From Luteimonas chenhongjianii (GTDB taxonomy: Bacteria > Pseudomonadota > Gammaproteobacteria > Xanthomonadales > Xanthomonadaceae): 64,000 bases of DNA. The notes under the pieces were generated by a model. It was not told the DNA's origin. It saw only the letters and a program-made list of their open reading frames with translations, and did no database searches. Below are positions 1-64,000 of this stretch, in pieces; the first letter of the stretch is position 1, and the number at the start of each line of letters is the position of its first letter. Location: NCBI RefSeq assembly GCF_002327105.1, contig NZ_CP023406.1:2294001-2358000 (forward strand), written 5' to 3'. The translations under genes and the position numbers were made by a program.

Positions 1-208
1 ACGGCATGGGCAACCTCTCGGGCTAATCGATTCATGCCGCGCTCGTGCAAGCCAGAGGTCAACCGCCTTGCGCTGAGGATGCAAGCAGCCCGGCGGCCTT
101 CGTCCACAGCCAGCTGCCTGGGGGCCGAGGATCTGCAGGCGCATTCCGCCATGCGGTCTGCGGACGCGCACCGTCTCGCCCACGATCCCGGTGGCGAGGA
201 GCGCGCGC
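1..208. other. no gene recognised at left edge
   Basis: This stretch lies downstream of the leftward aldo/keto reductase gene. The short open frames on either strand have arginine- and proline-rich translations that resemble no family I know and have no convincing ribosome binding site. I see no strong hairpin or tRNA. It may be the edge of a longer spacer. Confidence 0.4.
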
Positions 209-1066
209 CTATCCGCCGAATACGGGGAACCTGCTCGCCTCCCCATAGTCTGTATCGCGCTCCACGTTCACCAACGTGTCCATGTCGGCATCGGAGATGG
301 TGAAATCGAGTTCGGCGTTGTCCTTCAGGTGCTCGGGATTGGTGGTCTTGGGCAGCGGCAGCAGCCCGAGCTGCAGGCAATAGCGGATGCACAGCTGCGC
401 GACGCTCACGCCGTATCCCTGCGCCATCGCGGCGAGGCTGCGGTCCTCGAGTACGGCCCCGTGCGCAACGGGCGAATAGGCTTCGACCAGGAGGCCTTTG
501 CTTTTCGAATAGTCGATCAGCTCGAACGGCGTGTTGCCCACATGCGCCAGGAGCTGGTTGACGGACGGTTTCACGGTCGCGTTGTCGATGATGTTGTCCA
601 GGTCGACCTGCTCGAAATTGGACACGCCGATTGCGCGGAGCTTGCCTGCGGCCTGTGCCTCCTCGAGCGCGCGCCAGGCCTGCAGGTTGCCCTCGAGGAA
701 ATGCTCTCCCTTGCGGAACGCCGACCACGGTTGCGGGCTGTGGATGAGCATCAGGTCGATGTGTTCGACCGCCAGCGCCTTGAGCGAGCCGTCGATCCTG
801 GCCCGCGCGTCGGCGAGCGTCTTGCTCTCGGCGGCGAGCTTGGTGGTCAGGAAGATCTCGTCGCGGGCAACGCCGCTGGTGCGCAACCCCTCCCCCACGC
901 CCCGCTCGTTCTCGTAGGCCTGGGCCGTGTCGATGTGGCGGTAGCCGATTTCGATCGCCCGTCGCAGCAGACCTGCGGCCGCATCGTCGGCGATCAGCCA
1001 GGTGCCCAGCCCCAGCTTCGGGATCCGGACGCCGTTGGACAGCGTGTAGTAGTCATCGAGGATCAT
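209..1066 (-). CDS. aldo/keto reductase (AKR superfamily)
   Basis: A 285-residue soluble NAD(P)H-dependent oxidoreductase that reduces aldehydes or ketones to alcohols. The catalytic tetrad of the family is visible: Asp46 in GYRHIDTAQAY, Tyr51, Lys76 in LTTKL and His109 in LMLIHSP. The N-terminus (LSNGVRIPKLGLGTW) is typical of the 2,5-diketo-gluconate reductase/prostaglandin F synthase branch. I start at the ATG at 1066 because AAAGGG lies just upstream and because this ATG overlaps the stop of the preceding cupin gene as ATGA, so translation is probably coupled; a longer frame upstream is the cupin shadow. The cupin neighbour suggests both proteins act on small carbonyl compounds. The actual substrate cannot be read from the sequence. 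Confidence 0.93.
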   Translation of the reverse strand: MILDDYYTLSNGVRIPKLGLGTWLIADDAAAGLLRRAIEIGYRHIDTAQAYENERGVGEGLRTSGVARDEIFLTTKLAAESKTLADARARIDGSLKALAVEHIDLMLIHSPQPWSAFRKGEHFLEGNLQAWRALEEAQAAGKLRAIGVSNFEQVDLDNIIDNATVKPSVNQLLAHVGNTPFELIDYSKSKGLLVEAYSPVAHGAVLEDRSLAAMAQGYGVSVAQLCIRYCLQLGLLPLPKTTNPEHLKDNAELDFTISDADMDTLVNVERDTDYGEASRFPVFGG

Positions 1067-1494
1067 GGCGCCGCCCTTTGCGTGGATTGCGTCGATACCG
1101 GCTCCAGATACTGCGCGTCGGTGACCTTCTCCATCCACGTCACGGGGGAGCCGTCGACCGATTCCTGGATGGCTATATGGGTCATCGCTTCATGCTCGGT
1201 CGCGCCATGCCAATGCTTGCTGTCGGCCGGGCACCACACGATGTCGCCCGCGTGGAACTCGTACTTCGGGCCGCCGTCGACCTGGGTCCAACCGATGCCC
1301 TCGGTGACGATCAGGGTCTGGCCCGCCGGATGCGTGTGCCATGCCGTCCGCGCGCCCGGCTCGAAGTGCACGATCGCGCCGCTGACCCGCGACGGATCGG
1401 GCCGCTGGAACTGTCCGGTGATCGTCACCTCGCCGGTGAAATATTCCGCCGGTCCGGCCACGGCCTTCATTTCGGCCTTGCGTGCAATGTCCAT
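1063..1494 (-). CDS. manganese-type cupin, hydroxynitrile lyase-like
   Basis: A 143-residue single-domain cupin. The metal site is complete: His53 and His55 in AWHTHPAGQT, Gln59, and His94 in DSKHWHG. From memory, spacing and numbering match the bacterial cupin hydroxynitrile lyase GtHNL, including its pocket residues Ala40, Val42 and Gln110. Family members cleave or form cyanohydrins (R-mandelonitrile), but many homologues have no known natural substrate. The start at 1494 is supported by a strong AGGAGGAAGG site; the frame upstream is uninformative. The gene ends in an ATGA overlap with the aldo/keto reductase, so the two form one operon. I infer a shared role in handling aldehydes or ketones. 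Calling it only a cupin-domain protein would be the cautious alternative. Confidence 0.85.
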   Translation of the reverse strand: MDIARKAEMKAVAGPAEYFTGEVTITGQFQRPDPSRVSGAIVHFEPGARTAWHTHPAGQTLIVTEGIGWTQVDGGPKYEFHAGDIVWCPADSKHWHGATEHEAMTHIAIQESVDGSPVTWMEKVTDAQYLEPVSTQSTQRAAP

Positions 1495-2082
1495 GTCGAC
1501 CTTCCTCCTGCGCCTAAGTGCGCCAGGGCGTCTGCGGCCAGCGGCGACAGGCCTGCCGCCACTTCCAGCCAGTGCGTCGTTCTGCGGCCGGCCTGCAGCG
1601 GCTGGGAGCACGGCGAGGCGATTACGGGGCATTCCTGCGGCGCGGGGCGATGACGAACTTCATACGCCGGCCTCTGTAGGGCCTTGTGACGGATTTCCGA
1701 ATCACTTCCCGGGCCGCCCGGACGTGCTCGAGATCCGACTCATCCGGGTCGCATGCCGCGATTCGCGCTTTGGCAATACGCGTCGATCGGAGGTCAGTCC
1801 TTACCCCGCGGCAAGTCCGTCATGACGTGCCAGGCATGTATTGACGGACAACTGTCGGCTTTCAGATCGCTGGAGTAAAAAAAAGTACCGGCAGGGACTG
1901 CATGGCCCCCGACGATACCTGGATGCTGGAAAATCAAGAGCGGAAATGCCCATCACATGGGCTGCAAGGGCGGCTCCCGAGCACCGATGGCGCCCGATAG
2001 AGACCGGGCCAATCCGTCTTCTTCTATCGAACGCACATCAGTGGATAGTGCGGAGTCCAGGACACTGCCCGATGAGCAGAAA
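1495..2082. other. 588-bp spacer without recognisable gene
   Basis: This is the promoter side of the leftward cupin operon and the 3' side of guaA. Open frames on both strands give low-complexity translations without family resemblance. Base composition is locally more A+T-rich around a run of eight A near 1877-1884, and a TTGACG hexamer lies at 1841-1846 without a good -10 partner. A promoter or small RNA is possible but not shown. No tRNA or terminator with a T-run was found. Confidence 0.4.
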
Positions 2083-3663
2083 TCACTCCCATTCGATGGT
2101 CGCCGGCGGCTTGCCACTGATGTCGTAGACCACGCGCGAGACGCCGCGGACTTCGTTGATGATCCGGTTGGACACGCGGCCGAGGAAGTCGTACGGCAGG
2201 TGGGCCCAGTGGGCGGTCATGAAGTCGATGGTCTCCACCGCGCGCAGCGAGATCACCCACTCGTAGGCGCGGGCGTCGCCGACGACGCCGACGGACTTGA
2301 CCGGCAGGAATACCGCGAAGGCCTGGCTGGTCTTGTCGTAGAGGTCGGCCTTGCGCAGCTCCTCGATGAAGATGTGGTCGGCCTTGGCCAGGATGGCGGC
2401 GTACTCGGCCTTGACCTCGCCGAGGATGCGCACGCCCAGGCCCGGACCCGGGAACGGGTGGCGGTAGACCATCTCGCGCGGCAGGCCGAGTTCGACGCCG
2501 AGGCGCCGCACTTCGTCCTTGAACAGTTCGCGCAGCGGTTCGACCAGGCCCATCTTCATGTGCTCGGGCAGGCCGCCGACATTGTGGTGGCTCTTGATGA
2601 CGTGGGCCTTGCCGGTCTTGCTGCCGGCCGACTCGATGACGTCGGGATAGATCGTGCCCTGCGCCAGCCACTTGGCGTTGCTGAGCTTGTTCGACTCTTC
2701 GTCGAAGATCTCGACGAACAGGTTGCCGATGATCTTGCGCTTGGCTTCGGGATCGCTCACGCCTGCGAGCGCGCTGAAGTAGCGGTCGCGCGCGTCGACG
2801 CGGATCACGCGCACGCCGAGGCCATGCGAGCTGGAGGCATCGGCAAACGTCGTCATGACCTGGTCGCCCTCGCCCAGCCGCAGCAGGCCGGTGTCGACGA
2901 ATACGCAGGTGAGCTGCTTGCCGATCGCCCTGTGCAACAGCGCGGCAACGACGGACGAATCCACGCCGCCCGACAGGCCCAGGATCACCTCGTCACCACC
3001 CACCTGTTCGCGCACGCGGGCGATCTGGTCGTCGATGATGTTGGCCGCGGTCCACAGCGTGGCGCAGCCGCAGATGTCGACCACGAAGCGGCGCAGCAAC
3101 GCCAGGCCCTGCTTGGTGTGGGTGACTTCGGGATGGAACTGCACGCCGTACCAACGCTTGTCCTCGTTGGCGAACGCGGCGACCGGCACGCGTTCGGTGC
3201 TCGCGGTGACGGTGAACCCGGGCGGCGCGGCGCTGACGTGATCGCCATGGCTCATCCACACGTCGAGACGCTGTGCGCCGGCATGGTCGCTCAGGCCTTC
3301 GAACAGGCTGTCCTTGGCGACGATGGCGACCTCGGCGTGGCCGTACTCCCGCGCGTCGGCGGCTTCGGTCTCACCGCCAAGCTGCTTGGCCATCGTCTGC
3401 ATGCCGTAGCAGATGCCCAGCAGCGGCAGGCCGGCATCGAACACCTGCTGCGGGGCGCGCGGCGAGCCGTGTTCGGTGGTCGATTCCGGACCGCCCGAAA
3501 GGATGATGCCCTTGGGCGCGAACGCGGCGATCTCGGCCGGATCGTGGTCCCAGGCCCAGATTTCGCAGTAGACGCCCAGCTCGCGGATGCGGCGGGCGAT
3601 CAGCTGCGTGTACTGCGCGCCGAAATCGAGGATCAGGATCTTGTCGCTGTGCAGGTCGGTCAT
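2083..3663 (-). CDS. guaA: GMP synthase (glutamine-hydrolysing)
   Basis: A 526-residue cytosolic enzyme that converts XMP to GMP using ATP and glutamine, the last step of guanine nucleotide synthesis. An N-terminal class I glutamine amidotransferase domain carries the nucleophile Cys85 in LLGICYGMQ and the HPEVTHT histidine/glutamate. It is followed by an ATP pyrophosphatase domain with the PP-loop [10 protein letters not shown] and the C-terminal dimerisation domain ending PPATIEWE. Length matches E. coli GuaA (525). Two ATGs lie six bases apart; I take the inner one at 3663 because AGAAG sits about ten bases upstream of it. It follows guaB on the same strand by 120 bp, the usual guaBA order. 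Confidence 0.97.
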
Positions 3664-3783
3664 CGGCATGGGCTTCTGGGTGGAATGACGGCGCTCGAAG
3701 CGCTGGAAAACGATAGGCGTGGAGGCGGATACGAAACGGGATCCGCTTTCGCGAATCCCGTTTCGGCGCGCCATGCAGCGGAC

Positions 3784-5268
<1,485 letters not shown>

Positions 5269-5347
5269 TCATTCTAGCGCGTTTGCCCCTGTCACGCGGG
5301 CAACGCAGCAGTGCACAGTCGGTCTCAAGACAGGCCGCGGCCCGGCC

Positions 5348-6223
5348 TCAACCCGCGGCTTCGGCTGCCTCGATGGTGTTCTGCATCAAGGTGGCGACGG
5401 TCATCGGCCCCACCCCGCCCGGCACCGGGGTAATCCAGCTGGCGCGTTGCGCAGCCGCATCGAAGCCCACATCGCCGACCAGGCGGCCATCGTCGCGGCG
5501 GTTGATGCCGACGTCGATCACCACGGCGCCCGGCTTGACCCAGTCGCCGGGGATCAGGGCCGGCCGGCCGACCGCGACCACCAGGATGTCCGCCTCGCCG
5601 ACGTGCCGGCGCAGCACGTCCGGCGGCGTGAAGCGGTGGCAGGTCGTCACCGTGCAGCCAGCGATCATCAGCTCCAGGGCCATCGGCCTGCCGACATGGT
5701 TGCTGACGCCGACGATCGTCGCGCTGGCGCCGCGTACCGGCCGGTCGGTATACGCCAGCAACGTGGTGATGCCGCGCGGCGTGCACGGCCGCAAGCCGAA
5801 CTGGCGCAGCGCGAGGCGGCCGACGTTCTCGGGATGGAAGCCGTCGACGTCCTTGCGCGGATCGATGCGCTGGATGATGGCGTTCGCATCGGGAATCCCG
5901 GGCAGCGGCAGCTGCACCAGGATGCCGTGGACGGCAGGATCGGCATTGAGCCGGTCGATCAATGCAACGAGCTCGCCTTCCGTCGTTCCCACCGGCAGGT
6001 CGAAATCGAAGGCCTGGATGCCCACCTTCTCCGCGGCCCTGCGCTTGTTGCGGACGTAGGACTGCGACGCCGGATCGCCGCCCACCAGGACCACGGCAAG
6101 ACCAGGTCGCTGGCCACCGCCGGCGATGCGCGCATCCACGCGCATGCGCAGCTGATCGAGCAGGGTGTCGGCAATACGCTTGCCGTCGAGGATGCGGGCC
6201 GGGGTGGGGTCAGCGGCGGTCAT
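5348..6223 (-). CDS. folD: methylenetetrahydrofolate dehydrogenase/cyclohydrolase
   Basis: A 291-residue bifunctional enzyme that interconverts 5,10-methylene-, 5,10-methenyl- and 10-formyl-tetrahydrofolate and supplies formyl groups for purine synthesis. The catalytic Tyr56-x3-Lys60 pair is in SQSYVRNK, followed by the conserved VQLPLP and the NADP-side [16 protein letters not shown] near the C-terminus. E. coli FolD has 288 residues. The ATG at 6223 gives this family length; longer in-frame starts run into the divergent neighbour and are not credible. Its position just upstream of guaBA fits joint supply of purine precursors, though a shared transcript is only an inference. Confidence 0.96.
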
Positions 6224-6332
6224 GCGGGCTGTCGGGCGTTCGGGCCGACTATTGTCCCCGATTTCGGCGCCCGGCTTGCAGATGCGTGACGGCGGCTCGA
6301 TCCTGTGCGGCTCCCCCGCACCCGGAGTTCCC

Positions 6333-6662
6333 ATGGCCGACACCGCCCGCACGCTGTCCGAGGAGACGCGCAGCCGCATCGAGGCCGCTGCGTTCCGGCG
6401 CCTGCTTGCGCATCTGAACCAGACGCGCCCGGACGTGCAGAACATCGACCTGATGATCCTCGCCGGCTTCTGCCGCAACTGCCTGGCCGACTGGTACCGC
6501 GATGCGGCAAGCGCCGAGGGCGCGCCGCTCGACAAGGAGGCCGCCCGCGAAGCGGTCTACGGAATGCCGTTCGCGCAGTGGAAGGCGGCGCACCAGAAAG
6601 AAGCTACTCCCGAGCAGCTCGCAGCCTTCGCGGCCGCGCAGGAGAAGCACGCGGACAGCTGA
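6333..6662 (+). CDS. DUF1244 family small protein
   Basis: A 109-residue soluble protein of unknown function. The family signature is the [10 protein letters not shown] block near residue 50, with two invariant cysteines three apart, followed by YGMPFAQWK and a charged C-terminal helix. It has no signal peptide or membrane segment. The ATG at 6333 has GGAG six bases upstream and gives the usual length. The gene is divergent from folD and convergent with htpX, with no operon partner here. The Cys-x2-Cys might bind a metal, but nothing in the sequence proves it. Confidence 0.85.
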
Positions 6663-6876
6663 CAGGCCACCCGCCCCGCCCAACCGGCGGCCGGCTTCCC
6701 GATTCAATCGGCGACTGGCGAGGAGCGAACGGCGTGGTCACGGGGGACGATCCCTCACTCGTCGCCGCCGCTCGCAACGCGAGGACTCGGCGAGGTGCAG
6801 GGCATTGCCGATCTCATCGTGCGTCCCTGCCGGCTCCGTGAATGGCACGCCCGCCCCCAGGCGCGCAATCCGGAAA

Positions 6877-6906
6877 GCACAAGCCCGCCATTCGGCGGGC
6901 TTGTGC
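6877..6906 (-). terminator. hairpin terminator of htpX (possibly bidirectional)
   Basis: A perfect 13-bp inverted repeat, GCACAAGCCCGCC, with a four-base ATTC loop, lies 24 bp beyond the htpX stop. On the minus strand it is followed by TTTCC, a short T-run. It sits between convergent genes and may also stop transcription from the DUF1244 side. Confidence 0.8.
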
Positions 6907-6930
6907 GACAGCTGACTCAGTGCGTGCGTA

Positions 6931-7836
6931 TCAGGCGACGATGCCCTGACGCACCGCGTGCTTGTCCGGCGGCGCATTGCGCAACGCGGCGATACGCTCA
7001 TCCAGCGGTGGGTGGCTCATCAACAGCCGCTTCATACCGGAGCCGACCCCACCACTGATGCCGAACGCCGCGACCTGCTTGGGCAGCGTGCTCTGGCCGT
7101 AGGTCTGCGCCAGACGCTCCAGCGCTGCGATCATCTTGTGACGGCCCGCCAGCTGCGCACCGCCATCGTCGGCGCGGAACTCGCGATGGCGCGAGAACCA
7201 CATCGCGATCATCGAGGCGAACAGGCCGAAGATCATGTCGAGCACGAAGACGATGGCGAAGTACGCAAAGCCACCGCCGCCGTTGTCGCGTCCTCCGTTG
7301 AGATATCCGTCGATCGCCCGGCCGACCACGCGCGCCAGGAAGATCACGAAGGTATTGAGCACGCCCTGCAGCAGGGTCATGGTCACCATGTCGCCGTTGG
7401 CGACGTGCGCGACCTCGTGGCCGAGCACGGCCTCCGCCTCATCGCGGGTCATCGAACGCAGCAGACCGGTCGACACCGCGACCAGTGCGTTGTTGCGATT
7501 GGCGCCGGTCGCGAACGCGTTGATCTCGGGGGCGTCGTAGATCGCCACTTCCGGCATGCCGATCCCCGCCTGCTGGGCCTGGCGGCGCACCGTATTGAAC
7601 AGCCAGCGCTCGGCCTCGTCGCGCGGGTCCTTGATCACGTAGGCGCCGGTGGCGCGCTTGGCCGACCACTTGGAGATCGCCAGCGTGAAGAACGCGCCGC
7701 CGAAGCCGAACAGCGCGGCGAACACGAACAGCCCCCCGTATGTGGACGGGTTGATGCCGAAGATCGCCATGATGATGCTCACCAGTGCGAGCACGGCGAA
7801 ATTGGTGGCGATGAGAAGAGCGAAACGCTTGAACAT
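6931..7836 (-). CDS. htpX: membrane zinc metalloprotease HtpX
   Basis: A 301-residue inner-membrane M48B endopeptidase that degrades damaged or misfolded membrane proteins together with FtsH. Two N-terminal membrane segments (about residues 5-25 and 38-57) precede the zinc motif HEVAHV; a second hydrophobic pair follows at roughly 155-200. The third zinc ligand is the glutamate in REFRADDGG. Length is close to E. coli HtpX (293). The start [13 protein letters not shown] is the family N-terminus. It stands alone, divergent from gluQ, and heat or envelope stress control is expected from the family but no regulatory site is evident. Confidence 0.95.
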
Positions 7837-7974
7837 TGTCTACCTTGATCGGGTGACGCCTGCGCCAGGCGGAAAGCATGCGGGGAGCAACATGTCGCGA
7901 CAATCTGCGTGCATGAACGCACGATTTCAATTCACCGGCAGCGCAGCCGGCTGGCCCCTCCCGTGACGGTTCAC

Positions 7975-8892
7975 ATGGCAGACAGTTTACCGACGCGACT
8001 CGCGGCCTACCGCGGCCGCTTCGCCCCTTCACCCACCGGCCCCCTGCACCTCGGCTCGCTGGTGGCCGCGCTCGGCAGCCACGTCATGGCGCGCCAGGCC
8101 GGCGGCAGCTGGGTGGTCCGCATCGAGGATGTCGACCGGCTGCGCGAGGTGCCCGGCGCTGCAGCGGGTCAACTTGCCGCACTCTCGGCGTTCGGGTTCC
8201 ACCCGGATGGTGACGTTCTCGTGCAGAGCCGTCGCGACGCGCGCTATGCGCAGGTGCTCGAGCAGTTGCTCACGCAGGGCCGGGCGTTCGTATGCCACTG
8301 CAGCCGCGCGGATCTCGCGATCGACGGCGGTCGCCACCTCGGCGCATGTCGCGCCAGGTCGGTACGCGCGGACCCCGCGGTGCGACTGCGCGTGCCACCG
8401 GGCACGACGATCGGCTTCGACGACGGGATCCGCGGCCCGCAGGTCCAGGCAGTCGACACCGAGGTGGGGGATTTCGTCCTGCGCCGTGCGGACGGCTTCT
8501 GGGCATACCAGCTTGCCGTCGTTGTCGACGACCACGACCAGGGCATCACCGATGTCGTCCGCGGCGCCGACCTGCTCGACTCGACGGCGCGCCAGATCCT
8601 GCTGCAGCGGGCACTGGGCCTGCATACGCCGCGTTACGCACACCTGCCGCTGCTGGTCGATGCGACGGGCGCCAAGCTCTCGAAGTCGACAGGCGCTACT
8701 GCAGTCGATCCGCGTGATCCGCTGCCCGCACTCGCCCGTGCCTGGCACGTACTGGGGCAGTCTCCCCTCGTCGCCGACACACCCGCGGAGTTCCTGGCCG
8801 CGGCGGCCGAATGTTTCGACATCACACGCGTTCCGAAGCACGATATGGTCATTGATGCGCTGCACAATACAGCGGTCATCGGCAATGCCTAG
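7975..8892 (+). CDS. gluQ: glutamyl-Q tRNA(Asp) synthetase
   Basis: A 305-residue truncated paralogue of glutamyl-tRNA synthetase that activates glutamate and attaches it to queuosine in the anticodon of tRNA-Asp; it lacks the anticodon-binding domain. The class I signatures are RFAPSPTGPLHLGS and KLSKS, and the zinc-binding cysteines CHC and the later CR form the expected cluster. Length fits E. coli YadB (308). I chose the ATG at 7975 because it directly precedes the conserved region; a GTG 12 bases earlier is also possible. It lies 54 bp upstream of the PHB genes, probably without functional link. Confidence 0.94.
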   Translation: MADSLPTRLAAYRGRFAPSPTGPLHLGSLVAALGSHVMARQAGGSWVVRIEDVDRLREVPGAAAGQLAALSAFGFHPDGDVLVQSRRDARYAQVLEQLLTQGRAFVCHCSRADLAIDGGRHLGACRARSVRADPAVRLRVPPGTTIGFDDGIRGPQVQAVDTEVGDFVLRRADGFWAYQLAVVVDDHDQGITDVVRGADLLDSTARQILLQRALGLHTPRYAHLPLLVDATGAKLSKSTGATAVDPRDPLPALARAWHVLGQSPLVADTPAEFLAAAAECFDITRVPKHDMVIDALHNTAVIGNA

Positions 8893-8946
8893 ACTGCGGC
8901 ACACGTTGCCGGATCGGCGACATCACCCCATACAGAAGAGGTCGGC

Positions 8947-9687
8947 ATGAGCGGACGCGTGGCACTGGTTACCGGCGGCACCGGCGGCATTGGAACGGCG
9001 ATCGTCCGGCGCCTGGCCGACAACGGCTATCGCGTTGCTACCAACTACCGCAACGCCGAGAAGGCCCAGGCCTGGAAACAGCAACTGCAGAGCGAAGGCT
9101 ACGAGATCGCGATCGCCCCCGGCGACGTGTCCAACCACGCCGAAGCCGAACGCATGGTGCGGGAAATCGAAGCGCAACTCGGGCCGGTGGATGTGCTGAT
9201 CAACAATGCCGGAATCACGCGCGACGGCACCTTCCACAAGATGCATGCCATGCAGTGGCAGGATGTCATCAACACCAACCTCAACTCGGTCTACAACGTC
9301 ACCCGTCCGGTGATCGAAGGCATGCGCGAGCGCCAATGGGGGCGGATCATCCAGATCAGTTCGATCAATGGTCTCAAGGGCCAGTACGGCCAGGCGAATT
9401 ACGCGGCCGCAAAGGCCGGCATGCATGGCTTCACGATCTCGCTGGCGCGCGAGAACGCCAAGCTCGGCATCACCGTCAACACGGTTTCACCAGGGTATGT
9501 AGCCACGGACATGGTGATGGCGGTGCCCGAGGAGGTGCGCGCCAAGATCGCGGCCGACATCCCGACCGGCCGCCTGGGGCGCCCCGAAGAGATCGCATAC
9601 GCGGTGAACTTCCTTGTGTCGGACGAAGCGTCGTGGATCACCGGCTCCAATCTCGACATCAACGGCGGCCACCACATGGGCTGGTGA
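8947..9687 (+). CDS. phaB: acetoacetyl-CoA reductase
   Basis: A 246-residue short-chain dehydrogenase that reduces acetoacetyl-CoA to (R)-3-hydroxybutyryl-CoA with NADPH, the second step of polyhydroxybutyrate synthesis. It shows the cofactor motif TGGTGGIG, the NNAG motif followed by ITRDGTFHKM, which is diagnostic for PhaB rather than FabG, and the catalytic Ser139, Tyr152 and Lys156 (NYAAAK). The C-terminal NGGHHMGW is also typical. It has AGAGG upstream of the ATG. The PHB regulator phaR follows 169 bp downstream and a second reductase lies beyond it; no phaA or phaC lies in the window. Confidence 0.95.
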   Translation: MSGRVALVTGGTGGIGTAIVRRLADNGYRVATNYRNAEKAQAWKQQLQSEGYEIAIAPGDVSNHAEAERMVREIEAQLGPVDVLINNAGITRDGTFHKMHAMQWQDVINTNLNSVYNVTRPVIEGMRERQWGRIIQISSINGLKGQYGQANYAAAKAGMHGFTISLARENAKLGITVNTVSPGYVATDMVMAVPEEVRAKIAADIPTGRLGRPEEIAYAVNFLVSDEASWITGSNLDINGGHHMGW

Positions 9688-9856
9688 TCGAAACCGAGGC
9701 CCACTCCAGCCGCAGTCTTCGAAGCGGTCCGCAGCGCTGCGATCCACGCCAAAGGAAAAAGAACGGCGAGACCGCGCATTCAGTAGTTTAGGCCGGTTGC
9801 GTGCCCCACCGGGCTGCGCCATGCTGCGCAGCATCAAGGATCAGAGTGTTGGCTTC

Positions 9857-10348
9857 ATGAGTAATGCCGTGCGCATCATCAAGAAGTACCCGAACCGTCG
9901 ACTCTACGACACGGAAATTTCAAGCTACATCACCATCGAGGATGTCCGACAGCTGATCGTCGATGGCGAGGACTTCGAAGTCCGCGATGCCAAGAGCGGC
10001 AACGACATCACCCGCTCGGTCCTGCTGCAGATCATTTCCGAGCATGAGTCCGACGGCGAACCTGTGCTGTCCACACAGCTGCTGAGCCAGATCATCCGCT
10101 TCTACGGCGATTCGATGCAGGGCTTCATGGGCAACTATCTCGAACGCTCGATGCAGACCTTCCTCGACCAGCAGCAGCAGTTCCGCCAGCAGATGGGCGG
10201 CCTGCTCGGCCAGACCCCCTGGACGATGATGAACCAGCTGACCGAGCGCAACCTGGAGCTGTGGAAGGAGTTCCAGAAGACGATGGTCGGCGCTGCGGTA
10301 CCCGGCGCCAGACCGGCCGATCGCGACCCGGCCAAGCGCGGCCGCTGA
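9857..10348 (+). CDS. phaR: polyhydroxyalkanoate synthesis repressor
   Basis: A 163-residue cytosolic regulator that binds both DNA and PHB granules. It represses phasin genes until polymer is present. The N-terminal DNA-binding domain is unmistakable: IIKKYPNRRLYDTEISSYI and VRQLIVDGEDFEV (about residues 5-45). The polymer-binding domain follows, with the glutamine-rich FLDQQQQFRQQMGG near residue 105 and a PWTMM hydrophobic patch. The ATG at 9857 is the family start; the longer open frame upstream is noise. It is sandwiched between two acetoacetyl-CoA reductase genes, consistent with a PHB role. Confidence 0.95.
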   Translation: MSNAVRIIKKYPNRRLYDTEISSYITIEDVRQLIVDGEDFEVRDAKSGNDITRSVLLQIISEHESDGEPVLSTQLLSQIIRFYGDSMQGFMGNYLERSMQTFLDQQQQFRQQMGGLLGQTPWTMMNQLTERNLELWKEFQKTMVGAAVPGARPADRDPAKRGR

Positions 10349-10414
10349 TCCGGCGCAGTGTCCGGAACGGCGCGGATTCCGCGCCGTGTTCGTGTCCGTA
10401 AACCGGAAATCCGC

Positions 10415-11161
10415 ATGACCCAGACAGCACGCGTCGCCCTCGTCACCGGCGGCCTCGGCGGCATCGGCCGCGCCATCTGCAGCCGGCTCGCCGCCGGTGG
10501 CATCCGCGTCGTGGCCGCCGACCTTCCGGCCGATGCCACGCGCCTGGAGGCATTCACCGCCGACATGGGCAGCCTGCCGGTGACGACGCTGGCGCTCGAC
10601 GTGGGCGATGCCGACGCCTGCGCCGACGCGGTGGCGGAGGTGGAGGGGCGCCACGGCCGGCTCGACATCCTCGTCAACGCCGCCGGCATCACCCGCGACG
10701 CGACCCTGCGCAAGATGACGCCCGAACAGTGGGAAGAGGTGCTGCGGATCAATCTCGACAGCGCCTTCCACCTGTGCCGGGCCGCGGTCGAAGGCATGGT
10801 CTCGCGCGGGTTCGGGCGCATCGTCAACATCAGCTCGGTCAGCGGTCAGACCGGCAACTTCGGCCAGACCAACTATGCGGCGGCCAAGGCCGGGCTGCAC
10901 GGCTTCACGATGTCGCTGGCCCGCGAGGTGGCGGCCAAGGGCATCACCGTCAACAGCCTCTCGCCGGGCTATGTGGAAACCCCGATGACCGCACAGATGC
11001 CGCCCGAGGTCCTGGCCCGTACCATCGCCAGCGTGCCGGTAGGTCGTGTAGGCCAGCCTGCCGATATCGCCCGCGCCGTCGCCTTCCTCGTCGCCGACGA
11101 TGCCGGCTACATCACCGGCATCAACCTGCCCGTCAACGGTGGCCTGCTCATGGGCTTCTGA
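10415..11161 (+). CDS. phaB: second acetoacetyl-CoA reductase paralogue
   Basis: A 248-residue SDR clearly paralogous to the phaB gene upstream of phaR. It has TGGLGGIG, the ITRDATLRKM motif after the NAAG segment, the catalytic SSVSG serine, NYAAAK and the same C-terminal NGGLLMGF. The NNAG motif is changed to NAAG, a common variant. The ATG at 10415 has GGAAA upstream. It follows phaR by 66 bp on the same strand and likely shares its transcript. It may differ from the first copy in cofactor or chain-length preference, but the sequence alone cannot say. Confidence 0.93.
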   Translation: MTQTARVALVTGGLGGIGRAICSRLAAGGIRVVAADLPADATRLEAFTADMGSLPVTTLALDVGDADACADAVAEVEGRHGRLDILVNAAGITRDATLRKMTPEQWEEVLRINLDSAFHLCRAAVEGMVSRGFGRIVNISSVSGQTGNFGQTNYAAAKAGLHGFTMSLAREVAAKGITVNSLSPGYVETPMTAQMPPEVLARTIASVPVGRVGQPADIARAVAFLVADDAGYITGINLPVNGGLLMGF

Positions 11162-11188
11162 CGCCCGCGTGCCGTGACGCGCGGGAGA

Positions 11189-12112
11189 TCACCGCGCGAG
11201 TGCGGCTTCGCCGCCTGCGTCCTCACAGAACTTCGCGCGGTATTCCATCGCCTTGGGCATCAAGCCCTCGAGTGTCTGGATGCGCGTACCGGGGTTGGGG
11301 TGGGTGGAGGCGAATTCCGGTTGAGATTGCCCACCACTGGCGGCCGACATCCGCTCCCACAGCGGCACCGCCTGATGTGGATCGAAGCAGGCCGCGGCCG
11401 CAAGCAGCAGGCCGACGTTGTCGGCCTCGGTCTCGTGCTTGCGCGCGTAAGGCAGCAGATAGCCGTAGCCCATCGCGGCCATCGCCATCTGCTGTTGCTG
11501 CGGGTCCATGCCGCTGAGCGACCCCGCCATCTGGCCGATCTGGGTCAGCCGCTGCTGGGCCATGCGTTGCGCACCGTGCCGCAACAGCGCGTGCGCGATC
11601 TCGTGCCCCATCACTACCGCCAGGGCGTCGGAGTTCTGCGCCACGGGCAGCAGGCCGGTGTAGACCGCCATCTTGCCGCCGGGCAGGCAGAACGCGTTGG
11701 CCTGGTCCGACTCGAGCACATTGACCTCCCAGTCGAAGGTCTCCGAGAACCGGGTCGGTTCCAGTCCGTGCTCGCGCGCAAGCTCGGCCTCGACGGCGTC
11801 GACCTTGGCGATCAGCCGCTCGGCGATCAGGCGCACTTCCTTCGCGACCTCGCTGTCGGGATCCACCGGCCGCTCCTGGCCCATGATCTCCTGGTAGGCC
11901 TGCAGGCCGAGCGACTTCTCGTCCTCGATATCCAGCGAGCGGTCGATCAGCACTTTCTCGCCGGTCACCGGGTCAACGGTCCGGTTGGAGAAGTAGTAGT
12001 ACGCGCCATACGCGGCGAACAGCGCCACGATGACGATGCGCATGCCGAAGCGACGCCGTGGGGGGCGCGTGCTCTGGCGGCGGTCGTCGCGGCCGAACGG
12101 ATCCTGTCTCAT
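11189..12112 (-). CDS. M48-family membrane-anchored metalloprotease
   Basis: A 307-residue zinc protease of the LoiP/BepA-like M48C group. A basic N-terminal tail (about 22 residues, rich in Arg) precedes one membrane segment at about 24-42 (MRIVIVALFAAYGAYYYF). The catalytic domain carries HEIAHALLRHG and the third ligand glutamate in ETEADNVG; NAFCLPGG is the usual M48 substrate-edge motif. With the Arg-rich tail inside, the catalytic part should face the periplasm. The start at 12112 is backed by GGGAG. It lies 31 bp downstream of the FGE-like lipoprotein gene and is probably co-transcribed with it, suggesting envelope quality control, though the link is inferred. Confidence 0.9.
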   Translation of the reverse strand: MRQDPFGRDDRRQSTRPPRRRFGMRIVIVALFAAYGAYYYFSNRTVDPVTGEKVLIDRSLDIEDEKSLGLQAYQEIMGQERPVDPDSEVAKEVRLIAERLIAKVDAVEAELAREHGLEPTRFSETFDWEVNVLESDQANAFCLPGGKMAVYTGLLPVAQNSDALAVVMGHEIAHALLRHGAQRMAQQRLTQIGQMAGSLSGMDPQQQQMAMAAMGYGYLLPYARKHETEADNVGLLLAAAACFDPHQAVPLWERMSAASGGQSQPEFASTHPNPGTRIQTLEGLMPKAMEYRAKFCEDAGGEAALAR

Positions 12113-12143
12113 GTTTTCTCCCGGACCGGTTGCCCGGCATTGA

Positions 12144-13991
12144 TCACAGTTCGCGCACCACGCGGAACCCGAGTCTGGCATTGGTGGTGTCCACCTGCGC
12201 GAGTGCCCGCCAGCTGGCGCGGGTCTGCGCTGGTGAACTGGCCCAGGAGCCGCCGCGGATCACCTGGTTGCGGCACCCCGGATTGATCCAGGCCGAGCCG
12301 TCCTCCGGCGCGCGGCGATAGTTCTCGTGCCAGCAGTCGGCCATCCATTCGCTGACGTTGCCAGCCAGGTCGTGAACGCCCCAGCTATTGGGCCGGAACG
12401 CGCCCGTCGGCGCCGGGCCCCAGTAGCCATCGCCGTAGTCCGGAAACGCGTTGCCCCATCTGCGGCCGCTCGGCGAGCGGTCGAGGGCACCGGTCATGTT
12501 GCCCGTCCCCTCGGGGGGTGTGCCCTCGCCCCACGGGAACCGCTCGCTGCTGCCGCTGCGGAACGCGTACTCGAATTCCGCCTCGCTCGGCAGGCGGTAG
12601 CGATGCCCGCTCTGCGCGGACAGCCAGTCGACGTAGGCCTGCGCATCCTTGGCGCTGACGTGCAGGACCGGCATCGTGTCGCCCGCAGGCCGACCGACAT
12701 AGTCCGAGCGCCAGTCCACGTTGCTGCGTCGCAGGAAGTTGCCGGTACGCTCGTCATAGGCCATCGAGAAGCCGCGGCGCATGGCGCGCGACTGGTAGCC
12801 GGTGGCATCGACGAAACGCCGGAACTCGCCGACCGAGACCTCGCGCACCCCCATCGCGAAGCCGCGTTCGAAGCGCACGCCATGACGCGGGCGCTCGTTG
12901 TCGGCGGCGTCGTCGTCGCCCGGCAGCGCACCCATCATGAAACCGCCGTGCGGCAACACGATCATCTGCGGGCCGCGCGCGCCGCCTTCGAGCGCATCGG
13001 TGAAGACCTGGCCGGGGCGGAAGTCGCCGTAGTGCACCGCCCGGTCGATACGCTCGCGCAGGTCGTTGGCGACGGGGTCGCCCGGCTCGGCGATCGCGAT
13101 GATCTGCGCCAGGCGTGCTCGGGCCACGCTGACACCGTTGATCCGGGGCAAGGCGTCGACGCCTTCGTCCCGCAGGCGGCGCACATGCGCCGCGCGTACG
13201 CCCTCGAGACGGCGCCGCGCGTCCTCGACGGTCGGAAACCCGGGACGGATGTCCGCCGCGTGCGTGAGCCACTCGGAAGCCAGGCGATAGTCCGCCGCTT
13301 CGGCAGCGAGCTCGGCGCGACGGATCATTGCGCTCTCGACCGCGGCCATGCCCTGCATCGCGCGTGGCTGTCCGGGGCGCTCCGCCAGCACCTGCCGGAA
13401 CAGCGCCAGCGCGCCGCCACCCGATTCGCCCAGGTCGCCAGCCTGCAGGGCGCGCTCGGCCGCGCGATTGAGTTCCCGCAGGCGGTCGGCTTGGTCGACG
13501 CGCTCCAGATAGGCCACCACCGCCGGATCGCCCGGCGCGAGATACCGGGCGACTGCAGCGAACTCGTGGGCGGCGCGCATGCCGGCCGCCGAGTCGAGTG
13601 TGTCGACTTCGACGAGCGCCTGCGCACCGAGCTCGAGCAGCCGGGCCTGGGCGCGCTGCAGGCCGCGCGCGGACGCGCGCTCATACCCCGGCACGCTGGC
13701 CAGCCCCAGGTACAAGGGGATTGCCGAATCAGCTGTCGCGTAGAGATCGTCCGCGGCCAGCGCCTCGCCTGCCTGCACGAGCGCCGCCTCGGGATCCTCC
13801 GCCGGCAGGGTGACAGCCGGGGGCGTCCAGTTGAGCGCGGCAACGACCGCATCGTCGCCGCTGATCGTGACGCTGCCATCGCCGATCTCGACCTGACTGG
13901 CGACAGGCTCGTCGCGGCAGCCCGCAAGGACGAGCGCGCACAGCAACGCGGCGACGAGGATGCTGCGCAAACCTGGCTCCCGAAAACGCAT
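12144..13991 (-). CDS. lipoprotein with C-terminal FGE/SUMF1-like domain
   Basis: A 615-residue predicted lipoprotein: residues 1-25 form a signal with the lipobox VLAGC (Cys25). A long helical central part (about 60-330) has repeat-like helices reminiscent of TPRs. The C-terminal part (about 345-615) is a formylglycine-generating-enzyme-type domain with MVREVSVGEF-like, RLPSEAEFEYAFR, DLAGNVSEWMAD and RGGSWASSP blocks. The active-site cysteines expected in true FGE after the GGS motif are absent (ASSPAQTRASW), so sulfatase activation is unlikely; a sugar- or peptide-binding scaffold role is more plausible. It is the first gene of a pair with the M48 protease and is divergent from rnd. Confidence 0.88.
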   Translation of the reverse strand: MRFREPGLRSILVAALLCALVLAGCRDEPVASQVEIGDGSVTISGDDAVVAALNWTPPAVTLPAEDPEAALVQAGEALAADDLYATADSAIPLYLGLASVPGYERASARGLQRAQARLLELGAQALVEVDTLDSAAGMRAAHEFAAVARYLAPGDPAVVAYLERVDQADRLRELNRAAERALQAGDLGESGGGALALFRQVLAERPGQPRAMQGMAAVESAMIRRAELAAEAADYRLASEWLTHAADIRPGFPTVEDARRRLEGVRAAHVRRLRDEGVDALPRINGVSVARARLAQIIAIAEPGDPVANDLRERIDRAVHYGDFRPGQVFTDALEGGARGPQMIVLPHGGFMMGALPGDDDAADNERPRHGVRFERGFAMGVREVSVGEFRRFVDATGYQSRAMRRGFSMAYDERTGNFLRRSNVDWRSDYVGRPAGDTMPVLHVSAKDAQAYVDWLSAQSGHRYRLPSEAEFEYAFRSGSSERFPWGEGTPPEGTGNMTGALDRSPSGRRWGNAFPDYGDGYWGPAPTGAFRPNSWGVHDLAGNVSEWMADCWHENYRRAPEDGSAWINPGCRNQVIRGGSWASSPAQTRASWRALAQVDTTNARLGFRVVREL

Positions 13992-14082
13992 CGCGGCAGA
14001 TTAAGCCATCACGCCAGTGGCGGCGATGCGCGCCGATCACGGCGATTGCCGCGATGCCCGCACGCCGCTAGGCTCTGCGCGC

Positions 14083-15210
14083 ATGTCATCTCCCAATTCC
14101 TGCTGGATCAGTGATCCGGCAACGCTGCAGGCCCGCCTGCCGTCCGCGCCGGCCCGTGTAGGCCTGGATACCGAGTTCATCCGTGAACGCACCTTCTGGC
14201 CGCAGCTGGCGCTGGTGCAGATCGCGGTCGAGACCGCCGACGGGATCGAGGTCCTGCTCGTCGACCCGCTTGCCCCGGGTATCGCCGAAGCGCTGCGCCC
14301 CATGCTCGGCGATCCGGCCATCCTCAAGATCATGCACAGCGCCAGCGAGGACCTCGTCGCCTTCGGCCATGCCTGCGGCGCCGTGCCTGCGCCGCTGTTC
14401 GACACCCAGATCGCCGCCGCGATCTCGGGCACCGGCGCCGGCATGGGCTACCAGCGCCTGGTGCAGGAGACGCTGGGCGTCGCGCTTTCCAAGGGCGAGA
14501 CGCGCTCCGACTGGCTGCGCCGTCCGCTGTCGGCCACGCAGCTCGAATACGCGGTCGACGACGTCGCGCATCTCTTCGATCTGCACGACACGCTGGCCGC
14601 CAGGCTCGATGCGCTGGACCGTGCGGCCTGGCTGGCCGAGGACTGCGCGCGCCTGGTGGCGACCGCGGGGAACATGGAAGGCGAGCGCTGGCCGCAGCTC
14701 GGCGGCCGCGCCGGGCTGTACCTCGATGCCGACGCGCAGCGCCGTCTGGCGCGGCTGCTGCGCTGGCGTGAGCAGTACGCGCGCAGCCAGGACCGTCCAC
14801 GCAGCTGGATCCTCGACAATGAACTCGCCACCCTGCTCGCCCGCGATCCGCCGGCGGACATGGCCGCCCTGCAGCAGCGCCTCGATGCGCATCCCAAGGC
14901 GCCGCGAAAGCTGACCACGGTGATCTGGAATGCGCTGACCACGCCCCTGCCCGACGAAGCGGAGATGCCGCTGTCGCGCGGCGAGGAGCCCGACCGCAAG
15001 CAGCTCAAGCGTCTGCAGCAGGCAGTCGCCGAGCGCAGCGCGGCGCTCGGCCTGCCCGATGGCGTGCTCGCATCCCGCAAGGGGCTCGAGGCCATGCTCG
15101 AAGGCGCCGACTGGCCCGGTGCCCTGTCGGGCTGGCGTCGTGGCCAGCTCGAAGCTGCGCTTGCGCCCCTGCTCGAAAGGACTGGCGAGGCGCGGAACGG
15201 ATCCGTATAA
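14083..15210 (+). CDS. rnd: ribonuclease D
   Basis: A 375-residue 3'-5' exoribonuclease that trims tRNA precursors and other small RNAs. The DEDDy catalytic motifs are present: GLDTEFIRE (Exo I), HSASEDLVAF (Exo II) and YAVDDVAHL (Exo III with the tyrosine). An HRDC domain follows at about 215-290, plus a C-terminal helical region. Length equals E. coli RNase D. The ATG at 14083 begins the conserved part. A tRNA-Ala gene starts only 15 bp after the stop, and its promoter appears to overlap the stop codon, an apt neighbour for a tRNA-processing enzyme. Confidence 0.96.
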   Translation: MSSPNSCWISDPATLQARLPSAPARVGLDTEFIRERTFWPQLALVQIAVETADGIEVLLVDPLAPGIAEALRPMLGDPAILKIMHSASEDLVAFGHACGAVPAPLFDTQIAAAISGTGAGMGYQRLVQETLGVALSKGETRSDWLRRPLSATQLEYAVDDVAHLFDLHDTLAARLDALDRAAWLAEDCARLVATAGNMEGERWPQLGGRAGLYLDADAQRRLARLLRWREQYARSQDRPRSWILDNELATLLARDPPADMAALQQRLDAHPKAPRKLTTVIWNALTTPLPDEAEMPLSRGEEPDRKQLKRLQQAVAERSAALGLPDGVLASRKGLEAMLEGADWPGALSGWRRGQLEAALAPLLERTGEARNGSV

Positions 15211-15211
15211 T
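15206..15211 (+). promoter_or_regulatory. -10 box of the tRNA-Ala promoter
   Basis: A perfect TATAAT overlaps the rnd stop codon and lies 14 bp before the first base of the mature tRNA, the right distance for a short leader. The -35 region, around 15183-15188 inside rnd, is poor. No other perfect TATAAT stood out in this neighbourhood. Confidence 0.6.
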
Positions 15212-15225
15212 CGCCAACGCACCAT

Positions 15226-15301
15226 GGGGCCATAGCTCAGCTGGGAGAGCGCGTCGTTCGCATCGACGAGGTCAGGAGTTCGATCCTCCTTGGCTCCACC
15301 A
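15226..15301 (+). tRNA. tRNA-Ala (anticodon CGC)
   Basis: A complete 76-nt tRNA including an encoded CCA end. The acceptor stem GGGGCCA/TGGCTCC contains the G3-U70 wobble that identifies alanine tRNAs. The anticodon stem CGTCG/CGACG encloses the loop TTCGCAT, giving anticodon CGC, which reads GCG. The T-arm AGGAG-TTCGATC-CTCCT and the D-arm with AGCTGGGA are standard. A rare-looking but useful gene in a high-GC genome, where GCG is a frequent codon. Confidence 0.97.
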
Positions 15302-15309
15302 TGGATACC

Positions 15310-15345
15310 GCAGAAAAGCCAGGACCCAGGTCCTGGCTTTTCTGC
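15310..15345. terminator. bidirectional terminator between tRNA-Ala and DUF6165 gene
   Basis: Two perfectly complementary 17-base arms (GCAGAAAAGCCAGGACC and its complement) are separated by only CA, giving a long stem with AAAA on one side and TTTT on the other. It lies 9 bp after the tRNA and 21 bp beyond the stop of the leftward DUF6165 gene, so it can serve both. Confidence 0.9.
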
Positions 15346-15365
15346 TTTCCGGGCAACCGTCCCGG

Positions 15366-15749
15366 TCAGCGGTACTGCTTTTCCTCGACGAAGCGTGAGC
15401 CCGCAAGCCGGTTGATCCGGTTCTTGAGTTCGACGCGGTCTCCATTGTGACGCGCGACCGCCCGCGCCAGATCGATGAATTCCTCGCCGAAATCCTGCGC
15501 CGCCTCTTTCGCGCGCAACGCATCCTGGACGTCCCACATGCGCGTGTTGGCGGCCCGCAGCGCGGTCTTCAGCTCGGTCATTTCGGCTTGCGCGGCTGCC
15601 AGCGGCGCCCACAGCGGCAGCAGGCCATCGAGTTCGGTGCGGACGTTCTGCAGCTTCTGCGGGTCCGCGATCCGCTCGGCCTTGATCTCGAGAATGGTGA
15701 TCTTGTCGGCGAGTTCGCCGATCGAGACCGGGGCCAGGATCGTGCTCAT
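15366..15749 (-). CDS. DUF6165 family protein
   Basis: A 127-residue soluble helical protein of unknown function. The family N-terminus is clear: a short lead then PVSIGELADKITILEIKAER. The remainder is heptad-like and charged with an ELKNRINRL stretch near the C-terminus, suggesting a helical bundle. AGAGGAC lies upstream of the ATG at 15749. Members often sit near cell-surface polysaccharide genes in other bacteria; nothing here supports that, since neighbours are a tRNA and a small channel protein. It is divergent from the MscS-like gene. Confidence 0.8.
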   Translation of the reverse strand: MSTILAPVSIGELADKITILEIKAERIADPQKLQNVRTELDGLLPLWAPLAAAQAEMTELKTALRAANTRMWDVQDALRAKEAAQDFGEEFIDLARAVARHNGDRVELKNRINRLAGSRFVEEKQYR

Positions 15750-15886
15750 GGAAAGTCCTCTAATGCATGTACGCGGGCCGGCCATGGTAGCGCCGCGATC
15801 GCCTGGCCGGCCCGGAGCGGTGCTGGGGATCTCGCCTGCGGCGTAAACTGCGCGCCGGCGCGATCGGCGCCATACGTGGAGCACCC

Positions 15887-16495
15887 GTGCGTTATCAGCA
15901 TCGCCTGCCCGTCTGGCTGCACGACTGGATCGACCTCTTCCTGCCGGTCGCGCAGATCCTGCTGATCGTGCTTGCCGCCTGGCTGTTGCGCGTGTGCATG
16001 CGCCGGCTCATCGCGCGTATAGGCCATCGCTATACATTGCCGGCCGAAGCGGTCGTGGGTGCGCGCCGCGTCAGCTCGTTCCTGATCTATGCCGGCGCGC
16101 TGCTGATGGTCCTCGAGCGCCTGGGCGTGTCGGGGACGGTGTTGTGGACCGCGTTCACCGGCTTTGCCGCGGTTGCGGCGGTCGCGTTCTTTGCCGCCTG
16201 GAGCGTGCTGTCGAACATCTTCTGCACGATGCTGATCCTGACCACGCGCCCGTTCCGGCTCTACGACCATGTGGAGTTGCTGGAGAACGGCGAGAAGCCC
16301 GGGCTGCGCGGCCAGGTCGTGGACATCAACCTCATCTACACCACGCTGCGCGAGAGCGACGATGGCGATGGTGCCGGCACCAGCCTGCAGATCCCCAACA
16401 GCCTGTTCTTCCAGCGGGCGCTGCGCCGGTGGCGCGGGGGCGCATTGCCGACCGCGCGCAGCCGCGGCGGCGCAGTCGATCCGCTCGACGTCTGA
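15887..16495 (+). CDS. small MscS-type mechanosensitive channel
   Basis: A 202-residue inner-membrane protein with three hydrophobic segments (about 18-36, 65-82 and 95-120), followed by the MscS pore-lining and beta domain signature SNIFCTMLILTTRPFRLYD. The domain is shorter than E. coli MscS (286), with only a brief C-terminal cytoplasmic part containing LQIPNSLFF. The family opens under membrane tension to release solutes. The start is a GTG at 15887 with GTGGAG upstream; no ATG gives a sensible N-terminus. It converges with the AI-2E-type permease gene at a 22-bp gap. Confidence 0.82.
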   Translation: MRYQHRLPVWLHDWIDLFLPVAQILLIVLAAWLLRVCMRRLIARIGHRYTLPAEAVVGARRVSSFLIYAGALLMVLERLGVSGTVLWTAFTGFAAVAAVAFFAAWSVLSNIFCTMLILTTRPFRLYDHVELLENGEKPGLRGQVVDINLIYTTLRESDDGDGAGTSLQIPNSLFFQRALRRWRGGALPTARSRGGAVDPLDV

Positions 16496-16517
16496 GCTGC
16501 CCCGCGCCGGGCGGTGC

Positions 16518-17558
16518 CTATCGGTCTTCCCCCGGCACACTCACCTCGGTGCCCAAGGTCTCGCGCACGTACAGCTGCTTGACCAGCACGTAGAGCACCA
16601 CCGTCAGCGGCGCGGCGAGCAGCAGACCGACGGTGCCCTGCAGGCTGCCGAAGATCACCAATGAGAACAGCAGCACCGCCGGCGGCAGTTCCACCGCGCG
16701 CTGCTGGATCAGCGGCTGCAACAGGTTGCCCTCGATCTGCTGGATCACCAGGTACAGCGCCGCGGTCGCCAGCCCGATCTGCGGGCTCACGGTGAAGCCC
16801 AGCAGGATGCCCGGGATGGCGGCCGCGATCGGCCCGACGATCGGCACGAAATCAAGCAGGAATGCGATCAGTCCGAGCGCGAACGGGGCCGGCACGCCCA
16901 GCAGCCACAGGCCCAGCCCGGTCAGCAGGCCCACCGCGAGCATCGCGACGAGTTGCCCGCCCAGCCAGAGCCGCAGCGCCGCGGCGCTCGCGGAGAGGGC
17001 ATCGCCCGCCACTGCGCGCGCGCTGGGCGGCACCAGCAACAGCAGGCCGTTGCGGTACATCTGCGGCTGTGCGGCGATATAGATCGCACCCACCAGCACA
17101 AGGAACATGTCCACCACGCCGCCGGAGACGGTGATCGCGATCGCGCCGGCGCTGCTGACAATGCGGCCCATGCTGTCGCGCAGGGTCTCGAGCTGGTCGC
17201 TGACGAACGCACCCAGGCTGGTCCCATCCAGCCACTGCTCGAACTGTGCATATGCGCCGGGCAACGCCTCGGTGAGTTTGGACATCTCGCCCGATACCTG
17301 CGCCCCGAAGAGCCACAGCAGCAGCGCCAGCCCCCCGCCGAGCAGGATCAGGACGATAGCAAGTGCCAGTCCGTCGCCGACGGGCACCAGCCGTTGCAGC
17401 AGATGCGCCAGCGACAGGAACAACGCGGCGACGACGACCGCGCCGAATACCAGCATGAACACTGGAAGCAACGCCCAGGCCAGCACGAGAAGAACGACGA
17501 GCGCGAGGACGATCAGGACCTTGCGGGTGAATGGAACAAGATCCTGCGACTGCGGCAT
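16518..17558 (-). CDS. AI-2E/PerM family membrane transporter
   Basis: A 346-residue polytopic inner-membrane protein with about eight hydrophobic segments and a soluble insert at about 95-135. The C-terminal family signature is present: LDFVPIVGPIAAAIPG and IQQIEGNLLQPLIQQRAVELPP. Members are named after the AI-2 exporter TqsA but include sodium/proton antiporters and proteins of unknown substrate. The function here is therefore open. The start has GGGAG seven bases upstream. A small DksA-type zinc-finger gene lies 85 bp upstream on the same strand and may share the transcript. Confidence 0.88.
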   Translation of the reverse strand: MPQSQDLVPFTRKVLIVLALVVLLVLAWALLPVFMLVFGAVVVAALFLSLAHLLQRLVPVGDGLALAIVLILLGGGLALLLWLFGAQVSGEMSKLTEALPGAYAQFEQWLDGTSLGAFVSDQLETLRDSMGRIVSSAGAIAITVSGGVVDMFLVLVGAIYIAAQPQMYRNGLLLLVPPSARAVAGDALSASAAALRLWLGGQLVAMLAVGLLTGLGLWLLGVPAPFALGLIAFLLDFVPIVGPIAAAIPGILLGFTVSPQIGLATAALYLVIQQIEGNLLQPLIQQRAVELPPAVLLFSLVIFGSLQGTVGLLLAAPLTVVLYVLVKQLYVRETLGTEVSVPGEDR

Positions 17559-17643
17559 CCACGACTCCCTGGGGCACGGGCCGTCGGGCGACGGCGCGGG
17601 TCGTTATCCCACGCGCCGCGTCGATGCGCGGTGCAGGTTCACG

Positions 17644-17907
17644 TCAGCGCAGCTGACTGTCCTTGCTGCCGCGGCGGTTGAAGCCGCTGTGCGCCGCGTC
17701 GCTGTCGTGCGCCGCCTGGCAGTCCACGCATAGGCGTACGCCGGGCACCGCATTGCGCCGCGCCTCGGGAATCGGCGCATCGCATTCCTCGCAATGGGCA
17801 AGTCCGGGCCCGCTGCGCAGCTTGCTGCGGGCGCGTTCGATCGCATCCTTCACCGTGGCATCGATCTGGTCCTGCACCGCGCCATCACCCGCCCAGCCCG
17901 TGGCCAT
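17644..17907 (-). CDS. DksA/TraR-type C4 zinc-finger protein (YbiI-like)
   Basis: An 87-residue protein with one C4 zinc finger (CEEC about 22 residues before CVDC) and a short N-terminal helix (VQDQIDATVKDAIERAR). It lacks the long coiled coil of DksA and matches the E. coli YbiI type (88 residues), whose role is unclear. AGGAG lies upstream of the ATG at 17907. The acidic DxxDxA coiled-coil tip needed for RNA polymerase modulation is not present, so direct DksA-like activity is doubtful. Confidence 0.85.
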   Translation of the reverse strand: MATGWAGDGAVQDQIDATVKDAIERARSKLRSGPGLAHCEECDAPIPEARRNAVPGVRLCVDCQAAHDSDAAHSGFNRRGSKDSQLR

Positions 17908-18022
17908 GACCGACTCCTCGAATGTCGCAACGACGAGTGCAGACCCTAGCAAGTGCGCCGTCGCGACAGGATGAGCCACCGCGGCGGTCCATAATGCGTG
18001 CGACCGAACTGCGAGGACCGAT

Positions 18023-18361
18023 ATGTCGCTGACCCTGCTGCTGCGTTGCGCCGATCCCGGGCGGACCCGCGCGTTCTACGACGCCCTGCCCGGCTTCACC
18101 GTCACCCATTCGGCCGGCGAGACCGTCACTGTCACCGGCCACGGCGGGCGCCTGGTGTTCACCGGCGCCGACCTGTGGAATCGCGCGCCGACGCTGACCG
18201 GCACCCTCTATTTCACCGTCGACGATGTCGAGTCGTGCTTCGCCCGCATGCAGGGCGCGGCCCAGCTTGCCTGGCCTCTGCAGGACATGCCGTACGGGGC
18301 CCGCGAGTTCGCGATCCTCGACTGCAACGGATACGTGCTGGCGTTCCAGCAGGGCAGCTGA
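18023..18361 (+). CDS. VOC/glyoxalase-fold protein
   Basis: A 112-residue protein with the two beta-alpha-beta-beta-beta units of the vicinal oxygen chelate fold. It begins LLLRCADPGRTRAFYDALPG and ends with REFAILDCNGYVLAFQQ, the usual second-module end with a glutamate/asparagine. The usual first-position His ligand is not obvious (CADPGRTRAFYD), so metal dependence is uncertain. Family members include glyoxalases, dioxygenases and antibiotic-binding proteins. GAGGA precedes the ATG. The next gene starts one base after the stop, so the two are likely co-translated. Confidence 0.8.
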   Translation: MSLTLLLRCADPGRTRAFYDALPGFTVTHSAGETVTVTGHGGRLVFTGADLWNRAPTLTGTLYFTVDDVESCFARMQGAAQLAWPLQDMPYGAREFAILDCNGYVLAFQQGS

Positions 18362-18362
18362 G

Positions 18363-19613
18363 GTGTCTGGCGCCATCCCCCCGCGGCTCGCCATCGTCGG
18401 TGGCGGGCCGGCCGGCCTGTTCGCCGCTGAGCGCGCGCGCGCCGCCGGGTTGCAGGTCGATCTGTTCGAAGGCAAAGGCTCGGTAGGTCGCAAGTTCCTG
18501 ATCGCCGGCAAGGGTGGTCTCAATCTCACCCATTCCGAGCCGCGTCCCGGATTCGATGCGCGATATGGCACACGCGCGCCGCACGTCGGCCGCTGGCTCG
18601 AGCGCTTCGATGCCGGCGCCCTGCGCGACTGGGCCGCGGCCCGCGGCGTGCCCACCTTCGTCGGCAGTTCGGGGCGCGTGTTCCCGGAGGATCTGAAGGC
18701 CGCGCCATTGCTGCGCGGCTGGGTCCGCTCATTGCGCGAGGACGGCGTGCGCTTCCATGTGCAGCATCGCTGGACGGGCTGGGACGCAGCCGGTGCACTG
18801 AGCTTCGAAACGCCCGACGGGCCGGTTGCGCACGTCGCCGACGCGAGCCTGCTGGCACTTGGCGGCGCGAGCTGGCCGCAGCTCGGATCCGACGGCGCGT
18901 GGCAAGCGATCCTCGCCGCGCGCGGTGTCGATGTCGCGCCGCTGGTGCCGGCCAACTGCGGATTCGACATCGGCTGGAGCGCGCATCTCGCCGAGCGCCA
19001 CGCCGGCGCGCCGCTCAAGCCGGTGGTCCTGCATTGGACCGGTCTGGACGGCCAGGCCTGCAGCCTGCAGGGGGAATGCGTACTGACCGCGACCGGCATC
19101 GAGGGCAGCGCGATCTACGCGATCTCCGCCGCCCTGCGCGACACGATCGCCCGCGACGGCAGCGCGCTGCTGGAGATCGACCTGGCGCCCGGCCGTGACC
19201 TCGCCCGGCTCACGCAGGACCTCGCGCGGCCGCGCGGCCGGCGCAGCATCGGCGAGCACCTGCGTCGCGCGACCGGGCTGGATGCCGCCAAGACCGCCCT
19301 GCTGTTCGAGCACCTCGATCGCCCGGCCCTGGAGGACCCTGCGCGTATCGCTGCCGCGATCAAGCGCCTGCCGCTGCGGCTGCGCAGCCCGCGCCCGATC
19401 GAAGAGGCGATCAGCAGCGCCGGTGGCGTGCGCCTCGAAGCCGTCACCGACGATCTGATGCTGAAGGCTCTGCCCGGCGTGTTCGTCGCCGGCGAGATGC
19501 TCGACTGGGAAGCGCCGACCGGCGGTTATCTGCTGACCGCCTGTTATGCGAGCGCCGCGGTGGCCGCTGACGGCGTGCTGGCGTGGTTGCGGGGGCCAGC
19601 CAACCCGGCATAG
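18363..19613 (+). CDS. TIGR03862/BaiN-YhiN-like flavoprotein
   Basis: A 416-residue NAD(P)/FAD-dependent oxidoreductase. The FAD dinucleotide-binding motif is IVGGGPAGLFAAE near the N-terminus, followed by the family block FLIAGKGGLNLTHSE, and the C-terminal GVFVAGEMLDWEAPTGGYL is the usual FAD-pyrophosphate contact. Homologues of HI0933/YhiN have unknown substrates; the BaiN branch includes bile-acid reductases. The start is taken as a GTG at 18363, directly after the VOC gene stop, as no ATG fits the N-terminus. The short spacing implies an operon, but no shared pathway is obvious. Confidence 0.85.
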   Translation: MSGAIPPRLAIVGGGPAGLFAAERARAAGLQVDLFEGKGSVGRKFLIAGKGGLNLTHSEPRPGFDARYGTRAPHVGRWLERFDAGALRDWAAARGVPTFVGSSGRVFPEDLKAAPLLRGWVRSLREDGVRFHVQHRWTGWDAAGALSFETPDGPVAHVADASLLALGGASWPQLGSDGAWQAILAARGVDVAPLVPANCGFDIGWSAHLAERHAGAPLKPVVLHWTGLDGQACSLQGECVLTATGIEGSAIYAISAALRDTIARDGSALLEIDLAPGRDLARLTQDLARPRGRRSIGEHLRRATGLDAAKTALLFEHLDRPALEDPARIAAAIKRLPLRLRSPRPIEEAISSAGGVRLEAVTDDLMLKALPGVFVAGEMLDWEAPTGGYLLTACYASAAVAADGVLAWLRGPANPA

Positions 19614-19717
19614 CCGCGCTGGCGCTGGTCGGCTGCACACCGCCCACGCCGTCGGCGCGGCCGCGACCGTCGCGCGGCCGGCCCGACCCGAAGCGGGTGC
19701 CCTGCGCCCACGTAGTC

Positions 19718-20626
19718 TCAGATGCCTGGCCCGGATCCTGCGTCCAGTTCCAGCCCGGACTCGAAAACGCGGCTGCGTCCATCGATCGGATCATCGAACG
19801 CGAGCGCACGCGCGAGCAGCTGCAACGGTGCCCGGGCGGGGTCATCGGCCTCGCGCAGCACCGGATACCAGGGGTCGTGCAGGATCGGCGCGCCGAGCGC
19901 GGCCATGTGCACGCGCAGCTGGTGCTTGCGCCCGCTCACCGGCGACAGGCGATAGCGCCAGTGGGGCTCGCCGCGCTCGAGCACGTCGATGCGGGTTTCG
20001 CTGTTGGCCGTACCGTCGGCTTCGCGCATGCGGAAGAACGGTTCGCCAGCTTCGATCCGGCTCCGGCGCACCAGCGGAAAACGGACGCCCGGCAACGCGG
20101 GCGCGAGCGCTTCGTAGGTCTTGGCGATCCGGGACTGGCGGAACAGTGCCTGGTAGGCGCCGCGCGTCGCAGGCGCCGCGGAAAACATCACAAGCCCTGC
20201 AGTCTCCCGGTCGATCCGGTGCAGGGGCACCAGCGCAGGGTTGCCCAGTGTCGCCACCAGCCGCGTCAGCAGCGTCTGGGTGACGAAGCTCCCGGTCGGC
20301 GCCACCGGCAGCCCGTGCGGCTTGTCGGCGACGACCAGGTGATCGTCGACGTGCAGGATGGTTTCGCGCGCGGCGATCGCGCGCTCCTCGGCCACCTCGC
20401 GGTAATAGCCGATCTCGGCGCCGGGGCGCGCCGGCGTGTCCAGCGTGACCGGTTTGCCGTCGGCGGCGAGTACCAAGCCGCGCGCGATGCGATCGCGCCA
20501 CGCGGCATCGCCGATCCGGGGAAACTTCGCGACGAGCGCCTCGAGCACCGTGGTCCATGGGCCGGGCGGAAGCTGCAGCCGGCTGGCCGGCACCCCGTCC
20601 CGCGGCGGGAACGCGGGTCGGCTCAT
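19718..20626 (-). CDS. RluA-family pseudouridine synthase
   Basis: A 302-residue RNA-modifying enzyme. The catalytic aspartate lies in LVPLHRIDRETAGLVMF (HRID), and the RluA class continues with SRIAKTYEAL and SPVSGRKHQLRVHMAALG. It has an N-terminal S4-like region (about 25-75). RluA enzymes convert uridines of rRNA or tRNA to pseudouridine; the position modified cannot be told from the sequence. It is the last gene of a leftward run: S46 peptidase, RIO kinase, synthase, with 9 bp between the RIO stop and this start. Confidence 0.9.
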   Translation of the reverse strand: MSRPAFPPRDGVPASRLQLPPGPWTTVLEALVAKFPRIGDAAWRDRIARGLVLAADGKPVTLDTPARPGAEIGYYREVAEERAIAARETILHVDDHLVVADKPHGLPVAPTGSFVTQTLLTRLVATLGNPALVPLHRIDRETAGLVMFSAAPATRGAYQALFRQSRIAKTYEALAPALPGVRFPLVRRSRIEAGEPFFRMREADGTANSETRIDVLERGEPHWRYRLSPVSGRKHQLRVHMAALGAPILHDPWYPVLREADDPARAPLQLLARALAFDDPIDGRSRVFESGLELDAGSGPGI

Positions 20627-20635
20627 CGCCGGCGT

Positions 20636-21493
20636 TCAGTCGGCCGCATCGGCCTCTTCACGCCCCTGCTGGCGGATCACCGCCTCCTGGCGTGCATCCT
20701 CGATCGACCACAGGATCGACTCGGTGTCGGCCTTGCGGGTGTCGAAGACGAAACTGCCCGTCAGCGGCGAATCGGCGCGCAGCTCACCGGCTTCGAACAA
20801 CGCCCACATTTCCTCGCCGTAGTGCGTATCGGCGAGCTCGGGCGCAAAGCGCGCCAGGGTTTCGCGGATGTTGTGCACGTCGCGCAGCAGCATCTCGCGC
20901 GCGGCGTTGTTGCCGGCGGCGCTGACGACCTGCGGAAAATCGATCAGCACCGGACCATCCGGTGTCGCCAGCACGTTGTACTCCGACAGGTCGCCGTGGA
21001 TCATGCCCAGCACCAGCATCCGCACCACGTCGCGCACCAGCATCTCGTGCCATTCGCGCGCCTGCTCGGGCTCAAGCTCCACTTCCGCCAGGCGCGGCGC
21101 GCTGAAGCCCTCTCCATCGGTCACCAGGTCCATGATCAGCACGCCATGGAAGAAGCCGTGCGGCTGCGGCACGCGCACGCCGGCGTCGGCCAGCGCATAC
21201 AGCGCATCGACCTCGGTGGTCTTCCAGGCAGCTTCCTGCTCGCGCCGGCCGAACTTCGTCGCCTTGCCCATCGCCCGCTGCTCGCGGCTGCCGCGGACCT
21301 TGCGGCCCTCCTGGTACTGCACGCGGGCCTGGAAACTGCGCTGCGCCATGTCCTTGTAGACCTTCGCGCAGCGCACCTCGCCGCCAGCCTCGACGACGTA
21401 CACCGAGGCCTCCTTGCCGCTCTTGAGCGGACGCAGCACGGCGTCGATGATGCCGTCCTCGATCAGTGGCTGCAGTCCCTGCGGGATCTTCAT
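20636..21493 (-). CDS. RIO-type serine protein kinase
   Basis: A 285-residue atypical kinase of the RIO family, homologous to the archaeal and eukaryotic kinases of ribosome maturation. Visible features are the ATP-binding lysine in RCAKVYK, the catalytic loop MIHGDLSEYNVL and the metal-binding LIDFPQ. The start MKIPQGLQPLIEDG matches bacterial members; a longer start at 21535 adds an unconserved 14 residues. It lies 86 bp downstream of the S46 peptidase gene and immediately upstream of an RNA pseudouridine synthase. In bacteria its target is not established; the RNA-modification neighbour hints at a ribosome role, which is inference. Confidence 0.9.
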   Translation of the reverse strand: MKIPQGLQPLIEDGIIDAVLRPLKSGKEASVYVVEAGGEVRCAKVYKDMAQRSFQARVQYQEGRKVRGSREQRAMGKATKFGRREQEAAWKTTEVDALYALADAGVRVPQPHGFFHGVLIMDLVTDGEGFSAPRLAEVELEPEQAREWHEMLVRDVVRMLVLGMIHGDLSEYNVLATPDGPVLIDFPQVVSAAGNNAAREMLLRDVHNIRETLARFAPELADTHYGEEMWALFEAGELRADSPLTGSFVFDTRKADTESILWSIEDARQEAVIRQQGREEADAAD

Positions 21494-21578
21494 GGGGCCG
21501 ATGGCTTCCGGTATGGCCGCGTATTGTGCGGCCAAACCGGCGCCGGCACCCGAACGGCACCCGACTGCGGCACCTCGC

Positions 21579-23726
21579 TCAGGGCGTCGGCAGCCCCATT
21601 TCCTCGAGGAGCGCCGGCGCCGGATAGACCTTGCCCATCAGCCAGCGCATGTAGCGCATGTCGACATGGATCGCGCGCTTGGTGCGCGGATCGAACCACC
21701 AGCTGGCACTGACCGACTCCCAGTTGCTGTCGAAGTTCAGGCCGACCACCTGCCCGCGTGCATCGAGGACCGGCGAGCCGGAATTGCCGCCGGTGGTATC
21801 GAGGTTGGTCAGGAAGTTCACCGGCTGGGTCCGGAGCGCTGGATCGGCGTTCCCGGCAAAATCTTCGGCCGCGATCGCCTCCAGCAACGGTGCGGGCGCA
21901 TCGAACGGGGCCTGGCCGGTGTGCTTCTCGACGATACCGGCGACCGTGGTCACCGGCGAGAACGCGACCGCGTCGCGCGGCGACAGCGCTTCGACGCGGC
22001 CGTAGCTGATGCGCAGCGTGCCGTTGGCATCGGGATAGACCGCCCGCCCCTGCGAAGCGCGCCAGTCGAACAAGGCATGCATGTAGGCCGGACGCAGCCG
22101 CAACTGCTCGCCGTCGCGGGTCTTGCGCGCATCCTCGAGTTCCAGCTGCGCGGCCACCAGCGGCGCGGCGAGCGCCAGCAGGGGGTCGTCGGCCATCGGG
22201 CGACCGTCGCGCGCGGCGGCGAAGCGCGACAGCCGCGCCGGCTCCTCGCCCAGCGATGTCGCCGCATAGACGCGGTCGAGCACGCGCTCGAGGGCTTCTG
22301 GCGTGCGGCCGAACGCGGCATCGAAAGCGGGTACGCGCTGCGCGTCGGGAAGCTGCTGGTAGCGCCCGAGCAGCACCGTGAGCAAGGCCTTCTCCGCCTG
22401 CGGCGCATAACGCCGCTGCACCTGCTTCAGCACGCCTTCGAGCAATGCCTGGTCGCGCTGCTGGTAGCCCGACTCGCGCATCTCATCGGGCTTGGCGGAT
22501 TCGATCCGCAGACGCTCCAGCAGCAGCGCCGAGCGCATCAGCTGGGTCTGCGAGGCGACCAGGCCGAGCAGCAGATCGCGCTCACCCTGACCTGCGGCGT
22601 CGGCGAGGATCGCCTGCAGTTGCGTGATCGTGGCAAGGTCGTCGCCCGTGGTCCGGGCCAGCATCGCGGCCTCGTCGGCACTGCGCTGGTCGACCGCACG
22701 GCTGCGCTGCAGGCCTTCGAGTTCGCCCGCCGCACGCTTCCGGTTGTTCTTCAGCGACTGCAGCTGCGAGGCATAGCGCGTGCGCACGTCGGCATCGGCC
22801 GAGCCGGCGGCCTCGAGCGCATCGATGAGCGCGTCGAACACCGACACGCGCTGCGGCAGCGTCGCCTGCACCTGGTGCGCGAACTCGGCCGCGGTGCGGT
22901 GGCGGAAGGTCGTGCCCGGATAGCCGGCGAGCATCGCGTAGTCGCCCGCCTGCAGCCCCTCGCGCGCCACCTGGAGGTGCGCCGGCGGCTGATAGGGCAC
23001 GTTGTCGGCGCTGTAGTCGGCGGGCTTGCCGTCGCGCCCCACATAGGCGCGCAGCAGTGTGAAGTCGCCGCTGTGCCGCGGCCACATGAAGTTGTCGATC
23101 TCGTCGCCGTAGTTGCCGATCGCGCGAGGCGGTGCGTAGACCAGGCGGACGTCGCGCAGCTCGAGCTGGGTGATGCGGTAGAAATCGGTGCCGTAGTACA
23201 TGTTGGCGACGCTGCAGCGCACATTCCCGGCCTGTTCGCACTCGGCGACGATGCGCTTGCTGGCGGCATCAACGGCGTCGAAGTACGCACGGCCGGTGGT
23301 GCCGCGCGCGTGCTCGAGCACTTCGTCGGTGACCTTGTCGAAACCGATCGTGACCAGCACGCGGAAATCCGGATTCGAGGGGCGCTCATCGCCACGCCCC
23401 TCGGCGATGAAACCGCCTTCGATGATGTCGCGCCCGGGCGTGCTGTTGTACTGGATCACCCCGTAAGCCACATGGTGATTGGTCAGCAGCAGCCCCTCGC
23501 CGGACACGAAAGCGCCGGTTCCGCCCCCAACCTTGACCACCGCGCTGAGCGGCGGTGCGGTGACATCGGCCAGCGCACGCGGATCACCGCGGAAACCGAC
23601 GGCGCGCATCGGCTTCGCCAGCTCGGGCAGTTGGGTCGGCATCCACATGCCCTCGTCGGCATGGGCGATCGCGGACAGGAGAAGGCCGGCCGCAAGGGCA
23701 GCAACGGCGGGTCGACGGACAGGCAT
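21579..23726 (-). CDS. S46 family dipeptidyl-peptidase (DPP7/DPP11-like)
   Basis: A 715-residue secreted serine peptidase that removes dipeptides from peptide N-termini. A signal peptide ends at about AHA|DEGMW (residue 23). The chymotrypsin-fold triad includes the histidine in NHHVAYG and the serine in TGGNSGSPV; an alpha-helical cap (about 270-530) lies between. Eighteen residues after the catalytic serine, the position that is Gly in DPP7 and Arg in DPP11 is Ser here (GLNFDSNWE), so the P1 preference may differ. Family members support growth on peptides. It is well separated from YaeQ (93 bp) and heads the RIO/synthase run. Confidence 0.93.
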   Translation of the reverse strand: MPVRRPAVAALAAGLLLSAIAHADEGMWMPTQLPELAKPMRAVGFRGDPRALADVTAPPLSAVVKVGGGTGAFVSGEGLLLTNHHVAYGVIQYNSTPGRDIIEGGFIAEGRGDERPSNPDFRVLVTIGFDKVTDEVLEHARGTTGRAYFDAVDAASKRIVAECEQAGNVRCSVANMYYGTDFYRITQLELRDVRLVYAPPRAIGNYGDEIDNFMWPRHSGDFTLLRAYVGRDGKPADYSADNVPYQPPAHLQVAREGLQAGDYAMLAGYPGTTFRHRTAAEFAHQVQATLPQRVSVFDALIDALEAAGSADADVRTRYASQLQSLKNNRKRAAGELEGLQRSRAVDQRSADEAAMLARTTGDDLATITQLQAILADAAGQGERDLLLGLVASQTQLMRSALLLERLRIESAKPDEMRESGYQQRDQALLEGVLKQVQRRYAPQAEKALLTVLLGRYQQLPDAQRVPAFDAAFGRTPEALERVLDRVYAATSLGEEPARLSRFAAARDGRPMADDPLLALAAPLVAAQLELEDARKTRDGEQLRLRPAYMHALFDWRASQGRAVYPDANGTLRISYGRVEALSPRDAVAFSPVTTVAGIVEKHTGQAPFDAPAPLLEAIAAEDFAGNADPALRTQPVNFLTNLDTTGGNSGSPVLDARGQVVGLNFDSNWESVSASWWFDPRTKRAIHVDMRYMRWLMGKVYPAPALLEEMGLPTP

Positions 23727-23819
23727 GGGGACAACCGGGCAAGAGAACAGCCCGCGACCTTAGCCAGCAGCGCGCCCCGCAGCAACGGCCACAGGTCACG
23801 TCCGCCCACACACTGCGCC

Positions 23820-24368
23820 TCAGTCGGCGGGACGGACCCGATAGGTCGGCGTCATCGCGATGGTCTCGACATCGCTCATCAGCTGCAGTTCGCCGTCCTG
23901 GATCATCGCGGTCAGGCGCATGCTCCGCTGCAGCAGGCGCGTGCTCGCCTCGACCGAGGCGGGATCCAGGTCGATGACGGTGAGGTTCTTCAGTCGGGTC
24001 AGCGAGTTGGCGATCCGCTCCCACCAGATCGCGGCGGCATTGCCGCTGTAGTTGATGATCGCCAGCTGGCGGGCGCGGGCGCTGGCCTTGCGGATGCGGC
24101 TTTCGTCGGGCTGACCCAGATCGATCCACTGCTCGATATCGCCGGTGTAGTCACGGCGCCACAGATCCGGCTCGTCTTCGTTGCTCAGTCCACGACCGAA
24201 TTCCAGGCGCTCGTCGGCGAACAGCGCGAACGCGATCAGGCGCACCATCAGGCGCGCGTCGGTCTCCGACGGATGCTGTGCCAGCACCAGATCGTGGGAG
24301 GCGTAGTAATGCCGGTCCATGTCGCTGACCTGCAGCTCGGCTTTGTAGACGGTGGCCTTGGGCGACAT
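23820..24368 (-). CDS. yaeQ: YaeQ family protein
   Basis: A 182-residue cytosolic protein; E. coli YaeQ has 181 residues. It starts MSPKATVYKAELQVSDMDR and contains LAQHPSETDARLMVRL and ARQLAIINYSGNAAAIWW, which are family hallmarks of a PD-(D/E)xK nuclease-like fold. YaeQ was once thought to replace RfaH, later shown to be wrong; its function is unknown. The ATG at 24368 yields the canonical length. It is divergent from the N-formylglutamate amidohydrolase-like operon across a 102-bp spacer. Confidence 0.92.
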   Translation of the reverse strand: MSPKATVYKAELQVSDMDRHYYASHDLVLAQHPSETDARLMVRLIAFALFADERLEFGRGLSNEDEPDLWRRDYTGDIEQWIDLGQPDESRIRKASARARQLAIINYSGNAAAIWWERIANSLTRLKNLTVIDLDPASVEASTRLLQRSMRLTAMIQDGELQLMSDVETIAMTPTYRVRPAD

Positions 24369-24470
24369 CGGAAGAACCCTGCACGAAACGAAGGCGCGGA
24401 TTGTATGTGAGTCACGCGTCAAGGCCCGAATGCCGCCCAGTCACGAGGCCGTGATCCGCCGCCTGCCAGC

Positions 24471-25328
24471 ATGCATTTCATGCCAGATGCACGCCGATCT
24501 TTCCCCACCTCACTCTTCTCCGACACCACGCCACCCGCCCTGCGGGCACCAGGCGACGCATGGGATCTCGTCGTCACCGACGGTCCGGTCATCGCGACCG
24601 CGATCCACGATGGCCATGCCCTGCGTGAATCGCTGCGCGCGCGCGTTGCCCTCGACGACGAGGCGCGCTGGCGCGAGGAAGACCCCCTCACCAGTCTGCT
24701 GACCCAGGTCGGCGATACGCGCCTGCGTGTGCGCCAGTCGCGGTTCGAGGTCGACCTCAACCGGCCGCGCGCCGAGGCCGTCTACGCCACGCCCGAGGCG
24801 TGCTGGGGCCTCGATGTATGGAAGGCGCCACTCGACGAGGCAGAACTCCAGGCCTCGCTCGCCCTGCACGACCGCTTCTACGACATGGTCGGCGAACTGA
24901 TCGACCGCACGGTTGCCCGCTGGGGCAGCGCCTTGCTGATCGACATCCACAGCTACAACCATCGGCGCGACGGGCCCGACGCCGCGCCTGCCGCGCAGGA
25001 CGCCAATCCCGACATCGAACTGGGCATCACCACGCTCGATGCCGACCGCTGGGGCGACACCGCCCGACGCTTCGCCAACGTGCTGCGCCGTCACCCGGTC
25101 CGTGGCGCGCTGCCCGACGTGCGCTGCAATGTCCGCTTCCCGACGGGCGGCCATTTCCCGGAGTGGGTCTATGCGCACTGGGGCGACAAGGTCTGCACGA
25201 TCTCGCCCGAGTACAAGAAGATCTTCATGGACGAGTGGACCGGCAAGGCCGACATGCCGGCGCTGTATGCACTGCGCGACGGCCTCGAGCACGCCGTGGA
25301 TGCCGTGCGCCCCGAGTTCCTGGCATGA
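24471..25328 (+). CDS. N-formylglutamate amidohydrolase-like protein
   Basis: A 285-residue member of the N-formylglutamate amidohydrolase (HutG2/NFGAH) superfamily. Metal- and substrate-binding parts are recognisable: IHDGHALRE near residue 46, SRFEVDLNR, and LLIDIHSYNHRR, with a C-terminal SPEYKKIF block. It lacks the histidine utilisation context, as no hut genes lie here. It is the first gene of a tight operon: its TGA overlaps the ATG of the DUF1704 gene as ATGA. I therefore infer that it hydrolyses an N-acyl- or glutamyl-type bond made or used by the next two enzymes rather than formylglutamate. An ATG at 24480 is an alternative start. Confidence 0.88.
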   Translation: MHFMPDARRSFPTSLFSDTTPPALRAPGDAWDLVVTDGPVIATAIHDGHALRESLRARVALDDEARWREEDPLTSLLTQVGDTRLRVRQSRFEVDLNRPRAEAVYATPEACWGLDVWKAPLDEAELQASLALHDRFYDMVGELIDRTVARWGSALLIDIHSYNHRRDGPDAAPAAQDANPDIELGITTLDADRWGDTARRFANVLRRHPVRGALPDVRCNVRFPTGGHFPEWVYAHWGDKVCTISPEYKKIFMDEWTGKADMPALYALRDGLEHAVDAVRPEFLA

Positions 25329-26536
25329 GCCCAGCGGTGAAGCGACCGGTGGCGCGGCCACTGCCGGAGCTTGCGGCGCAGATCGACGCCACGCTGTCAA
25401 CACTCGATGCCCGCCTCGACTGGTTGCTGGCCCTGTCGCCGATCGACACCCCGGGCCTGTGGAACGCCTTCGACGGCAGCGGCCGCATCTCCGAGCCGGT
25501 GCTGCGCTACGTGGACCTGGAGATCGATTTCGGTGCGCTCCGGCACGAGCTGGCGGCGCTGCCCATGACCGAGGTGCAGCCTCCCGCACTGCAGGCGCTT
25601 CTGGTCGAGAAGCAGGGCGAGCTCTCCCGGATGATCGACCTGGTCGAGCAACGCGACCGGCCGGATTTCATCGAGGCCAGCGTCGCCCTGTTCGGCGCGG
25701 TGGAACCGGAACTGGTCGAACTGGCCGACCGCATCCTCGCGACCGTTCCCCCGGGCGACCCCCTGCCGGCCGATTGCGGCATCGACGAGGTGCGCAGCCA
25801 GGTCGAGGACGAGATCGCCTGGTACCGCGCGCAGGCGCCGGACTTCCATATCGACGTCGTCATCGACACCGACATCAGCTCCTCGTTGATGGTGTCCCAT
25901 GGCACGTTCTACATCGATGGCAACATCCGCCTGCCGCGGGCGCGGGTGCGTCCGCTGATCCAGCACGAGATCGGCACCCACGTCGTGACCCGGCACAACG
26001 GCCGCCAACAGGCACTGCGGCAGCTCGAGGTCGGACTGGCCCAGTACGACCCGACCCAGGAGGGCCTCGGCGTGCTGGGCGAATACCTGTCCGGCTACCT
26101 CCCGGGAGCGCGGCTGCGCATCCTCGCCGCGCGGGTGGTGGCCACGGCCATGGCGGCGTCGGGCGCGCAACTGCCGGCGATCTTCGCCTGCCTGCACGAG
26201 GCACACGGCATGCCGACCGACGAAGCCTTCGATGTGGCGGTGCGCGCGCGCCGCGGCGGCGGGTTGACCAAGGATGCGGTGTACCTGCGCGGCCTGCGCG
26301 ACCTGCTCGCCTATCTCGAAGCGGGCGGCGAGTTCGACACGCTGTTCCTGGGCAAGTTCGCCCTGCCGCAACTCGAACTGCTGGAGGCACTGGTCGATGA
26401 CGGCTGGATCGTGCCGCCGGCCCTGCTGCCCCGTTACACCACCGACCCCGATTTCCGTGATCGGCTTGCCGCGTGTCGGCAGACGCCGGTCGAACGCCTC
26501 TACCAGTCGCACCGCCCCCAGGAGCACACCGCATGA
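25325..26536 (+). CDS. DUF1704/MATCAP-like metallopeptidase (QEGLA protein)
   Basis: A 403-residue protein of the DUF1704 family, sometimes labelled flavohemoglobin expression-modulating QEGLA protein and homologous to the human tubulin tyrosine carboxypeptidase MATCAP. The metal site HEIGTH lies at 214-219 and the signature QEGLG with a following glutamate at 245-253. An N-terminal helical part (about 10-140) precedes the peptidase core. By homology it would remove a C-terminal residue, often tyrosine-like, from a peptide or protein. Both ends are translationally coupled (ATGA on each side) to the NFGAH-like and ATP-grasp genes. The natural bacterial substrate is unknown. Confidence 0.87.
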   Translation: MSPAVKRPVARPLPELAAQIDATLSTLDARLDWLLALSPIDTPGLWNAFDGSGRISEPVLRYVDLEIDFGALRHELAALPMTEVQPPALQALLVEKQGELSRMIDLVEQRDRPDFIEASVALFGAVEPELVELADRILATVPPGDPLPADCGIDEVRSQVEDEIAWYRAQAPDFHIDVVIDTDISSSLMVSHGTFYIDGNIRLPRARVRPLIQHEIGTHVVTRHNGRQQALRQLEVGLAQYDPTQEGLGVLGEYLSGYLPGARLRILAARVVATAMAASGAQLPAIFACLHEAHGMPTDEAFDVAVRARRGGGLTKDAVYLRGLRDLLAYLEAGGEFDTLFLGKFALPQLELLEALVDDGWIVPPALLPRYTTDPDFRDRLAACRQTPVERLYQSHRPQEHTA

Positions 26537-27597
26537 GCGAGACGCGCAGCATGCGCCTCGGCTTCGTCGTCAACGATGTCGCCACCGAACAGGACAACTA
26601 CACCACCATCCGGCTCGCGCGTACGGCCGTGGGCCGCGGGCACCAGGTCTCGCTGATCGGACTGGGGGATTTCACCTACGACCCGAGCGGCACGGTACGG
26701 GCCAAGGCCTACGTGCCCTGCGGCCCCGACTACACCGACGACGCCGCGCTGCTCGCCGACATCCAGTCGACCGACTGCGAGACGGTGCAGGTGTCGGTGG
26801 ACGACCTCGATGTCCTGATGCTGCGGAGTGACCCCGCGGTGGAGATGGCGGAACGGCCGTGGGCGCCGTCCAGCGGTCTGCTGTTCGCGCAGTTGGCCGG
26901 GCTGCGCCGTGCCCTGGTGCTCAACGACCCTTCGCATCTGACCGACGCCTCGAACAAGACCTATTTCCAGCACTTTCCGGAAGAAGTCCGACCGGTGACC
27001 TGCATCAGCCGGGATCCGGAGGAGATCAAGAAATTCATCACCGACCGCGATGGCTATGGAGTCGTCAAGCCCCTGCAGGGCTCGGGCGGCCAAGGCGTGT
27101 TCGTGATCACCCCCGACAGCGGCGGCAACCTCAACCAGATGATCGACGCGGTGATCCGCGATGGCTACGCGATCGCCCAGGAATACCTGCCCAAGGCCAA
27201 GGACGGCGATCTGCGCCTGTTGATGCTCAATGGCCGCCCGCTCGAGGTCGACGGCACCTACGCCTGCATCCGCCGATACAACGACAGCGGCGACGCGCGC
27301 AGCAACATCAGCGCCGGGGGCAAGTACGAGATGGCGGTGCCAGACGCGGACGCACTGCGACTGGCCGATCTGGTCGCGCCGAAGCTGATCCGCGACGGCA
27401 TGTATTTCGTCGGTCTCGACATCGTCGGCGACAAGCTGATGGAGGTGAACGTCGACACCCCGGGCGGCATCAACATGGTCGAGGAACTGACCGGGCTGGA
27501 TTTCTCCGGCCACATCATCGACGACCTGGAGCGCAAGCTGCGGCTGCGCGAGCATTACGGCCGCACGCTGACCAACGTGGAACTCGCGATGCTCTAG
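26533..27597 (+). CDS. GshB-like ATP-grasp ligase
   Basis: A 354-residue ATP-grasp enzyme closely resembling glutathione synthetase GshB. Shared blocks include the N-terminal RLGFVVND, the ATP-binding VVKPLQGSGGQGVF, YLPKAKDGDLRLLMLNG, SNISAGGK and the metal-binding FVGLDIVGDKLMEVNVDTPG. No gshA is visible, and the gene is the third of an operon with NFGAH-like and DUF1704 enzymes, so I doubt that glutathione is its product; it may join an amino acid or peptide to a carboxylate. AGGAG precedes the ATG, which overlaps the previous stop. A housekeeping gshB elsewhere in the genome is expected. Confidence 0.88.
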   Translation: MSETRSMRLGFVVNDVATEQDNYTTIRLARTAVGRGHQVSLIGLGDFTYDPSGTVRAKAYVPCGPDYTDDAALLADIQSTDCETVQVSVDDLDVLMLRSDPAVEMAERPWAPSSGLLFAQLAGLRRALVLNDPSHLTDASNKTYFQHFPEEVRPVTCISRDPEEIKKFITDRDGYGVVKPLQGSGGQGVFVITPDSGGNLNQMIDAVIRDGYAIAQEYLPKAKDGDLRLLMLNGRPLEVDGTYACIRRYNDSGDARSNISAGGKYEMAVPDADALRLADLVAPKLIRDGMYFVGLDIVGDKLMEVNVDTPGGINMVEELTGLDFSGHIIDDLERKLRLREHYGRTLTNVELAML

Positions 27598-27797
27598 CGA
27601 AAGCGCCGGCCTACGATCGGCATTGCACGACGCTGATCGCGACCGGCCTGTGGTTAGCCAGACGGAGCGGTTTTCGGCAGCTTGAGCGCCCGTAGGCGAG
27701 GTGCTGTCCCGGCGCACACGAGGCGGCCCCATACGCAGCCAAAGCCGCGAGGGCCGGACGGTCTCCGCCCGATGCCGTTGCAACCTAAGCAGACGAA

Positions 27798-27820
27798 GCG
27801 ACCCGCATGATGCGGGCCGC
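27798..27820 (-). terminator. weak hairpin downstream of the YdeP-like gene
   Basis: CCCGCA and TGCGGG form a 6-bp stem with a three-base loop, extendable by GCG/CGC across one mismatch. It lies 10 bp beyond the stop of the leftward molybdoenzyme gene. No T-run follows on the minus strand, so termination is only possible. Confidence 0.35.
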
Positions 27821-27829
27821 CCGTTTGTG

Positions 27830-30160
27830 TCACTCGGGCGCCGGGCCCGGCGGGATCGGCGCGCCCGCGCCACGGCGGATGCGCACCGGCACCGACTTGC
27901 CTGCAGGCACGTGACTGTCGACCGCGTGATGCGAGACCGGGATCAGCGGATTGCACTCGGGGTAGTAGGCCGCGATGCAGCCGCGCGGAATCCGATAGGG
28001 GATCGGCCGCAGCCCCCCCACCTCGCGCACTTCAGGGTCATCATCGAAATCCGCGACCAGGGTGATGTGTTCGCCCTCGTCCAGGCCCAGCGCGGCGATG
28101 TCGTCCTCATGCATCAGCACCACGCGGCGGGTGCCTTCGATGCCGCGGAACCGGTCGCGGTAACCATAGACCGTGGTGTTGAACTGGTCGTTGCTGCGCA
28201 CCGTGATCAGGCGGTACCGGCCCGCGCGGTCTTCGAAACCGGTTGCGCACAGCACCTCCGGCACGTGGAATTCAGCCTTGCCGCTCTCGGTCTCCCAGCG
28301 CCGCTCGCGCGCCGCGACCGGACGCGGGAATCCACCGGGCGTGTGCAAGCGCGCATTGAAGTCGCGGAACTGGTCGGGATACGTCGCCTCGATCGCACCG
28401 CGAACCTGCGCGTAGTCCCCGACCCATTGTTCCCATGGCACCAGGGCAGCCCGCTCGGGCGGGAGGATCGCCTGCGCCAGCGCGGCGACGATCGCGGGTT
28501 CGGAGCGAAGCGTGTCAGCGACCGGTGGACTGATACCGAGCGAGCCATGGATGCAGGTGGTGCTGTCCTCGATGCTGACGTGCTGCGCGCCGGTCGCCTG
28601 CACGTCCTCCTCGATCCGCCCCAGGCACGGCAGCAACAGGGTTTCGCGCGCGCACAGCAGATGGTTGCGGTTTAGATGGGTGGCGACCTGCAGGCTCAGC
28701 GCGAGACCGCGCCACGCGGGTTCGAGGCGCGCGGTATCCGGCGCCGCGCGCGAGAAATTGCCGCCCAGCCCGATGAAGGCTTCGACGCTGCCGTCCAGGA
28801 TGCCTTCCACCGTGCCCACGGTGTCGAGCCCCTTCTCGCGCGGCGGCTCGAATCCGTACTGTTCGGACAACCGGTCCAATGGCACCAGCTCGGGCTTTTC
28901 GGAAATCCCGACAGTGCGCTGACCCTGCACGTTGGAGTGGCCACGCACCGGGCAGATGCCTGCACCGGGCCGGCCGATATTGCCGCGCATCAGGGCGAGA
29001 TTGCACAGCATGCGGACGTTGTCGACCCCATGACGGTGCTGGGTCAGGCCCATTCCGTAGATCAGGATCGTCGACTTGGCCTGTGCGTAGACCGCAGCGA
29101 CCGATTCGATATCGTCGCGCGACAGGCCGCTCTCGGTTTCGATCCGCTGCCAGTCGGCAGCGCGCAGCCAGGCCTCGAACGCGTCGAAGCCGTTGGTATG
29201 GCTTTCGATGAACTCGACATCCAGCACGCGGGCATCGCCCCGCGCGCGCGCCGCGTCATCCAGATCGAGCAGCGCCCGCGCCAGGCCCTGCAGCAGCGCG
29301 ATATCGCCGCCGGCGCGTACCGGGAAGTAGGCGTTGCTGATCCGCGTCGATGTGCCGGTGGCCATCGCCAGCGGCTCCTGGGGATTGGTGAAACGCTCCC
29401 AGCCGCGCTCGTATAGCGGGTTGAAGGTGAAGATGTCGGCGCCGCGTCGCGCGGCCTCCTGCAACGGATGCAGCATGCGCGGGCTGTTGACGCCGACGTT
29501 CTGGCCGAACGAAAGGATGCAGTCGCAGTGGTCGAAGTCTTCCAGCAGCACCGTGCCCACCGGCACACCGATGCTGCGCGGCAGGCCGACCGAGGTGCTC
29601 TCGTGGCACATGTTGGAACTGTCGGGCAGATTGTTGTTGCCGTAGAGCCGTGCCAGCAGCGCGTACATGTAGGAGGTCTCGAGCGAAGCGCGGCCCGAGG
29701 CATAGAACACGGCGCGTTCGGGCGCCATGTCGCGCAGCACACGGCCCGCGATCGCGAACGCCTCCTCCCACGAGATTCCGACGTAACGGTCGCTGGACGC
29801 GTCGTAGCGCATCGGCTCGACCAGTCGGCCCTGTGCTTCCAGATCGTGGTCGGCCCAGGTGAGCAGTTCGCTGACCGTGTGCCGCTCGAAGAACCCGGCA
29901 TCGACGCGACGCTTGTCGAGCTCCCAGAGCGTCGCCTTTGCTCCGTTCTCGCAGAATTCGAACGGGTGAGGTTCGGCCGGCTTGGCCCAGGAGCAGCTTA
30001 CACAGGCGAAGCCGTCGACCTTGTTCTGGCGCTGCAGCTGGCGCGCGCCTTCCGCCGTTCGCGCGCCTTCGCCGAGCCCATGACGCAGCAGGGATCGGAC
30101 CGAGCCCCAGCCGCCCGCGGGCGCTTTGTATGGCATGAAGCTTGGCGTTGGCTGGCTCAT
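27830..30160 (-). CDS. FdhF/YdeP family molybdopterin oxidoreductase
   Basis: A 776-residue molybdoenzyme related to formate dehydrogenase alpha chains but of the YdeP type (TIGR01701). A short Cys pair, FACVSCSWAKP near residue 50, is in the position of the iron-sulfur motif but with too few cysteines for a full classical set. The likely molybdenum ligand is the cysteine in DSSNMCHESTS, not selenocysteine. CGGAG precedes the ATG at 30160. YdeP is linked to acid resistance in E. coli and its substrate is unclear. No fdhD or electron-transfer subunit lies nearby; a CPXCG protein gene is divergent. Confidence 0.9.
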   Translation of the reverse strand: MSQPTPSFMPYKAPAGGWGSVRSLLRHGLGEGARTAEGARQLQRQNKVDGFACVSCSWAKPAEPHPFEFCENGAKATLWELDKRRVDAGFFERHTVSELLTWADHDLEAQGRLVEPMRYDASSDRYVGISWEEAFAIAGRVLRDMAPERAVFYASGRASLETSYMYALLARLYGNNNLPDSSNMCHESTSVGLPRSIGVPVGTVLLEDFDHCDCILSFGQNVGVNSPRMLHPLQEAARRGADIFTFNPLYERGWERFTNPQEPLAMATGTSTRISNAYFPVRAGGDIALLQGLARALLDLDDAARARGDARVLDVEFIESHTNGFDAFEAWLRAADWQRIETESGLSRDDIESVAAVYAQAKSTILIYGMGLTQHRHGVDNVRMLCNLALMRGNIGRPGAGICPVRGHSNVQGQRTVGISEKPELVPLDRLSEQYGFEPPREKGLDTVGTVEGILDGSVEAFIGLGGNFSRAAPDTARLEPAWRGLALSLQVATHLNRNHLLCARETLLLPCLGRIEEDVQATGAQHVSIEDSTTCIHGSLGISPPVADTLRSEPAIVAALAQAILPPERAALVPWEQWVGDYAQVRGAIEATYPDQFRDFNARLHTPGGFPRPVAARERRWETESGKAEFHVPEVLCATGFEDRAGRYRLITVRSNDQFNTTVYGYRDRFRGIEGTRRVVLMHEDDIAALGLDEGEHITLVADFDDDPEVREVGGLRPIPYRIPRGCIAAYYPECNPLIPVSHHAVDSHVPAGKSVPVRIRRGAGAPIPPGPAPE

Positions 30161-30266
30161 GGCGGCTCCGTCATCTACATGACGCACCACCCTCGCGCAG
30201 ACGACCTGCCAACTCCGTGAAAATCGGCGTCACGGGACCAGGAGGAGGTGCCGGCATACTTCCTCC

Positions 30267-30449
30267 ATGGATGCCATCGCCCACATGCGCTGCCCGTGGT
30301 GCGGCGAACGGTTCGAGACCCTCGTCGACGCGAGCGCAGACGCCGCCGACTACATCGAGGATTGCCCGGTCTGCTGTCGTCCGATCGAGATGCAGCTGCG
30401 CGTCGGGACGGAAGATGACTACCGATTGCAGGGCGGCCGGGGCGACTGA
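30267..30449 (+). CDS. CPXCG-motif cysteine-rich small protein
   Basis: A 60-residue protein with two Cys-x2-Cys knuckles, CPWCG and CPVCC, spaced for one zinc ribbon. The family is widespread in Proteobacteria and unnamed in function. The ATG at 30267 follows the start of a divergent YdeP-type gene by 106 bp. The C-terminal tail (TEDDYRLQGGRGD) is acidic and not conserved. It may be a zinc-binding adaptor, but nothing else can be read. Confidence 0.82.
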   Translation: MDAIAHMRCPWCGERFETLVDASADAADYIEDCPVCCRPIEMQLRVGTEDDYRLQGGRGD

Positions 30450-30684
30450 AGTGGCCATCACGCCTCACGCTCATCGGGCGCTCCATTGGGTGGAGGGGTA
30501 CGGGATGCGGAGGCCTGGGCTCACCCGGGGTGCGATGGATACACGTCGGCCGGACCGGTACGATTCAAAAGGCGACCTATCACACCGCCTTCACAATTCT
30601 TTATGCGCGTTGCCGCACATACGTGCCCGCATTCAGTCGGGAGAATCCGCTCCTGTTCGTCCAGCGTAGACCTTGCCGATCCGC

Positions 30685-31407
30685 ATGAAAAAGAAAGCGC
30701 CATGGGCGCCGCTCAATGGGCTGCTCCAGGACCTGCCCGAGGATGTCTGCGATCGCCTCGATGGCGAGATCCAGCTGGTCGACATGCCGGCCGGCAAGGT
30801 GCTGCACGAGGCCCATGCGGCGCAGACGACGCTGTACTTTCCGCGCGAAGGCATCGTCTCGCTGATGTACGCACTGGAAAGCGGCGATACCAGCGAGTTC
30901 GCGATGGTCGGCAACGAAGGCATGGTCGGCATCGGCCTGCTCACCGGCGCGCGCAGCACGCCGACCCGCGCCGTGGTCAAAGTGGGGGGCGAGGCCCTGG
31001 CGATGCGCGGCGAGTTCGCACTGCGCGAGTTCCAGCGCGGTGGCGCGTTCCAGCAGATCCTGTTGCGCTACGTCCAGGCGCTGGTCACCCAGACCGCGCT
31101 GACCGGCGTCTGCAACCGGCATCACACGGTCGACAAGCAGCTCTCGCGTTGGCTGCTGCTGGTCAACGACCGCGTGGGATCGGTCGAGATCAAGATGACC
31201 CAGGAGCAGATCGGGCACCTGCTGGGTGTACGCCGCGAGGGCATCACCGAGGCCGCACGTCGACTGCAGGAAGAGGGCTGCATCCGCTACAGCCGCGGGG
31301 TCATCCAGGTGATGGACCGCGACTGCCTGCTCGCCCGATCCTGCGAATGCTACGGCGTGGTGCGGACCGAGTACGACCGCCTGCTGCGGCCGGCGAACGA
31401 AGGCTGA
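30685..31407 (+). CDS. Crp/Fnr family transcriptional regulator
   Basis: A 240-residue regulator with an N-terminal cyclic-nucleotide-like beta-roll (about 20-130) and a C-terminal helix-turn-helix around MTQEQIGHLLGVRREGI (about residues 170-200). The beta-roll lacks an obvious cAMP-binding arginine/serine pair and has no N-terminal cysteines for an iron-sulfur cluster, so neither Crp nor Fnr sensing is assured. The protein ends with a cysteine pair, SCECYG. An upstream TTG at 30673 is a less likely start than the ATG. It precedes DUF3247 by 61 bp on the same strand. Confidence 0.9.
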   Translation: MKKKAPWAPLNGLLQDLPEDVCDRLDGEIQLVDMPAGKVLHEAHAAQTTLYFPREGIVSLMYALESGDTSEFAMVGNEGMVGIGLLTGARSTPTRAVVKVGGEALAMRGEFALREFQRGGAFQQILLRYVQALVTQTALTGVCNRHHTVDKQLSRWLLLVNDRVGSVEIKMTQEQIGHLLGVRREGITEAARRLQEEGCIRYSRGVIQVMDRDCLLARSCECYGVVRTEYDRLLRPANEG

Positions 31408-31467
31408 CCCTCACTTCGCGTTTTCGGCGGTCAATGCAGCATGCAAGGCTCGCACCAGGAGACGCGC

Positions 31468-31752
31468 ATGAGCCAGCAACCCCCGACCCTCGTTACCAGC
31501 CGCGATGCGGTGGCGAAGATCGAACACTGGATCACCCTCCTCGACGACGAAGCCATCGTCCGGGTGACGCGCGACTCCGATGTGGTCGAGGGTGTGGTCG
31601 CGGTGCGTCCCACCATCGAAGCCTTCCGCAACGATGCCGGCGAGGAAGGCCATAACGCGCTGCTGCGCCTGGACGCCGTGGAACCGCGGCAGACGCCGCA
31701 GTACGTCTGGCTCAGTGACGTGCGCGACATCGAGCGACTGGGAACGGACTGA
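31468..31752 (+). CDS. DUF3247 family protein
   Basis: A 94-residue soluble protein. The family pattern, largely restricted to Xanthomonadales in my knowledge, is seen in VEGVVAVRPTIEAF, HNALLRLDAVEP and YVWLSDVRDIERLG. Sequence and size fit a small beta-barrel fold, possibly nucleic-acid binding (inferred). CCAGGAG lies eight bases upstream of the ATG. Its restricted distribution is one reason I place the genome in this order. It may be co-transcribed with the Crp-like gene. Confidence 0.85.
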   Translation: MSQQPPTLVTSRDAVAKIEHWITLLDDEAIVRVTRDSDVVEGVVAVRPTIEAFRNDAGEEGHNALLRLDAVEPRQTPQYVWLSDVRDIERLGTD

Positions 31753-32205
31753 GCACGCTGGCTCTGGTCGGCGATTCGCTGCCGGAGCATCACGGATTTG
31801 ACCCGGCCCAACCCGGCCGGAACGGCTCTGGTGGACGTGGCGAGCGGCTGCTCGCCATCGCAGCCGCCCGCTGCCCCGCTACGATGTCGAGCATTGGGGT
31901 CGCGACTTCCTGGATGCGGTCGCCGCAGCGGGAAGCGGCGCCGACCGGCACCGCTTCCCGCTGCGGGTCTCGCTGCCTGAGCCGGGACCAGCTTGTCTGG
32001 CAGCGGGAAGCGGCCGGCCCAGGGTCTCCGGCCAGCCGTCGCACGCGCCGTCGCCAGTCGGGTCGTCCATTTGCATGGCAGCGACGTGGTCAAGCCGGCT
32101 GCGCCGGCGCGGGTTCGCGTTGTGGCGATCGTGCGCCGGCTGCGACCCGCTGTTCACGAGCGCCTGCCTAGCCTGCTGCCCGCCCCGCGCTCACGAGGAT
32201 TCCGT
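31753..32205. repeat. hairpin-rich 453-bp spacer
   Basis: No gene is recognised, and translations in all frames are junk-like. Several inverted repeats occur: GGCGAGC with a GGCT loop at 31839-31856, a perfect 16-bp inverted repeat at 31923-31966, and a further copy of its core (CAGCGGGAAGCGGC) at 32001-32014. This looks like a cluster of short dispersed repeats (REP-like) or an unidentified structured RNA. The promoter of the downstream lipoprotein must lie in its right part. Confidence 0.5.
31923..31966. repeat. perfect 16-bp inverted repeat
   Basis: The arms CCGCAGCGGGAAGCGG and CCGCTTCCCGCTGCGG flank a 12-base loop. A 14-base part of the left arm recurs directly at 32001-32014. The stem is strong enough to form a very stable RNA or cruciform, yet no T-run follows, so I do not call it a terminator. 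Confidence 0.75.
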
Positions 32206-32616
32206 ATGCGTACCGCACCCGTCGTTCTGCTGCTCGCGCTCACTCTTGTCGCGTGCAGTACCGAATCGGACACGGCGACCGCCGAACTCACGCCAGCGCC
32301 CTCGCCCCCCGCTGCCTCGGAAGACGCAGCACCCACGGGCTCGCTGGCCGCGCGCGAGGCCCAGACCACACCGTCGAACACGGTCGAATACGACTGCGAG
32401 GGCCTGCGGATCACCCTCGCCGTGGAAGGCGAGGCTGAGGACGCACGTGCCAGGTTCGTCGTCGACGGCGCCACCCTGGAACTGCCCGCAAGCGACGCCT
32501 CACAGGGCGATCGTTTCGCCGATGCGGACGGAAACGCCTTCTGGCGCCACGGCGACGACGAGGCCCGCCTGCGCCTGCATGACCAGCACGAGCGCAACTG
32601 CGCGCGCGTCTACTGA
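32206..32616 (+). CDS. MliC-like lipoprotein 1 (lysozyme inhibitor)
   Basis: A 136-residue lipoprotein. The signal ends at the lipobox LVAC (Cys17). An Ala/Pro/Thr-rich linker (about 18-58) tethers a C-terminal MliC/PliC-type domain, which begins YDCEGLRITLAVEG, contains FVVDGATLELP and ends with FWRHGDDEARLRLHD and a second cysteine (ERNCAR) for the disulfide. MliC proteins protect periplasmic peptidoglycan from c-type lysozyme. GAGGA sits upstream of the ATG. A paralogue follows 96 bp downstream. The diagnostic serine and lysine that block lysozyme are not clearly conserved, so inhibition is not certain. Confidence 0.8.
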   Translation: MRTAPVVLLLALTLVACSTESDTATAELTPAPSPPAASEDAAPTGSLAAREAQTTPSNTVEYDCEGLRITLAVEGEAEDARARFVVDGATLELPASDASQGDRFADADGNAFWRHGDDEARLRLHDQHERNCARVY

Positions 32617-32712
32617 CCAGGCGATTCACTCGGCACGCCGGCACAGGTAAGCTGACCCGGCTCCCCCACTCCCCCGCGTCGATCCGGTCCATTGAAGGCA
32701 AGGAGACGACCC

Positions 32713-33114
32713 ATGCGTGTGTTGTGCCCCGTATTGACCGCGAGCCTGTTCCTCGCGCTCGCAGGCTGTTCCCCGTCGCAGGACGATGCCAGCGCGGCCG
32801 ACACCGCCGACGCCGGCAGTACGACCCCGCCCGCCTCAGCACCCCCTCCGCCCGAGACCGGACCTTCGCCGCGGATCATGCATTACGACTGCGAGGGCAC
32901 GCTGGTCGACGCCTCGTTCGATGGCCAGGGCCAGGTCAGCATCGCGGTGGACGGCTCGACGTTCCTCCTGCGCACCGAAGACGGCGCCCAGGGCACGAAG
33001 TACGTGGACGAGACCGGGAACCAACTGTGGACACGCAGCCGGGACAGTGCGCTGCTGATGCGGCCCGATCACCCGGATCGCACCTGCGCCGGCAACGAAG
33101 CAGCGCCGGCCTGA
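32713..33114 (+). CDS. MliC-like lipoprotein 2
   Basis: A 133-residue paralogue of the preceding gene, with lipobox LAGC (Cys19), a Ser/Pro-rich linker and a MliC-like domain starting MHYDCEGTLVDASF and closing with LWTRSRDSALLMRPD and the cysteine DRTCAG. AAGGAG lies nine bases upstream of the ATG. The arrangement as a tandem pair suggests duplication, with divergence in the central strand. It may target a different lysozyme type or peptide; only the family fold is supported. Confidence 0.8.
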   Translation: MRVLCPVLTASLFLALAGCSPSQDDASAADTADAGSTTPPASAPPPPETGPSPRIMHYDCEGTLVDASFDGQGQVSIAVDGSTFLLRTEDGAQGTKYVDETGNQLWTRSRDSALLMRPDHPDRTCAGNEAAPA

Positions 33115-33253
33115 CCGGACCGCGGTGGAACGTCTGCCGCCGCGGAACGCCGCCTGTTCCTGCATCGCCGCGGCCGCCTCGCATCCGACCGACGGTTCGC
33201 TGCCGCATCCGTGCCCGGCCATCGCACCATGCGCGATGGCCGGGTGACGTCCC

Positions 33254-33887
33254 TCATTGCGCTTGACGCGCCTCGATTTCGGCGAGGCGTGCGTCGAGCG
33301 CCGCCCGTGGCCACCAGCGCCCCGGACCATCACACCGAGCGGCCGCTGCGCATGCGCAATGTCCGCGCGCGGATCGGCGGCCAGCAGCGCGAGGTCGGCG
33401 CGTCGGCCGACGGCCACGGTGCCGAACGTCTCGGGCGTACCGGGGGCCCGGGCCGCGTTGCGCGTGCCGGTGACCAGCCCTTCGTGGGGCGTCAGGCCGG
33501 CCTGACGCATCAGGCCCATTTCGCGATGGACCGAGAAGCCGGGCACGTCGAAGAATTGCGCATCGGAGCCGAGCACATAGGCCGGGTCGTCATCGCCCGA
33601 CACGTGGCCGTGCATTTCCACCAGGCCCGGCACCACACACGGCCGGCGCCGTCGATCAGCGTCGCATCAGCGGGAACCTCCACGCTGTCCACAGCGTCCA
33701 ACGCCGTGATCCTGCCGTCCTCGACCCGCACGGTCTGGCACTGCAGCCGGACGTCGCGATCCATCGGCAGTACATCGACACCGATGAAGGCGACCGGCGG
33801 AGCACCGCGCGGGGCCTACGCGTTCGCCTGCAACCTTGCGCACGCCAGCAGCGCGGCGACGCACGCGCGCCATGCATGCCGGGTCAC
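33254..33887 (-). pseudogene. decayed secreted amidohydrolase
   Basis: Remnant of an imidazolonepropionase-like amidohydrolase. Reading from a GTG at 33887, a signal-like AWRACVAALLACARLQANA is followed by an in-frame TAG (33816-33818). The reading then continues with VAFIGVDVLPMDRDV and RITALDAVD. One base is missing near 33636 before VPGLVEMHGHV, the first metal motif. After DDDPAYVL about 200 or more residues are absent (junction near 33572), and the frame resumes with the C-terminal family block, FDVPGFSVHREM to DLALLAADPRADI. A second missing base near 33320 precedes the true tail. Nonsense, deletion and two frameshifts make function implausible. Confidence 0.85.
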
Positions 33888-34129
33888 GACTGCGGCGTCG
33901 CGTGCATCGCGACGTTGAGCTGGTCGATCACCACGATCCAGTCGGCGTCTTCCAGACGCTCCTCACGCAGCAGCTGTGCCTGCGCCGGCGTCCAGAATGG
34001 CGCCTCTTCCAGACGCATTCCCTCCGGCAGTGGCGCGTGGGTGGCGATGAAACTGCGGATGGAGGCTTCGTCGTCAGCCAGGCCGAGCTGGGCGAAGAGT
34101 TCGGAGAAGGGGTGTACGGGCTGCTCCAT
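33884..34129 (-). CDS. DUF2789 family protein
   Basis: An 81-residue soluble protein. The family motifs are LFAQLGLADDEASIRSFI, HAPLPEG and FWTPAQAQLLREERLEDADW. It has no signal or membrane segment and an acidic character. AAGGAC precedes the ATG at 34129. Its stop overlaps the start of the dead amidohydrolase by four bases. No function is known for the family. It lies between the terminator of the DUF1328 gene and the pseudogene. Confidence 0.87.
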   Translation of the reverse strand: MEQPVHPFSELFAQLGLADDEASIRSFIATHAPLPEGMRLEEAPFWTPAQAQLLREERLEDADWIVVIDQLNVAMHATPQS

Positions 34130-34215
34130 GAGTGTCCTTGCATGTGATGGCGGGGCGGCCCGAGCGTAGCGCGTGTCGCGCCGGCCCTGGTCCGGCCCAC
34201 AGGACGCCACAAATG

Positions 34216-34243
34216 CGGACCGCCCGACAAGGCGGGCGGTCCG
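34216..34243 (-). terminator. terminator of the DUF1328 gene
   Basis: An 11-bp perfect stem, CGGACCGCCCG with its complement, and a six-base loop lie 25 bp beyond the DUF1328 stop. On the minus strand the stem is followed by CATTTG, a short T-run. Confidence 0.7.
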
Positions 34244-34268
34244 GTAGCGCGGCATGCTCTGCTTGCGG

Positions 34269-34445
34269 CTATCTGACGACTTTCTTCGCGACCGTCATGC
34301 CCAGTACGAACAGCACGATCGCGATGATGATCGCGGCCCAGAACAGGAACTTCGCGATACCCATCGCGCCGCCGGCGATGCCGCCGAAACCGAGAGCACC
34401 GGCAATGAGACCAATGACGGCAAAGATGATGGCCCACTTGATCAT
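34269..34445 (-). CDS. DUF1328 small membrane protein
   Basis: A 58-residue protein made of two membrane helices with a glycine-rich hinge, starting [20 protein letters not shown] and ending KKVVR. It is too short for many gene finders. The family (UPF0391, E. coli YtjA-like) is often stress-induced in other bacteria. AAGGAG stands eight bases upstream of the ATG. The ATG overlaps the stop of a decayed DUF998 gene as ATGA, which may be accidental. Confidence 0.9.
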
Positions 34446-35210
34446 GTTGCGTTCTCCTTCGAGGCGACGCGCTCGTGCGTCGCCAGTGGCCGGAGTCTCG
34501 GATGCCTGTAGTGCGGAAGACGTGAATGGGTCAGTGGAGGCGGCGTCCGCGTCCCCGCCATGAGCGCCCGGGTGGCGCCTGCCAACCAGCCGAGGAGCAA
34601 AAGGATCACCGACTTCTGGGCAAGCCCACGCGGGGCATCCCGCCAGTGCGCCAGGATCGAGATCGATGTAAAGCACAGCAGCGCCCACGGAATGGCCCAG
34701 CGCGCAGCGCATCGCCACGCCGGATCGTGCAGGAACCCAATGACTGCAGCAGCATTCCCGTCGTAGCGAACAGGAATGCGGCCTGCGCGGAGACGCCGGA
34801 GACAAGTCCTTCCAGTGATCGGTCGACGCCGGGCAGATCCATCCATGCGTAAGCGGTGACTGACAGCGAGACGCCCGAACGCACGAGCATCAGAAATGCC
34901 GCGCTGCTGCGCGCCTGCTGCATATGCGCCGCCGCCGGCCCCAGCCGAGCGCGGCCACGCCCGGCCCCAGCCCGACATACGCCACCTGCAGCAGCGCACC
35001 CCGGTCGCCGATCAGATACAGGCTCATCTGGCTCGCGACCGGATCCAGATCCGGGCGCAGCAGATGCAATGCGAGCGCACTCGCGACAAAACCCAGCAGG
35101 CCCGCAGCCGCGCCCGCCAGGCGCTGACATGTGCGGGTGGGAAATGGGGGTATCCGGGCTGCGCGTGCGGGATTGGCCGCCATGCCAGTGAAACCCTCAC
35201 GCCCCGCCAC
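34442..35210 (-). pseudogene. frameshifted DUF998-type membrane protein
   Basis: Three collinear pieces in three frames together make one multi-helix membrane protein of the DUF998 kind. The first (from 35210) holds LAGAAAGLLGFVASALALH and DPVASQMSLYLIGDRGALL. The second has [16 protein letters not shown] and [18 protein letters not shown]. The third has [17 protein letters not shown] and [20 protein letters not shown]. One missing base near 34933 and another near 34743 would join them. The function of DUF998 is unknown. If those two bases are sequencing losses the gene would be intact at about 250 residues. Confidence 0.75.
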
Positions 35211-35256
35211 GCGTGTAGCACCGACGATGCGCGCGCCACCCTCTCACAGTGCGGTC

Positions 35257-36303
35257 ATGCCACGCGACCCCCGCAACCGCCACGCTGCGCTGCGCCTGCC
35301 CGGACTGCGCATCGACAGCAGCAACCTCGCCCTCGGCGATCCCGACGGGGACGGCTTTCTTGGCGACCGGGCCAGCCAGACGGCATTCCGTCGCTATCTC
35401 GATGCGCGGCGACGTTACCACTTCACCGGCAAACGGGATCCGTTCGGGCGCACGCCCACCGACGCGATCAGCAAGGCCGACATCGATCTGGTGCTGGTCG
35501 GGGGCAACGCCGACGCCGCGCATCTGGTGCACGCGGCGGTCGAAGACCATGCGCATCAGCTCGCGGGCGTCGTGCGCGCCTTCCTCGTCACCGACGAATG
35601 GCGCGGCGTGCGCCGGATCGTCATCGGCGGTGGTTTTCCCGGCTGCCGCGCCGGCGCGCTGTCGGTGCGGCGGGCGGCACGCCTGCTCAAGCTCCAGCGC
35701 GCCGGAGTCGAGCTCTCGATGCTCCAGCATGATGGTGACGACGCCGGCCTGCTCGGCTGGGTGCCGCTGGCGCCCGCGGCCACCCACAGGTACGAGGCCT
35801 TCCTCGCCGTCGACATCGGCGGCACCAACATCCGGTGCGGCATCGTCTCGCCACAGCTCGACATTCGTGCCGATGGCAGGAAGGCGCGGGTGCTCGAACG
35901 CAGCCAGTGGCGGCACGCTGTCGAGAGCCCGGATCGCGACGAGGCGGTGACCCGGATGGCGGCGATGCTCAACGGCCTGCTCGCACACGCCCGCACGCTG
36001 GGCCTGCGGCTGGCTCCGTTCGTCGGTATCGCGTGCCCGGGGGAGATCGCTGCGGACGGACGCATCCTGCACGGTGCCCAGAACCTGCCCGGCGACTGGC
36101 AGGCCGACGGGTTCGACCTTGCCACCGAGGTGCGGCAACGCCTGGACCGTGTCGGCAGGCAGATTCCGCGCGTCCTGCTGCACAACGATGCCGTGGTCCA
36201 GGGGCTCAGCGAGGCTGCGCGCATGGCCGGTGTGGAACGCTGGGGCGTCCTGACCATCGGGACCGGGCTCGGCAACGCCAGCTATACCAACCTGCCCAGC
36301 TGA
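35257..36303 (+). CDS. ROK-like protein with swapped lobes
   Basis: A 348-residue protein with all the motifs of a ROK-family sugar kinase or regulator, but in an unusual order. The usual C-terminal lobe is first: DAAHLVHAAVEDHAHQLAG, IVIGGG (121-126) and DAGLLGW (162-168). The usual N-terminal lobe is last: the phosphate loop DIGGTN (186-191), PGEI (261), NLPGDW (276), the catalytic HND (Asp311) and GTGLGN (335-340), after which the protein ends. The zinc-binding CGCxGC region is missing. I read this as a circular permutation. The start ATG at 35257 has a weak Shine-Dalgarno; an upstream ATG at 35227 is possible. Sugar phosphorylation is likely but unproven. Confidence 0.8.
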   Translation: MPRDPRNRHAALRLPGLRIDSSNLALGDPDGDGFLGDRASQTAFRRYLDARRRYHFTGKRDPFGRTPTDAISKADIDLVLVGGNADAAHLVHAAVEDHAHQLAGVVRAFLVTDEWRGVRRIVIGGGFPGCRAGALSVRRAARLLKLQRAGVELSMLQHDGDDAGLLGWVPLAPAATHRYEAFLAVDIGGTNIRCGIVSPQLDIRADGRKARVLERSQWRHAVESPDRDEAVTRMAAMLNGLLAHARTLGLRLAPFVGIACPGEIAADGRILHGAQNLPGDWQADGFDLATEVRQRLDRVGRQIPRVLLHNDAVVQGLSEAARMAGVERWGVLTIGTGLGNASYTNLPS

Positions 36304-36464
36304 ACCGCGCCACGGCGGCACCAGGGCCGCAGGGCCGCCGGATGCTATGCTCGCCTATCGGGCCCGCGCCCGTTTCGTGCGCTCCGCGCGACCTGAGCCG
36401 TCGCCCGCCTCGCTTCCTCTCCCGCGTGACCGCCCCGCCCGGGGCTCCGCTCACAGGAAGCATC

Positions 36465-36857
36465 GTGCCCGGTTATTCCCCACGTGTCGTAACCGTCGAA
36501 GTCGGTGGCCCTGCCGACCGGCGTCGCGTACTCGGCGATCTGCAGCAGTGCGGGTATGCCGATGCCCACGGCCATGGTCCTGGGCCACAGCTGGCGATCC
36601 CGTCGCTGCGCTGGTCCTTGTCCAGCCGCCCCTGGCCGTCCCGTCGCCTGCCCGCGCTGGCGATGGAACAGGTGCAGGTGGCAGGCAGACGCCTATTGGG
36701 CGTCTTGACCTGCGATCCTTGTCGCCGCCCCCCGGCGGACCGCCTACCGGTCGCACAGGAGTTGCACGGATCGCGCGAAGGCATTGAGATCGACACCTCG
36801 GCGCTGCCACCCGGCCGCGCGCCGCATTCTCGCCGCGCACTCGGGCGGCTGCAGTGA
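36465..36857 (+). CDS. unrecognised small protein coupled to YkgJ gene
   Basis: A 130-residue frame that I do not recognise. It opens with a GTG at 36465 preceded by AGGAAG at proper spacing, and it ends in a GTGA overlap with the YkgJ-family gene. These two signals argue that it is translated. The translation is rich in Arg and Pro with one Cys-Asp-Pro-Cys motif (LTCDPCRRPP) in its second half, without signal or membrane segments. The codon pattern is less extreme than neighbours. It could also be a decayed or noise frame; the antisense frame is also open. Confidence 0.4.
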   Translation: MPGYSPRVVTVEVGGPADRRRVLGDLQQCGYADAHGHGPGPQLAIPSLRWSLSSRPWPSRRLPALAMEQVQVAGRRLLGVLTCDPCRRPPADRLPVAQELHGSREGIEIDTSALPPGRAPHSRRALGRLQ

Positions 36858-37159
36858 GTGGCGGTCCCAGCGACTGCAACCGCTGCGACGCAGTCTGCTG
36901 CCGCCTGACGGTGGTCCTGCAGTCCGGTGACGACGTCCCCGCGCGCTTCACCGACGTCACCGAGGCCGGGCTGTCGGTCATGGCCCGCGATGACGAAGGC
37001 TGGTGTGTGGCAATCGATGCCGGCCGCATGTGTTGTTCGATCTACGAGAGCCGTCCCGACGTCTGCCGACGTTTTGCCATGGACGGTCCCTATTGCCGCG
37101 AGATCCGCGCCGATTACCTCGACCGTGGTGGTCGTGGAATTCCGCTGGTCATGTATTGA
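36854..37159 (+). CDS. YkgJ family cysteine-cluster protein
   Basis: A 101-residue protein with the metal-binding cysteines of the CxxCxxCC family: CNRCDAVCC near the N-terminus, CCSIYESRPDVCRRF in the middle and PYCREI near the end. Members are thought to bind zinc or iron-sulfur clusters; their function is unknown. The start is the GTG at 36854, overlapping the previous stop. The next small gene follows after 13 bp with AAGGAG, so the three form a likely operon. Confidence 0.88.
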   Translation: MSGGPSDCNRCDAVCCRLTVVLQSGDDVPARFTDVTEAGLSVMARDDEGWCVAIDAGRMCCSIYESRPDVCRRFAMDGPYCREIRADYLDRGGRGIPLVMY

Positions 37160-37172
37160 AGGAGACCACGGG

Positions 37173-37451
37173 ATGACCCGTGCCAAGAACCCACCCGCCC
37201 CATCCGCGCCCCAGGCGTCCCAGCCCCCGCCTTCGCAGTCCAACACGCGCCATCTGTTCGCCGGCGGCCGCAAGCCCAACGAGCGTGGCGCGTCGATGAC
37301 CAGCGAGCGCATCGCCAGCGATCTCGCCCAGTTCCGCAAATCCGGCGGGCGGATCGAAGTGCTCGGCACCACGCGCACCCTGACCAAGGTCGACGCCCCA
37401 CCTGCGCCGCCAGCGCCGGAAGCGGCACCGCGGAAGCGCCGCTCCAGCTGA
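37173..37451 (+). CDS. conserved hypothetical protein, small and disordered
   Basis: A 92-residue protein with a proline- and serine-rich N-terminal third, a conserved-looking core RHLFAGGRKPNERG then SDLAQFRKSGGRIEVLGTTR, and a proline/alanine-rich, arginine-ending tail. I recall similar unnamed proteins in related genera, but have no function. AAGGAG precedes the ATG. It follows the YkgJ gene by 13 bp and precedes an SDR gene by 74 bp. Confidence 0.75.
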   Translation: MTRAKNPPAPSAPQASQPPPSQSNTRHLFAGGRKPNERGASMTSERIASDLAQFRKSGGRIEVLGTTRTLTKVDAPPAPPAPEAAPRKRRSS

Positions 37452-37525
37452 GCCGCGTCCGGCGTTGACCGCAGGTCGATGCCGGTATTGCCAGACTCGA
37501 TGCCGTCTTTTCCGAAGGCATCGAG

Positions 37526-38326
37526 ATGAGCCTGCTTCCTCCGATCGAACCCTGCGATCCCGCCCCGTTGCGCGACCGCGTGGTGCTGGTCACCGGCGGT
37601 GCGCAGGGCATCGGCCGCGGCATTGCCCAGGCGGTGCTGGGCGCCGGTGGGCGCCTGGTGATCGGAGACCTCGACCGCGACGCAGGCCGCGCCTGTCTGA
37701 GCGAGTGGGCCGTGGGCGAGCGTGCCCGCTTCCTGCCGCTGGATGTCGCCCGCGAGCCCTCGGTCCGCGGCTTCGTGGCCAGGGCGTTGATCGCATTCGG
37801 GCGCATCGACGGCCTCGTCAACAACGCCGGCCCCGCCTCGCCGGAGATCGCCACGCTGTCCGAGCTGCCGCTCGCCGACTGGCGGCGTTTTATCGACGGC
37901 CACCTGACGGGCACGTTCCTGTGCAGCAAGCACGCCCTGCCGGAACTTCGAAAGGCAGGCGGCGCGATCATCAACATCGCCTCGAGCCGGGTGCTGCAGT
38001 CCGAGCCGCACACCGAGGCCTACGCCGCCGCCAAGGGCGGCATCGTGGCGTTCACCCATGCGCTGGCAATCAGCGAAGGTCCGGACGTCCGCGTCAATGC
38101 GATCAGCCCGGGCTGGATCGCCACCGAAGGCTGGCGGAAACCCACCGCGCGCAGGGCGCCGAAGCTCTTGCGCCGGGACCATGCGCAGCATCCGGCAGGA
38201 CGCGTGGGCCAGCCGCCGGACATCGGCGCGCTTGCGGTCTTCCTGCTGTCGGACGCGGCCGGCTTCATCACCGGGCAGAACATCGTCGTCGATGGCGGAA
38301 TGACGCGGAAGATGCAGTACGTATGA
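37526..38326 (+). CDS. short-chain dehydrogenase/reductase
   Basis: A 266-residue SDR. The cofactor motif TGGAQGIG, NNAG, the catalytic ASS serine and YAAAKGG are all in place, and the C-terminal FITGQNIVVDGGMTRKM is typical of the FabG/glucose dehydrogenase type. After YAAAK the segment EGPDVRVNAISPGW is standard. The substrate is not known. GAAGG sits upstream of the ATG. It stands at the end of the YkgJ cluster, possibly with its own promoter in the 74-bp gap. Confidence 0.92.
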   Translation: MSLLPPIEPCDPAPLRDRVVLVTGGAQGIGRGIAQAVLGAGGRLVIGDLDRDAGRACLSEWAVGERARFLPLDVAREPSVRGFVARALIAFGRIDGLVNNAGPASPEIATLSELPLADWRRFIDGHLTGTFLCSKHALPELRKAGGAIINIASSRVLQSEPHTEAYAAAKGGIVAFTHALAISEGPDVRVNAISPGWIATEGWRKPTARRAPKLLRRDHAQHPAGRVGQPPDIGALAVFLLSDAAGFITGQNIVVDGGMTRKMQYV

Positions 38327-38450
38327 CGTGGGCGCGGAGCCCTCGCTTTCGATCCCCTGGCTGAACCACAGCCGCGACCGGTCGCGCATTTCACCTGCCG
38401 CAAAGAAGCGCCCTGCAAGCATCGGCCCGGTCATTTGCCCGGAGAACCCC

Positions 38451-38816
38451 ATGAAATCCATCCGCATGCTTGCCGCCATCGGTGCCCTGGCGCTGGCCGG
38501 TACCACCCTGGCCCACGCGCAGAATTACGGACCCGAGGATGAAGGCCGCCGTTTCAACGACGGCAGCCGCGTGGTCTGCGAAGACGTGGAGGTGCGGCGC
38601 AGCACCTCGGATCCCAATCGCGTGGGCGGTACCGCGGCCGGCGCCGTGATCGGCGGCCTGGTCGGTAACCAGATCGGCAGCGGCAACGGTCGCAAGCTCG
38701 CAACCGTGGGCGGCGCTGTCGCCGGTGGCGCGATCGGCCGCAACGTCCAGGGCAACCGTCAGGAGGCCAGCGGCGACCGTGTCATCGAGACCCGTTGTCA
38801 GCGCGTCCAGCGCTGA
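38451..38816 (+). CDS. exported glycine-zipper 2TM protein
   Basis: A 121-residue envelope protein. A signal peptide ends AHA|QN (residue 23). A short conserved part with EDVEVRRSTSDPNRVG precedes the glycine-zipper GTAAGAVIGGLVGNQIGSGNG and VGGAVAGGAIGRNVQ, and a cysteine-containing C-terminal ETRCQRV. It resembles the 17-kDa surface antigen and SlyB type, but without a lipobox. GGAGA precedes the ATG. Probable role is membrane integrity, inferred from the family. A strong terminator follows 24 bp after the stop. Confidence 0.9.
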   Translation: MKSIRMLAAIGALALAGTTLAHAQNYGPEDEGRRFNDGSRVVCEDVEVRRSTSDPNRVGGTAAGAVIGGLVGNQIGSGNGRKLATVGGAVAGGAIGRNVQGNRQEASGDRVIETRCQRVQR

Positions 38817-38839
38817 CCGCTGCACTCCAAGCGACACCG

Positions 38840-38866
38840 ACGGGCCGGCCTTGCGCCGGCCCGTTT
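38840..38866 (+). terminator. terminator of the glycine-zipper gene
   Basis: The stem ACGGGCCGGC with its complement and a CTTGC loop ends in a short T-run (TTT). It lies 24 bp after the stop and before the convergent DUF2058 gene, ending 20 bp from that stop. Confidence 0.8.
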
Positions 38867-38885
38867 GCGCCGGCAAGCCGCAGGA

Positions 38886-39422
38886 CTACCAGACGAGGTC
38901 GTCGGGCACCGCGAATCTGGGATCCTCGTAGTCATCGGTGCCGGGAGGGGCAGCCGGAGAGCCGCCATGATCGACGACGATGGACCCGGGATCGCGTTCG
39001 CGCACCCGTTGCGCCAGCGCCCGCGGCAACAGCACGTGGCCCGCGTCGAGACGGGCGATGACCAGCATCCCGCTCCCCAGTTCGCGCGCCTGCGCATCGT
39101 CCACCAGCAGCGTCCGGATTGCCCCGTCCGCTTCGAACCGGTACGCGCGCTCGCCACGTGCTGCAATCTGGCCGTCCGCGATCAACTGGCGCGCCTGCAC
39201 GCGCAGTTCGCGCTGACGCGCTTCGGCATTGCGTGACTGCGCAAGCTCCCGATCGCGCTCCGCCTTTTCCTGGCGGGCGCGTTCGGCGTCCCGTTGCGAC
39301 TCGGTGGGCTTGGCCGGTTGCTTCCCATGCCGGGCGCGGGTCTGCTCGCGCGCCACTTCCGCCAGCTTGCCCTTCTTGACCAGGCCTGCTTTCAACAGCT
39401 GTTCCTGCAGCGGATTGCGCAT
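38886..39422 (-). CDS. DUF2058 family protein (YaiL-like)
   Basis: A 178-residue nucleic-acid-associated type protein. The family N-terminus RNPLQEQLLKAGLVKKGK is plain, followed by a long charged, probably coiled-coil, helix (about 40-95) rich in Arg/Glu, and a C-terminal domain with AYRFEADGAIRTLLVDD. Family members such as E. coli YaiL are predicted nucleoproteins of unknown function. The ATG at 39422 has GGAAGAGA upstream. It is convergent with the glycine-zipper gene and divergent from the nitroreductase gene. Confidence 0.9.
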   Translation of the reverse strand: MRNPLQEQLLKAGLVKKGKLAEVAREQTRARHGKQPAKPTESQRDAERARQEKAERDRELAQSRNAEARQRELRVQARQLIADGQIAARGERAYRFEADGAIRTLLVDDAQARELGSGMLVIARLDAGHVLLPRALAQRVRERDPGSIVVDHGGSPAAPPGTDDYEDPRFAVPDDLVW

Positions 39423-39684
39423 GCATGTCTCTTCCACGGTGTCCGGGGTCGATGATACCGGCTGGGACCCGCGTGCCTCGGGTGCAGGCTGAACATCCGC
39501 CGCGAGGGCTCGGCTCCTGCCACCGCTCGGAAGTCCGAGGTGACCTGGGCGGAGCCTGGATACGACCATGTCGATTAACGCAACGATGCTTCCTGATCTA
39601 CAAGGTCGTTCTATTTTCGTGCGTGGTTCACCATGCGGATCTGTCGCCGCCTGGCGCCATTCCCTTCCGCACCGAGACGTCCCC

Positions 39685-40284
39685 ATGTCCAATGCCTTCC
39701 TCGACGCTGCGACACGCCGCCGCACCCAGTACAGCCTGGCATCGGAGCTGCCGATTCCGCAGGCCGATGTCACCGCCCTGATCAAGGAGGCCGTGCGCCA
39801 GAGCCCCTCGTCGTTCAATTCCCAGAGCTCGCGTGCGCTGATCCTGTTCGGTGCCGAGAGCCGCAAGTTCTGGGACCTGGTCAAGGACGCTCTCCGTCCG
39901 CTCGTGCCGGCGGATGGATTCGGCGCGACGGAGGCGAAGATCGACAGCTTCGCGGCCGGCGCCGGCACAGTGCTGTTCTACGAGGACAGCGCGCCGATCC
40001 GCGCCCTGCAGGAGCAGTTCCCGCTCTATGCCGACAACTTCCCGGTGTGGTCCGAACATTCCACCGGCATCGCCCAGTACGCGGTATGGACGGCGCTGGC
40101 CGAGGCGGGAATCGGCGCGAGCCTGCAGCACTACAACCCGCTCGTCGATGCCGCCGCCGCCGCGGAGTGGGACATCCCGTCGAGCTGGACGCTGCGGGCG
40201 CAGATGCCCTTCGGCGCGCATGCCGGGCCGATCGGCGAGAAGACCTTCATCGACGACGCGCTCCGGTTCCGCGTACACGGCTGA
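39685..40284 (+). CDS. nitroreductase family protein
   Basis: A 199-residue FMN-dependent NAD(P)H oxidoreductase of the YdgI/HBN1-type branch. FMN-binding elements are SPSSFNSQSSRALILFG and the later GIGASLQHYNPLVD with FPVWSEHSTG between. Family members reduce quinones, nitro compounds or bile acids; the substrate is open. The ATG at 39685 is the best family start, with a weak GAGA upstream. The 262-bp upstream spacer is comparatively A+T-rich, which would suit a promoter, but I found no clear operator. Confidence 0.88.
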   Translation: MSNAFLDAATRRRTQYSLASELPIPQADVTALIKEAVRQSPSSFNSQSSRALILFGAESRKFWDLVKDALRPLVPADGFGATEAKIDSFAAGAGTVLFYEDSAPIRALQEQFPLYADNFPVWSEHSTGIAQYAVWTALAEAGIGASLQHYNPLVDAAAAAEWDIPSSWTLRAQMPFGAHAGPIGEKTFIDDALRFRVHG

Positions 40285-40355
40285 TCGCATCGGGCTTCGG
40301 GCGCCGTCGGGGTCGTGCGTAGAATCGCAGGCTCTTTATCCGTTCGAGGTGCCCC

Positions 40356-42176
40356 ATGCGCGTAGTCCGCCGTCCCGTCCCGCTTGCGCTCGCCCTGGCC
40401 TGCGCGAGCCTGCTCGGCGCGTGCGCCTCCCCGTCCGGTACTGCGCCGATGCAGGCGGTACAGGCACCGGTGGCGCACGGCGACAGCGCGGCGGCGCAGT
40501 TCTTCGCACGCTTCACCGACGAGTGGATGCGCCGGCAGCCGTCGGCATCCACTGCCAGCCGCTACTTCGACGATGCCGAACAGGCGCGCATGGATCGCGA
40601 GCTCACGCCGCAGACCGAGGCCTATCGCGCCGAGACGCTCGCCCTTGCCCGACGCGGGCTCGCCGAGCTGGCGACGCTGGACCGGTCCACCATGACCGAC
40701 ACCGATCGCGTCTCGGCCGAACTGATGGACTGGCAGCTGCGTCAGATCATCGAAGGCGACCGGTTCGACGATTTCAGTTTTCCCCTGCAGCAGTTCGGCG
40801 GCGCGAACGTCTCGCTGCCCAACCTGATGACCGTCGTGCATCCGGTGCGCAGCGCCGCCGATGCCGACAGCTATCTCGCCCGGCTCGCGCAGTTCGAGAC
40901 GCGCATGGACGAGGCCACTGCGCGCGCATCGGCACTGGCCGCGCGGGGCGTCCTGCCGCCGCGCTTCATCGTCGAGGCCACGATCGCGCAGATGCGCCGT
41001 TTCATCAGCGATGCGCCGGCGCGCAATCCGCTGGTGGCGACGCTCGATACCCGCCTGCAGGCGGTCGAGGCGATCGACAGCAAGGCCCGGGCTGCGATCC
41101 TGGCCGAGGCCACGCGGCTGGTCGAGACCGGCGTCTACCCGGCCTGGTCGCGCGCGATCGCGGAACTGGAAGCCCAGCTGCCACGGACCACGGCCGACGC
41201 CGGCCTGTGGCGCCTGCCGGGCGGCGACGAGGCCTACGCCTATCAGCTGCGCCGTTTCACTTCGACCTCGCTCGGCGCCGAGGAGATCCATGCCATCGGC
41301 CTGCGCGAAGTCGCTCGCATCGAAGCGGAGATGGACAGCATCCTGCGTGGACTGGGGCGCACCGATGGCAGCGTCGAAGCGCGCGTGCGCCAGCTGCGCC
41401 AGGATCTCGCGTACTCCAACGACGAGGCCGGTCGCGCCGCGATCATGGCCGACATCGACACGATGATGCGCGACGCCGAACGGCGCAGCGATGCGCTGTT
41501 CGACATCCGCCCGCGTTCGCAGGTGATCGCCCAGCCCTACCCCGAGTACCGCTGGGAGAGTGCTGCCGCCAGCTACACGGCGCCGCCGCTCGACGGCTCG
41601 CGGCCTGGCGTCTACCAGATGCCCCTGCGGCAGGACCGGCTGACCAACTTCGGCCTGCGCACGCTCGTCTATCACGAGACCGTGCCGGGGCATCACTTCC
41701 AGGTCGCGTTGTCGGTCGAGAACGCCGCGCTGCCGAAGTTCCGCCAGGTGCGCGCACTGGGCGGCATCTCAGCCTTCAGCGAAGGCTGGGCGCTCTACGC
41801 CGAACGCGTGGCGGCCGAGGAAGGCTGGTACGAGGGCGATCCTGAAGGTCGTCTGGGTCAGCTCGACGCCGAGCTGTTCCGCGCCCGCCGCCTGGTGGTC
41901 GACACCGGCCTGCATGCGATGCGTTGGACCCGCGAGCAGGCGATCGACTACGGCATTCCGGCCTCGGAAGTGGAGCGTTACGTGGTCATGCCCGGCCAGG
42001 CCACGTCCTACATGATCGGCCAGCTCGAGATCATCCGCCTGCGCGACAAGGCCCGCGATGCGCTCGGCGACCGTTTCGACCCTCGCGCCTTCCATAACCG
42101 CGTGCTGCTGACCGGCGTGGTGCCACTGGAACTGCTGGAGCGGGAGGTCGACGCGTTCATTGCCGCGGCCGCGTGA
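40356..42176 (+). CDS. DUF885 family lipoprotein (M1-like metallopeptidase)
   Basis: A 606-residue predicted lipoprotein (lipobox LGAC, Cys23). DUF885 proteins are zinc peptidase-like; the presumptive metal site is VYHETVPGHHFQVAL near residue 440, followed by the downstream glutamate in FSEGWALYAERV. The N-terminal region (30-280) is helical. Family members in Xanthomonadales are annotated as X-Pro or aminopeptidase-like without much proof. GAGGTG precedes the ATG. It lies next to an AbgT remnant and opposite an M13 peptidase, so this is a peptide-degrading neighbourhood. Confidence 0.9.
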   Translation: MRVVRRPVPLALALACASLLGACASPSGTAPMQAVQAPVAHGDSAAAQFFARFTDEWMRRQPSASTASRYFDDAEQARMDRELTPQTEAYRAETLALARRGLAELATLDRSTMTDTDRVSAELMDWQLRQIIEGDRFDDFSFPLQQFGGANVSLPNLMTVVHPVRSAADADSYLARLAQFETRMDEATARASALAARGVLPPRFIVEATIAQMRRFISDAPARNPLVATLDTRLQAVEAIDSKARAAILAEATRLVETGVYPAWSRAIAELEAQLPRTTADAGLWRLPGGDEAYAYQLRRFTSTSLGAEEIHAIGLREVARIEAEMDSILRGLGRTDGSVEARVRQLRQDLAYSNDEAGRAAIMADIDTMMRDAERRSDALFDIRPRSQVIAQPYPEYRWESAAASYTAPPLDGSRPGVYQMPLRQDRLTNFGLRTLVYHETVPGHHFQVALSVENAALPKFRQVRALGGISAFSEGWALYAERVAAEEGWYEGDPEGRLGQLDAELFRARRLVVDTGLHAMRWTREQAIDYGIPASEVERYVVMPGQATSYMIGQLEIIRLRDKARDALGDRFDPRAFHNRVLLTGVVPLELLEREVDAFIAAAA

Positions 42177-42206
42177 CAGGCCGCCGGTCCCGGCACCTCG
42201 CCGGTG

Positions 42207-42236
42207 CCGCGATCGCGCAGCTCGGCGCGATCGCGG
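42207..42236. repeat. perfect 12-bp inverted repeat after DUF885 gene
   Basis: The arms CCGCGATCGCGC and GCGCGATCGCGG are perfect, with a six-base AGCTCG loop, and begin 30 bp after the DUF885 stop. There is no T-run, so it may be a terminator of weak type or a structural repeat; each arm contains a self-palindromic CGATCG. Confidence 0.6.
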
Positions 42237-42425
42237 CAGGGATCCCGGCAGGCCTCCGATCCGACGGCGGACGCGCTGCCGGCGACGGAGATCGACCGCA
42301 TCCGGCAGACGTTCTCCCCCCCGATGCCGGCACCTGAGGCCGGGACAGGAAGCGAGGCCGATCCATGGCGGATATCGCGCCAGGTCGGGGCCGGGCGGTA
42401 CACATCGGCGGCGGACGCGGGAGAC

Positions 42426-42715
42426 TTCGCGCCGATGCTGATGCTGGTCGGCTACAGCCTCGAGGTCATCCAGTCGGCCTACCGCATCGGTGATTCGTTG
42501 ACCAAACTGATCACGCCGATGATGAGTTACTTCGGCCTGATCCTGGCATTCGCCGCGCGTTATCAAGGCGATATCGGCGTGGGCACGCTGATCGCGATGA
42601 TGCTGCCCTATACGGTGGTGTTCTTCATCGGCTGGACGATGCTGTTCTTCGTCTGGTGTTCGGCCTGGGGCTGCCGGTGGGACCGGGCGCGCCCACGTAC
42701 GACCCCGCGGGCTGA
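42426..42715 (+). pseudogene. AbgT transporter C-terminal remnant
   Basis: About 96 residues match the end of AbgT-type aminobenzoyl-glutamate transporters: FAPMLMLVGYSLEVIQSAYR, IGDSLTKLITPMMSYFGL, GIGTLIA-like IGVGTLIAMMLPYTVVFFIG. No initiating N-terminal part is seen upstream, so only the last fifth of a 500-residue protein survives. A single G is missing near 42655 (TCTGGTG for TCTGGGTG), after which the proper tail VFGLGLPVGPGAPTYDPAG appears in the next frame and ends at 42715. AbgT genes import dipeptide-like folate breakdown products, fitting the peptidase neighbours. Confidence 0.85.
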
Positions 42716-42797
42716 TCGCGCGCGCTGCCTGCGGTCCGGTCACCATGATCGCCTCGCCCGGCGCCTGGGCCCGTACACCCGCTGTGACGTGAAAAGA

Positions 42798-42824
42798 AAA
42801 AGGCCGGGGCATGCCCGGCCTTTT
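42798..42824 (-). terminator. terminator of the M13 peptidase gene (bidirectional)
   Basis: AAAAGGCCGGG and CCCGGCCTTTT form an 11-bp stem with a five-base loop. T-runs exist on both strands, and it lies 17 bp beyond the M13 peptidase stop. Confidence 0.88.
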
Positions 42825-42841
42825 CCATCCAGCGCCCCGGA

Positions 42842-44974
42842 TCACCAGATCCTGACGCGGTCCTCCGGGGCGATCCACAGCGCGTCCTGCGCGGTGACGT
42901 TGAACGCGTCATACCAGGCATCGACATTGCGCAGCGGCGCGAACGCGCGGATATGTCCGGGCGAATGCGTGCCGTTGACCAGCTGCTGGCGCAGCGCATC
43001 GTCGCGCCACAGCGTGCGCCAGACCTGCGCCCAGCCCATGAACAGACGCTGCTCGCCGCTGAAGCCGTCGATCACCGGCGCAGGCTTGCCGTCGAGCGAG
43101 CGGCGGTAAGCCTCGAGCGCGATCGTGATGCCGCCGAGATCGCCGATGTTCTCGCCCATCGCGACCTTGCCGTTGATGTGCATGCCCGGCAGCTGCGGGA
43201 ACGCGTAGGCCTCGTACTGGGCGCCCAGCTTGGCCGCCTGCGCCTCGAACTTCGCCGCGTCGTCGGCCGTCCACCAGTCGCGCAGCACGCCCTCACCGTC
43301 GGACTTGCGACCCTGGTCGTCGAAGCCGTGGATGATCTCGTGGCCGATCACGCCGCCGATGGCGCCGTAGTTCACCGCCGGATCGGCATCGGGATCGAAG
43401 AACGGCGGCTGCAGGATCGCGGCCGGGAACACGATCTCGTTCTTGACCGAGTTGTAGTAGGCGTTGACGGTCTGCGGGGTCATGCCCCACTCGGCCTTGT
43501 CGACCTGCTTGCCGATGCGGTTGCGGCGGTAATCCCACTCGAAGGCCATCGAACGCGCGGCGTTGCCGAACACGTCGCCGCGGGCAATCTGCAGGCCGCT
43601 GTAGTCGCGCCAGGTGTCGGGATGACCGATCTTCAGCCCGAAGCCTTCGAGCTTCTTGCGCGCCTCGGCCTTGGTCTCGGCGCCCATCCAGTCGAGCTGG
43701 TCGAGACGCGCGCCCATCGCGACCTTCACGTTGGCGACGAGCTCGTCCATCTTGGCCTTCGCATCGGCCGGGAAGTAGAGCTGCACGTAGTCGCGGCCGA
43801 TCGCCTCGCCCATCGTGTTCTCCGCGAACGACACGCCCCGCTTCCAGCGCTCCTGCTGCTCGGGCTGGCCCGACAGGAACTTGTTGCGGAACTCGAAGTG
43901 CGCATCGGCGAAGGCCTTCGACAGCAGCGGCGCCGCGGCGTCGGTGGTGCTGAAGGCCTGCCAGGCCTGCAGCGTGGCGACATCGGTGTCGGCGAAGATC
44001 GCGGCGATCTTCGGGATCGCGGTGTCCTGGCGCAGGACCGCGCGCGGCGCCTGGGTCACGCCTGCAGCCTTGAAATACGCGTCCCAGTCGAAGCCCGGCG
44101 CGGTGGTCGCGAATGCCGACAGCTCGACCGGGTTGTAGGTCTTGTTGCGGTCACGGCTTTCGGCGCGGGTCCAGTGCGCGTCGGCAATGCGGGTTTCCAT
44201 CGCCAGGATGGCTTCCGCGTTCTGCTGCGGGTTGTCCCAGCCGGCGAGCTCCAGCATCTGCGCGATATAGGCCTGGTAGCGCTCGCGCTGCGGCGCGAAA
44301 TTCTCGCGCAGGTACATTTCGCGGTCGCCCAGTCCCAGCCCCGACTGGCTCATGTACAGCGTGTAGCGGTCCGGATCGCGCTGGTCGTCGGAGACGCCCA
44401 GGCCGAAGAAGCTGCGGCCGAAGTCGCCCTGCTGCGCGCCCATCAGTGCGGCGAGCTTGGACTTGTCGTTCGCGGCGCGGATCGCGGCGAGCTTCGGCGC
44501 GAGCGGCTTGGCGCCCAGTGCCTCGACGGCGGCCTCGTCCATGAATCCTGCGTACAGGGCCGCGACCTTGGCCTGGTCGCCATCGGTCGCCGGATTCCCG
44601 GCGGGATAGCCTTCCACCAGCTGGCGCACGCGCGCCTCCGACAGGTCACGCAGCACCAGGAAGGCGCCATAGCTCGACTTGTCAGACGGGATCTGGGTGT
44701 TCTGCGCCCAGGTGCCGCTCACGTAACGGAAGAAATCCTCGCCCGGGCGCACACCGGATTCCATGCCGGCCGTGTCGATGCCCCAGGTGCCCATGCGCTT
44801 GGCCTCGACAGTGGCTTCCGCGCTTCCGCCCGCTGCGCCTGATTCGGCCTGGAACAGGGTTTGCAGCTGGCACAGCGTGTCCAGGCAGGCGTGGTCGTGG
44901 TCTTGGGCGGCAGCGGTCGAGGCCGCCATCGTCAGTGCGAGCGCCGTGGCCGCGGACAGCAGGGTCTTCTTCAA
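42842..44974 (-). CDS. M13 family zinc metallopeptidase (neprilysin-like)
   Basis: A 710-residue secreted oligopeptidase. It has an N-terminal signal (KKTLLSAATALALT to AAAQ) and a soluble body that contains NAYYNSVKNEIVFP (substrate backbone), GHEIIHGFDDQGR (two zinc ligands) and ENIGDLGG (third ligand), ending RVRIW. Such enzymes cut short peptides in the periplasm or outside. The start is most likely a TTG at 44974: GGAGA stands at the right distance and it gives the classic signal; the long upstream frame is unconvincing. Acts in the same compartment as DUF885 and S46 peptidases. Confidence 0.9.
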   Translation of the reverse strand: MKKTLLSAATALALTMAASTAAAQDHDHACLDTLCQLQTLFQAESGAAGGSAEATVEAKRMGTWGIDTAGMESGVRPGEDFFRYVSGTWAQNTQIPSDKSSYGAFLVLRDLSEARVRQLVEGYPAGNPATDGDQAKVAALYAGFMDEAAVEALGAKPLAPKLAAIRAANDKSKLAALMGAQQGDFGRSFFGLGVSDDQRDPDRYTLYMSQSGLGLGDREMYLRENFAPQRERYQAYIAQMLELAGWDNPQQNAEAILAMETRIADAHWTRAESRDRNKTYNPVELSAFATTAPGFDWDAYFKAAGVTQAPRAVLRQDTAIPKIAAIFADTDVATLQAWQAFSTTDAAAPLLSKAFADAHFEFRNKFLSGQPEQQERWKRGVSFAENTMGEAIGRDYVQLYFPADAKAKMDELVANVKVAMGARLDQLDWMGAETKAEARKKLEGFGLKIGHPDTWRDYSGLQIARGDVFGNAARSMAFEWDYRRNRIGKQVDKAEWGMTPQTVNAYYNSVKNEIVFPAAILQPPFFDPDADPAVNYGAIGGVIGHEIIHGFDDQGRKSDGEGVLRDWWTADDAAKFEAQAAKLGAQYEAYAFPQLPGMHINGKVAMGENIGDLGGITIALEAYRRSLDGKPAPVIDGFSGEQRLFMGWAQVWRTLWRDDALRQQLVNGTHSPGHIRAFAPLRNVDAWYDAFNVTAQDALWIAPEDRVRIW

Positions 44975-45134
44975 AAGGTATCTCCAGATGGCAATTCGGG
45001 CCGGCTCACGGTTGCGCGCGTAACCGGTCCCCCAGCATACCGGGACGCGCGCACCTGCTGTCCCGGTTGCCGACCCAACCAATGGCACTCGCGCGCAGGC
45101 GCGGAGCCGCGGGGATCGAACGGACCGGGCATGC

Positions 45135-46238
45135 TTACCTTGCGGCAAGGCCTCCGTCCCGGGCGAGCACCCGCACGCGCTGGGTCAGCGCGTGACTTTC
45201 ACCCGGCGCCAGCCGCACCACATCCGGGCCGGCATTGGCCGCCTCGATGCAGAGGAAGCCGCGCCATGCGCCCTGGTCCATGTCCTGGCTGCGTTCGGCG
45301 GCAGCCTCGCCGGGATTCCAGACGACCACCGAGCGACTGCCCATCGTGGTGAGTTCGATGCGTCGGCCCAGGCCCGGGTCGTCCAGCCGGTAGCGACCCC
45401 CTGCCTCGGCGTAGATGTAATCGCTGCGGCCCGGGTCGCGGGCATCGTCGAGCACCCAGTCGCCGGTCTGGGTGTGGCGCGCGTAGTCGTCGTTCTTGTC
45501 GAGGAATTCCAGCCCGTCCAGACCCTCGACCCGCACCGCGGCGACATCGGACACGCGGAAATAGCTGTGCAGCGCCTGGGTGAACGCAATGGCGGTCTCG
45601 CCGGTGTTGGTTGTCTCGAGCGTCTGCTCCAGCGCAGGGCCGATCCTGACGTGCATGCGCAGTGCCAGGCCGAGATCGGCGTGCTGCGGCGGCGCCAGGG
45701 TCAGCGACACCGTTCCGTCCTCGTCGCGAACGACAGACGTCACGCGCCACTGCACCGTGCGGGCGAACCCGTGCGACGGCACGTCGCCGGCCTGCCCCTG
45801 GCGACCGAAATACGGCCAGATGACCGGCACCCCGCCACGGATCGCCGCAGGCAACTGCGCTTGGCGGGGCGACATCCACAACACGTCCTGCTGTCCGCTC
45901 GGCACGTAGGACAGCAGGTGCCCACCGTGCAGCGCGATCGCGGCCTGTGCATGCGGCGTCTCGATCAGCACGGCCGGGTAGCCTGCGAACAGTCCGGCCC
46001 GCACGCCCGGCACATCGAAATCCGACAGCTCGTCCGCGTCGACCGCCCCGGCCTGGGCCGCGTTGGCGACCTGCGCAGCGAAATCACGGGGCACGGCAAA
46101 ACGCGTTTCGACGGACGATGTGGCGGGCGCGACGTGCATGGGGGCTCCGGATTCAGTGGGAAGAACGGATCGCGCACCGGGCGCGCAGGCCAACAGGGCG
46201 GGCAGACACACGGACAGCAGCAATGCGCGCATGGACAT
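45135..46238 (-). CDS. exported D-hexose-6-phosphate mutarotase-like protein
   Basis: A 367-residue protein with the aldose-1-epimerase/YeaD fold: GGHLLSYVPSGQQDVLWMS, IRGGVPVIWPYFG, TQALHSYFRVSD and DPGRSDYIY are family blocks, including the catalytic histidine. Unusually, it begins with a lipoprotein signal (LLAC, Cys18), whereas YeaD is cytosolic and acts on phosphorylated hexoses. An extracytoplasmic variant would have to act on non-phosphorylated sugars. I start at the ATG at 46238; an ATG six bases further in is equal. It lies 71 bp downstream of the LysR gene on the same strand. Confidence 0.87.
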   Translation of the reverse strand: MSMRALLLSVCLPALLACAPGARSVLPTESGAPMHVAPATSSVETRFAVPRDFAAQVANAAQAGAVDADELSDFDVPGVRAGLFAGYPAVLIETPHAQAAIALHGGHLLSYVPSGQQDVLWMSPRQAQLPAAIRGGVPVIWPYFGRQGQAGDVPSHGFARTVQWRVTSVVRDEDGTVSLTLAPPQHADLGLALRMHVRIGPALEQTLETTNTGETAIAFTQALHSYFRVSDVAAVRVEGLDGLEFLDKNDDYARHTQTGDWVLDDARDPGRSDYIYAEAGGRYRLDDPGLGRRIELTTMGSRSVVVWNPGEAAAERSQDMDQGAWRGFLCIEAANAGPDVVRLAPGESHALTQRVRVLARDGGLAAR

Positions 46239-46309
46239 CGTGTTCGCGAAAAGGTCGGCCAGTCTACGATCCGCCCCGCACATCCGGGCGCACGCCACGC
46301 GAGCATCGC

Positions 46310-47224
46310 TCAGGCTTCGGCCGCCCAGGGCGCCTGCGCCAGGCGGCGGGCGAGATGGTCGATCAGTGCCTGGACCCGCGCCGGGCGCCCGCGCCCCGGC
46401 GGCATGACGACATGCACGGCGATCTCCGGCGGCTGCCAGCCCGGAAGCGCGACTTCCAGTGCGCCGCGACGCAGTTCCCGCCAGACCAGGAACTCGGGTT
46501 GCAACGCCAACCCCATGCCCGCGAGCAGCGCCGGGGTCAACGCTTCGGCATTGTTTGCGCGCAGTACCGAGGGCACCCCGACCGAGTAGTCGCCCTGCCG
46601 CGGATGATGGAAACGCCAGGCCGCGCCCGGTTTCGCGTAGGCATAGGTCAGGCCGCGGTGCGTGGCCAGCTCGCGCGGATGCTTCGGCCTGCCCATGCGC
46701 TCGAAATACGCAGGTGCGCCGACCAGCAGGATGCGCACGCCGCACAGCCGCCGGGCAATGAGGCTGGAATCATCGAGATTGCCGATACGCACCGCGAGAT
46801 CGAAACCGCCGCCGACGAGGTCGACGGTCTCGTCGCTGAGCGCCAGTTCCAGGGTCACATCGGGGAATCTGCTCATGAAGGTCGGCAGCAGCGGCGCCAG
46901 ATGCGCCACGCCGAAGGACATCGGCGCGGCCATGCGTACATGCCCGCGTGGACTCACCGCCTGCGCGGTGATCGCGGCTTCCACCGCCTCGCCCTCCGCC
47001 AGCAGCCGGGTCGCACGTTCGACTGCGGCCTCGCCCGCTGCAGTCAGCGACATGCGGCGGGACGTGCGATGCAGCAGCGGCGTGCCCATGCGGCGCTCCA
47101 GCCTGGCGATGGCCTTCGACACCGTCGGCTGGGTGATGCCCAGCGCCTCGGCCGCGGCGGCGAAGGAACCGAGTTCGGCGACCCGGGCGAAGATCGCCCA
47201 GGCTTCCAGGTCCGGTAGCTGCAT
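46310..47224 (-). CDS. LysR family transcriptional regulator
   Basis: A 304-residue regulator with an N-terminal winged helix (about 5-64), whose helix-turn-helix ends in ALGITQPTVSKAIARLERR, and a C-terminal effector-binding domain (about 90-300). It is of the CrgA/DmlR-like group. It is divergent from a pirin gene across 98 bp that holds a clear inverted repeat, the standard layout for a LysR regulator that controls its divergent neighbour and itself. The effector is unknown; a redox or quinone signal is suggested only by the pirin. Confidence 0.95.
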   Translation of the reverse strand: MQLPDLEAWAIFARVAELGSFAAAAEALGITQPTVSKAIARLERRMGTPLLHRTSRRMSLTAAGEAAVERATRLLAEGEAVEAAITAQAVSPRGHVRMAAPMSFGVAHLAPLLPTFMSRFPDVTLELALSDETVDLVGGGFDLAVRIGNLDDSSLIARRLCGVRILLVGAPAYFERMGRPKHPRELATHRGLTYAYAKPGAAWRFHHPRQGDYSVGVPSVLRANNAEALTPALLAGMGLALQPEFLVWRELRRGALEVALPGWQPPEIAVHVVMPPGRGRPARVQALIDHLARRLAQAPWAAEA

Positions 47225-47234
47225 GTCATCACAA

Positions 47235-47255
47235 ATGGAATTGATGGAGTTCCAT
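47235..47255. promoter_or_regulatory. LysR-type operator between lysR and pirin genes
   Basis: ATGGAA and TTCCAT form an inverted repeat with a nine-base spacer, the size of a LysR recognition box. A further TTCCAT half site follows at 47259-47264 with the same nine-base periodicity, resembling an activation site nearer the pirin promoter. Confidence 0.65.
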
Positions 47256-47322
47256 TCTTTCCATTCCTGGCATGCCGTGCAAGGCGTAACGTGGCGTCAT
47301 TCCCAACGCACTGGAGTACGAC

Positions 47323-48024
47323 ATGATCGAACGCCGTCCTTTCGACAGCCTCGGCGCCGCCAACCACGGCTGGCTCGACGCCCACCATCATTTTTCGTTC
47401 GCCAGCTATCACGATGCAGAGCGCATGGGCTGGGGTGCGCTGCGGGTCTGGAACGACGATCTGATCGCGCCACGCACCGGCTTTCCGCCGCACCCGCATT
47501 CCGACATGGAGATCATCACCTATGTGCGCGAGGGGGCGATCAGCCACAAGGACAACCTCGGCAACGCCGGCCGGACCGGCGCCGGCGATGTCCAGGTGAT
47601 GAGTGCGGGCACTGGCATCCAGCACGCCGAATACAACATGGAAGGCGAGCAGACGCGCATCTTCCAGATCTGGATCATTCCCGATGCGCGCGGTGGCGCG
47701 CCGACCTGGGGCACCAAGCCGTTTCCCAAGGACGCGCGCAGTGGTGATTTCGTCGCGCTGGCCAGCGGCTTCGAACAGGACGACGATGCGCTGCCGATCC
47801 GCGCCGCGGCGCGCGTGCTCGGGGCGACACTCAAGGCGGGCGACACCGCCGAGTACCGCTTCGGGACAGGTCGCCTGGGTTACCTGGTGCCGTCGTCGGG
47901 CGCAGTCGAGATCAACGGCACGCGCATCGATGCCCGCGACGGCGCCGCGATCCGGGATGAAGCGGTGATCCGGGTGACCGCGCTGGAAGACGCCGAGCTG
48001 GTGCTGGTCGACACCGCGCCTTGA
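47323..48024 (+). CDS. pirin family protein
   Basis: A 233-residue bicupin. The metal ligands of pirin/YhhW are visible: HPHSDME (two His), the histidine in GIQHAEYN and the following glutamate region. E. coli YhhW is a quercetinase with the same N-terminal pattern (GWLDAHHHFSFASY). Actual substrate here unknown, perhaps a flavonoid or quinone. CTGGAG precedes the ATG. LysR-controlled pirins are common in Proteobacteria, and the operator just upstream supports that here. Confidence 0.95.
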   Translation: MIERRPFDSLGAANHGWLDAHHHFSFASYHDAERMGWGALRVWNDDLIAPRTGFPPHPHSDMEIITYVREGAISHKDNLGNAGRTGAGDVQVMSAGTGIQHAEYNMEGEQTRIFQIWIIPDARGGAPTWGTKPFPKDARSGDFVALASGFEQDDDALPIRAAARVLGATLKAGDTAEYRFGTGRLGYLVPSSGAVEINGTRIDARDGAAIRDEAVIRVTALEDAELVLVDTAP

Positions 48025-48172
48025 GATCTCCGCGCAGGACCGCTGCGACAAACCACCGCCCACCGATGCTGCGGACGCAGCATCGATGGCGCGTGACTGC
48101 ATGCGATTTCACGCGTACTGACGGGATTCCGTGACGACGTACGCCAAACACCGAATTGGCGACGCGTGGTTT

Positions 48173-48188
48173 TTGACAGCGTTGTCAA
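48173..48188. promoter_or_regulatory. LacI-type palindrome upstream of GH16 gene
   Basis: TTGACAGCGTTGTCAA is a near-perfect 16-bp palindrome about 64 bp before the GH16 ATG. Its centre resembles operators of LacI-family sugar regulators. It also includes a TTGACA that could act as -35. No LacI gene is in the window. Confidence 0.6.
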
Positions 48189-48251
48189 CACGCGGCAGCG
48201 TGGCCCCTGGTCCACGCGAGGATGGGCCATCACCCAGCCGCAGGAGGCCAC

Positions 48252-49613
48252 ATGGACCGCATGATTCGCATCGCCCTTCCTCTCGTCGCCTGTGTCGGCC
48301 TGGCAGCACTCGCGACACCCGCTGCAGCGCAGGCGCAGACGCCGGTCTGGGAAGAAAACTTCGAAGGCACGTCGATCGACGGCAACACGTGGACCTACGA
48401 TGTCGGCACCGGCTGTCAGATCGGCATCTGTGGCTGGGGCAACAGCGAGCTGCAGTACTACACCAGCCGCCCGGAGAACGCGCGGATCGAGAACGGCAAT
48501 CTCGTGATCGAGGCACGTCGGGAGAATTTCGAAGGCAGCCCCTTCACTTCGGCGCGCCTGAAGACCGAAGGTCGGGTGCATTTCAAGTACGGCACGCTGG
48601 AAGCACGCATCAAGACGCCCGAGGCCGGCAACGGCGTCTGGCCGGCCTACTGGCTGCTTGGCGCGGTCGGTGTCTGGCCCGATCGCGGCGAGATCGACAT
48701 CATGGAAATCGGCAACGTCGACGGTATCGCTGCGGGCATGGCGAACCGCCTGGTCGGCGGCGCCGTGCATTGGAACTACGGCGGCGGCCACGCTAGTCAT
48801 GCCGACTACGCGGATTTCCCGAGCGATCTGCACGACGACTACCGCACTTACCGGATGACCTGGGACCCGCAGTTCATCCGGGTCAGCGTCGATGGCCTCC
48901 AGTACTTCGAGATGGCGATCTCGGACATCGAAGGCGCCTCGCTGCACGAATTCCATGCGCCGCACGTCCTGCTGCTCAACCTTGCGGTCGGTGGCAGCTA
49001 CACCGGCATCTTCGACCCCAATGGCATCACCGCGCCGCTGCCGGGCAGGATGCTCGTCGACTGGATCCGTCTGTATCAGGACCATCCGGACAGCGAACTG
49101 CACATCGGCGGCAACAACGCGACGCCGCCGGGGCGCTTTGGCATCTATTCCGAGCAGAGCGGGCTGGCAGGTGCGCTGGATTTCGGCAGCAATGCGGACC
49201 TGTTCGTCTGGAACAATCTCAGCCCGATCGCGGGCGCGCCGTTCGAAGGCAACGAGGCGATGGCGTTCCGGGCGAGCGCCGGACAGTGGTTCGGGCTGGG
49301 CATCCTCACCGACTACCGCAACATGAGCGCGTATGCCGGCGGCGCCTTGAAGTTCCACATGCGCACGACGACACCTGCCACGTTCAAGATCGGTATCAAC
49401 ACCTCGTTCGGCGACAGTTGGGTCGACTTCACCGCCAACGGCCCGAATTACGGCCTGGTGCGGGACGGCCAGTGGCACGAGGTCACGATCCCCTTCAGTG
49501 CGTTCTACGACCTCGACCTGCACGCGGTAAAACAGATGTTCATGGTGGTCGCCGATCCGCCGGCGCAGGACGTCGAGTTCTTCATCGACAACGTCTACTA
49601 CCAGAGCCCCTGA
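48252..49613 (+). CDS. secreted GH16 beta-1,3-glucanase-like hydrolase
   Basis: A 453-residue secreted glycoside hydrolase. The signal ends near AAA|QAQ (residue 26). The GH16 domain (about 32-285) has the catalytic motif EIDIMEIGN with two glutamates and an aspartate and the bulge typical of laminarinases, plus PAYWLLG and WDPQFIRVSVDG. A C-terminal domain (about 300-453) is a beta-sandwich of the ExoP-like galactose-binding kind that probably binds polysaccharide. The probable job is cleaving beta-1,3-glucans outside the cell. AGGAGG stands just upstream of the ATG. A LacI-type palindrome upstream suggests sugar control. Confidence 0.93.
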   Translation: MDRMIRIALPLVACVGLAALATPAAAQAQTPVWEENFEGTSIDGNTWTYDVGTGCQIGICGWGNSELQYYTSRPENARIENGNLVIEARRENFEGSPFTSARLKTEGRVHFKYGTLEARIKTPEAGNGVWPAYWLLGAVGVWPDRGEIDIMEIGNVDGIAAGMANRLVGGAVHWNYGGGHASHADYADFPSDLHDDYRTYRMTWDPQFIRVSVDGLQYFEMAISDIEGASLHEFHAPHVLLLNLAVGGSYTGIFDPNGITAPLPGRMLVDWIRLYQDHPDSELHIGGNNATPPGRFGIYSEQSGLAGALDFGSNADLFVWNNLSPIAGAPFEGNEAMAFRASAGQWFGLGILTDYRNMSAYAGGALKFHMRTTTPATFKIGINTSFGDSWVDFTANGPNYGLVRDGQWHEVTIPFSAFYDLDLHAVKQMFMVVADPPAQDVEFFIDNVYYQSP

Positions 49614-49645
49614 ACACCCGTCGGGCGTGGCGCGGCGCGCCCGGC

Positions 49646-50605
49646 TCAGAACACCGACAGGCCCGTCATGCGGGTGAAACGGTGCAGGGCATAGCCGCCG
49701 AGCAGCGAGTTGCCCTTCTGGTCGAGACCCGGTGACCACACGCACAGGTTCATGACGTGTGGCACCACGGCGACGATGCCGCCGCCGACACCGCTCTTGG
49801 CCGGCAGGCCGACATGGAACGCGAATTCGCCTGCGGCGTCATAGGTGCCGCAGGTCATCATCACCGCGTTGATGCGCCTGGCGCGCTCGATGCTGGTCAC
49901 CTGCTCCCCCGACGACGGGCATTTCCCGCGGCAGGCGAGGAACTGCAGGCTGCGCGCGAGATCGATGCAGTTCATCTTCAGCGCGCACTGGAAGTAATAG
50001 AAATCCAGAACCGCCTGCACATCGTTCTCGATGTTGTCGAAGCTGCGGATGAAGTTGGCCAATGCCACGTTGCGATAGCCGCTCTTGCGCTCCGACTCCC
50101 AGATCTCGTCGTCGCGGCCGATGTCCGGGTTGCCCGAGCGTTCGCGCAAAAAGGCCAGCAGGGCGGCTTCGGGATCGTCGTAGTGGGACAGGATCACGTC
50201 CGCCACGACGATCGCGCCGGCATTGATGAAGGGATTCCGGGGTATGCCGTTCTCGTGCTCGAGCTGGATCAGCGAGTTGAACGGGTCACCCGAGGGCTCG
50301 CGACCGACCCGCTTCCACAGATCGTCGCCGGCCTTGTCGAGCGCCAGGGTCAGGGTATGCACCTTGGAGATGCTCTGGATCGAGAACGGCGCATGCGCCT
50401 CGCCGACGGTATGCACGTCGCCGTCGAGCGTGACCACGGCCATGCCGAACGCATCGGGGGATGCCTGGGCGAGCGCGGGAATGTAGTCGGCAACCTTGCC
50501 GGCGTGCTGGCCGAACCGCTCGCGCACCTCCGCGTGGATCGTCTTGAGAATGTCCGGAATGTCATGGCGGCTGAGGTCGTGGGGGTTCTGGGGCGGACTG
50601 CGCAT
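49646..50605 (-). CDS. glsA: glutaminase
   Basis: A 319-residue serine-dependent beta-lactamase-fold enzyme that hydrolyses glutamine to glutamate and ammonia. The Ser-x2-Lys motif is in APFSIQSISKVH, and NPFINAGAI, SYRNVALANF-like GYRNVALANF and AKSGVGGGI are family blocks. Length fits (E. coli YbaS 310). The ATG at 50605 is the family start with a poor Shine-Dalgarno. Together with the peptidases this supports nitrogen supply from peptides. It is divergent from the glutathionyl-hydroquinone reductase gene. Confidence 0.96.
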   Translation of the reverse strand: MRSPPQNPHDLSRHDIPDILKTIHAEVRERFGQHAGKVADYIPALAQASPDAFGMAVVTLDGDVHTVGEAHAPFSIQSISKVHTLTLALDKAGDDLWKRVGREPSGDPFNSLIQLEHENGIPRNPFINAGAIVVADVILSHYDDPEAALLAFLRERSGNPDIGRDDEIWESERKSGYRNVALANFIRSFDNIENDVQAVLDFYYFQCALKMNCIDLARSLQFLACRGKCPSSGEQVTSIERARRINAVMMTCGTYDAAGEFAFHVGLPAKSGVGGGIVAVVPHVMNLCVWSPGLDQKGNSLLGGYALHRFTRMTGLSVF

Positions 50606-50758
50606 GAGGTCGGGCTCGGCTGGGGCCGTGCAGTCTGGGCGTGGCCGCGTGACCGGCAGGTCCACGGCACTGCCAGGTGATACCGCCAGTAACACGGGAA
50701 CGGGCCGTTCACCGCGCGCCCGGGATGCTGGCAACACCTGCGCACACGAGGACATACG

Positions 50759-51730
50759 ATGGGCATGCTGGTCGACGGCATCTGGCACGACGACGATTCC
50801 AGACTGGTCGACGAGACCGGCAGACTGCGGCGCCCCCAGTCGGCGTTCCGCAACTGGATCACGCCCGACGGTTCCGCCGGCCCCACCGGCGAAGACGGCT
50901 TCAGGGCCGAGCCCGGCCGCTACCACCTGTACATCGCCCGCGCCTGTCCATGGGCACACCGGGCCACCCTGCTGCGCGAGTTGAAGGGTCTGCAGCAGAT
51001 CGTCGGTCTTTCGGTCACCCACTGGCTGATGGCGGACAAGGGCTGGACCTTCGAACCCGGACCGGGCGTGATTCCGGACCCGCACTACGGGGTGCAAACC
51101 CTTTGGCAGCTTTACGTGCGCGCCGACCCGACGTACACCGGCCGGGTCACCGTCCCCGTGCTGTGGGACAGGCAGCGCGAGACCATCGTCAGCAACGAGT
51201 CGGCAGACATCATCCGCATGTTCAACAGCGCCTTCGACGAGGTCGGCGCCCTGCCCGGCGACTACACGCCGCGCGCGCTGCTCGGCGAGATCGATGTCCT
51301 CAACGATCGCATCTACGACGGCCTCAACAACGGCGTCTACAAGGCCGGCTTCGCGACCAGGCAGAGCGCATACGAGGCTGCGGCAGTCGCTGTGTTCGAC
51401 ACCCTCGACTGGCTGGAAGCACATCTGTCCACGCGCACATGGCTGTGCGGCGACACCCTGACGGAGGCGGACTGGCGACTGTTCACGACCCTGCTGCGCT
51501 TCGACGCCGTCTACCACGGACACTTCAAGTGCAATATGCGGCGCCTGGTCGACTATCCGGTGCTATCGGACTACGCCGCGCGCCTGTATGCGGATCCGGC
51601 CGTGGCGCCGACGGTCGATTTCGACCATATCCGCCGGCACTACTACCAGAGCCATCGCCAGATCAATCCGACCGGCATCGTGCCGATCGGGCCGCAACCG
51701 CCGTTCGGTGGTGTCGACCGGACGGACTAG
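50759..51730 (+). CDS. glutathionyl-hydroquinone reductase (Xi-class GST)
   Basis: A 323-residue Xi-class glutathione transferase. The active-site cysteine is in ARACPWAHRA, and the family block LWQLYVRADPTYTGRVTVPVLWD and NESADIIRMFN follow, with the all-helical C-terminal domain. Such enzymes reduce glutathionyl-hydroquinones, releasing hydroquinone with GSH; E. coli YqjG is the model. GAGGA lies upstream of the ATG. Its TAG stop shares the palindrome CTAG with the stop of the convergent DUF6151 gene. Confidence 0.95.
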   Translation: MGMLVDGIWHDDDSRLVDETGRLRRPQSAFRNWITPDGSAGPTGEDGFRAEPGRYHLYIARACPWAHRATLLRELKGLQQIVGLSVTHWLMADKGWTFEPGPGVIPDPHYGVQTLWQLYVRADPTYTGRVTVPVLWDRQRETIVSNESADIIRMFNSAFDEVGALPGDYTPRALLGEIDVLNDRIYDGLNNGVYKAGFATRQSAYEAAAVAVFDTLDWLEAHLSTRTWLCGDTLTEADWRLFTTLLRFDAVYHGHFKCNMRRLVDYPVLSDYAARLYADPAVAPTVDFDHIRRHYYQSHRQINPTGIVPIGPQPPFGGVDRTD

Positions 51731-52287
51731 TCGCGCGGCGCTTCGACGACATGGGGCACACGCATGGGTGCGCCGTCGGCCCGGAAGAACACCCGATTGC
51801 GCACGCCGCGCAGTCGCGCGGCGATGACACCGACACCGATGCGGGCTGCCGTCAACGTGGTCGCCACCGGCGTGGCCCGCACGGGTCCCGTGGCGGAGCC
51901 TGCATTGACCACGCAGTGCGGCGCACCGAATGCGGCCTCCCGCGCATCGGCCTGCATCGACCCGGACATCACGCTCACGTAGGCCATCTGGCTGTCACGC
52001 GTGGTATTGGCGAGCGGCATGCCGCAGCAGTCCGCATACCAGCGCAGCAGGCCGTTTTCGCTGAGCGACAGGCAGGTCAGGGCGTCGAGTCCGGCGGTGA
52101 AACGCAGCGCCTGCGGCGGCGTCGCGACCAGGGCGGTGCCCCCCTGGGCATCGAGGATGTCGTCGGCGCCAAGCCACAGCGCGTAGGCCCGGCAATCCTT
52201 GCAGTAGCAACGCGCGTGGGCGTAGGCGCGATCGCTGTCCAGCCGGGCCCGCAGCTGGCCGCAGCGGCATTGCAGCTCGATTTGCAC
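51727..52287 (-). CDS. DUF6151 family protein (GFA-like zinc fold)
   Basis: A 186-residue protein with a Cys-rich N-terminus, LQCRCGQLRA, CYCKDCRAYA and the later YADCCGMPL, the cysteine pattern of the glutathione-dependent formaldehyde-activating (GFA) zinc fold. It lacks other Gfa features and is annotated DUF6151 in relatives. I start at a GTG at 52287 since GGGAG precedes it well; an ATG at 52320 gives 11 more unconserved residues. Its neighbour is a glutathione-type reductase, but its role is not known. Confidence 0.82.
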   Translation of the reverse strand: MQIELQCRCGQLRARLDSDRAYAHARCYCKDCRAYALWLGADDILDAQGGTALVATPPQALRFTAGLDALTCLSLSENGLLRWYADCCGMPLANTTRDSQMAYVSVMSGSMQADAREAAFGAPHCVVNAGSATGPVRATPVATTLTAARIGVGVIAARLRGVRNRVFFRADGAPMRVPHVVEAPRD

Positions 52288-52739
52288 AGGCGCACTCCCG
52301 GGGGGACGGAATGCCCGCAAGGCTGCGCCGAGGCCGCGGGTAACGCTGTGAATCGCGGCTGGCGAGGTGATTCATGGCGTGCCGGCGGCAGCCGGTCGGT
52401 ACTGCTGAATGGCCCCAAGCGCCGATCGGCGGGGCATCGACCCTAGCTGTTCGGGCACAACCTCCGGTGCGATCGGGCGCGCGCATGCCTGTCGAAACGT
52501 GCATTGCGAAAGCGGAATGGCGTAGGCCCCACACGCCCTCGCACCAGGATGGTCGCCGACCTGCGTCGGGCAACGCGACTGGTCGATCCGCTGCCGTCTG
52601 CCAAGTCGAGCCTGCACGCACCTCGGGAATGGCGGCCCTGCCGGTAACCAACCGCAGGTCCACGCCGTCGAGCCGGCGCGCATTCGACGTCGCCAGGCTG
52701 CTGTAGCCCACCGCAAGGAGTGTGGACGCCGGGGATCCG
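52288..52739. other. 452-bp spacer with no gene found
   Basis: Frames on both strands give arginine-, alanine- and cysteine-rich translations without family resemblance. There is no terminator with a T-run, although it must hold the DUF6151 upstream region and the downstream end of the dienelactone hydrolase unit. The composition resembles decayed coding sequence. I see no known RNA motif. Confidence 0.4.
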
Positions 52740-53641
52740 TCAGGCAGGCGACTTCAAAGTGCGGGCGAACAGAGCGAGCATCCTCGACCAGGCGTCGGCT
52801 GCTGCGGCCTCGTCGTACCGCGGGGTGGTGTCGTTGTTGAAGCCATGCTCGGTATCGGCCGGCTGGAACAGTGCGTAGGTGGTGCCGGCCGCCTGCAGTG
52901 CGGCCTCGTAGGCAGGCCATAGCGCATTGACCCGGGCGTCGTTGGATGCAAGCACGACAAGCAGCTCCGCCTTGATCCCGGGTACGTTCTCGAGTGGAGG
53001 TGCCGGGCCGTAGAACGGCACTGCGGCGCGCAGGTCGGGCAACTGCGTGGCGAGCCAGTTCGCCATGCCGCCGCCATAACAGAATCCGACCACACCGGTC
53101 CGGCCATTGCCGCCTTCGAGCCCGTGCAGCCAGCGCGCCGCCGCCAGGAAATCCTGGCGCGCATCGTCTTGGTCGAGGGTCGCGAACAGCGCACGTGCGG
53201 CGTCCTCGTCCCCGGGATAGCCGCCTTTCGGGAACAACGCATCGGGGGCGAAGGCGATATAGCCTTCGAGCGCGATGCGCCGCGCGACGTCCTCGATATG
53301 CGGATTGAGACCGCGGTTCTCGTGCACGACGAGCACCAGCGGCAACGCAGCGGTCGTATCGCTTGGCCGGACCAGATAGCCGCGCCCACGCCCGCTTCCC
53401 AGCGGCGCGTCGAACTCACGGTAGGTCGCCAGCAGACGCTGATCGTCGGGCGCCACCTGCTGGGCGCGCGCGAACTGCGGACTCAGGCAGCCAGCACCCC
53501 CACCGCCCCGGCCGCGCCGACGATCCTTCCGGCGCCCGACAGGAACCCGCGCCGGTCGATGCCGCCATGCACGTAACGGTCGAACAGCTCGAGGACATCC
53601 GGATCGAAATCGCGTGCTGTCTGGCGCGGCGGCTTGTGCAT
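52740..53641 (-). pseudogene. frameshifted dienelactone hydrolase-like gene
   Basis: An ATG at 53641 opens a sensible N-terminus: DPDVLELFDRYVHGG, then a twin-arginine-like DRRGFLSGAG and a hydrophobic run, reaching VGVLAA and a TGA at 53483. One C is missing there (GCTGCCTGAG for GCTGCCCTGAG), and the next frame continues LSPQFARAQQ and the whole alpha/beta-hydrolase. That part shows LVLVVHENRGLNP, the nucleophile GVVGFCYGGGM (Cys, the class mark of dienelactone hydrolases) and DTEHGFNND (His). With the base restored the protein would be about 300 residues and exported by Tat. It is interrupted as given. Confidence 0.8.
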
Positions 53642-53681
53642 GGCGTGGTCTCGAAGGACGAGCCGTCATCGTAAACCGCCG

Positions 53682-53699
53682 GCGCCGCACGTGCGGCGC
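53682..53699. repeat. perfect 18-bp palindrome upstream of DLH gene
   Basis: GCGCCGCAC followed by GTGCGGCGC is a gapless 18-bp palindrome 41 bp upstream of the dienelactone hydrolase start. It could be a regulator site or a structural repeat. Confidence 0.5.
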
Positions 53700-53835
53700 G
53701 GCTCCGTCGGCTGCAGAAGCGCCGCGCGCAGGCCGACGTGCGCTGAACTCCCTCTTTGAACCCCGACGCCCGGCCCCGCGCGCGGTGGCTTCGCTGTGCT
53801 GCCGACGGCGCGCGGCCGAGCTGCGGCCGTGCGCG

Positions 53836-54756
53836 TCAGCGGTGCGCCAGCGCGTAATCGAGTGCCGCGACGATCGACGCGACCTGCGCGGCATTGCACT
53901 CTGCCGGCGTCGTCTGCGGACTGTCTGGATAGACCTCGGTCGTGGTCACGTAACGGGCGCCGGTGATGCCCGCGCACAGGCCCAGTTCTGCGAGCGGGTA
54001 CTCGATGACCCCGGGAGCCACGACTTTCGCGCCGATCATCTCGCCGTTCTCGTCGGCAGGCGCGATATGGGTCACGCGCGCGACCGCCTCGATGATCGCC
54101 TGCTGGAATGCCGGCTGCGGACGGACGCTGTCGTCGACCAGGTAGAACCCGTCGGGAATGCCGCCCGGCTCGAAGGGCCTGCCGTCGCGCGCCGCGAGCG
54201 CGGGACGGAATTCGGATTCGTCGGTGTCGGTGGTTTCGTGCAGATCCACATGCACCAGGACCGCCCCGCGCAGCGGCGCGAGCAGGCCCACCAGCGCCGC
54301 CGATTCCGGCGCAGGGCTGTTGTCGCGGAACGAGCGGTTCGGGTCGATCGCGTCCGCATTCCAGCGTTGCACGTGTTCGTAGCCCCAGGGGCTCACGCAG
54401 GGCACGACCAGCAGGTTGATGCGACCGGCATAGCCCTCGCCCGCCTGCTCGGCGAACTCCAGTGCACCGAGCACCCCGCTGGTCTCGTAGCCGTGCACGC
54501 CGCCGGTGACCACCGCGACGGGAAGCGCCGGGTTCCAGTCGCGGCTGCGGATCGCCAGCAGCGGATAGCTGCGGTCGCCATGGTCGAGGCTGCCATAGGC
54601 CTGGACATCGAAGCGGTCACGCAAGGCATCGATCCGCGCCACCACATCGTCGGCGTGGCTGCGCTGGCGCACCTGAGCCGCACGCCACGCGGCGCGTTCC
54701 GCATCGCCCCAGGGCGCGCCGGGGGTGCCGATCGGATAGGTTCGGGTGTGCTGCAT
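53836..54756 (-). CDS. M14-type zinc carboxypeptidase
   Basis: A 306-residue metallopeptidase of the M14 carboxypeptidase/AstE-like type. The zinc ligands His and Glu are in TGGVHGYETSG, the third histidine in HVDLHETTD, and the catalytic region towards the end contains VIEYPLAELG and TTTEVYPDSPQT. There is no signal peptide, so it should be cytosolic. Family members remove C-terminal residues or act on murein peptides. GAGG precedes the ATG. It lies 58 bp downstream of the GGDEF-EAL gene on the same strand. Confidence 0.9.
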   Translation of the reverse strand: MQHTRTYPIGTPGAPWGDAERAAWRAAQVRQRSHADDVVARIDALRDRFDVQAYGSLDHGDRSYPLLAIRSRDWNPALPVAVVTGGVHGYETSGVLGALEFAEQAGEGYAGRINLLVVPCVSPWGYEHVQRWNADAIDPNRSFRDNSPAPESAALVGLLAPLRGAVLVHVDLHETTDTDESEFRPALAARDGRPFEPGGIPDGFYLVDDSVRPQPAFQQAIIEAVARVTHIAPADENGEMIGAKVVAPGVIEYPLAELGLCAGITGARYVTTTEVYPDSPQTTPAECNAAQVASIVAALDYALAHR

Positions 54757-54814
54757 GCGTGATACCTCGGTGCGAAAACGCCGGCACTCTAGCATCGCGC
54801 CGGATGCGTCCTGC

Positions 54815-57649
54815 TCAGGGCGGCGCCGGTCGACCGTACAGATAGCCCTGGCCGTACTGGCAACCGAGTTCACCGAGCATGTCGCGCTGCGCCTGGGTCT
54901 CGATGCCCTCCGCCACCGCATCGATGCCCAGCGTGCCGGCGAGCGCGAGGATGGCACGGACCAGCGCGAGGCTCTCGGCATGCAGATCGCTGCCCAGGCC
55001 CTGCACGAAGCTCTGGTCGATCTTGAGCGCCCGGATCGGGAACCGGTGCAGATACGACAGGGCCGAAAAGCCGGTCCCGAAATCGTCGAGCATCGCCAGC
55101 ACGCCGCGCTCGCGCAGCGTATTGAGCATGCGCAGTGCCCGGGGTGCGTCGTCGAGCAGGGCGACTTCGGTGATCTCGATCCGGAGCCGCGTGGCGTCGG
55201 CGCCCGCGTCGTCGACCAGCTGCAGCAGCCGCTCGGCGAAATCGCCCGCACGGAAATGGCGTGGAGAGACGTTGATCGAGACGTAGCCGGTGGGATAACG
55301 CGACGCCATCATGCCGATGACCTTGCGGTACATCAGCCAGTCGACCTGTTCGATCAGTCCGGTGTCCTCGCCCACCCCGATGAACTCGGACGGGGGCAGC
55401 AGGCCGTGCAGTTCGTGGCGCCAGCGCAGCAGCGCCTCGTGGCCGATCACCACGCCATCGGCAAGCCGCACGATCGGCTGGAAGTAGGGTTCGAACGCGT
55501 CCTGCAGGATCGCCCGGCGCAGGTCGGCCTCCAGGTCCAGCAGGCGGGTCGCTTCGGCGCGCATCGCTTCGTCGAAACGCTCGCTGCGGTCGCGGCCGCA
55601 GGCCTTGGCACGGTACATCGCCGCGTCGGCGTCGCGCAGCAGACCGCCGGCGTCGGCACCGGGATGCGACAGCGCGATCCCGATGCTGGCCGAGGGATAG
55701 AGTTCGCGCCCCGCCACCCACATCGGCCTCGACAGCGTCTCCAGCAGCGCCGCCGCCATCGCGTCGGCGTCGCCGGGGTCGTCGACACCGCCCAGCACCA
55801 CCGCGAACTCGTCGCCGCCCAGCCGCGCGGCCATGTCCTGCGGTCCGAGCAGGGCCGAGATGCGCTGCGCGATCTCGACGAGCATCGCGTCGCCGGCCGT
55901 GTGCCCGGCGCTGTCATTGACCAGCTTGAAGCGGTCAAGATCCAGGAACAGCACCGCGAAGGGTTCCTGACGGCTCTCCGAGGATGCGAGCGCCGTATTG
56001 AGCCGTTCGAGCAGCTGCACCCGGTTCGGCAATCCCGTCAGCGGGTCGTGGCGTGCCTGGTGCACCAGGCGCTGCTGCGCGCGCACCCGCTCGCCGATCT
56101 GTGCGCGCAGTTCGCGATTGGCCTCCTCCAGCTCCCGCGTCCGTGCATCGACGCGGAACTCGAGCTCGGTATGCGCGGCCTTGAGCGCCTCCTGCGCGCG
56201 CTTGCGTTCCAGCGCGATGTCGATGTGGTGGGCCACGAAGGTCAGCAGGGTCTGGTCGCTCGGGGCGAAACCGATCTGCTCGGCGTAGCTCTGCACCGCG
56301 ATCGCGCCGACCGTGCGGCCATCGCGGTGCAGCGGCACGCCGAGCCACGATTGCGCGTGCGTACCCCGGCTCTGCAGCCGACCGCTGGCCTCGAGTTTCT
56401 CGATGTTCTCGCGGCGCGCCAGCAGTGGTACGCCGCTTTCAATGACGTACTCGGTCAGGCCGTTCGCGCGCGCCCGCGGCCGCCGGGGCGCGTCGCGCTC
56501 GTCCACCGAGTAGGGAAACTCGAGGCGCTGCCCGTCCGGACTGAGCATGGCGATATAGAAGTTCGCCGCGTACAGCAGCTCGCCGACGATGCCGTGCACA
56601 TCGGCATAGAACCGTTCGATGCTGCCGGCGGCAACAGAGAGTTCGCTGATCCTGTACAGCGCCCGCTGCAGGCGCTCGGCGCGACCGCGCTCGGCGATCT
56701 GCGCCTGCAGGCCGATGTTGGCTTCCTGCAGCTCCAGTGTGCGCGAATCCACCCGGCGCTCGAGCTCGGCGTGCGCCTGCTTGCGATCGAGCGCGGTGAG
56801 GATGTGCTGGGCGACGAATTCCAGCAGCGCCCGGTCTTCCTGGCTGTAGCGCTGCGGCACGTCGTAGCTCTGCACCACGATCGCGCCGCAGACCCGCCCG
56901 TCCCGCCGCAACGGCACCCCAAGCCAGTCTGCGCTTTCCGGGCCGTGCCGCACATCGCCTTCTTTGACGTCGTGCAGGGCCCTCAGTTGCGCCGACGACC
57001 CCATCATCGGCACGCCCGCGCGCAGCAGGGCGATCGTCAGACTGTTGGGCAGATCGCTGACATGCAGCAACTGCTCCGGGTCGGCCGTCCACGGATCGCG
57101 TTCGTCGGCGAAATACAGGAAGCGCAGCGTCTCGCCCAGATCGTCGTAGCTGACGATGTAGAAGTTCTCGGCGGTCGTCAGGCCGCCGACGACGGCGTGG
57201 ATGCGCGCCAGTACTTCATGCATTTCCAGCGAGGAACCCGCCAGGTCGGCAATCTCGTAGAGCGCCTGCTGCAGGCGCTCGGAGCGACGCAATGCCGAGA
57301 TATCGCCTTCGGTGGCGAGGGCATCGATCGCGGTCAACAGGCTGTCGGCTGCCAGGCGCGACCATGAGACATGCAGCGGGGCTGGCTCGCCGCCCGTGCC
57401 CGAGGCGACCGCGATACGGACGTCACCGCGCAGGGCGCGTTGCACGCAGGCACCCGACTGGCGATCCGGCGGCCCATCGCGCAGTGCCTGCCACGCCGCC
57501 GCAAGCAGATCGTCGTCGGCACCGGCTGCACAGACACTGCCCTCACCCGCATGGGGATGCCGCCATGCGATCGCCACCGGCATGTCCGCCGGCGCGGTCG
57601 CGAGGATGTCACGCGCGCGCGACGCCGCCGCCGCGCGGGACGGCTGCAT
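54815..57649 (-). CDS. double-GAF GGDEF-EAL signalling protein
   Basis: A 944-residue protein for cyclic-di-GMP turnover. A roughly 130-residue N-terminal part, not clearly known, is followed by two GAF sensor domains (about 140-290 and 350-495), each trailed by a coiled coil. A GGDEF domain follows (motif near residue 610, canonical GGDEF in ARLGGDEFAV) and then an EAL domain (HEALLRW near 737, DDFGTGFS and VAEGIET intact). The inhibitory I-site arginine before GGDEF is absent (GPQD). Both catalytic motifs look active, so it may make or break c-di-GMP. The ATG at 57649 is a cautious start; it could be further upstream. It is divergent from the sigma factor-like gene. Confidence 0.9.
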   Translation of the reverse strand: MQPSRAAAASRARDILATAPADMPVAIAWRHPHAGEGSVCAAGADDDLLAAAWQALRDGPPDRQSGACVQRALRGDVRIAVASGTGGEPAPLHVSWSRLAADSLLTAIDALATEGDISALRRSERLQQALYEIADLAGSSLEMHEVLARIHAVVGGLTTAENFYIVSYDDLGETLRFLYFADERDPWTADPEQLLHVSDLPNSLTIALLRAGVPMMGSSAQLRALHDVKEGDVRHGPESADWLGVPLRRDGRVCGAIVVQSYDVPQRYSQEDRALLEFVAQHILTALDRKQAHAELERRVDSRTLELQEANIGLQAQIAERGRAERLQRALYRISELSVAAGSIERFYADVHGIVGELLYAANFYIAMLSPDGQRLEFPYSVDERDAPRRPRARANGLTEYVIESGVPLLARRENIEKLEASGRLQSRGTHAQSWLGVPLHRDGRTVGAIAVQSYAEQIGFAPSDQTLLTFVAHHIDIALERKRAQEALKAAHTELEFRVDARTRELEEANRELRAQIGERVRAQQRLVHQARHDPLTGLPNRVQLLERLNTALASSESRQEPFAVLFLDLDRFKLVNDSAGHTAGDAMLVEIAQRISALLGPQDMAARLGGDEFAVVLGGVDDPGDADAMAAALLETLSRPMWVAGRELYPSASIGIALSHPGADAGGLLRDADAAMYRAKACGRDRSERFDEAMRAEATRLLDLEADLRRAILQDAFEPYFQPIVRLADGVVIGHEALLRWRHELHGLLPPSEFIGVGEDTGLIEQVDWLMYRKVIGMMASRYPTGYVSINVSPRHFRAGDFAERLLQLVDDAGADATRLRIEITEVALLDDAPRALRMLNTLRERGVLAMLDDFGTGFSALSYLHRFPIRALKIDQSFVQGLGSDLHAESLALVRAILALAGTLGIDAVAEGIETQAQRDMLGELGCQYGQGYLYGRPAPP

Positions 57650-57850
57650 GCCAATGTCGGCAGGATACGGAAGTGGGGACACATGAACTCGAGTACTGCA
57701 GCGGGAGGCAGAATAAACAAACAAAGGAGCTGCGGCACATCGCCGGCCCCTTTTCACCCACGTACCCGTGACGCAACGCACATCGGTAACGCCTCGATGC
57801 CGCCCCCGCCAGTCTTTCCGACCTTGCCTGCAGCACGTACCCTGCGGGCC

Positions 57851-58399
57851 ATGCCCGAGATCGCCAGCCAGCAGGACGCGAGCGGCGACGATGCGCTGAT
57901 GCAGGCCCGGGTCGAGGGCGATGTGCTGGCCTTCGAAACCACCTGCCGTCGCCACCGCGACAAGCGCCATCCGCGCAGCGGCAGGCTGGTCGACGAAGTG
58001 CCCCGCGACGTCCCGCAGCGCGGCCCGACCCTCCGCGCCTGCTGGCGGCCGGAGCCGCTGTTCACGGCACGGCCCTGCCGGATTGTCCACACTCGCCTTG
58101 CCGGTCACCGGGGCGCAGCGCAGGAGCGCCCGCCCCCACCGGACGACACGGGCCTGCGCACCGCGCGGCTCGTCGATCCCGGTTCGGCCGGGCGCCGGCT
58201 CTCGGAGTCGGGGCCAGATCGGCAGTTGCAACTTGCGTTGGAGAGTTTGCCGGCCGCGCCGCGCGTGGTGGAGGAGTTGCGGCTCCTAGCGGCGTTCGCG
58301 CTCGAGGAGATCGGCGTGGTTACCGGCGCCGGGCGCGAACCCTTGAAAGCGTGCCCGCGCCACGCGGTGGAAAAGCTGCGCATGCTGCTCACCCCATGA
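57851..58399 (+). CDS. degenerate ECF sigma factor-like protein
   Basis: A 182-residue frame whose ends are clearly ECF-sigma-like. It opens DDALMQARVEGDVLAFETT, matching region 2 start, and closes LALESLPAAPRVVEEL and LEEIGVVTGAGREPLK with HAVEKLRMLL, matching region 4. The middle is poor: the TWLYRIA box is TARPCRIVHT, and the DNA-binding helix KSRLRYA is KACPRHA. Either it evolves fast or it has lost function without a stop. Its TGA overlaps the next ATG as ATGA, the usual sigma/anti-sigma coupling. Confidence 0.55.
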   Translation: MPEIASQQDASGDDALMQARVEGDVLAFETTCRRHRDKRHPRSGRLVDEVPRDVPQRGPTLRACWRPEPLFTARPCRIVHTRLAGHRGAAQERPPPPDDTGLRTARLVDPGSAGRRLSESGPDRQLQLALESLPAAPRVVEELRLLAAFALEEIGVVTGAGREPLKACPRHAVEKLRMLLTP

Positions 58400-59292
58400 A
58401 CCGTCCCGACCGCGAACCGCTGACCGACGAGGAACGCCTGCAGGCCGAGCGCCCAGGCGCCGAGGGCCACGGCCCGTCGCCCTCGCCGGGCCTCGGTCCG
58501 CTCCTCGCTGACGGCCGCGAAGTGGCCGCAGAAGCGTCTTCCACCGACACTGCCATCGGCGCGCGCGCGCGGCGCCGCTTGCCGTGGGCAATGGGCATCG
58601 CCACGTCGCTGGCGCTCGCGCTCGGCATCGCCTGGCAATTGCGGCCCGCACCGGCGACCGTGGCGCCGCGCGCCTTGCCGGAGATTTCCGGGGCGGCACC
58701 GGCATCGAAAGCGTCGCCCGCGCCTCGCGGGCAGCGCGATGCCGCCCGCTCCCCGCGCGCGCCCGCGCCACCCGCGGCGCCCGCTCCAGCCTCACAGCAC
58801 CGGACATTCGCGATCCCCGGCGAAGTTCCGGCTGCCGGCGACAGGAACGCGCAGGCGGCACAGGCGCGCGCTCCCGCAGCGCCGCGCCTCGATGGGACAG
58901 CGCTGGGCGCTGACGTTTCCTCGGCGCCTGCATCGGCGTCGGTCGCGACCGCGCTGCTGGCGCTGACGTCGCTCCCTGCCACGCCCCTGCCCTCGGCGGC
59001 GGCACCTGTCGCTGCGCCCGGGGACGCGCCGGCGCGCATCCTGCTGACGGCCGTTGACACAGGTCCACGTGCCTCGTCGACCGCGTGGGTGGACATGATC
59101 GACGACGTACCCGAAGACAGCGATCCGCCGGCGACCGCCGATGCCCCGGAGGTCCGCGCCGCGTGGCTGGTCCGCGTCCGCGAGCTGCTCGACGCCGGCC
59201 GCATCGCCGAGGCGAGAGCAAGCCTGGTGGAGTTCCACCGCCGACATCCGCAGTCCGAGCTTCCGCCGGACCTGCGCGCGTTGCTGGAGTGA
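58396..59292 (+). CDS. membrane anti-sigma-like protein
   Basis: A 298-residue protein with one membrane helix at about 70-87 (PWAMGIATSLALALGIAWQL), a cytosolic N-terminus PLTDEERLQAERPG, and a long, Ala/Pro/Ser-rich periplasmic part ending in a short TPR-like helix pair (RVRELLDAGRIAEARASLVE). The N-terminus resembles proteins encoded beside ECF sigma genes in relatives, but the recognisable ALDARIL motif is lost. ATGA coupling to the degenerate sigma supports the pairing. Its stop overlaps the start of the YigZ gene by one base. Confidence 0.7.
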   Translation: MNRPDREPLTDEERLQAERPGAEGHGPSPSPGLGPLLADGREVAAEASSTDTAIGARARRRLPWAMGIATSLALALGIAWQLRPAPATVAPRALPEISGAAPASKASPAPRGQRDAARSPRAPAPPAAPAPASQHRTFAIPGEVPAAGDRNAQAAQARAPAAPRLDGTALGADVSSAPASASVATALLALTSLPATPLPSAAAPVAAPGDAPARILLTAVDTGPRASSTAWVDMIDDVPEDSDPPATADAPEVRAAWLVRVRELLDAGRIAEARASLVEFHRRHPQSELPPDLRALLE

Positions 59293-59882
59293 TGGCGCTC
59301 GACACCCTGGCCGCACCGGCCAGCCACACACTCGAGGTCAAGCACAGCCGCTTCGTGGCGCACGCGGCGCCGGTGGACGATGCCGATGGCGCCGCCGCCT
59401 TCATGCAGCGCGTGCACGTGGCCGATGCCACCCACAACTGCTGGGCCTGGCGCGTCGGCGATCAGTACCGCTCCAGCGATGACGGCGAACCGGCCGGCAC
59501 TGCGGGTCGCCCGATCCTGGCCGCGATCGACGGCCAGGGCTTCGATCGCGTTGCGGTCGTCGTCGTGCGCTGGTACGGCGGCATCAAGCTCGGTGCGGGC
59601 GGTCTGGTGCGCGCCTACGGCGGCTGCGCCGCGGAATGCCTGCGCACCGCGCCACGCCTGCGGCTGGTCGAACTGGCGACCCTGCAGCTGCACGCGCCCT
59701 TCGATGCGCTCGGCAGCGTGCATGCGGCGCTGCCGGGTGCGCATGCGGTCAAGCTCGAGGAGCGCTTCGACGCGGACGGCGTCACCCTGCAGTTGCAGCT
59801 GCCTGCCGACCGCGTGGACGACTTGAGAATCCGTCTGCGCGACGCCACCCGGAACCGGGTCCGCATCGACGACAATGGCTGA
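59292..59882 (+). CDS. YigZ/IMPACT family protein
   Basis: A 196-residue soluble protein. The family core is DDGEPAGTAGRPIL followed by VVVVRWYGGIKLGAGGLVRAYGG, the IMPACT N-domain; a C-terminal domain follows in residues 130-196. E. coli YigZ has 205 residues. Function is unclear; the eukaryotic IMPACT regulates GCN2, and bacterial members may bind nucleic acid. GGAG stands before the ATG, and the start overlaps the anti-sigma stop by one base (TGATG). The ABC exporter gene starts at its stop in the same way. Confidence 0.92.
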   Translation: MALDTLAAPASHTLEVKHSRFVAHAAPVDDADGAAAFMQRVHVADATHNCWAWRVGDQYRSSDDGEPAGTAGRPILAAIDGQGFDRVAVVVVRWYGGIKLGAGGLVRAYGGCAAECLRTAPRLRLVELATLQLHAPFDALGSVHAALPGAHAVKLEERFDADGVTLQLQLPADRVDDLRIRLRDATRNRVRIDDNG

Positions 59883-61660
59883 TGGCATTTCGATCCCCCC
59901 GCGCCGCGCCTGACGCCGGCCAACCGAAGGCGCGTATCGGCGCGCTCAAGACCCTGTGGCCGTTCGTGATGCGCCAGCGCGGCCTGTTCGCCGCCTGGCT
60001 GGTCGCACTGGCGCTGTCGTCCGCAGCGACGTTGAGCCTGCCGTTGGCGGTGCGGAAGATGATCGATCACGGCTTCACCGGCGGTGACCAGATCGACGCC
60101 GCGTTCGCCCTTCTTCTGGCGGTCGCGATCGCCCTGGCGCTCTTTACCGCGGCGCGCTTCTTCTTCGTCTCCCTGCTCGGGGAGCGCGTGGTCGCCGACC
60201 TGCGCAGCCGCCTTTACGGTCACCTGCTCGATCTCGACCAGGCGTTCTTCGAGCAGACCCGCAGTGGAGAGCTGGTTTCGCGGCTGAGCGCGGACACCGA
60301 GCTGCTGCGCTCGGTGGTCGGCTCGACGATGTCGGTTGCGCTGCGCAGCACGGTGATGGTGCTCGGCAGCGTGGCGATGCTGGTCATCACCAGCCCGCGG
60401 CTTGCGGCCTTCACCCTGATCGGCATTCCGCTGTTCGTCCTGCCCCTGGTGCTGGGCGGCCGCAGGCTCGAGAAGATCTCGCGGCAGAGCCAGGATCGCG
60501 TGGCCGATGCGAACGCACTGGCCAACGAGACGCTTGGCGCGATCCGCACCGTGCAGGCGCACGCGCGCGAGCCATGGGAGCGTGGCCGCTTCGGCGATGC
60601 CGTCGCGCAGTCGGTCGCCACCGCGCGCCGCCGCATCGGCCTGCAATCGATCATCACCGCGGTCGCGATCACGCTGATCTTCGGTGCAGTGACCGTGGTG
60701 CTGTGGTCGGGCGCGCACGACGTCATCGAAGGTCGCATGACCGCCGGGACGCTCGGGCAGTTCGTGCTCTACGCGCTGTTCGGCGCCGGCTCCGTCGGGG
60801 CGCTGGCCGAAGTCTGGAACGAGCTGCAACGCGCCGCAGGCGGCATGGGCCGCATCGGCGAACTGCTGGTCGAGCGGCCGGGCATCCGCGCGCCGGAGGC
60901 CCCGGCTTCACTGCCCCGGCCGGTGCGCGGCGCGCTGCGTTTCGACGACGTCGTCTTCCATTATCCCTCTCGCCCGGATGCACCGGCGCTGGAACACTTC
61001 AGCCTCGATGTCGCGCCGGGCGAAACCGTCGCCCTGGTCGGTCCGTCGGGTGCCGGCAAGAGCACCGTGCTGTCGCTGTTGCTCCGCTTCCATGACCCGG
61101 CCAGCGGCACGATCTCGATCGATGGCGTCGATATCCGCAGCCTCGATCCGGCCGCGCTACGGGAACAGCTCGCCCTGGTCCCGCAGGCGCCAACGATCTT
61201 CGCCGCGAGCGCACGGGAGAACATCCGTTACGGTCGGCTCGACGCGACCGATGCGGAGATCGAAGCGGCTGCCCGCGCCGCCGAAGCAGACGCTTTCATC
61301 CGGGAACTGCCCGATGGCTACGATGCGCAGCTGGGCGAGCGCGGTGCCCGGCTCTCCGGTGGCCAGCAGCAGCGCATCGCGATCGCCCGCGCCCTGCTGC
61401 GCGACGCCCCGGTGCTGCTGCTCGACGAGGCGACGTCGGCGCTCGACGCACAGAGCGAACACGCGGTGCAGGAAGCCCTGGCGCGCCTGATGGAGGGGCG
61501 TACCACCGTGGTCATCGCGCACCGCCTGGCAACGATCCTCAAAGCCGACCGCATCGTCGTCATGGACCGGGGCCGCATCGTTGCCCAGGGCACGCACGCC
61601 GCGCTGCTGGCGCAGGGTGGCCTGTATGCGGAGCTGGCGCGACTGCAGTTCATCGAGTGA
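59882..61660 (+). CDS. MsbA-like ABC exporter (ATPase-permease)
   Basis: A 592-residue half-transporter working as a homodimer in the inner membrane. Six membrane helices (about 35-325) precede the ATPase: Walker A GPSGAGKST, Q-loop LVPQAPTIF, signature LSGGQQQR, Walker B VLLLDEATSALD and H-loop VIAHRL. It belongs to the MsbA-related family of lipid or drug exporters (TIGR02204 type); the cargo is not known. The start overlaps the YigZ stop by one base, so the last three genes are one translational unit. It converges with the FAD monooxygenase gene. Confidence 0.94.
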   Translation: MAFRSPRAAPDAGQPKARIGALKTLWPFVMRQRGLFAAWLVALALSSAATLSLPLAVRKMIDHGFTGGDQIDAAFALLLAVAIALALFTAARFFFVSLLGERVVADLRSRLYGHLLDLDQAFFEQTRSGELVSRLSADTELLRSVVGSTMSVALRSTVMVLGSVAMLVITSPRLAAFTLIGIPLFVLPLVLGGRRLEKISRQSQDRVADANALANETLGAIRTVQAHAREPWERGRFGDAVAQSVATARRRIGLQSIITAVAITLIFGAVTVVLWSGAHDVIEGRMTAGTLGQFVLYALFGAGSVGALAEVWNELQRAAGGMGRIGELLVERPGIRAPEAPASLPRPVRGALRFDDVVFHYPSRPDAPALEHFSLDVAPGETVALVGPSGAGKSTVLSLLLRFHDPASGTISIDGVDIRSLDPAALREQLALVPQAPTIFAASARENIRYGRLDATDAEIEAAARAAEADAFIRELPDGYDAQLGERGARLSGGQQQRIAIARALLRDAPVLLLDEATSALDAQSEHAVQEALARLMEGRTTVVIAHRLATILKADRIVVMDRGRIVAQGTHAALLAQGGLYAELARLQFIE

Positions 61661-61801
61661 CCCGCATGGCGTGGCGCCGGGATGATCTGGACATCCGGAT
61701 CCAGCGGTAGCTTGCCGACGTCAGTCAGGCCGTGCCGCTGCAACCTGGTACACGCTGCACTTGGCACGAGTGGTTGGGCGCGCAACTGCCGCAAGCAGAT
61801 C

Positions 61802-63061
61802 TTAGGCTTTCGAAAAGTCCAAAGCCGGCGCCGGCTCGACGCCCGCAAGTGCATCGACAAAATCCGGCGCCAGCATCAACGACCCGAATGCACCCCGCTG
61901 CGTCCCGCTGAGGACACGCAACATGTGCCCGCGGCCGCCGGGCATCCGGCCCATCGGCAGAAACGCCAGATCCCGTGCGCGCGCGATGGTGTCGCGGTCC
62001 GACTGGAAGACCGGCGTCAGCCACCGGCTCCAGAACTGGTAGATGCCGACGTGGCGTTGCCGCGTCCGGGCATAGGCCGCCAGCGCGTCCGTCATCGCAG
62101 CTTCGGTGCGCAAGGAGTCGCGCAGGGCTTCTGCATCGAGCAGTGCCATGTTGACGCCCTGCCCCAGCTGCGGGCTCATCGCATGCGCGGCATCGCCGAG
62201 CAGCACCCAGCGGCCACGATGCCATCGGCTCAGCGTGACGTCGCGATAGGTCGCGCGTGCCAGCTGGGCGTGCGTCGTCGTGGATTCGAGCAGCTGCGCG
62301 GCTTCGGGCCAGATCTCGCTCACTGCGCCGCGCCAGTCGTCGAGGGCGGCTGCCTGCCATCCGTCGAAAGCGGCCACGGGCAGGCTCCAGAAGAAACTGA
62401 CCCGCGGTACCGCATCGCCCGGGCGCGTGCCCACCGGCAACATGCCGATCATCCGGCGCGCGGCAACATAACGCTGGCGGAGTTCCTGCCGGTGCGGCCA
62501 GTCGCGTGCGTCCAGCAGGCACCACAGCGCGCCCCACGGATAGACCTGGTCGCGGCGCACGCCGCCCACGTGCCGGCGCAGGCGCGATGCCGCGCCATCG
62601 CAGGCCAGCACCAGATCGAAAGGGCCATGACGACGGCCGTCAGCATCGAGCAGGTAGCGATCGTCGTCGGGGTCCGGGCCCTCCACCGTCACCCCCGCAC
62701 GCAGGACGGCGTCGCTGCCGCGTGCATGGTCCAGCAGGGCGAAAAGCGCGCCACGTTGCATGCCCACGCCGCACAGTCGCGTATCGAGCCCTGCATATCG
62801 CATATCCATCACCGCGCGGCCGCACGGCGTCTCGCCGAACAGGCGATGGACGCGCGCGCCATGCCCGAGCACCCCATCGAGCAGGCCCATTCGCCACAGC
62901 ACCTGCAGACCGCTGGGTTGCAGCAGGAACCCGGCGCCCACCGGCCCTGGCGCGGGTGCGCGCTCGAAGATCTCGACCCGGTGGCCATCGCGCGCCAGCA
63001 GCACCGATGCTGCCTGGCCCGCAGTGCCGTAACCGACGATTGCGATGCGCAGTGCTGGCAT
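61802..63061 (-). CDS. FAD-dependent monooxygenase
   Basis: A 419-residue flavoprotein hydroxylase of the PheA/UbiH group. The N-terminal GYGTAGQAASVLLARDG is the FAD dinucleotide site, the middle DLVLACDGAASRLR is the DG motif and GDAAHAMSPQLGQGVNMALLD binds the riboflavin moiety. Such enzymes hydroxylate aromatic rings using NAD(P)H and O2; the substrate is unknown. GGAG precedes the ATG. It does not match the ubiquinone hydroxylases UbiH/F/I closely enough to name it. It lies between the convergent ABC exporter and the RND pump gene. Confidence 0.92.
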   Translation of the reverse strand: MPALRIAIVGYGTAGQAASVLLARDGHRVEIFERAPAPGPVGAGFLLQPSGLQVLWRMGLLDGVLGHGARVHRLFGETPCGRAVMDMRYAGLDTRLCGVGMQRGALFALLDHARGSDAVLRAGVTVEGPDPDDDRYLLDADGRRHGPFDLVLACDGAASRLRRHVGGVRRDQVYPWGALWCLLDARDWPHRQELRQRYVAARRMIGMLPVGTRPGDAVPRVSFFWSLPVAAFDGWQAAALDDWRGAVSEIWPEAAQLLESTTTHAQLARATYRDVTLSRWHRGRWVLLGDAAHAMSPQLGQGVNMALLDAEALRDSLRTEAAMTDALAAYARTRQRHVGIYQFWSRWLTPVFQSDRDTIARARDLAFLPMGRMPGGRGHMLRVLSGTQRGAFGSLMLAPDFVDALAGVEPAPALDFSKA

Positions 63062-63121
63062 GGGGACTCCGGGCGGGGTCCCAGCATACCGGTCGGCTTA
63101 CGGCCCCGGCGCTCCAAAGCA

Positions 63122-63151
63122 AAAGGCCGCCCCGTTGCCGGGACGGCCTTT
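63122..63151 (-). terminator. terminator downstream of the RND pump gene
   Basis: AAAGGCCGCCCCG pairs with CGGGACGGCCTTT except for one C/A mismatch, with a four-base loop (TTGC). It lies 20 bp beyond the RND stop and is followed by TTTTGC on the minus strand, just before the monooxygenase start region. Confidence 0.78.
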
Positions 63152-63170
63152 GCGTTCAAACGCCTGGGCG

Positions 63171-64000
63171 TCAGTGCGCCGGGCGATCCACGCCGTCGGG
63201 ATCAAGCGGACGCGCGTCGCTCGAGTCCACGAGGCGCGGATCGGGCTTGTCGAGCTTGTCCCCCAGCACGCGGCGCACGGTCACGAAGAACACCGGGATC
63301 AGCAGCAGGCCCAGGAAGGTCGCGAACAGCATGCCGCCGATGACGCCCGTCGCAAGCGCGTGGCGGGCGTTGGCGCCTGCACCGGTCGACAGCGCCATCG
63401 GGGTCACACCCATGATGAAGGCGAACGACGTCATCATGATCGGGCGGAAGCGCAGTTCCGCGCCTTCCACCGTCGCATCGAACAGGGTCTTGCCTTCCTT
63501 GTACTGCAGCACTGCGAACTCGACGATCAGGATCGCGTTCTTCGCGGCCAGACCGATCACCGTGACCATGCCGATCTTGAAGAAGATGTCGTTCGACAAG
63601 CCGGGACGCAGCATCGTGAAGACCACCGCGCCCAGGATGCCAAGCGGCACCACCAGCAGCACCGCGACCGGGATCGACCAGCTCTCGTACAGCGCCGCCA
63701 GGCACAGGAACACCACGATCACCGACAGCAGCAACAGCAGGGTCGCCGTGTTGCCGGCAATGATCTCCTGGTAGGACAGGCCCGCCCAGTCGTAACCGAA
63801 GCCCGCCGGCAGATCGTTCTCGACGATCTGCTCCATCGCGGTCATCGCTTCGCCCGAACTGCGCCCGGGCGCCTGCGAACCGACAACGTTGATCGCCGAG
63901 TAGCCGTTGTAACGCGTCAACGAAGGCGAGCTGACCCCCCACTTGGGCCTGACCACGGTGTCGAGCGGGATCATCGTCGGCGTCCCGTTGGGATTGGTCG
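63171..64000 (-). CDS. RND multidrug efflux permease, C-terminal part
   Basis: The last 276 residues of an HAE1/AcrB-type inner-membrane pump; the reading frame stays open to the window edge. Recognisable blocks are SLTRYNGYSAINVVG, YDWAGLSYQEI, LESWSIPVAVLLVVPLG-like YESWSIPVAVLLVVPLG, GLAAKNAILIVEFA, and GVTPMALSTGAGANARHALA. Such pumps are trimers that export antibiotics, detergents or other compounds by proton exchange with a periplasmic adaptor and an outer-membrane channel. Those partners would lie outside the window. The tail is short and acidic. Confidence 0.95.
   Translation of the reverse strand, partial: TNPNGTPTMIPLDTVVRPKWGVSSPSLTRYNGYSAINVVGSQAPGRSSGEAMTAMEQIVENDLPAGFGYDWAGLSYQEIIAGNTATLLLLLSVIVVFLCLAALYESWSIPVAVLLVVPLGILGAVVFTMLRPGLSNDIFFKIGMVTVIGLAAKNAILIVEFAVLQYKEGKTLFDATVEGAELRFRPIMMTSFAFIMGVTPMALSTGAGANARHALATGVIGGMLFATFLGLLLIPVFFVTVRRVLGDKLDKPDPRLVDSSDARPLDPDGVDRPAH

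Follow-up and report, generated by a model that had tools for sequence, protein, structure and literature searches.

Three adjacent genes in the 64,000-nucleotide stretch of Luteimonas chenhongjianii DNA analysed here (the window) form a confirmed ATGA-coupled operon. They encode an amidohydrolase (NFG), a carboxypeptidase (MAT) and an amide ligase (LIG), and this trio is real, widespread and functionally uncharacterised in the literature searched, with new anatomical detail reported here. We propose, with confidence that is about evenly balanced, that the trio is a self-contained cytoplasmic pathway for the synthesis and turnover of a small amide-linked metabolite of the peptide type.

The operon and its setting in the host genome

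A first-pass annotation of this DNA had described three amide-bond genes on one strand joined by two ATGA overlaps, and both overlaps were found as described (Table 1). The family assignments made at that time also held: NFG matches PF05013 (78.6 bits, above the gathering score of 28.9), MAT matches PF08014 (MATCAP; 256.2 bits, above the gathering score of 27) and LIG matches two prokaryotic GshB families, PF02955 (151 bits) and PF02951 (34 bits). Since the flanking YaeQ and FdhF/YdeP genes both lie on the opposite strand, the operon consists of three genes only. Near to it a gene for an S46 dipeptidyl-peptidase (Dpp7-like; 21579-23726, - strand; 349 bits, below the equivalog cut-off) was identified, which is adjoined by a gene encoding a RIO1-like kinase (20636-21535).

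Table 1. Genes and overlaps of the operon and its two flanking genes (positions in the window).
Feature	Position	Strand	Basis
NFG, FGase-family (PF05013) amidohydrolase, 285 aa	24471..25328	+	ORF and family match
MAT, MATCAP/DUF1704 zinc carboxypeptidase, 403 aa, short form	25325..26536	+	ORF and family match
LIG, GshB-like ATP-grasp amide ligase, 354 aa	26533..27597	+	ORF, family match and structure model
ATGA overlap, NFG stop/MAT start	25325..25328	+	
ATGA overlap, MAT stop/LIG start	26533..26536	+	
YaeQ, flanking gene	23820-24377	-	
FdhF/YdeP oxidoreductase, flanking gene	27830-30190	-	

The host genome (G000) is a single contig of 3.35 Mb. Elsewhere it encodes a canonical GshB (TIGR01380, 438 bits; cut-off 299), a HutG (TIGR02017, 343.8 bits; cut-off 278.75) and a classic-type QEGLA MATCAP, whose 332.3 bits against TIGR02421 are just under the cut-off of 338.65. 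The earlier remark that no gshA is near was borne out, the genome's one GCS2-type GshA candidate being located far outside the window; a search of the host genome for a GshA of the E. coli type found none. Because the genome also encodes these proteins, and because the window proteins miss the curated GshB, QEGLA and HutG models, NFG, MAT and LIG are divergent paralogs distinct from the housekeeping copies. The first-pass annotation had itself raised the case that LIG might be the sole housekeeping GshB, and this was rejected given the canonical copy.

The three enzymes and their known relatives

GshB ligates glycine to gamma-Glu-Cys. The predicted structure of LIG (pLDDT 90.2) finds its best solved-structure match in E. 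coli GshB (1gsa; TM 0.90 on the target, 27% identity), as compared with TM 0.72-0.78 for the RimK chains listed. The likeness to glutathione synthetase that had been noted from the sequence is upheld, yet LIG obtains 174.3 bits against TIGR01380 (GshB), well under the cut-off of 299.05, and 399 bits against NF009110, which NCBI names glutathione synthetase (cut-off 408). The fold, the ATP-grasp lysines, the GxGG loop, three conserved arginines and the D/E/N site are common to both enzymes: 25 columns reach 90% conservation or more among 58 LIG as well as among 28 GshB sequences, including K142, K179, the GSGG loop, R228, R248, R256 and D296, and LIG E304 and N306 are also the commonest residues in GshB (0.89 and 0.86). 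We take K142 and K179 to be the ATP lysines and D296, E304 and N306 to be the Mg ligands. The N-terminal and NVxxP loops, in contrast, are changed. One column is fixed differently, the invariant D12 of GshB being N14 in LIG, and the GshB loop NVTSPTCIRE is NVxxPGG in LIG; both are presumably sites that hold the substrate in GshB. Moreover, LIG and five GshB proteins fall in separate clades (support 100) and LIG, unlike GshB, adjoins MAT in nearly every place seen. The ligase of locus L084 (Pan216) has an internal stop.

MATCAP enzymes cleave Tyr, Phe or Glu off the C-terminus of a protein tail. In MAT the HEIGTH (residues 214-219) and QEGL (245-248) motifs were found as first annotated, the HExxxH residues and the third zinc ligand Glu are present (H214, E215, H219 and E246), and R307, R310, K316 and Y320 are also intact. 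In contrast to the MATCAP/TMCP tubulin carboxypeptidases (PDB 7z5g), MAT is bacterial, with no tubulin known here, and its gene adjoins ligase and FGase genes. A widespread bacterial long form adds an N-terminal degenerate (dead) copy of the FGase fold; the MAT of the window is a short form that has no such pseudo-FGase domain. Fusions of MAT to FGase, live or dead, exist among the relatives. The long form as a single group has a support of only 35 in the MAT tree, where one fusion protein (L055) is a long branch with no placement. The Pfam family PF08014 is common to MAT and the bacterial QEGLA protein (TIGR02421, flavohemoglobin expression-modulating), but this classic type and the operon type form separate clades (support 99), the window MAT reaches only 282.3 bits against the TIGR02421 cut-off of 338.65, and the classic loci are without LIG or NFG.

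NFG has the FGase family PF05013 in common with HutG (TIGR02017) and the FGase 2q7s, but it gave no match to TIGR02017, nor to any NCBIfam family at E<=1e-3. Residues H46, E69, E70, D71 and H160 are putative metal-site residues, each 99-100% conserved in an alignment of 83 sequences that includes the window NFG. A scan of eight proteins around the operon revealed no hut gene, and histidine utilisation is disfavoured as the role of NFG, the HutG of the genome being placed elsewhere.

Distribution and neighbourhood of the operon

Conservation of the gene order, which the first-pass annotation had suggested checking, was confirmed: the neighbours co-occur in Pseudomonadota, in Lysobacteraceae and in records of 15 phyla. 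As the same order recurs across phyla, the arrangement is not due to chance.

PF08014 was found in 23 of 249 sampled Pseudomonadota genomes, and operon-type and classic loci were split with profiles built from relatives of the window proteins. LIG adjoins MAT in eight of nine operon-type loci (the exception is L056, and L063, where MAT is a fragment, was left out), and neither LIG nor NFG was found at any of 16 classic MAT loci, for which 12-19 kb each were retrieved (at L039 and L040 a contig end lies close by on one side). Seven of the 249 genomes have LIG at E<=1e-60 (G000, G006, G037, G093, G109, G113 and G173). Operon-type MAT is present in six of them; in the seventh, G109, a contig end truncates the locus, the LIG starting at base 42. 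At the same threshold LIG was found in none of the 15 genomes that have classic MAT only (14 typed by profile, G062 by PF08014 score). Within the Lysobacteraceae, 22 of 149 genomes and 11 of 54 genera have LIG; MAT is adjacent at all 23 LIG places (with NFG and MAT of L191 in split frames). NFG comes next at 22 of them, and at the remaining one the contig ends. The MAT is of the short form at seventeen of the 23 places, window included, and of the long form at six; one genome (G378) has short and long operon forms at separate sites (L180 and L194). The distribution is patchy even within the genus g1 (four of the six among those listed).

A scan of named genomes with the MAT alignment gave at least 581 confirmed matches, and the best 80, chosen by likeness to a long-form MAT query, were kept. 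The loci of these best 80 are mostly metagenome-assembled, and their phylum labels are the records' own. Four pairs (L064/L059, L105/L060, L065/L058 and L080/L056) are, judged by length, the same contigs, so that the 80 named loci overlap in part with the phylum sample. By record name, 15 phyla are found among these best 80 of at least 581: Planctomycetota, Poribacteria, Acidobacteriota, Kiritimatiellota, Verrucomicrobiota, Calditrichota, Ignavibacteriota, Bacteroidota, Balneolota, Gemmatimonadota, Campylobacterota, Thermodesulfobacteriota, Myxococcota, Actinomycetota and Pseudomonadota. In the same best 80, LIG is placed downstream of MAT in 74 loci (three contig ends, three misses), with a median distance of -3 bp from the MAT stop to the LIG domain, and NFG is placed upstream in 65 (five contig ends, two elsewhere, eight not found).

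Two or three LIG copies are present in 10 of the best 80 of at least 581 MAT loci, six of the ten being Planctomycetota. LIG is multiplied in all ten of these large clusters and MAT (two or three copies) in only some. The LIG copies within a cluster belong to different clades, and these clades recur in several organisms: one (support 99) unites six first copies with the single copy of L075 and the third copy of L114, and another (support 99) unites the second copy of L067 with the third copies of L066, L069 and L135. This suggests a different substrate for each copy, and the paralogs of a cluster probably add different residues in turn.

When the ORFs that flank the named loci were clustered, no fourth partner with a constant position next to the operon emerged across phyla. 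Antisense frames of the operon genes make up the two largest clusters (80 and 51 loci); the others reach up to 15 loci and either lie at scattered distances and on both strands or are confined to one genus. No family exceeds five in a Pfam tally of 121 flanking ORFs (sigma-54 activators, five). PF14402 and PF14400 (a seven-helix protein with an inactive transglutaminase), which we take to be another ATP-grasp context, were seen in two of the 121 each. Among 4478 short frames located no more than 0.9 kb from 103 operons, no conserved precursor peptide was found, the shared sets shown staying within single genera.

Genes encoding the transporters MgtE or CorA were found in the operon or within 1.3 kb of it in 8 of the best 80 of at least 581 loci (L064, L068, L069, L072, L081, L117, L120 and L122), with MgtE inserted between MAT and LIG in L072, and elsewhere in the flanks of two further loci (L076 and L135). 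The queries were picked from the operon neighbours themselves, and the comparison of near and far transporters (p = 0.0016; 8 of 11 genes, the intra-operon MgtE of L072 being left out) is post hoc and counts L068 twice. The controls gave no MgtE or CorA in 16 classic MAT loci (277 kb) or in 28 GshB loci (110 kb); there is none in the window and one in 22 Lysobacteraceae operon loci. The operon is possibly tied to Mg2+ or divalent-cation homeostasis, which we offer as a lead only, drawn from neighbour genes of which none is in the window.

Proposed pathway and alternative readings

In the pathway that we propose, LIG would activate a carboxylate at the expense of ATP and couple it to an amino acid or amine; this carboxylate is probably the C-terminal one of an acidic amino acid or of a short peptide. 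MAT would act on the same molecule or on its precursor, cutting off a C-terminal residue in trimming, proofreading or recycling, and NFG, with its FGase/M14-like fold, would remove an N-acyl or N-formyl cap or cleave a side amide. The dead FGase copy of the long-form MAT is probably a substrate-binding platform. As MAT is found fused to live or dead FGase, it can be argued that MAT and NFG read one ligand; for the host genome this argument is indirect, since the window MAT is without the pseudo-FGase domain.

The trio is probably a complete pathway, because it recurs in records of 15 phyla and no other fixed partner was found. The inference of the first-pass annotation is supported in part: its dedicated amide-bond pathway withstood both of the refuting conditions set there, since the neighbours do co-occur and LIG is not the only GshB of the genome, whereas the glutamyl substrate and the protein tag that it considered stay hypothetical. 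We infer the substrates and the direction of flux, and also that the product would be a metabolite rather than a protein: a small molecule is favoured because the nearest fold is GshB, because neither an acceptor gene at a fixed place nor a precursor peptide was found beside the operon, and because the ligases multiply in tandem. On the other side, FGase and MATCAP enzymes are hydrolases that could serve pure catabolism, and no NFG was found in 8 of the best 80 of at least 581 loci.

RimK and TTL are ligases that add residues to cell proteins. A protein-tag cycle, in which LIG attaches a residue or short peptide to a protein C-terminus or side chain, MAT takes it off again and NFG cuts at the branch point, is unlikely, considering that LIG is closer to GshB, a small-molecule enzyme, than to the RimK chains listed, and that no candidate acceptor gene is at a fixed place beside the operon, although an acceptor could be encoded elsewhere. 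Two of the three enzymes being hydrolases, the operon might instead serve catabolism or salvage, breaking down an imported N-acylated peptide with LIG acting in a detoxifying or storage step. We consider this improbable since no importer stands out beside the operon except the Mg2+ transporters (ABC transporter ATPases are 3 of the 121 flanking ORFs) and LIG, rather than MAT, is multiplied in every large cluster.

LIG could also be an alternative glutathione synthetase, the operon making and recycling glutathione or a close analogue, as the GshB fold with its sequence identity and the name of NF009110 would suggest. Moreover, the four Magnetococcia-type genomes tested (G006, G037, G093 and G113) all have LIG and a strong GCS2 match with no GshB over the cut-off; since a GCS2-type GshA candidate is present there and no protein scores as GshB, LIG could fill the GshB role in those genomes. 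None of the 13 LIG genomes tested outside Lysobacteraceae has a GshB over the TIGR01380 cut-off. However, 4 of these 13 are without GshA of either Pfam family, the host genome has its canonical GshB and GshA candidate elsewhere, and LIG misses the GshB model and is altered at D12 and the NVTSPTCIRE loop. This reading is therefore quite doubtful, and ordinary glutathione synthesis by the operon is disfavoured.

Eukaryotes use ATP-grasp ligase, MATCAP carboxypeptidase and M14-like hydrolase folds on tubulin tails. A bacterial writer/eraser cycle in which the same three kinds of enzyme target the C-terminal end of a small peptide or of a protein is a speculation to which we give little credence; if true, the trio would be one bacterial system and would hint at the origin of the MATCAP half of the tubulin code. 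A graspetide (RiPP) or other ribosomal precursor peptide was rejected, no short conserved ORF being found beside the operon beyond the genus level.

In the literature searched we found no paper on the NFG-MAT-LIG operon or its function. Neighbourhoods of an ATP-grasp amidoligase and peptidases, whose product peptide was not known, were reportedly predicted by Iyer et al. 2009; they are reported to join a ligase with peptidases of unrelated folds, as does the trio, and a version of the trio prediction may be contained there. The accessible portions of PMC10499314 and PMC13269789 deal with enzymes from humans, cell lines and Tetrahymena, and a bacterial homologue of MATCAP is not named in them. 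QEGLA or DUF1704 is mentioned in PMC10308900 and PMC3245289.

The results call database names into question: "glutathione synthase" is a frequent label for relatives of LIG, and relatives of MAT often go by "flavohemoglobin expression-modulating protein", while the window LIG and MAT fall under both curated cut-offs. Moreover, the bacterial relatives of the human tubulin enzyme gain a defined set of partners, with which their substrate becomes findable.
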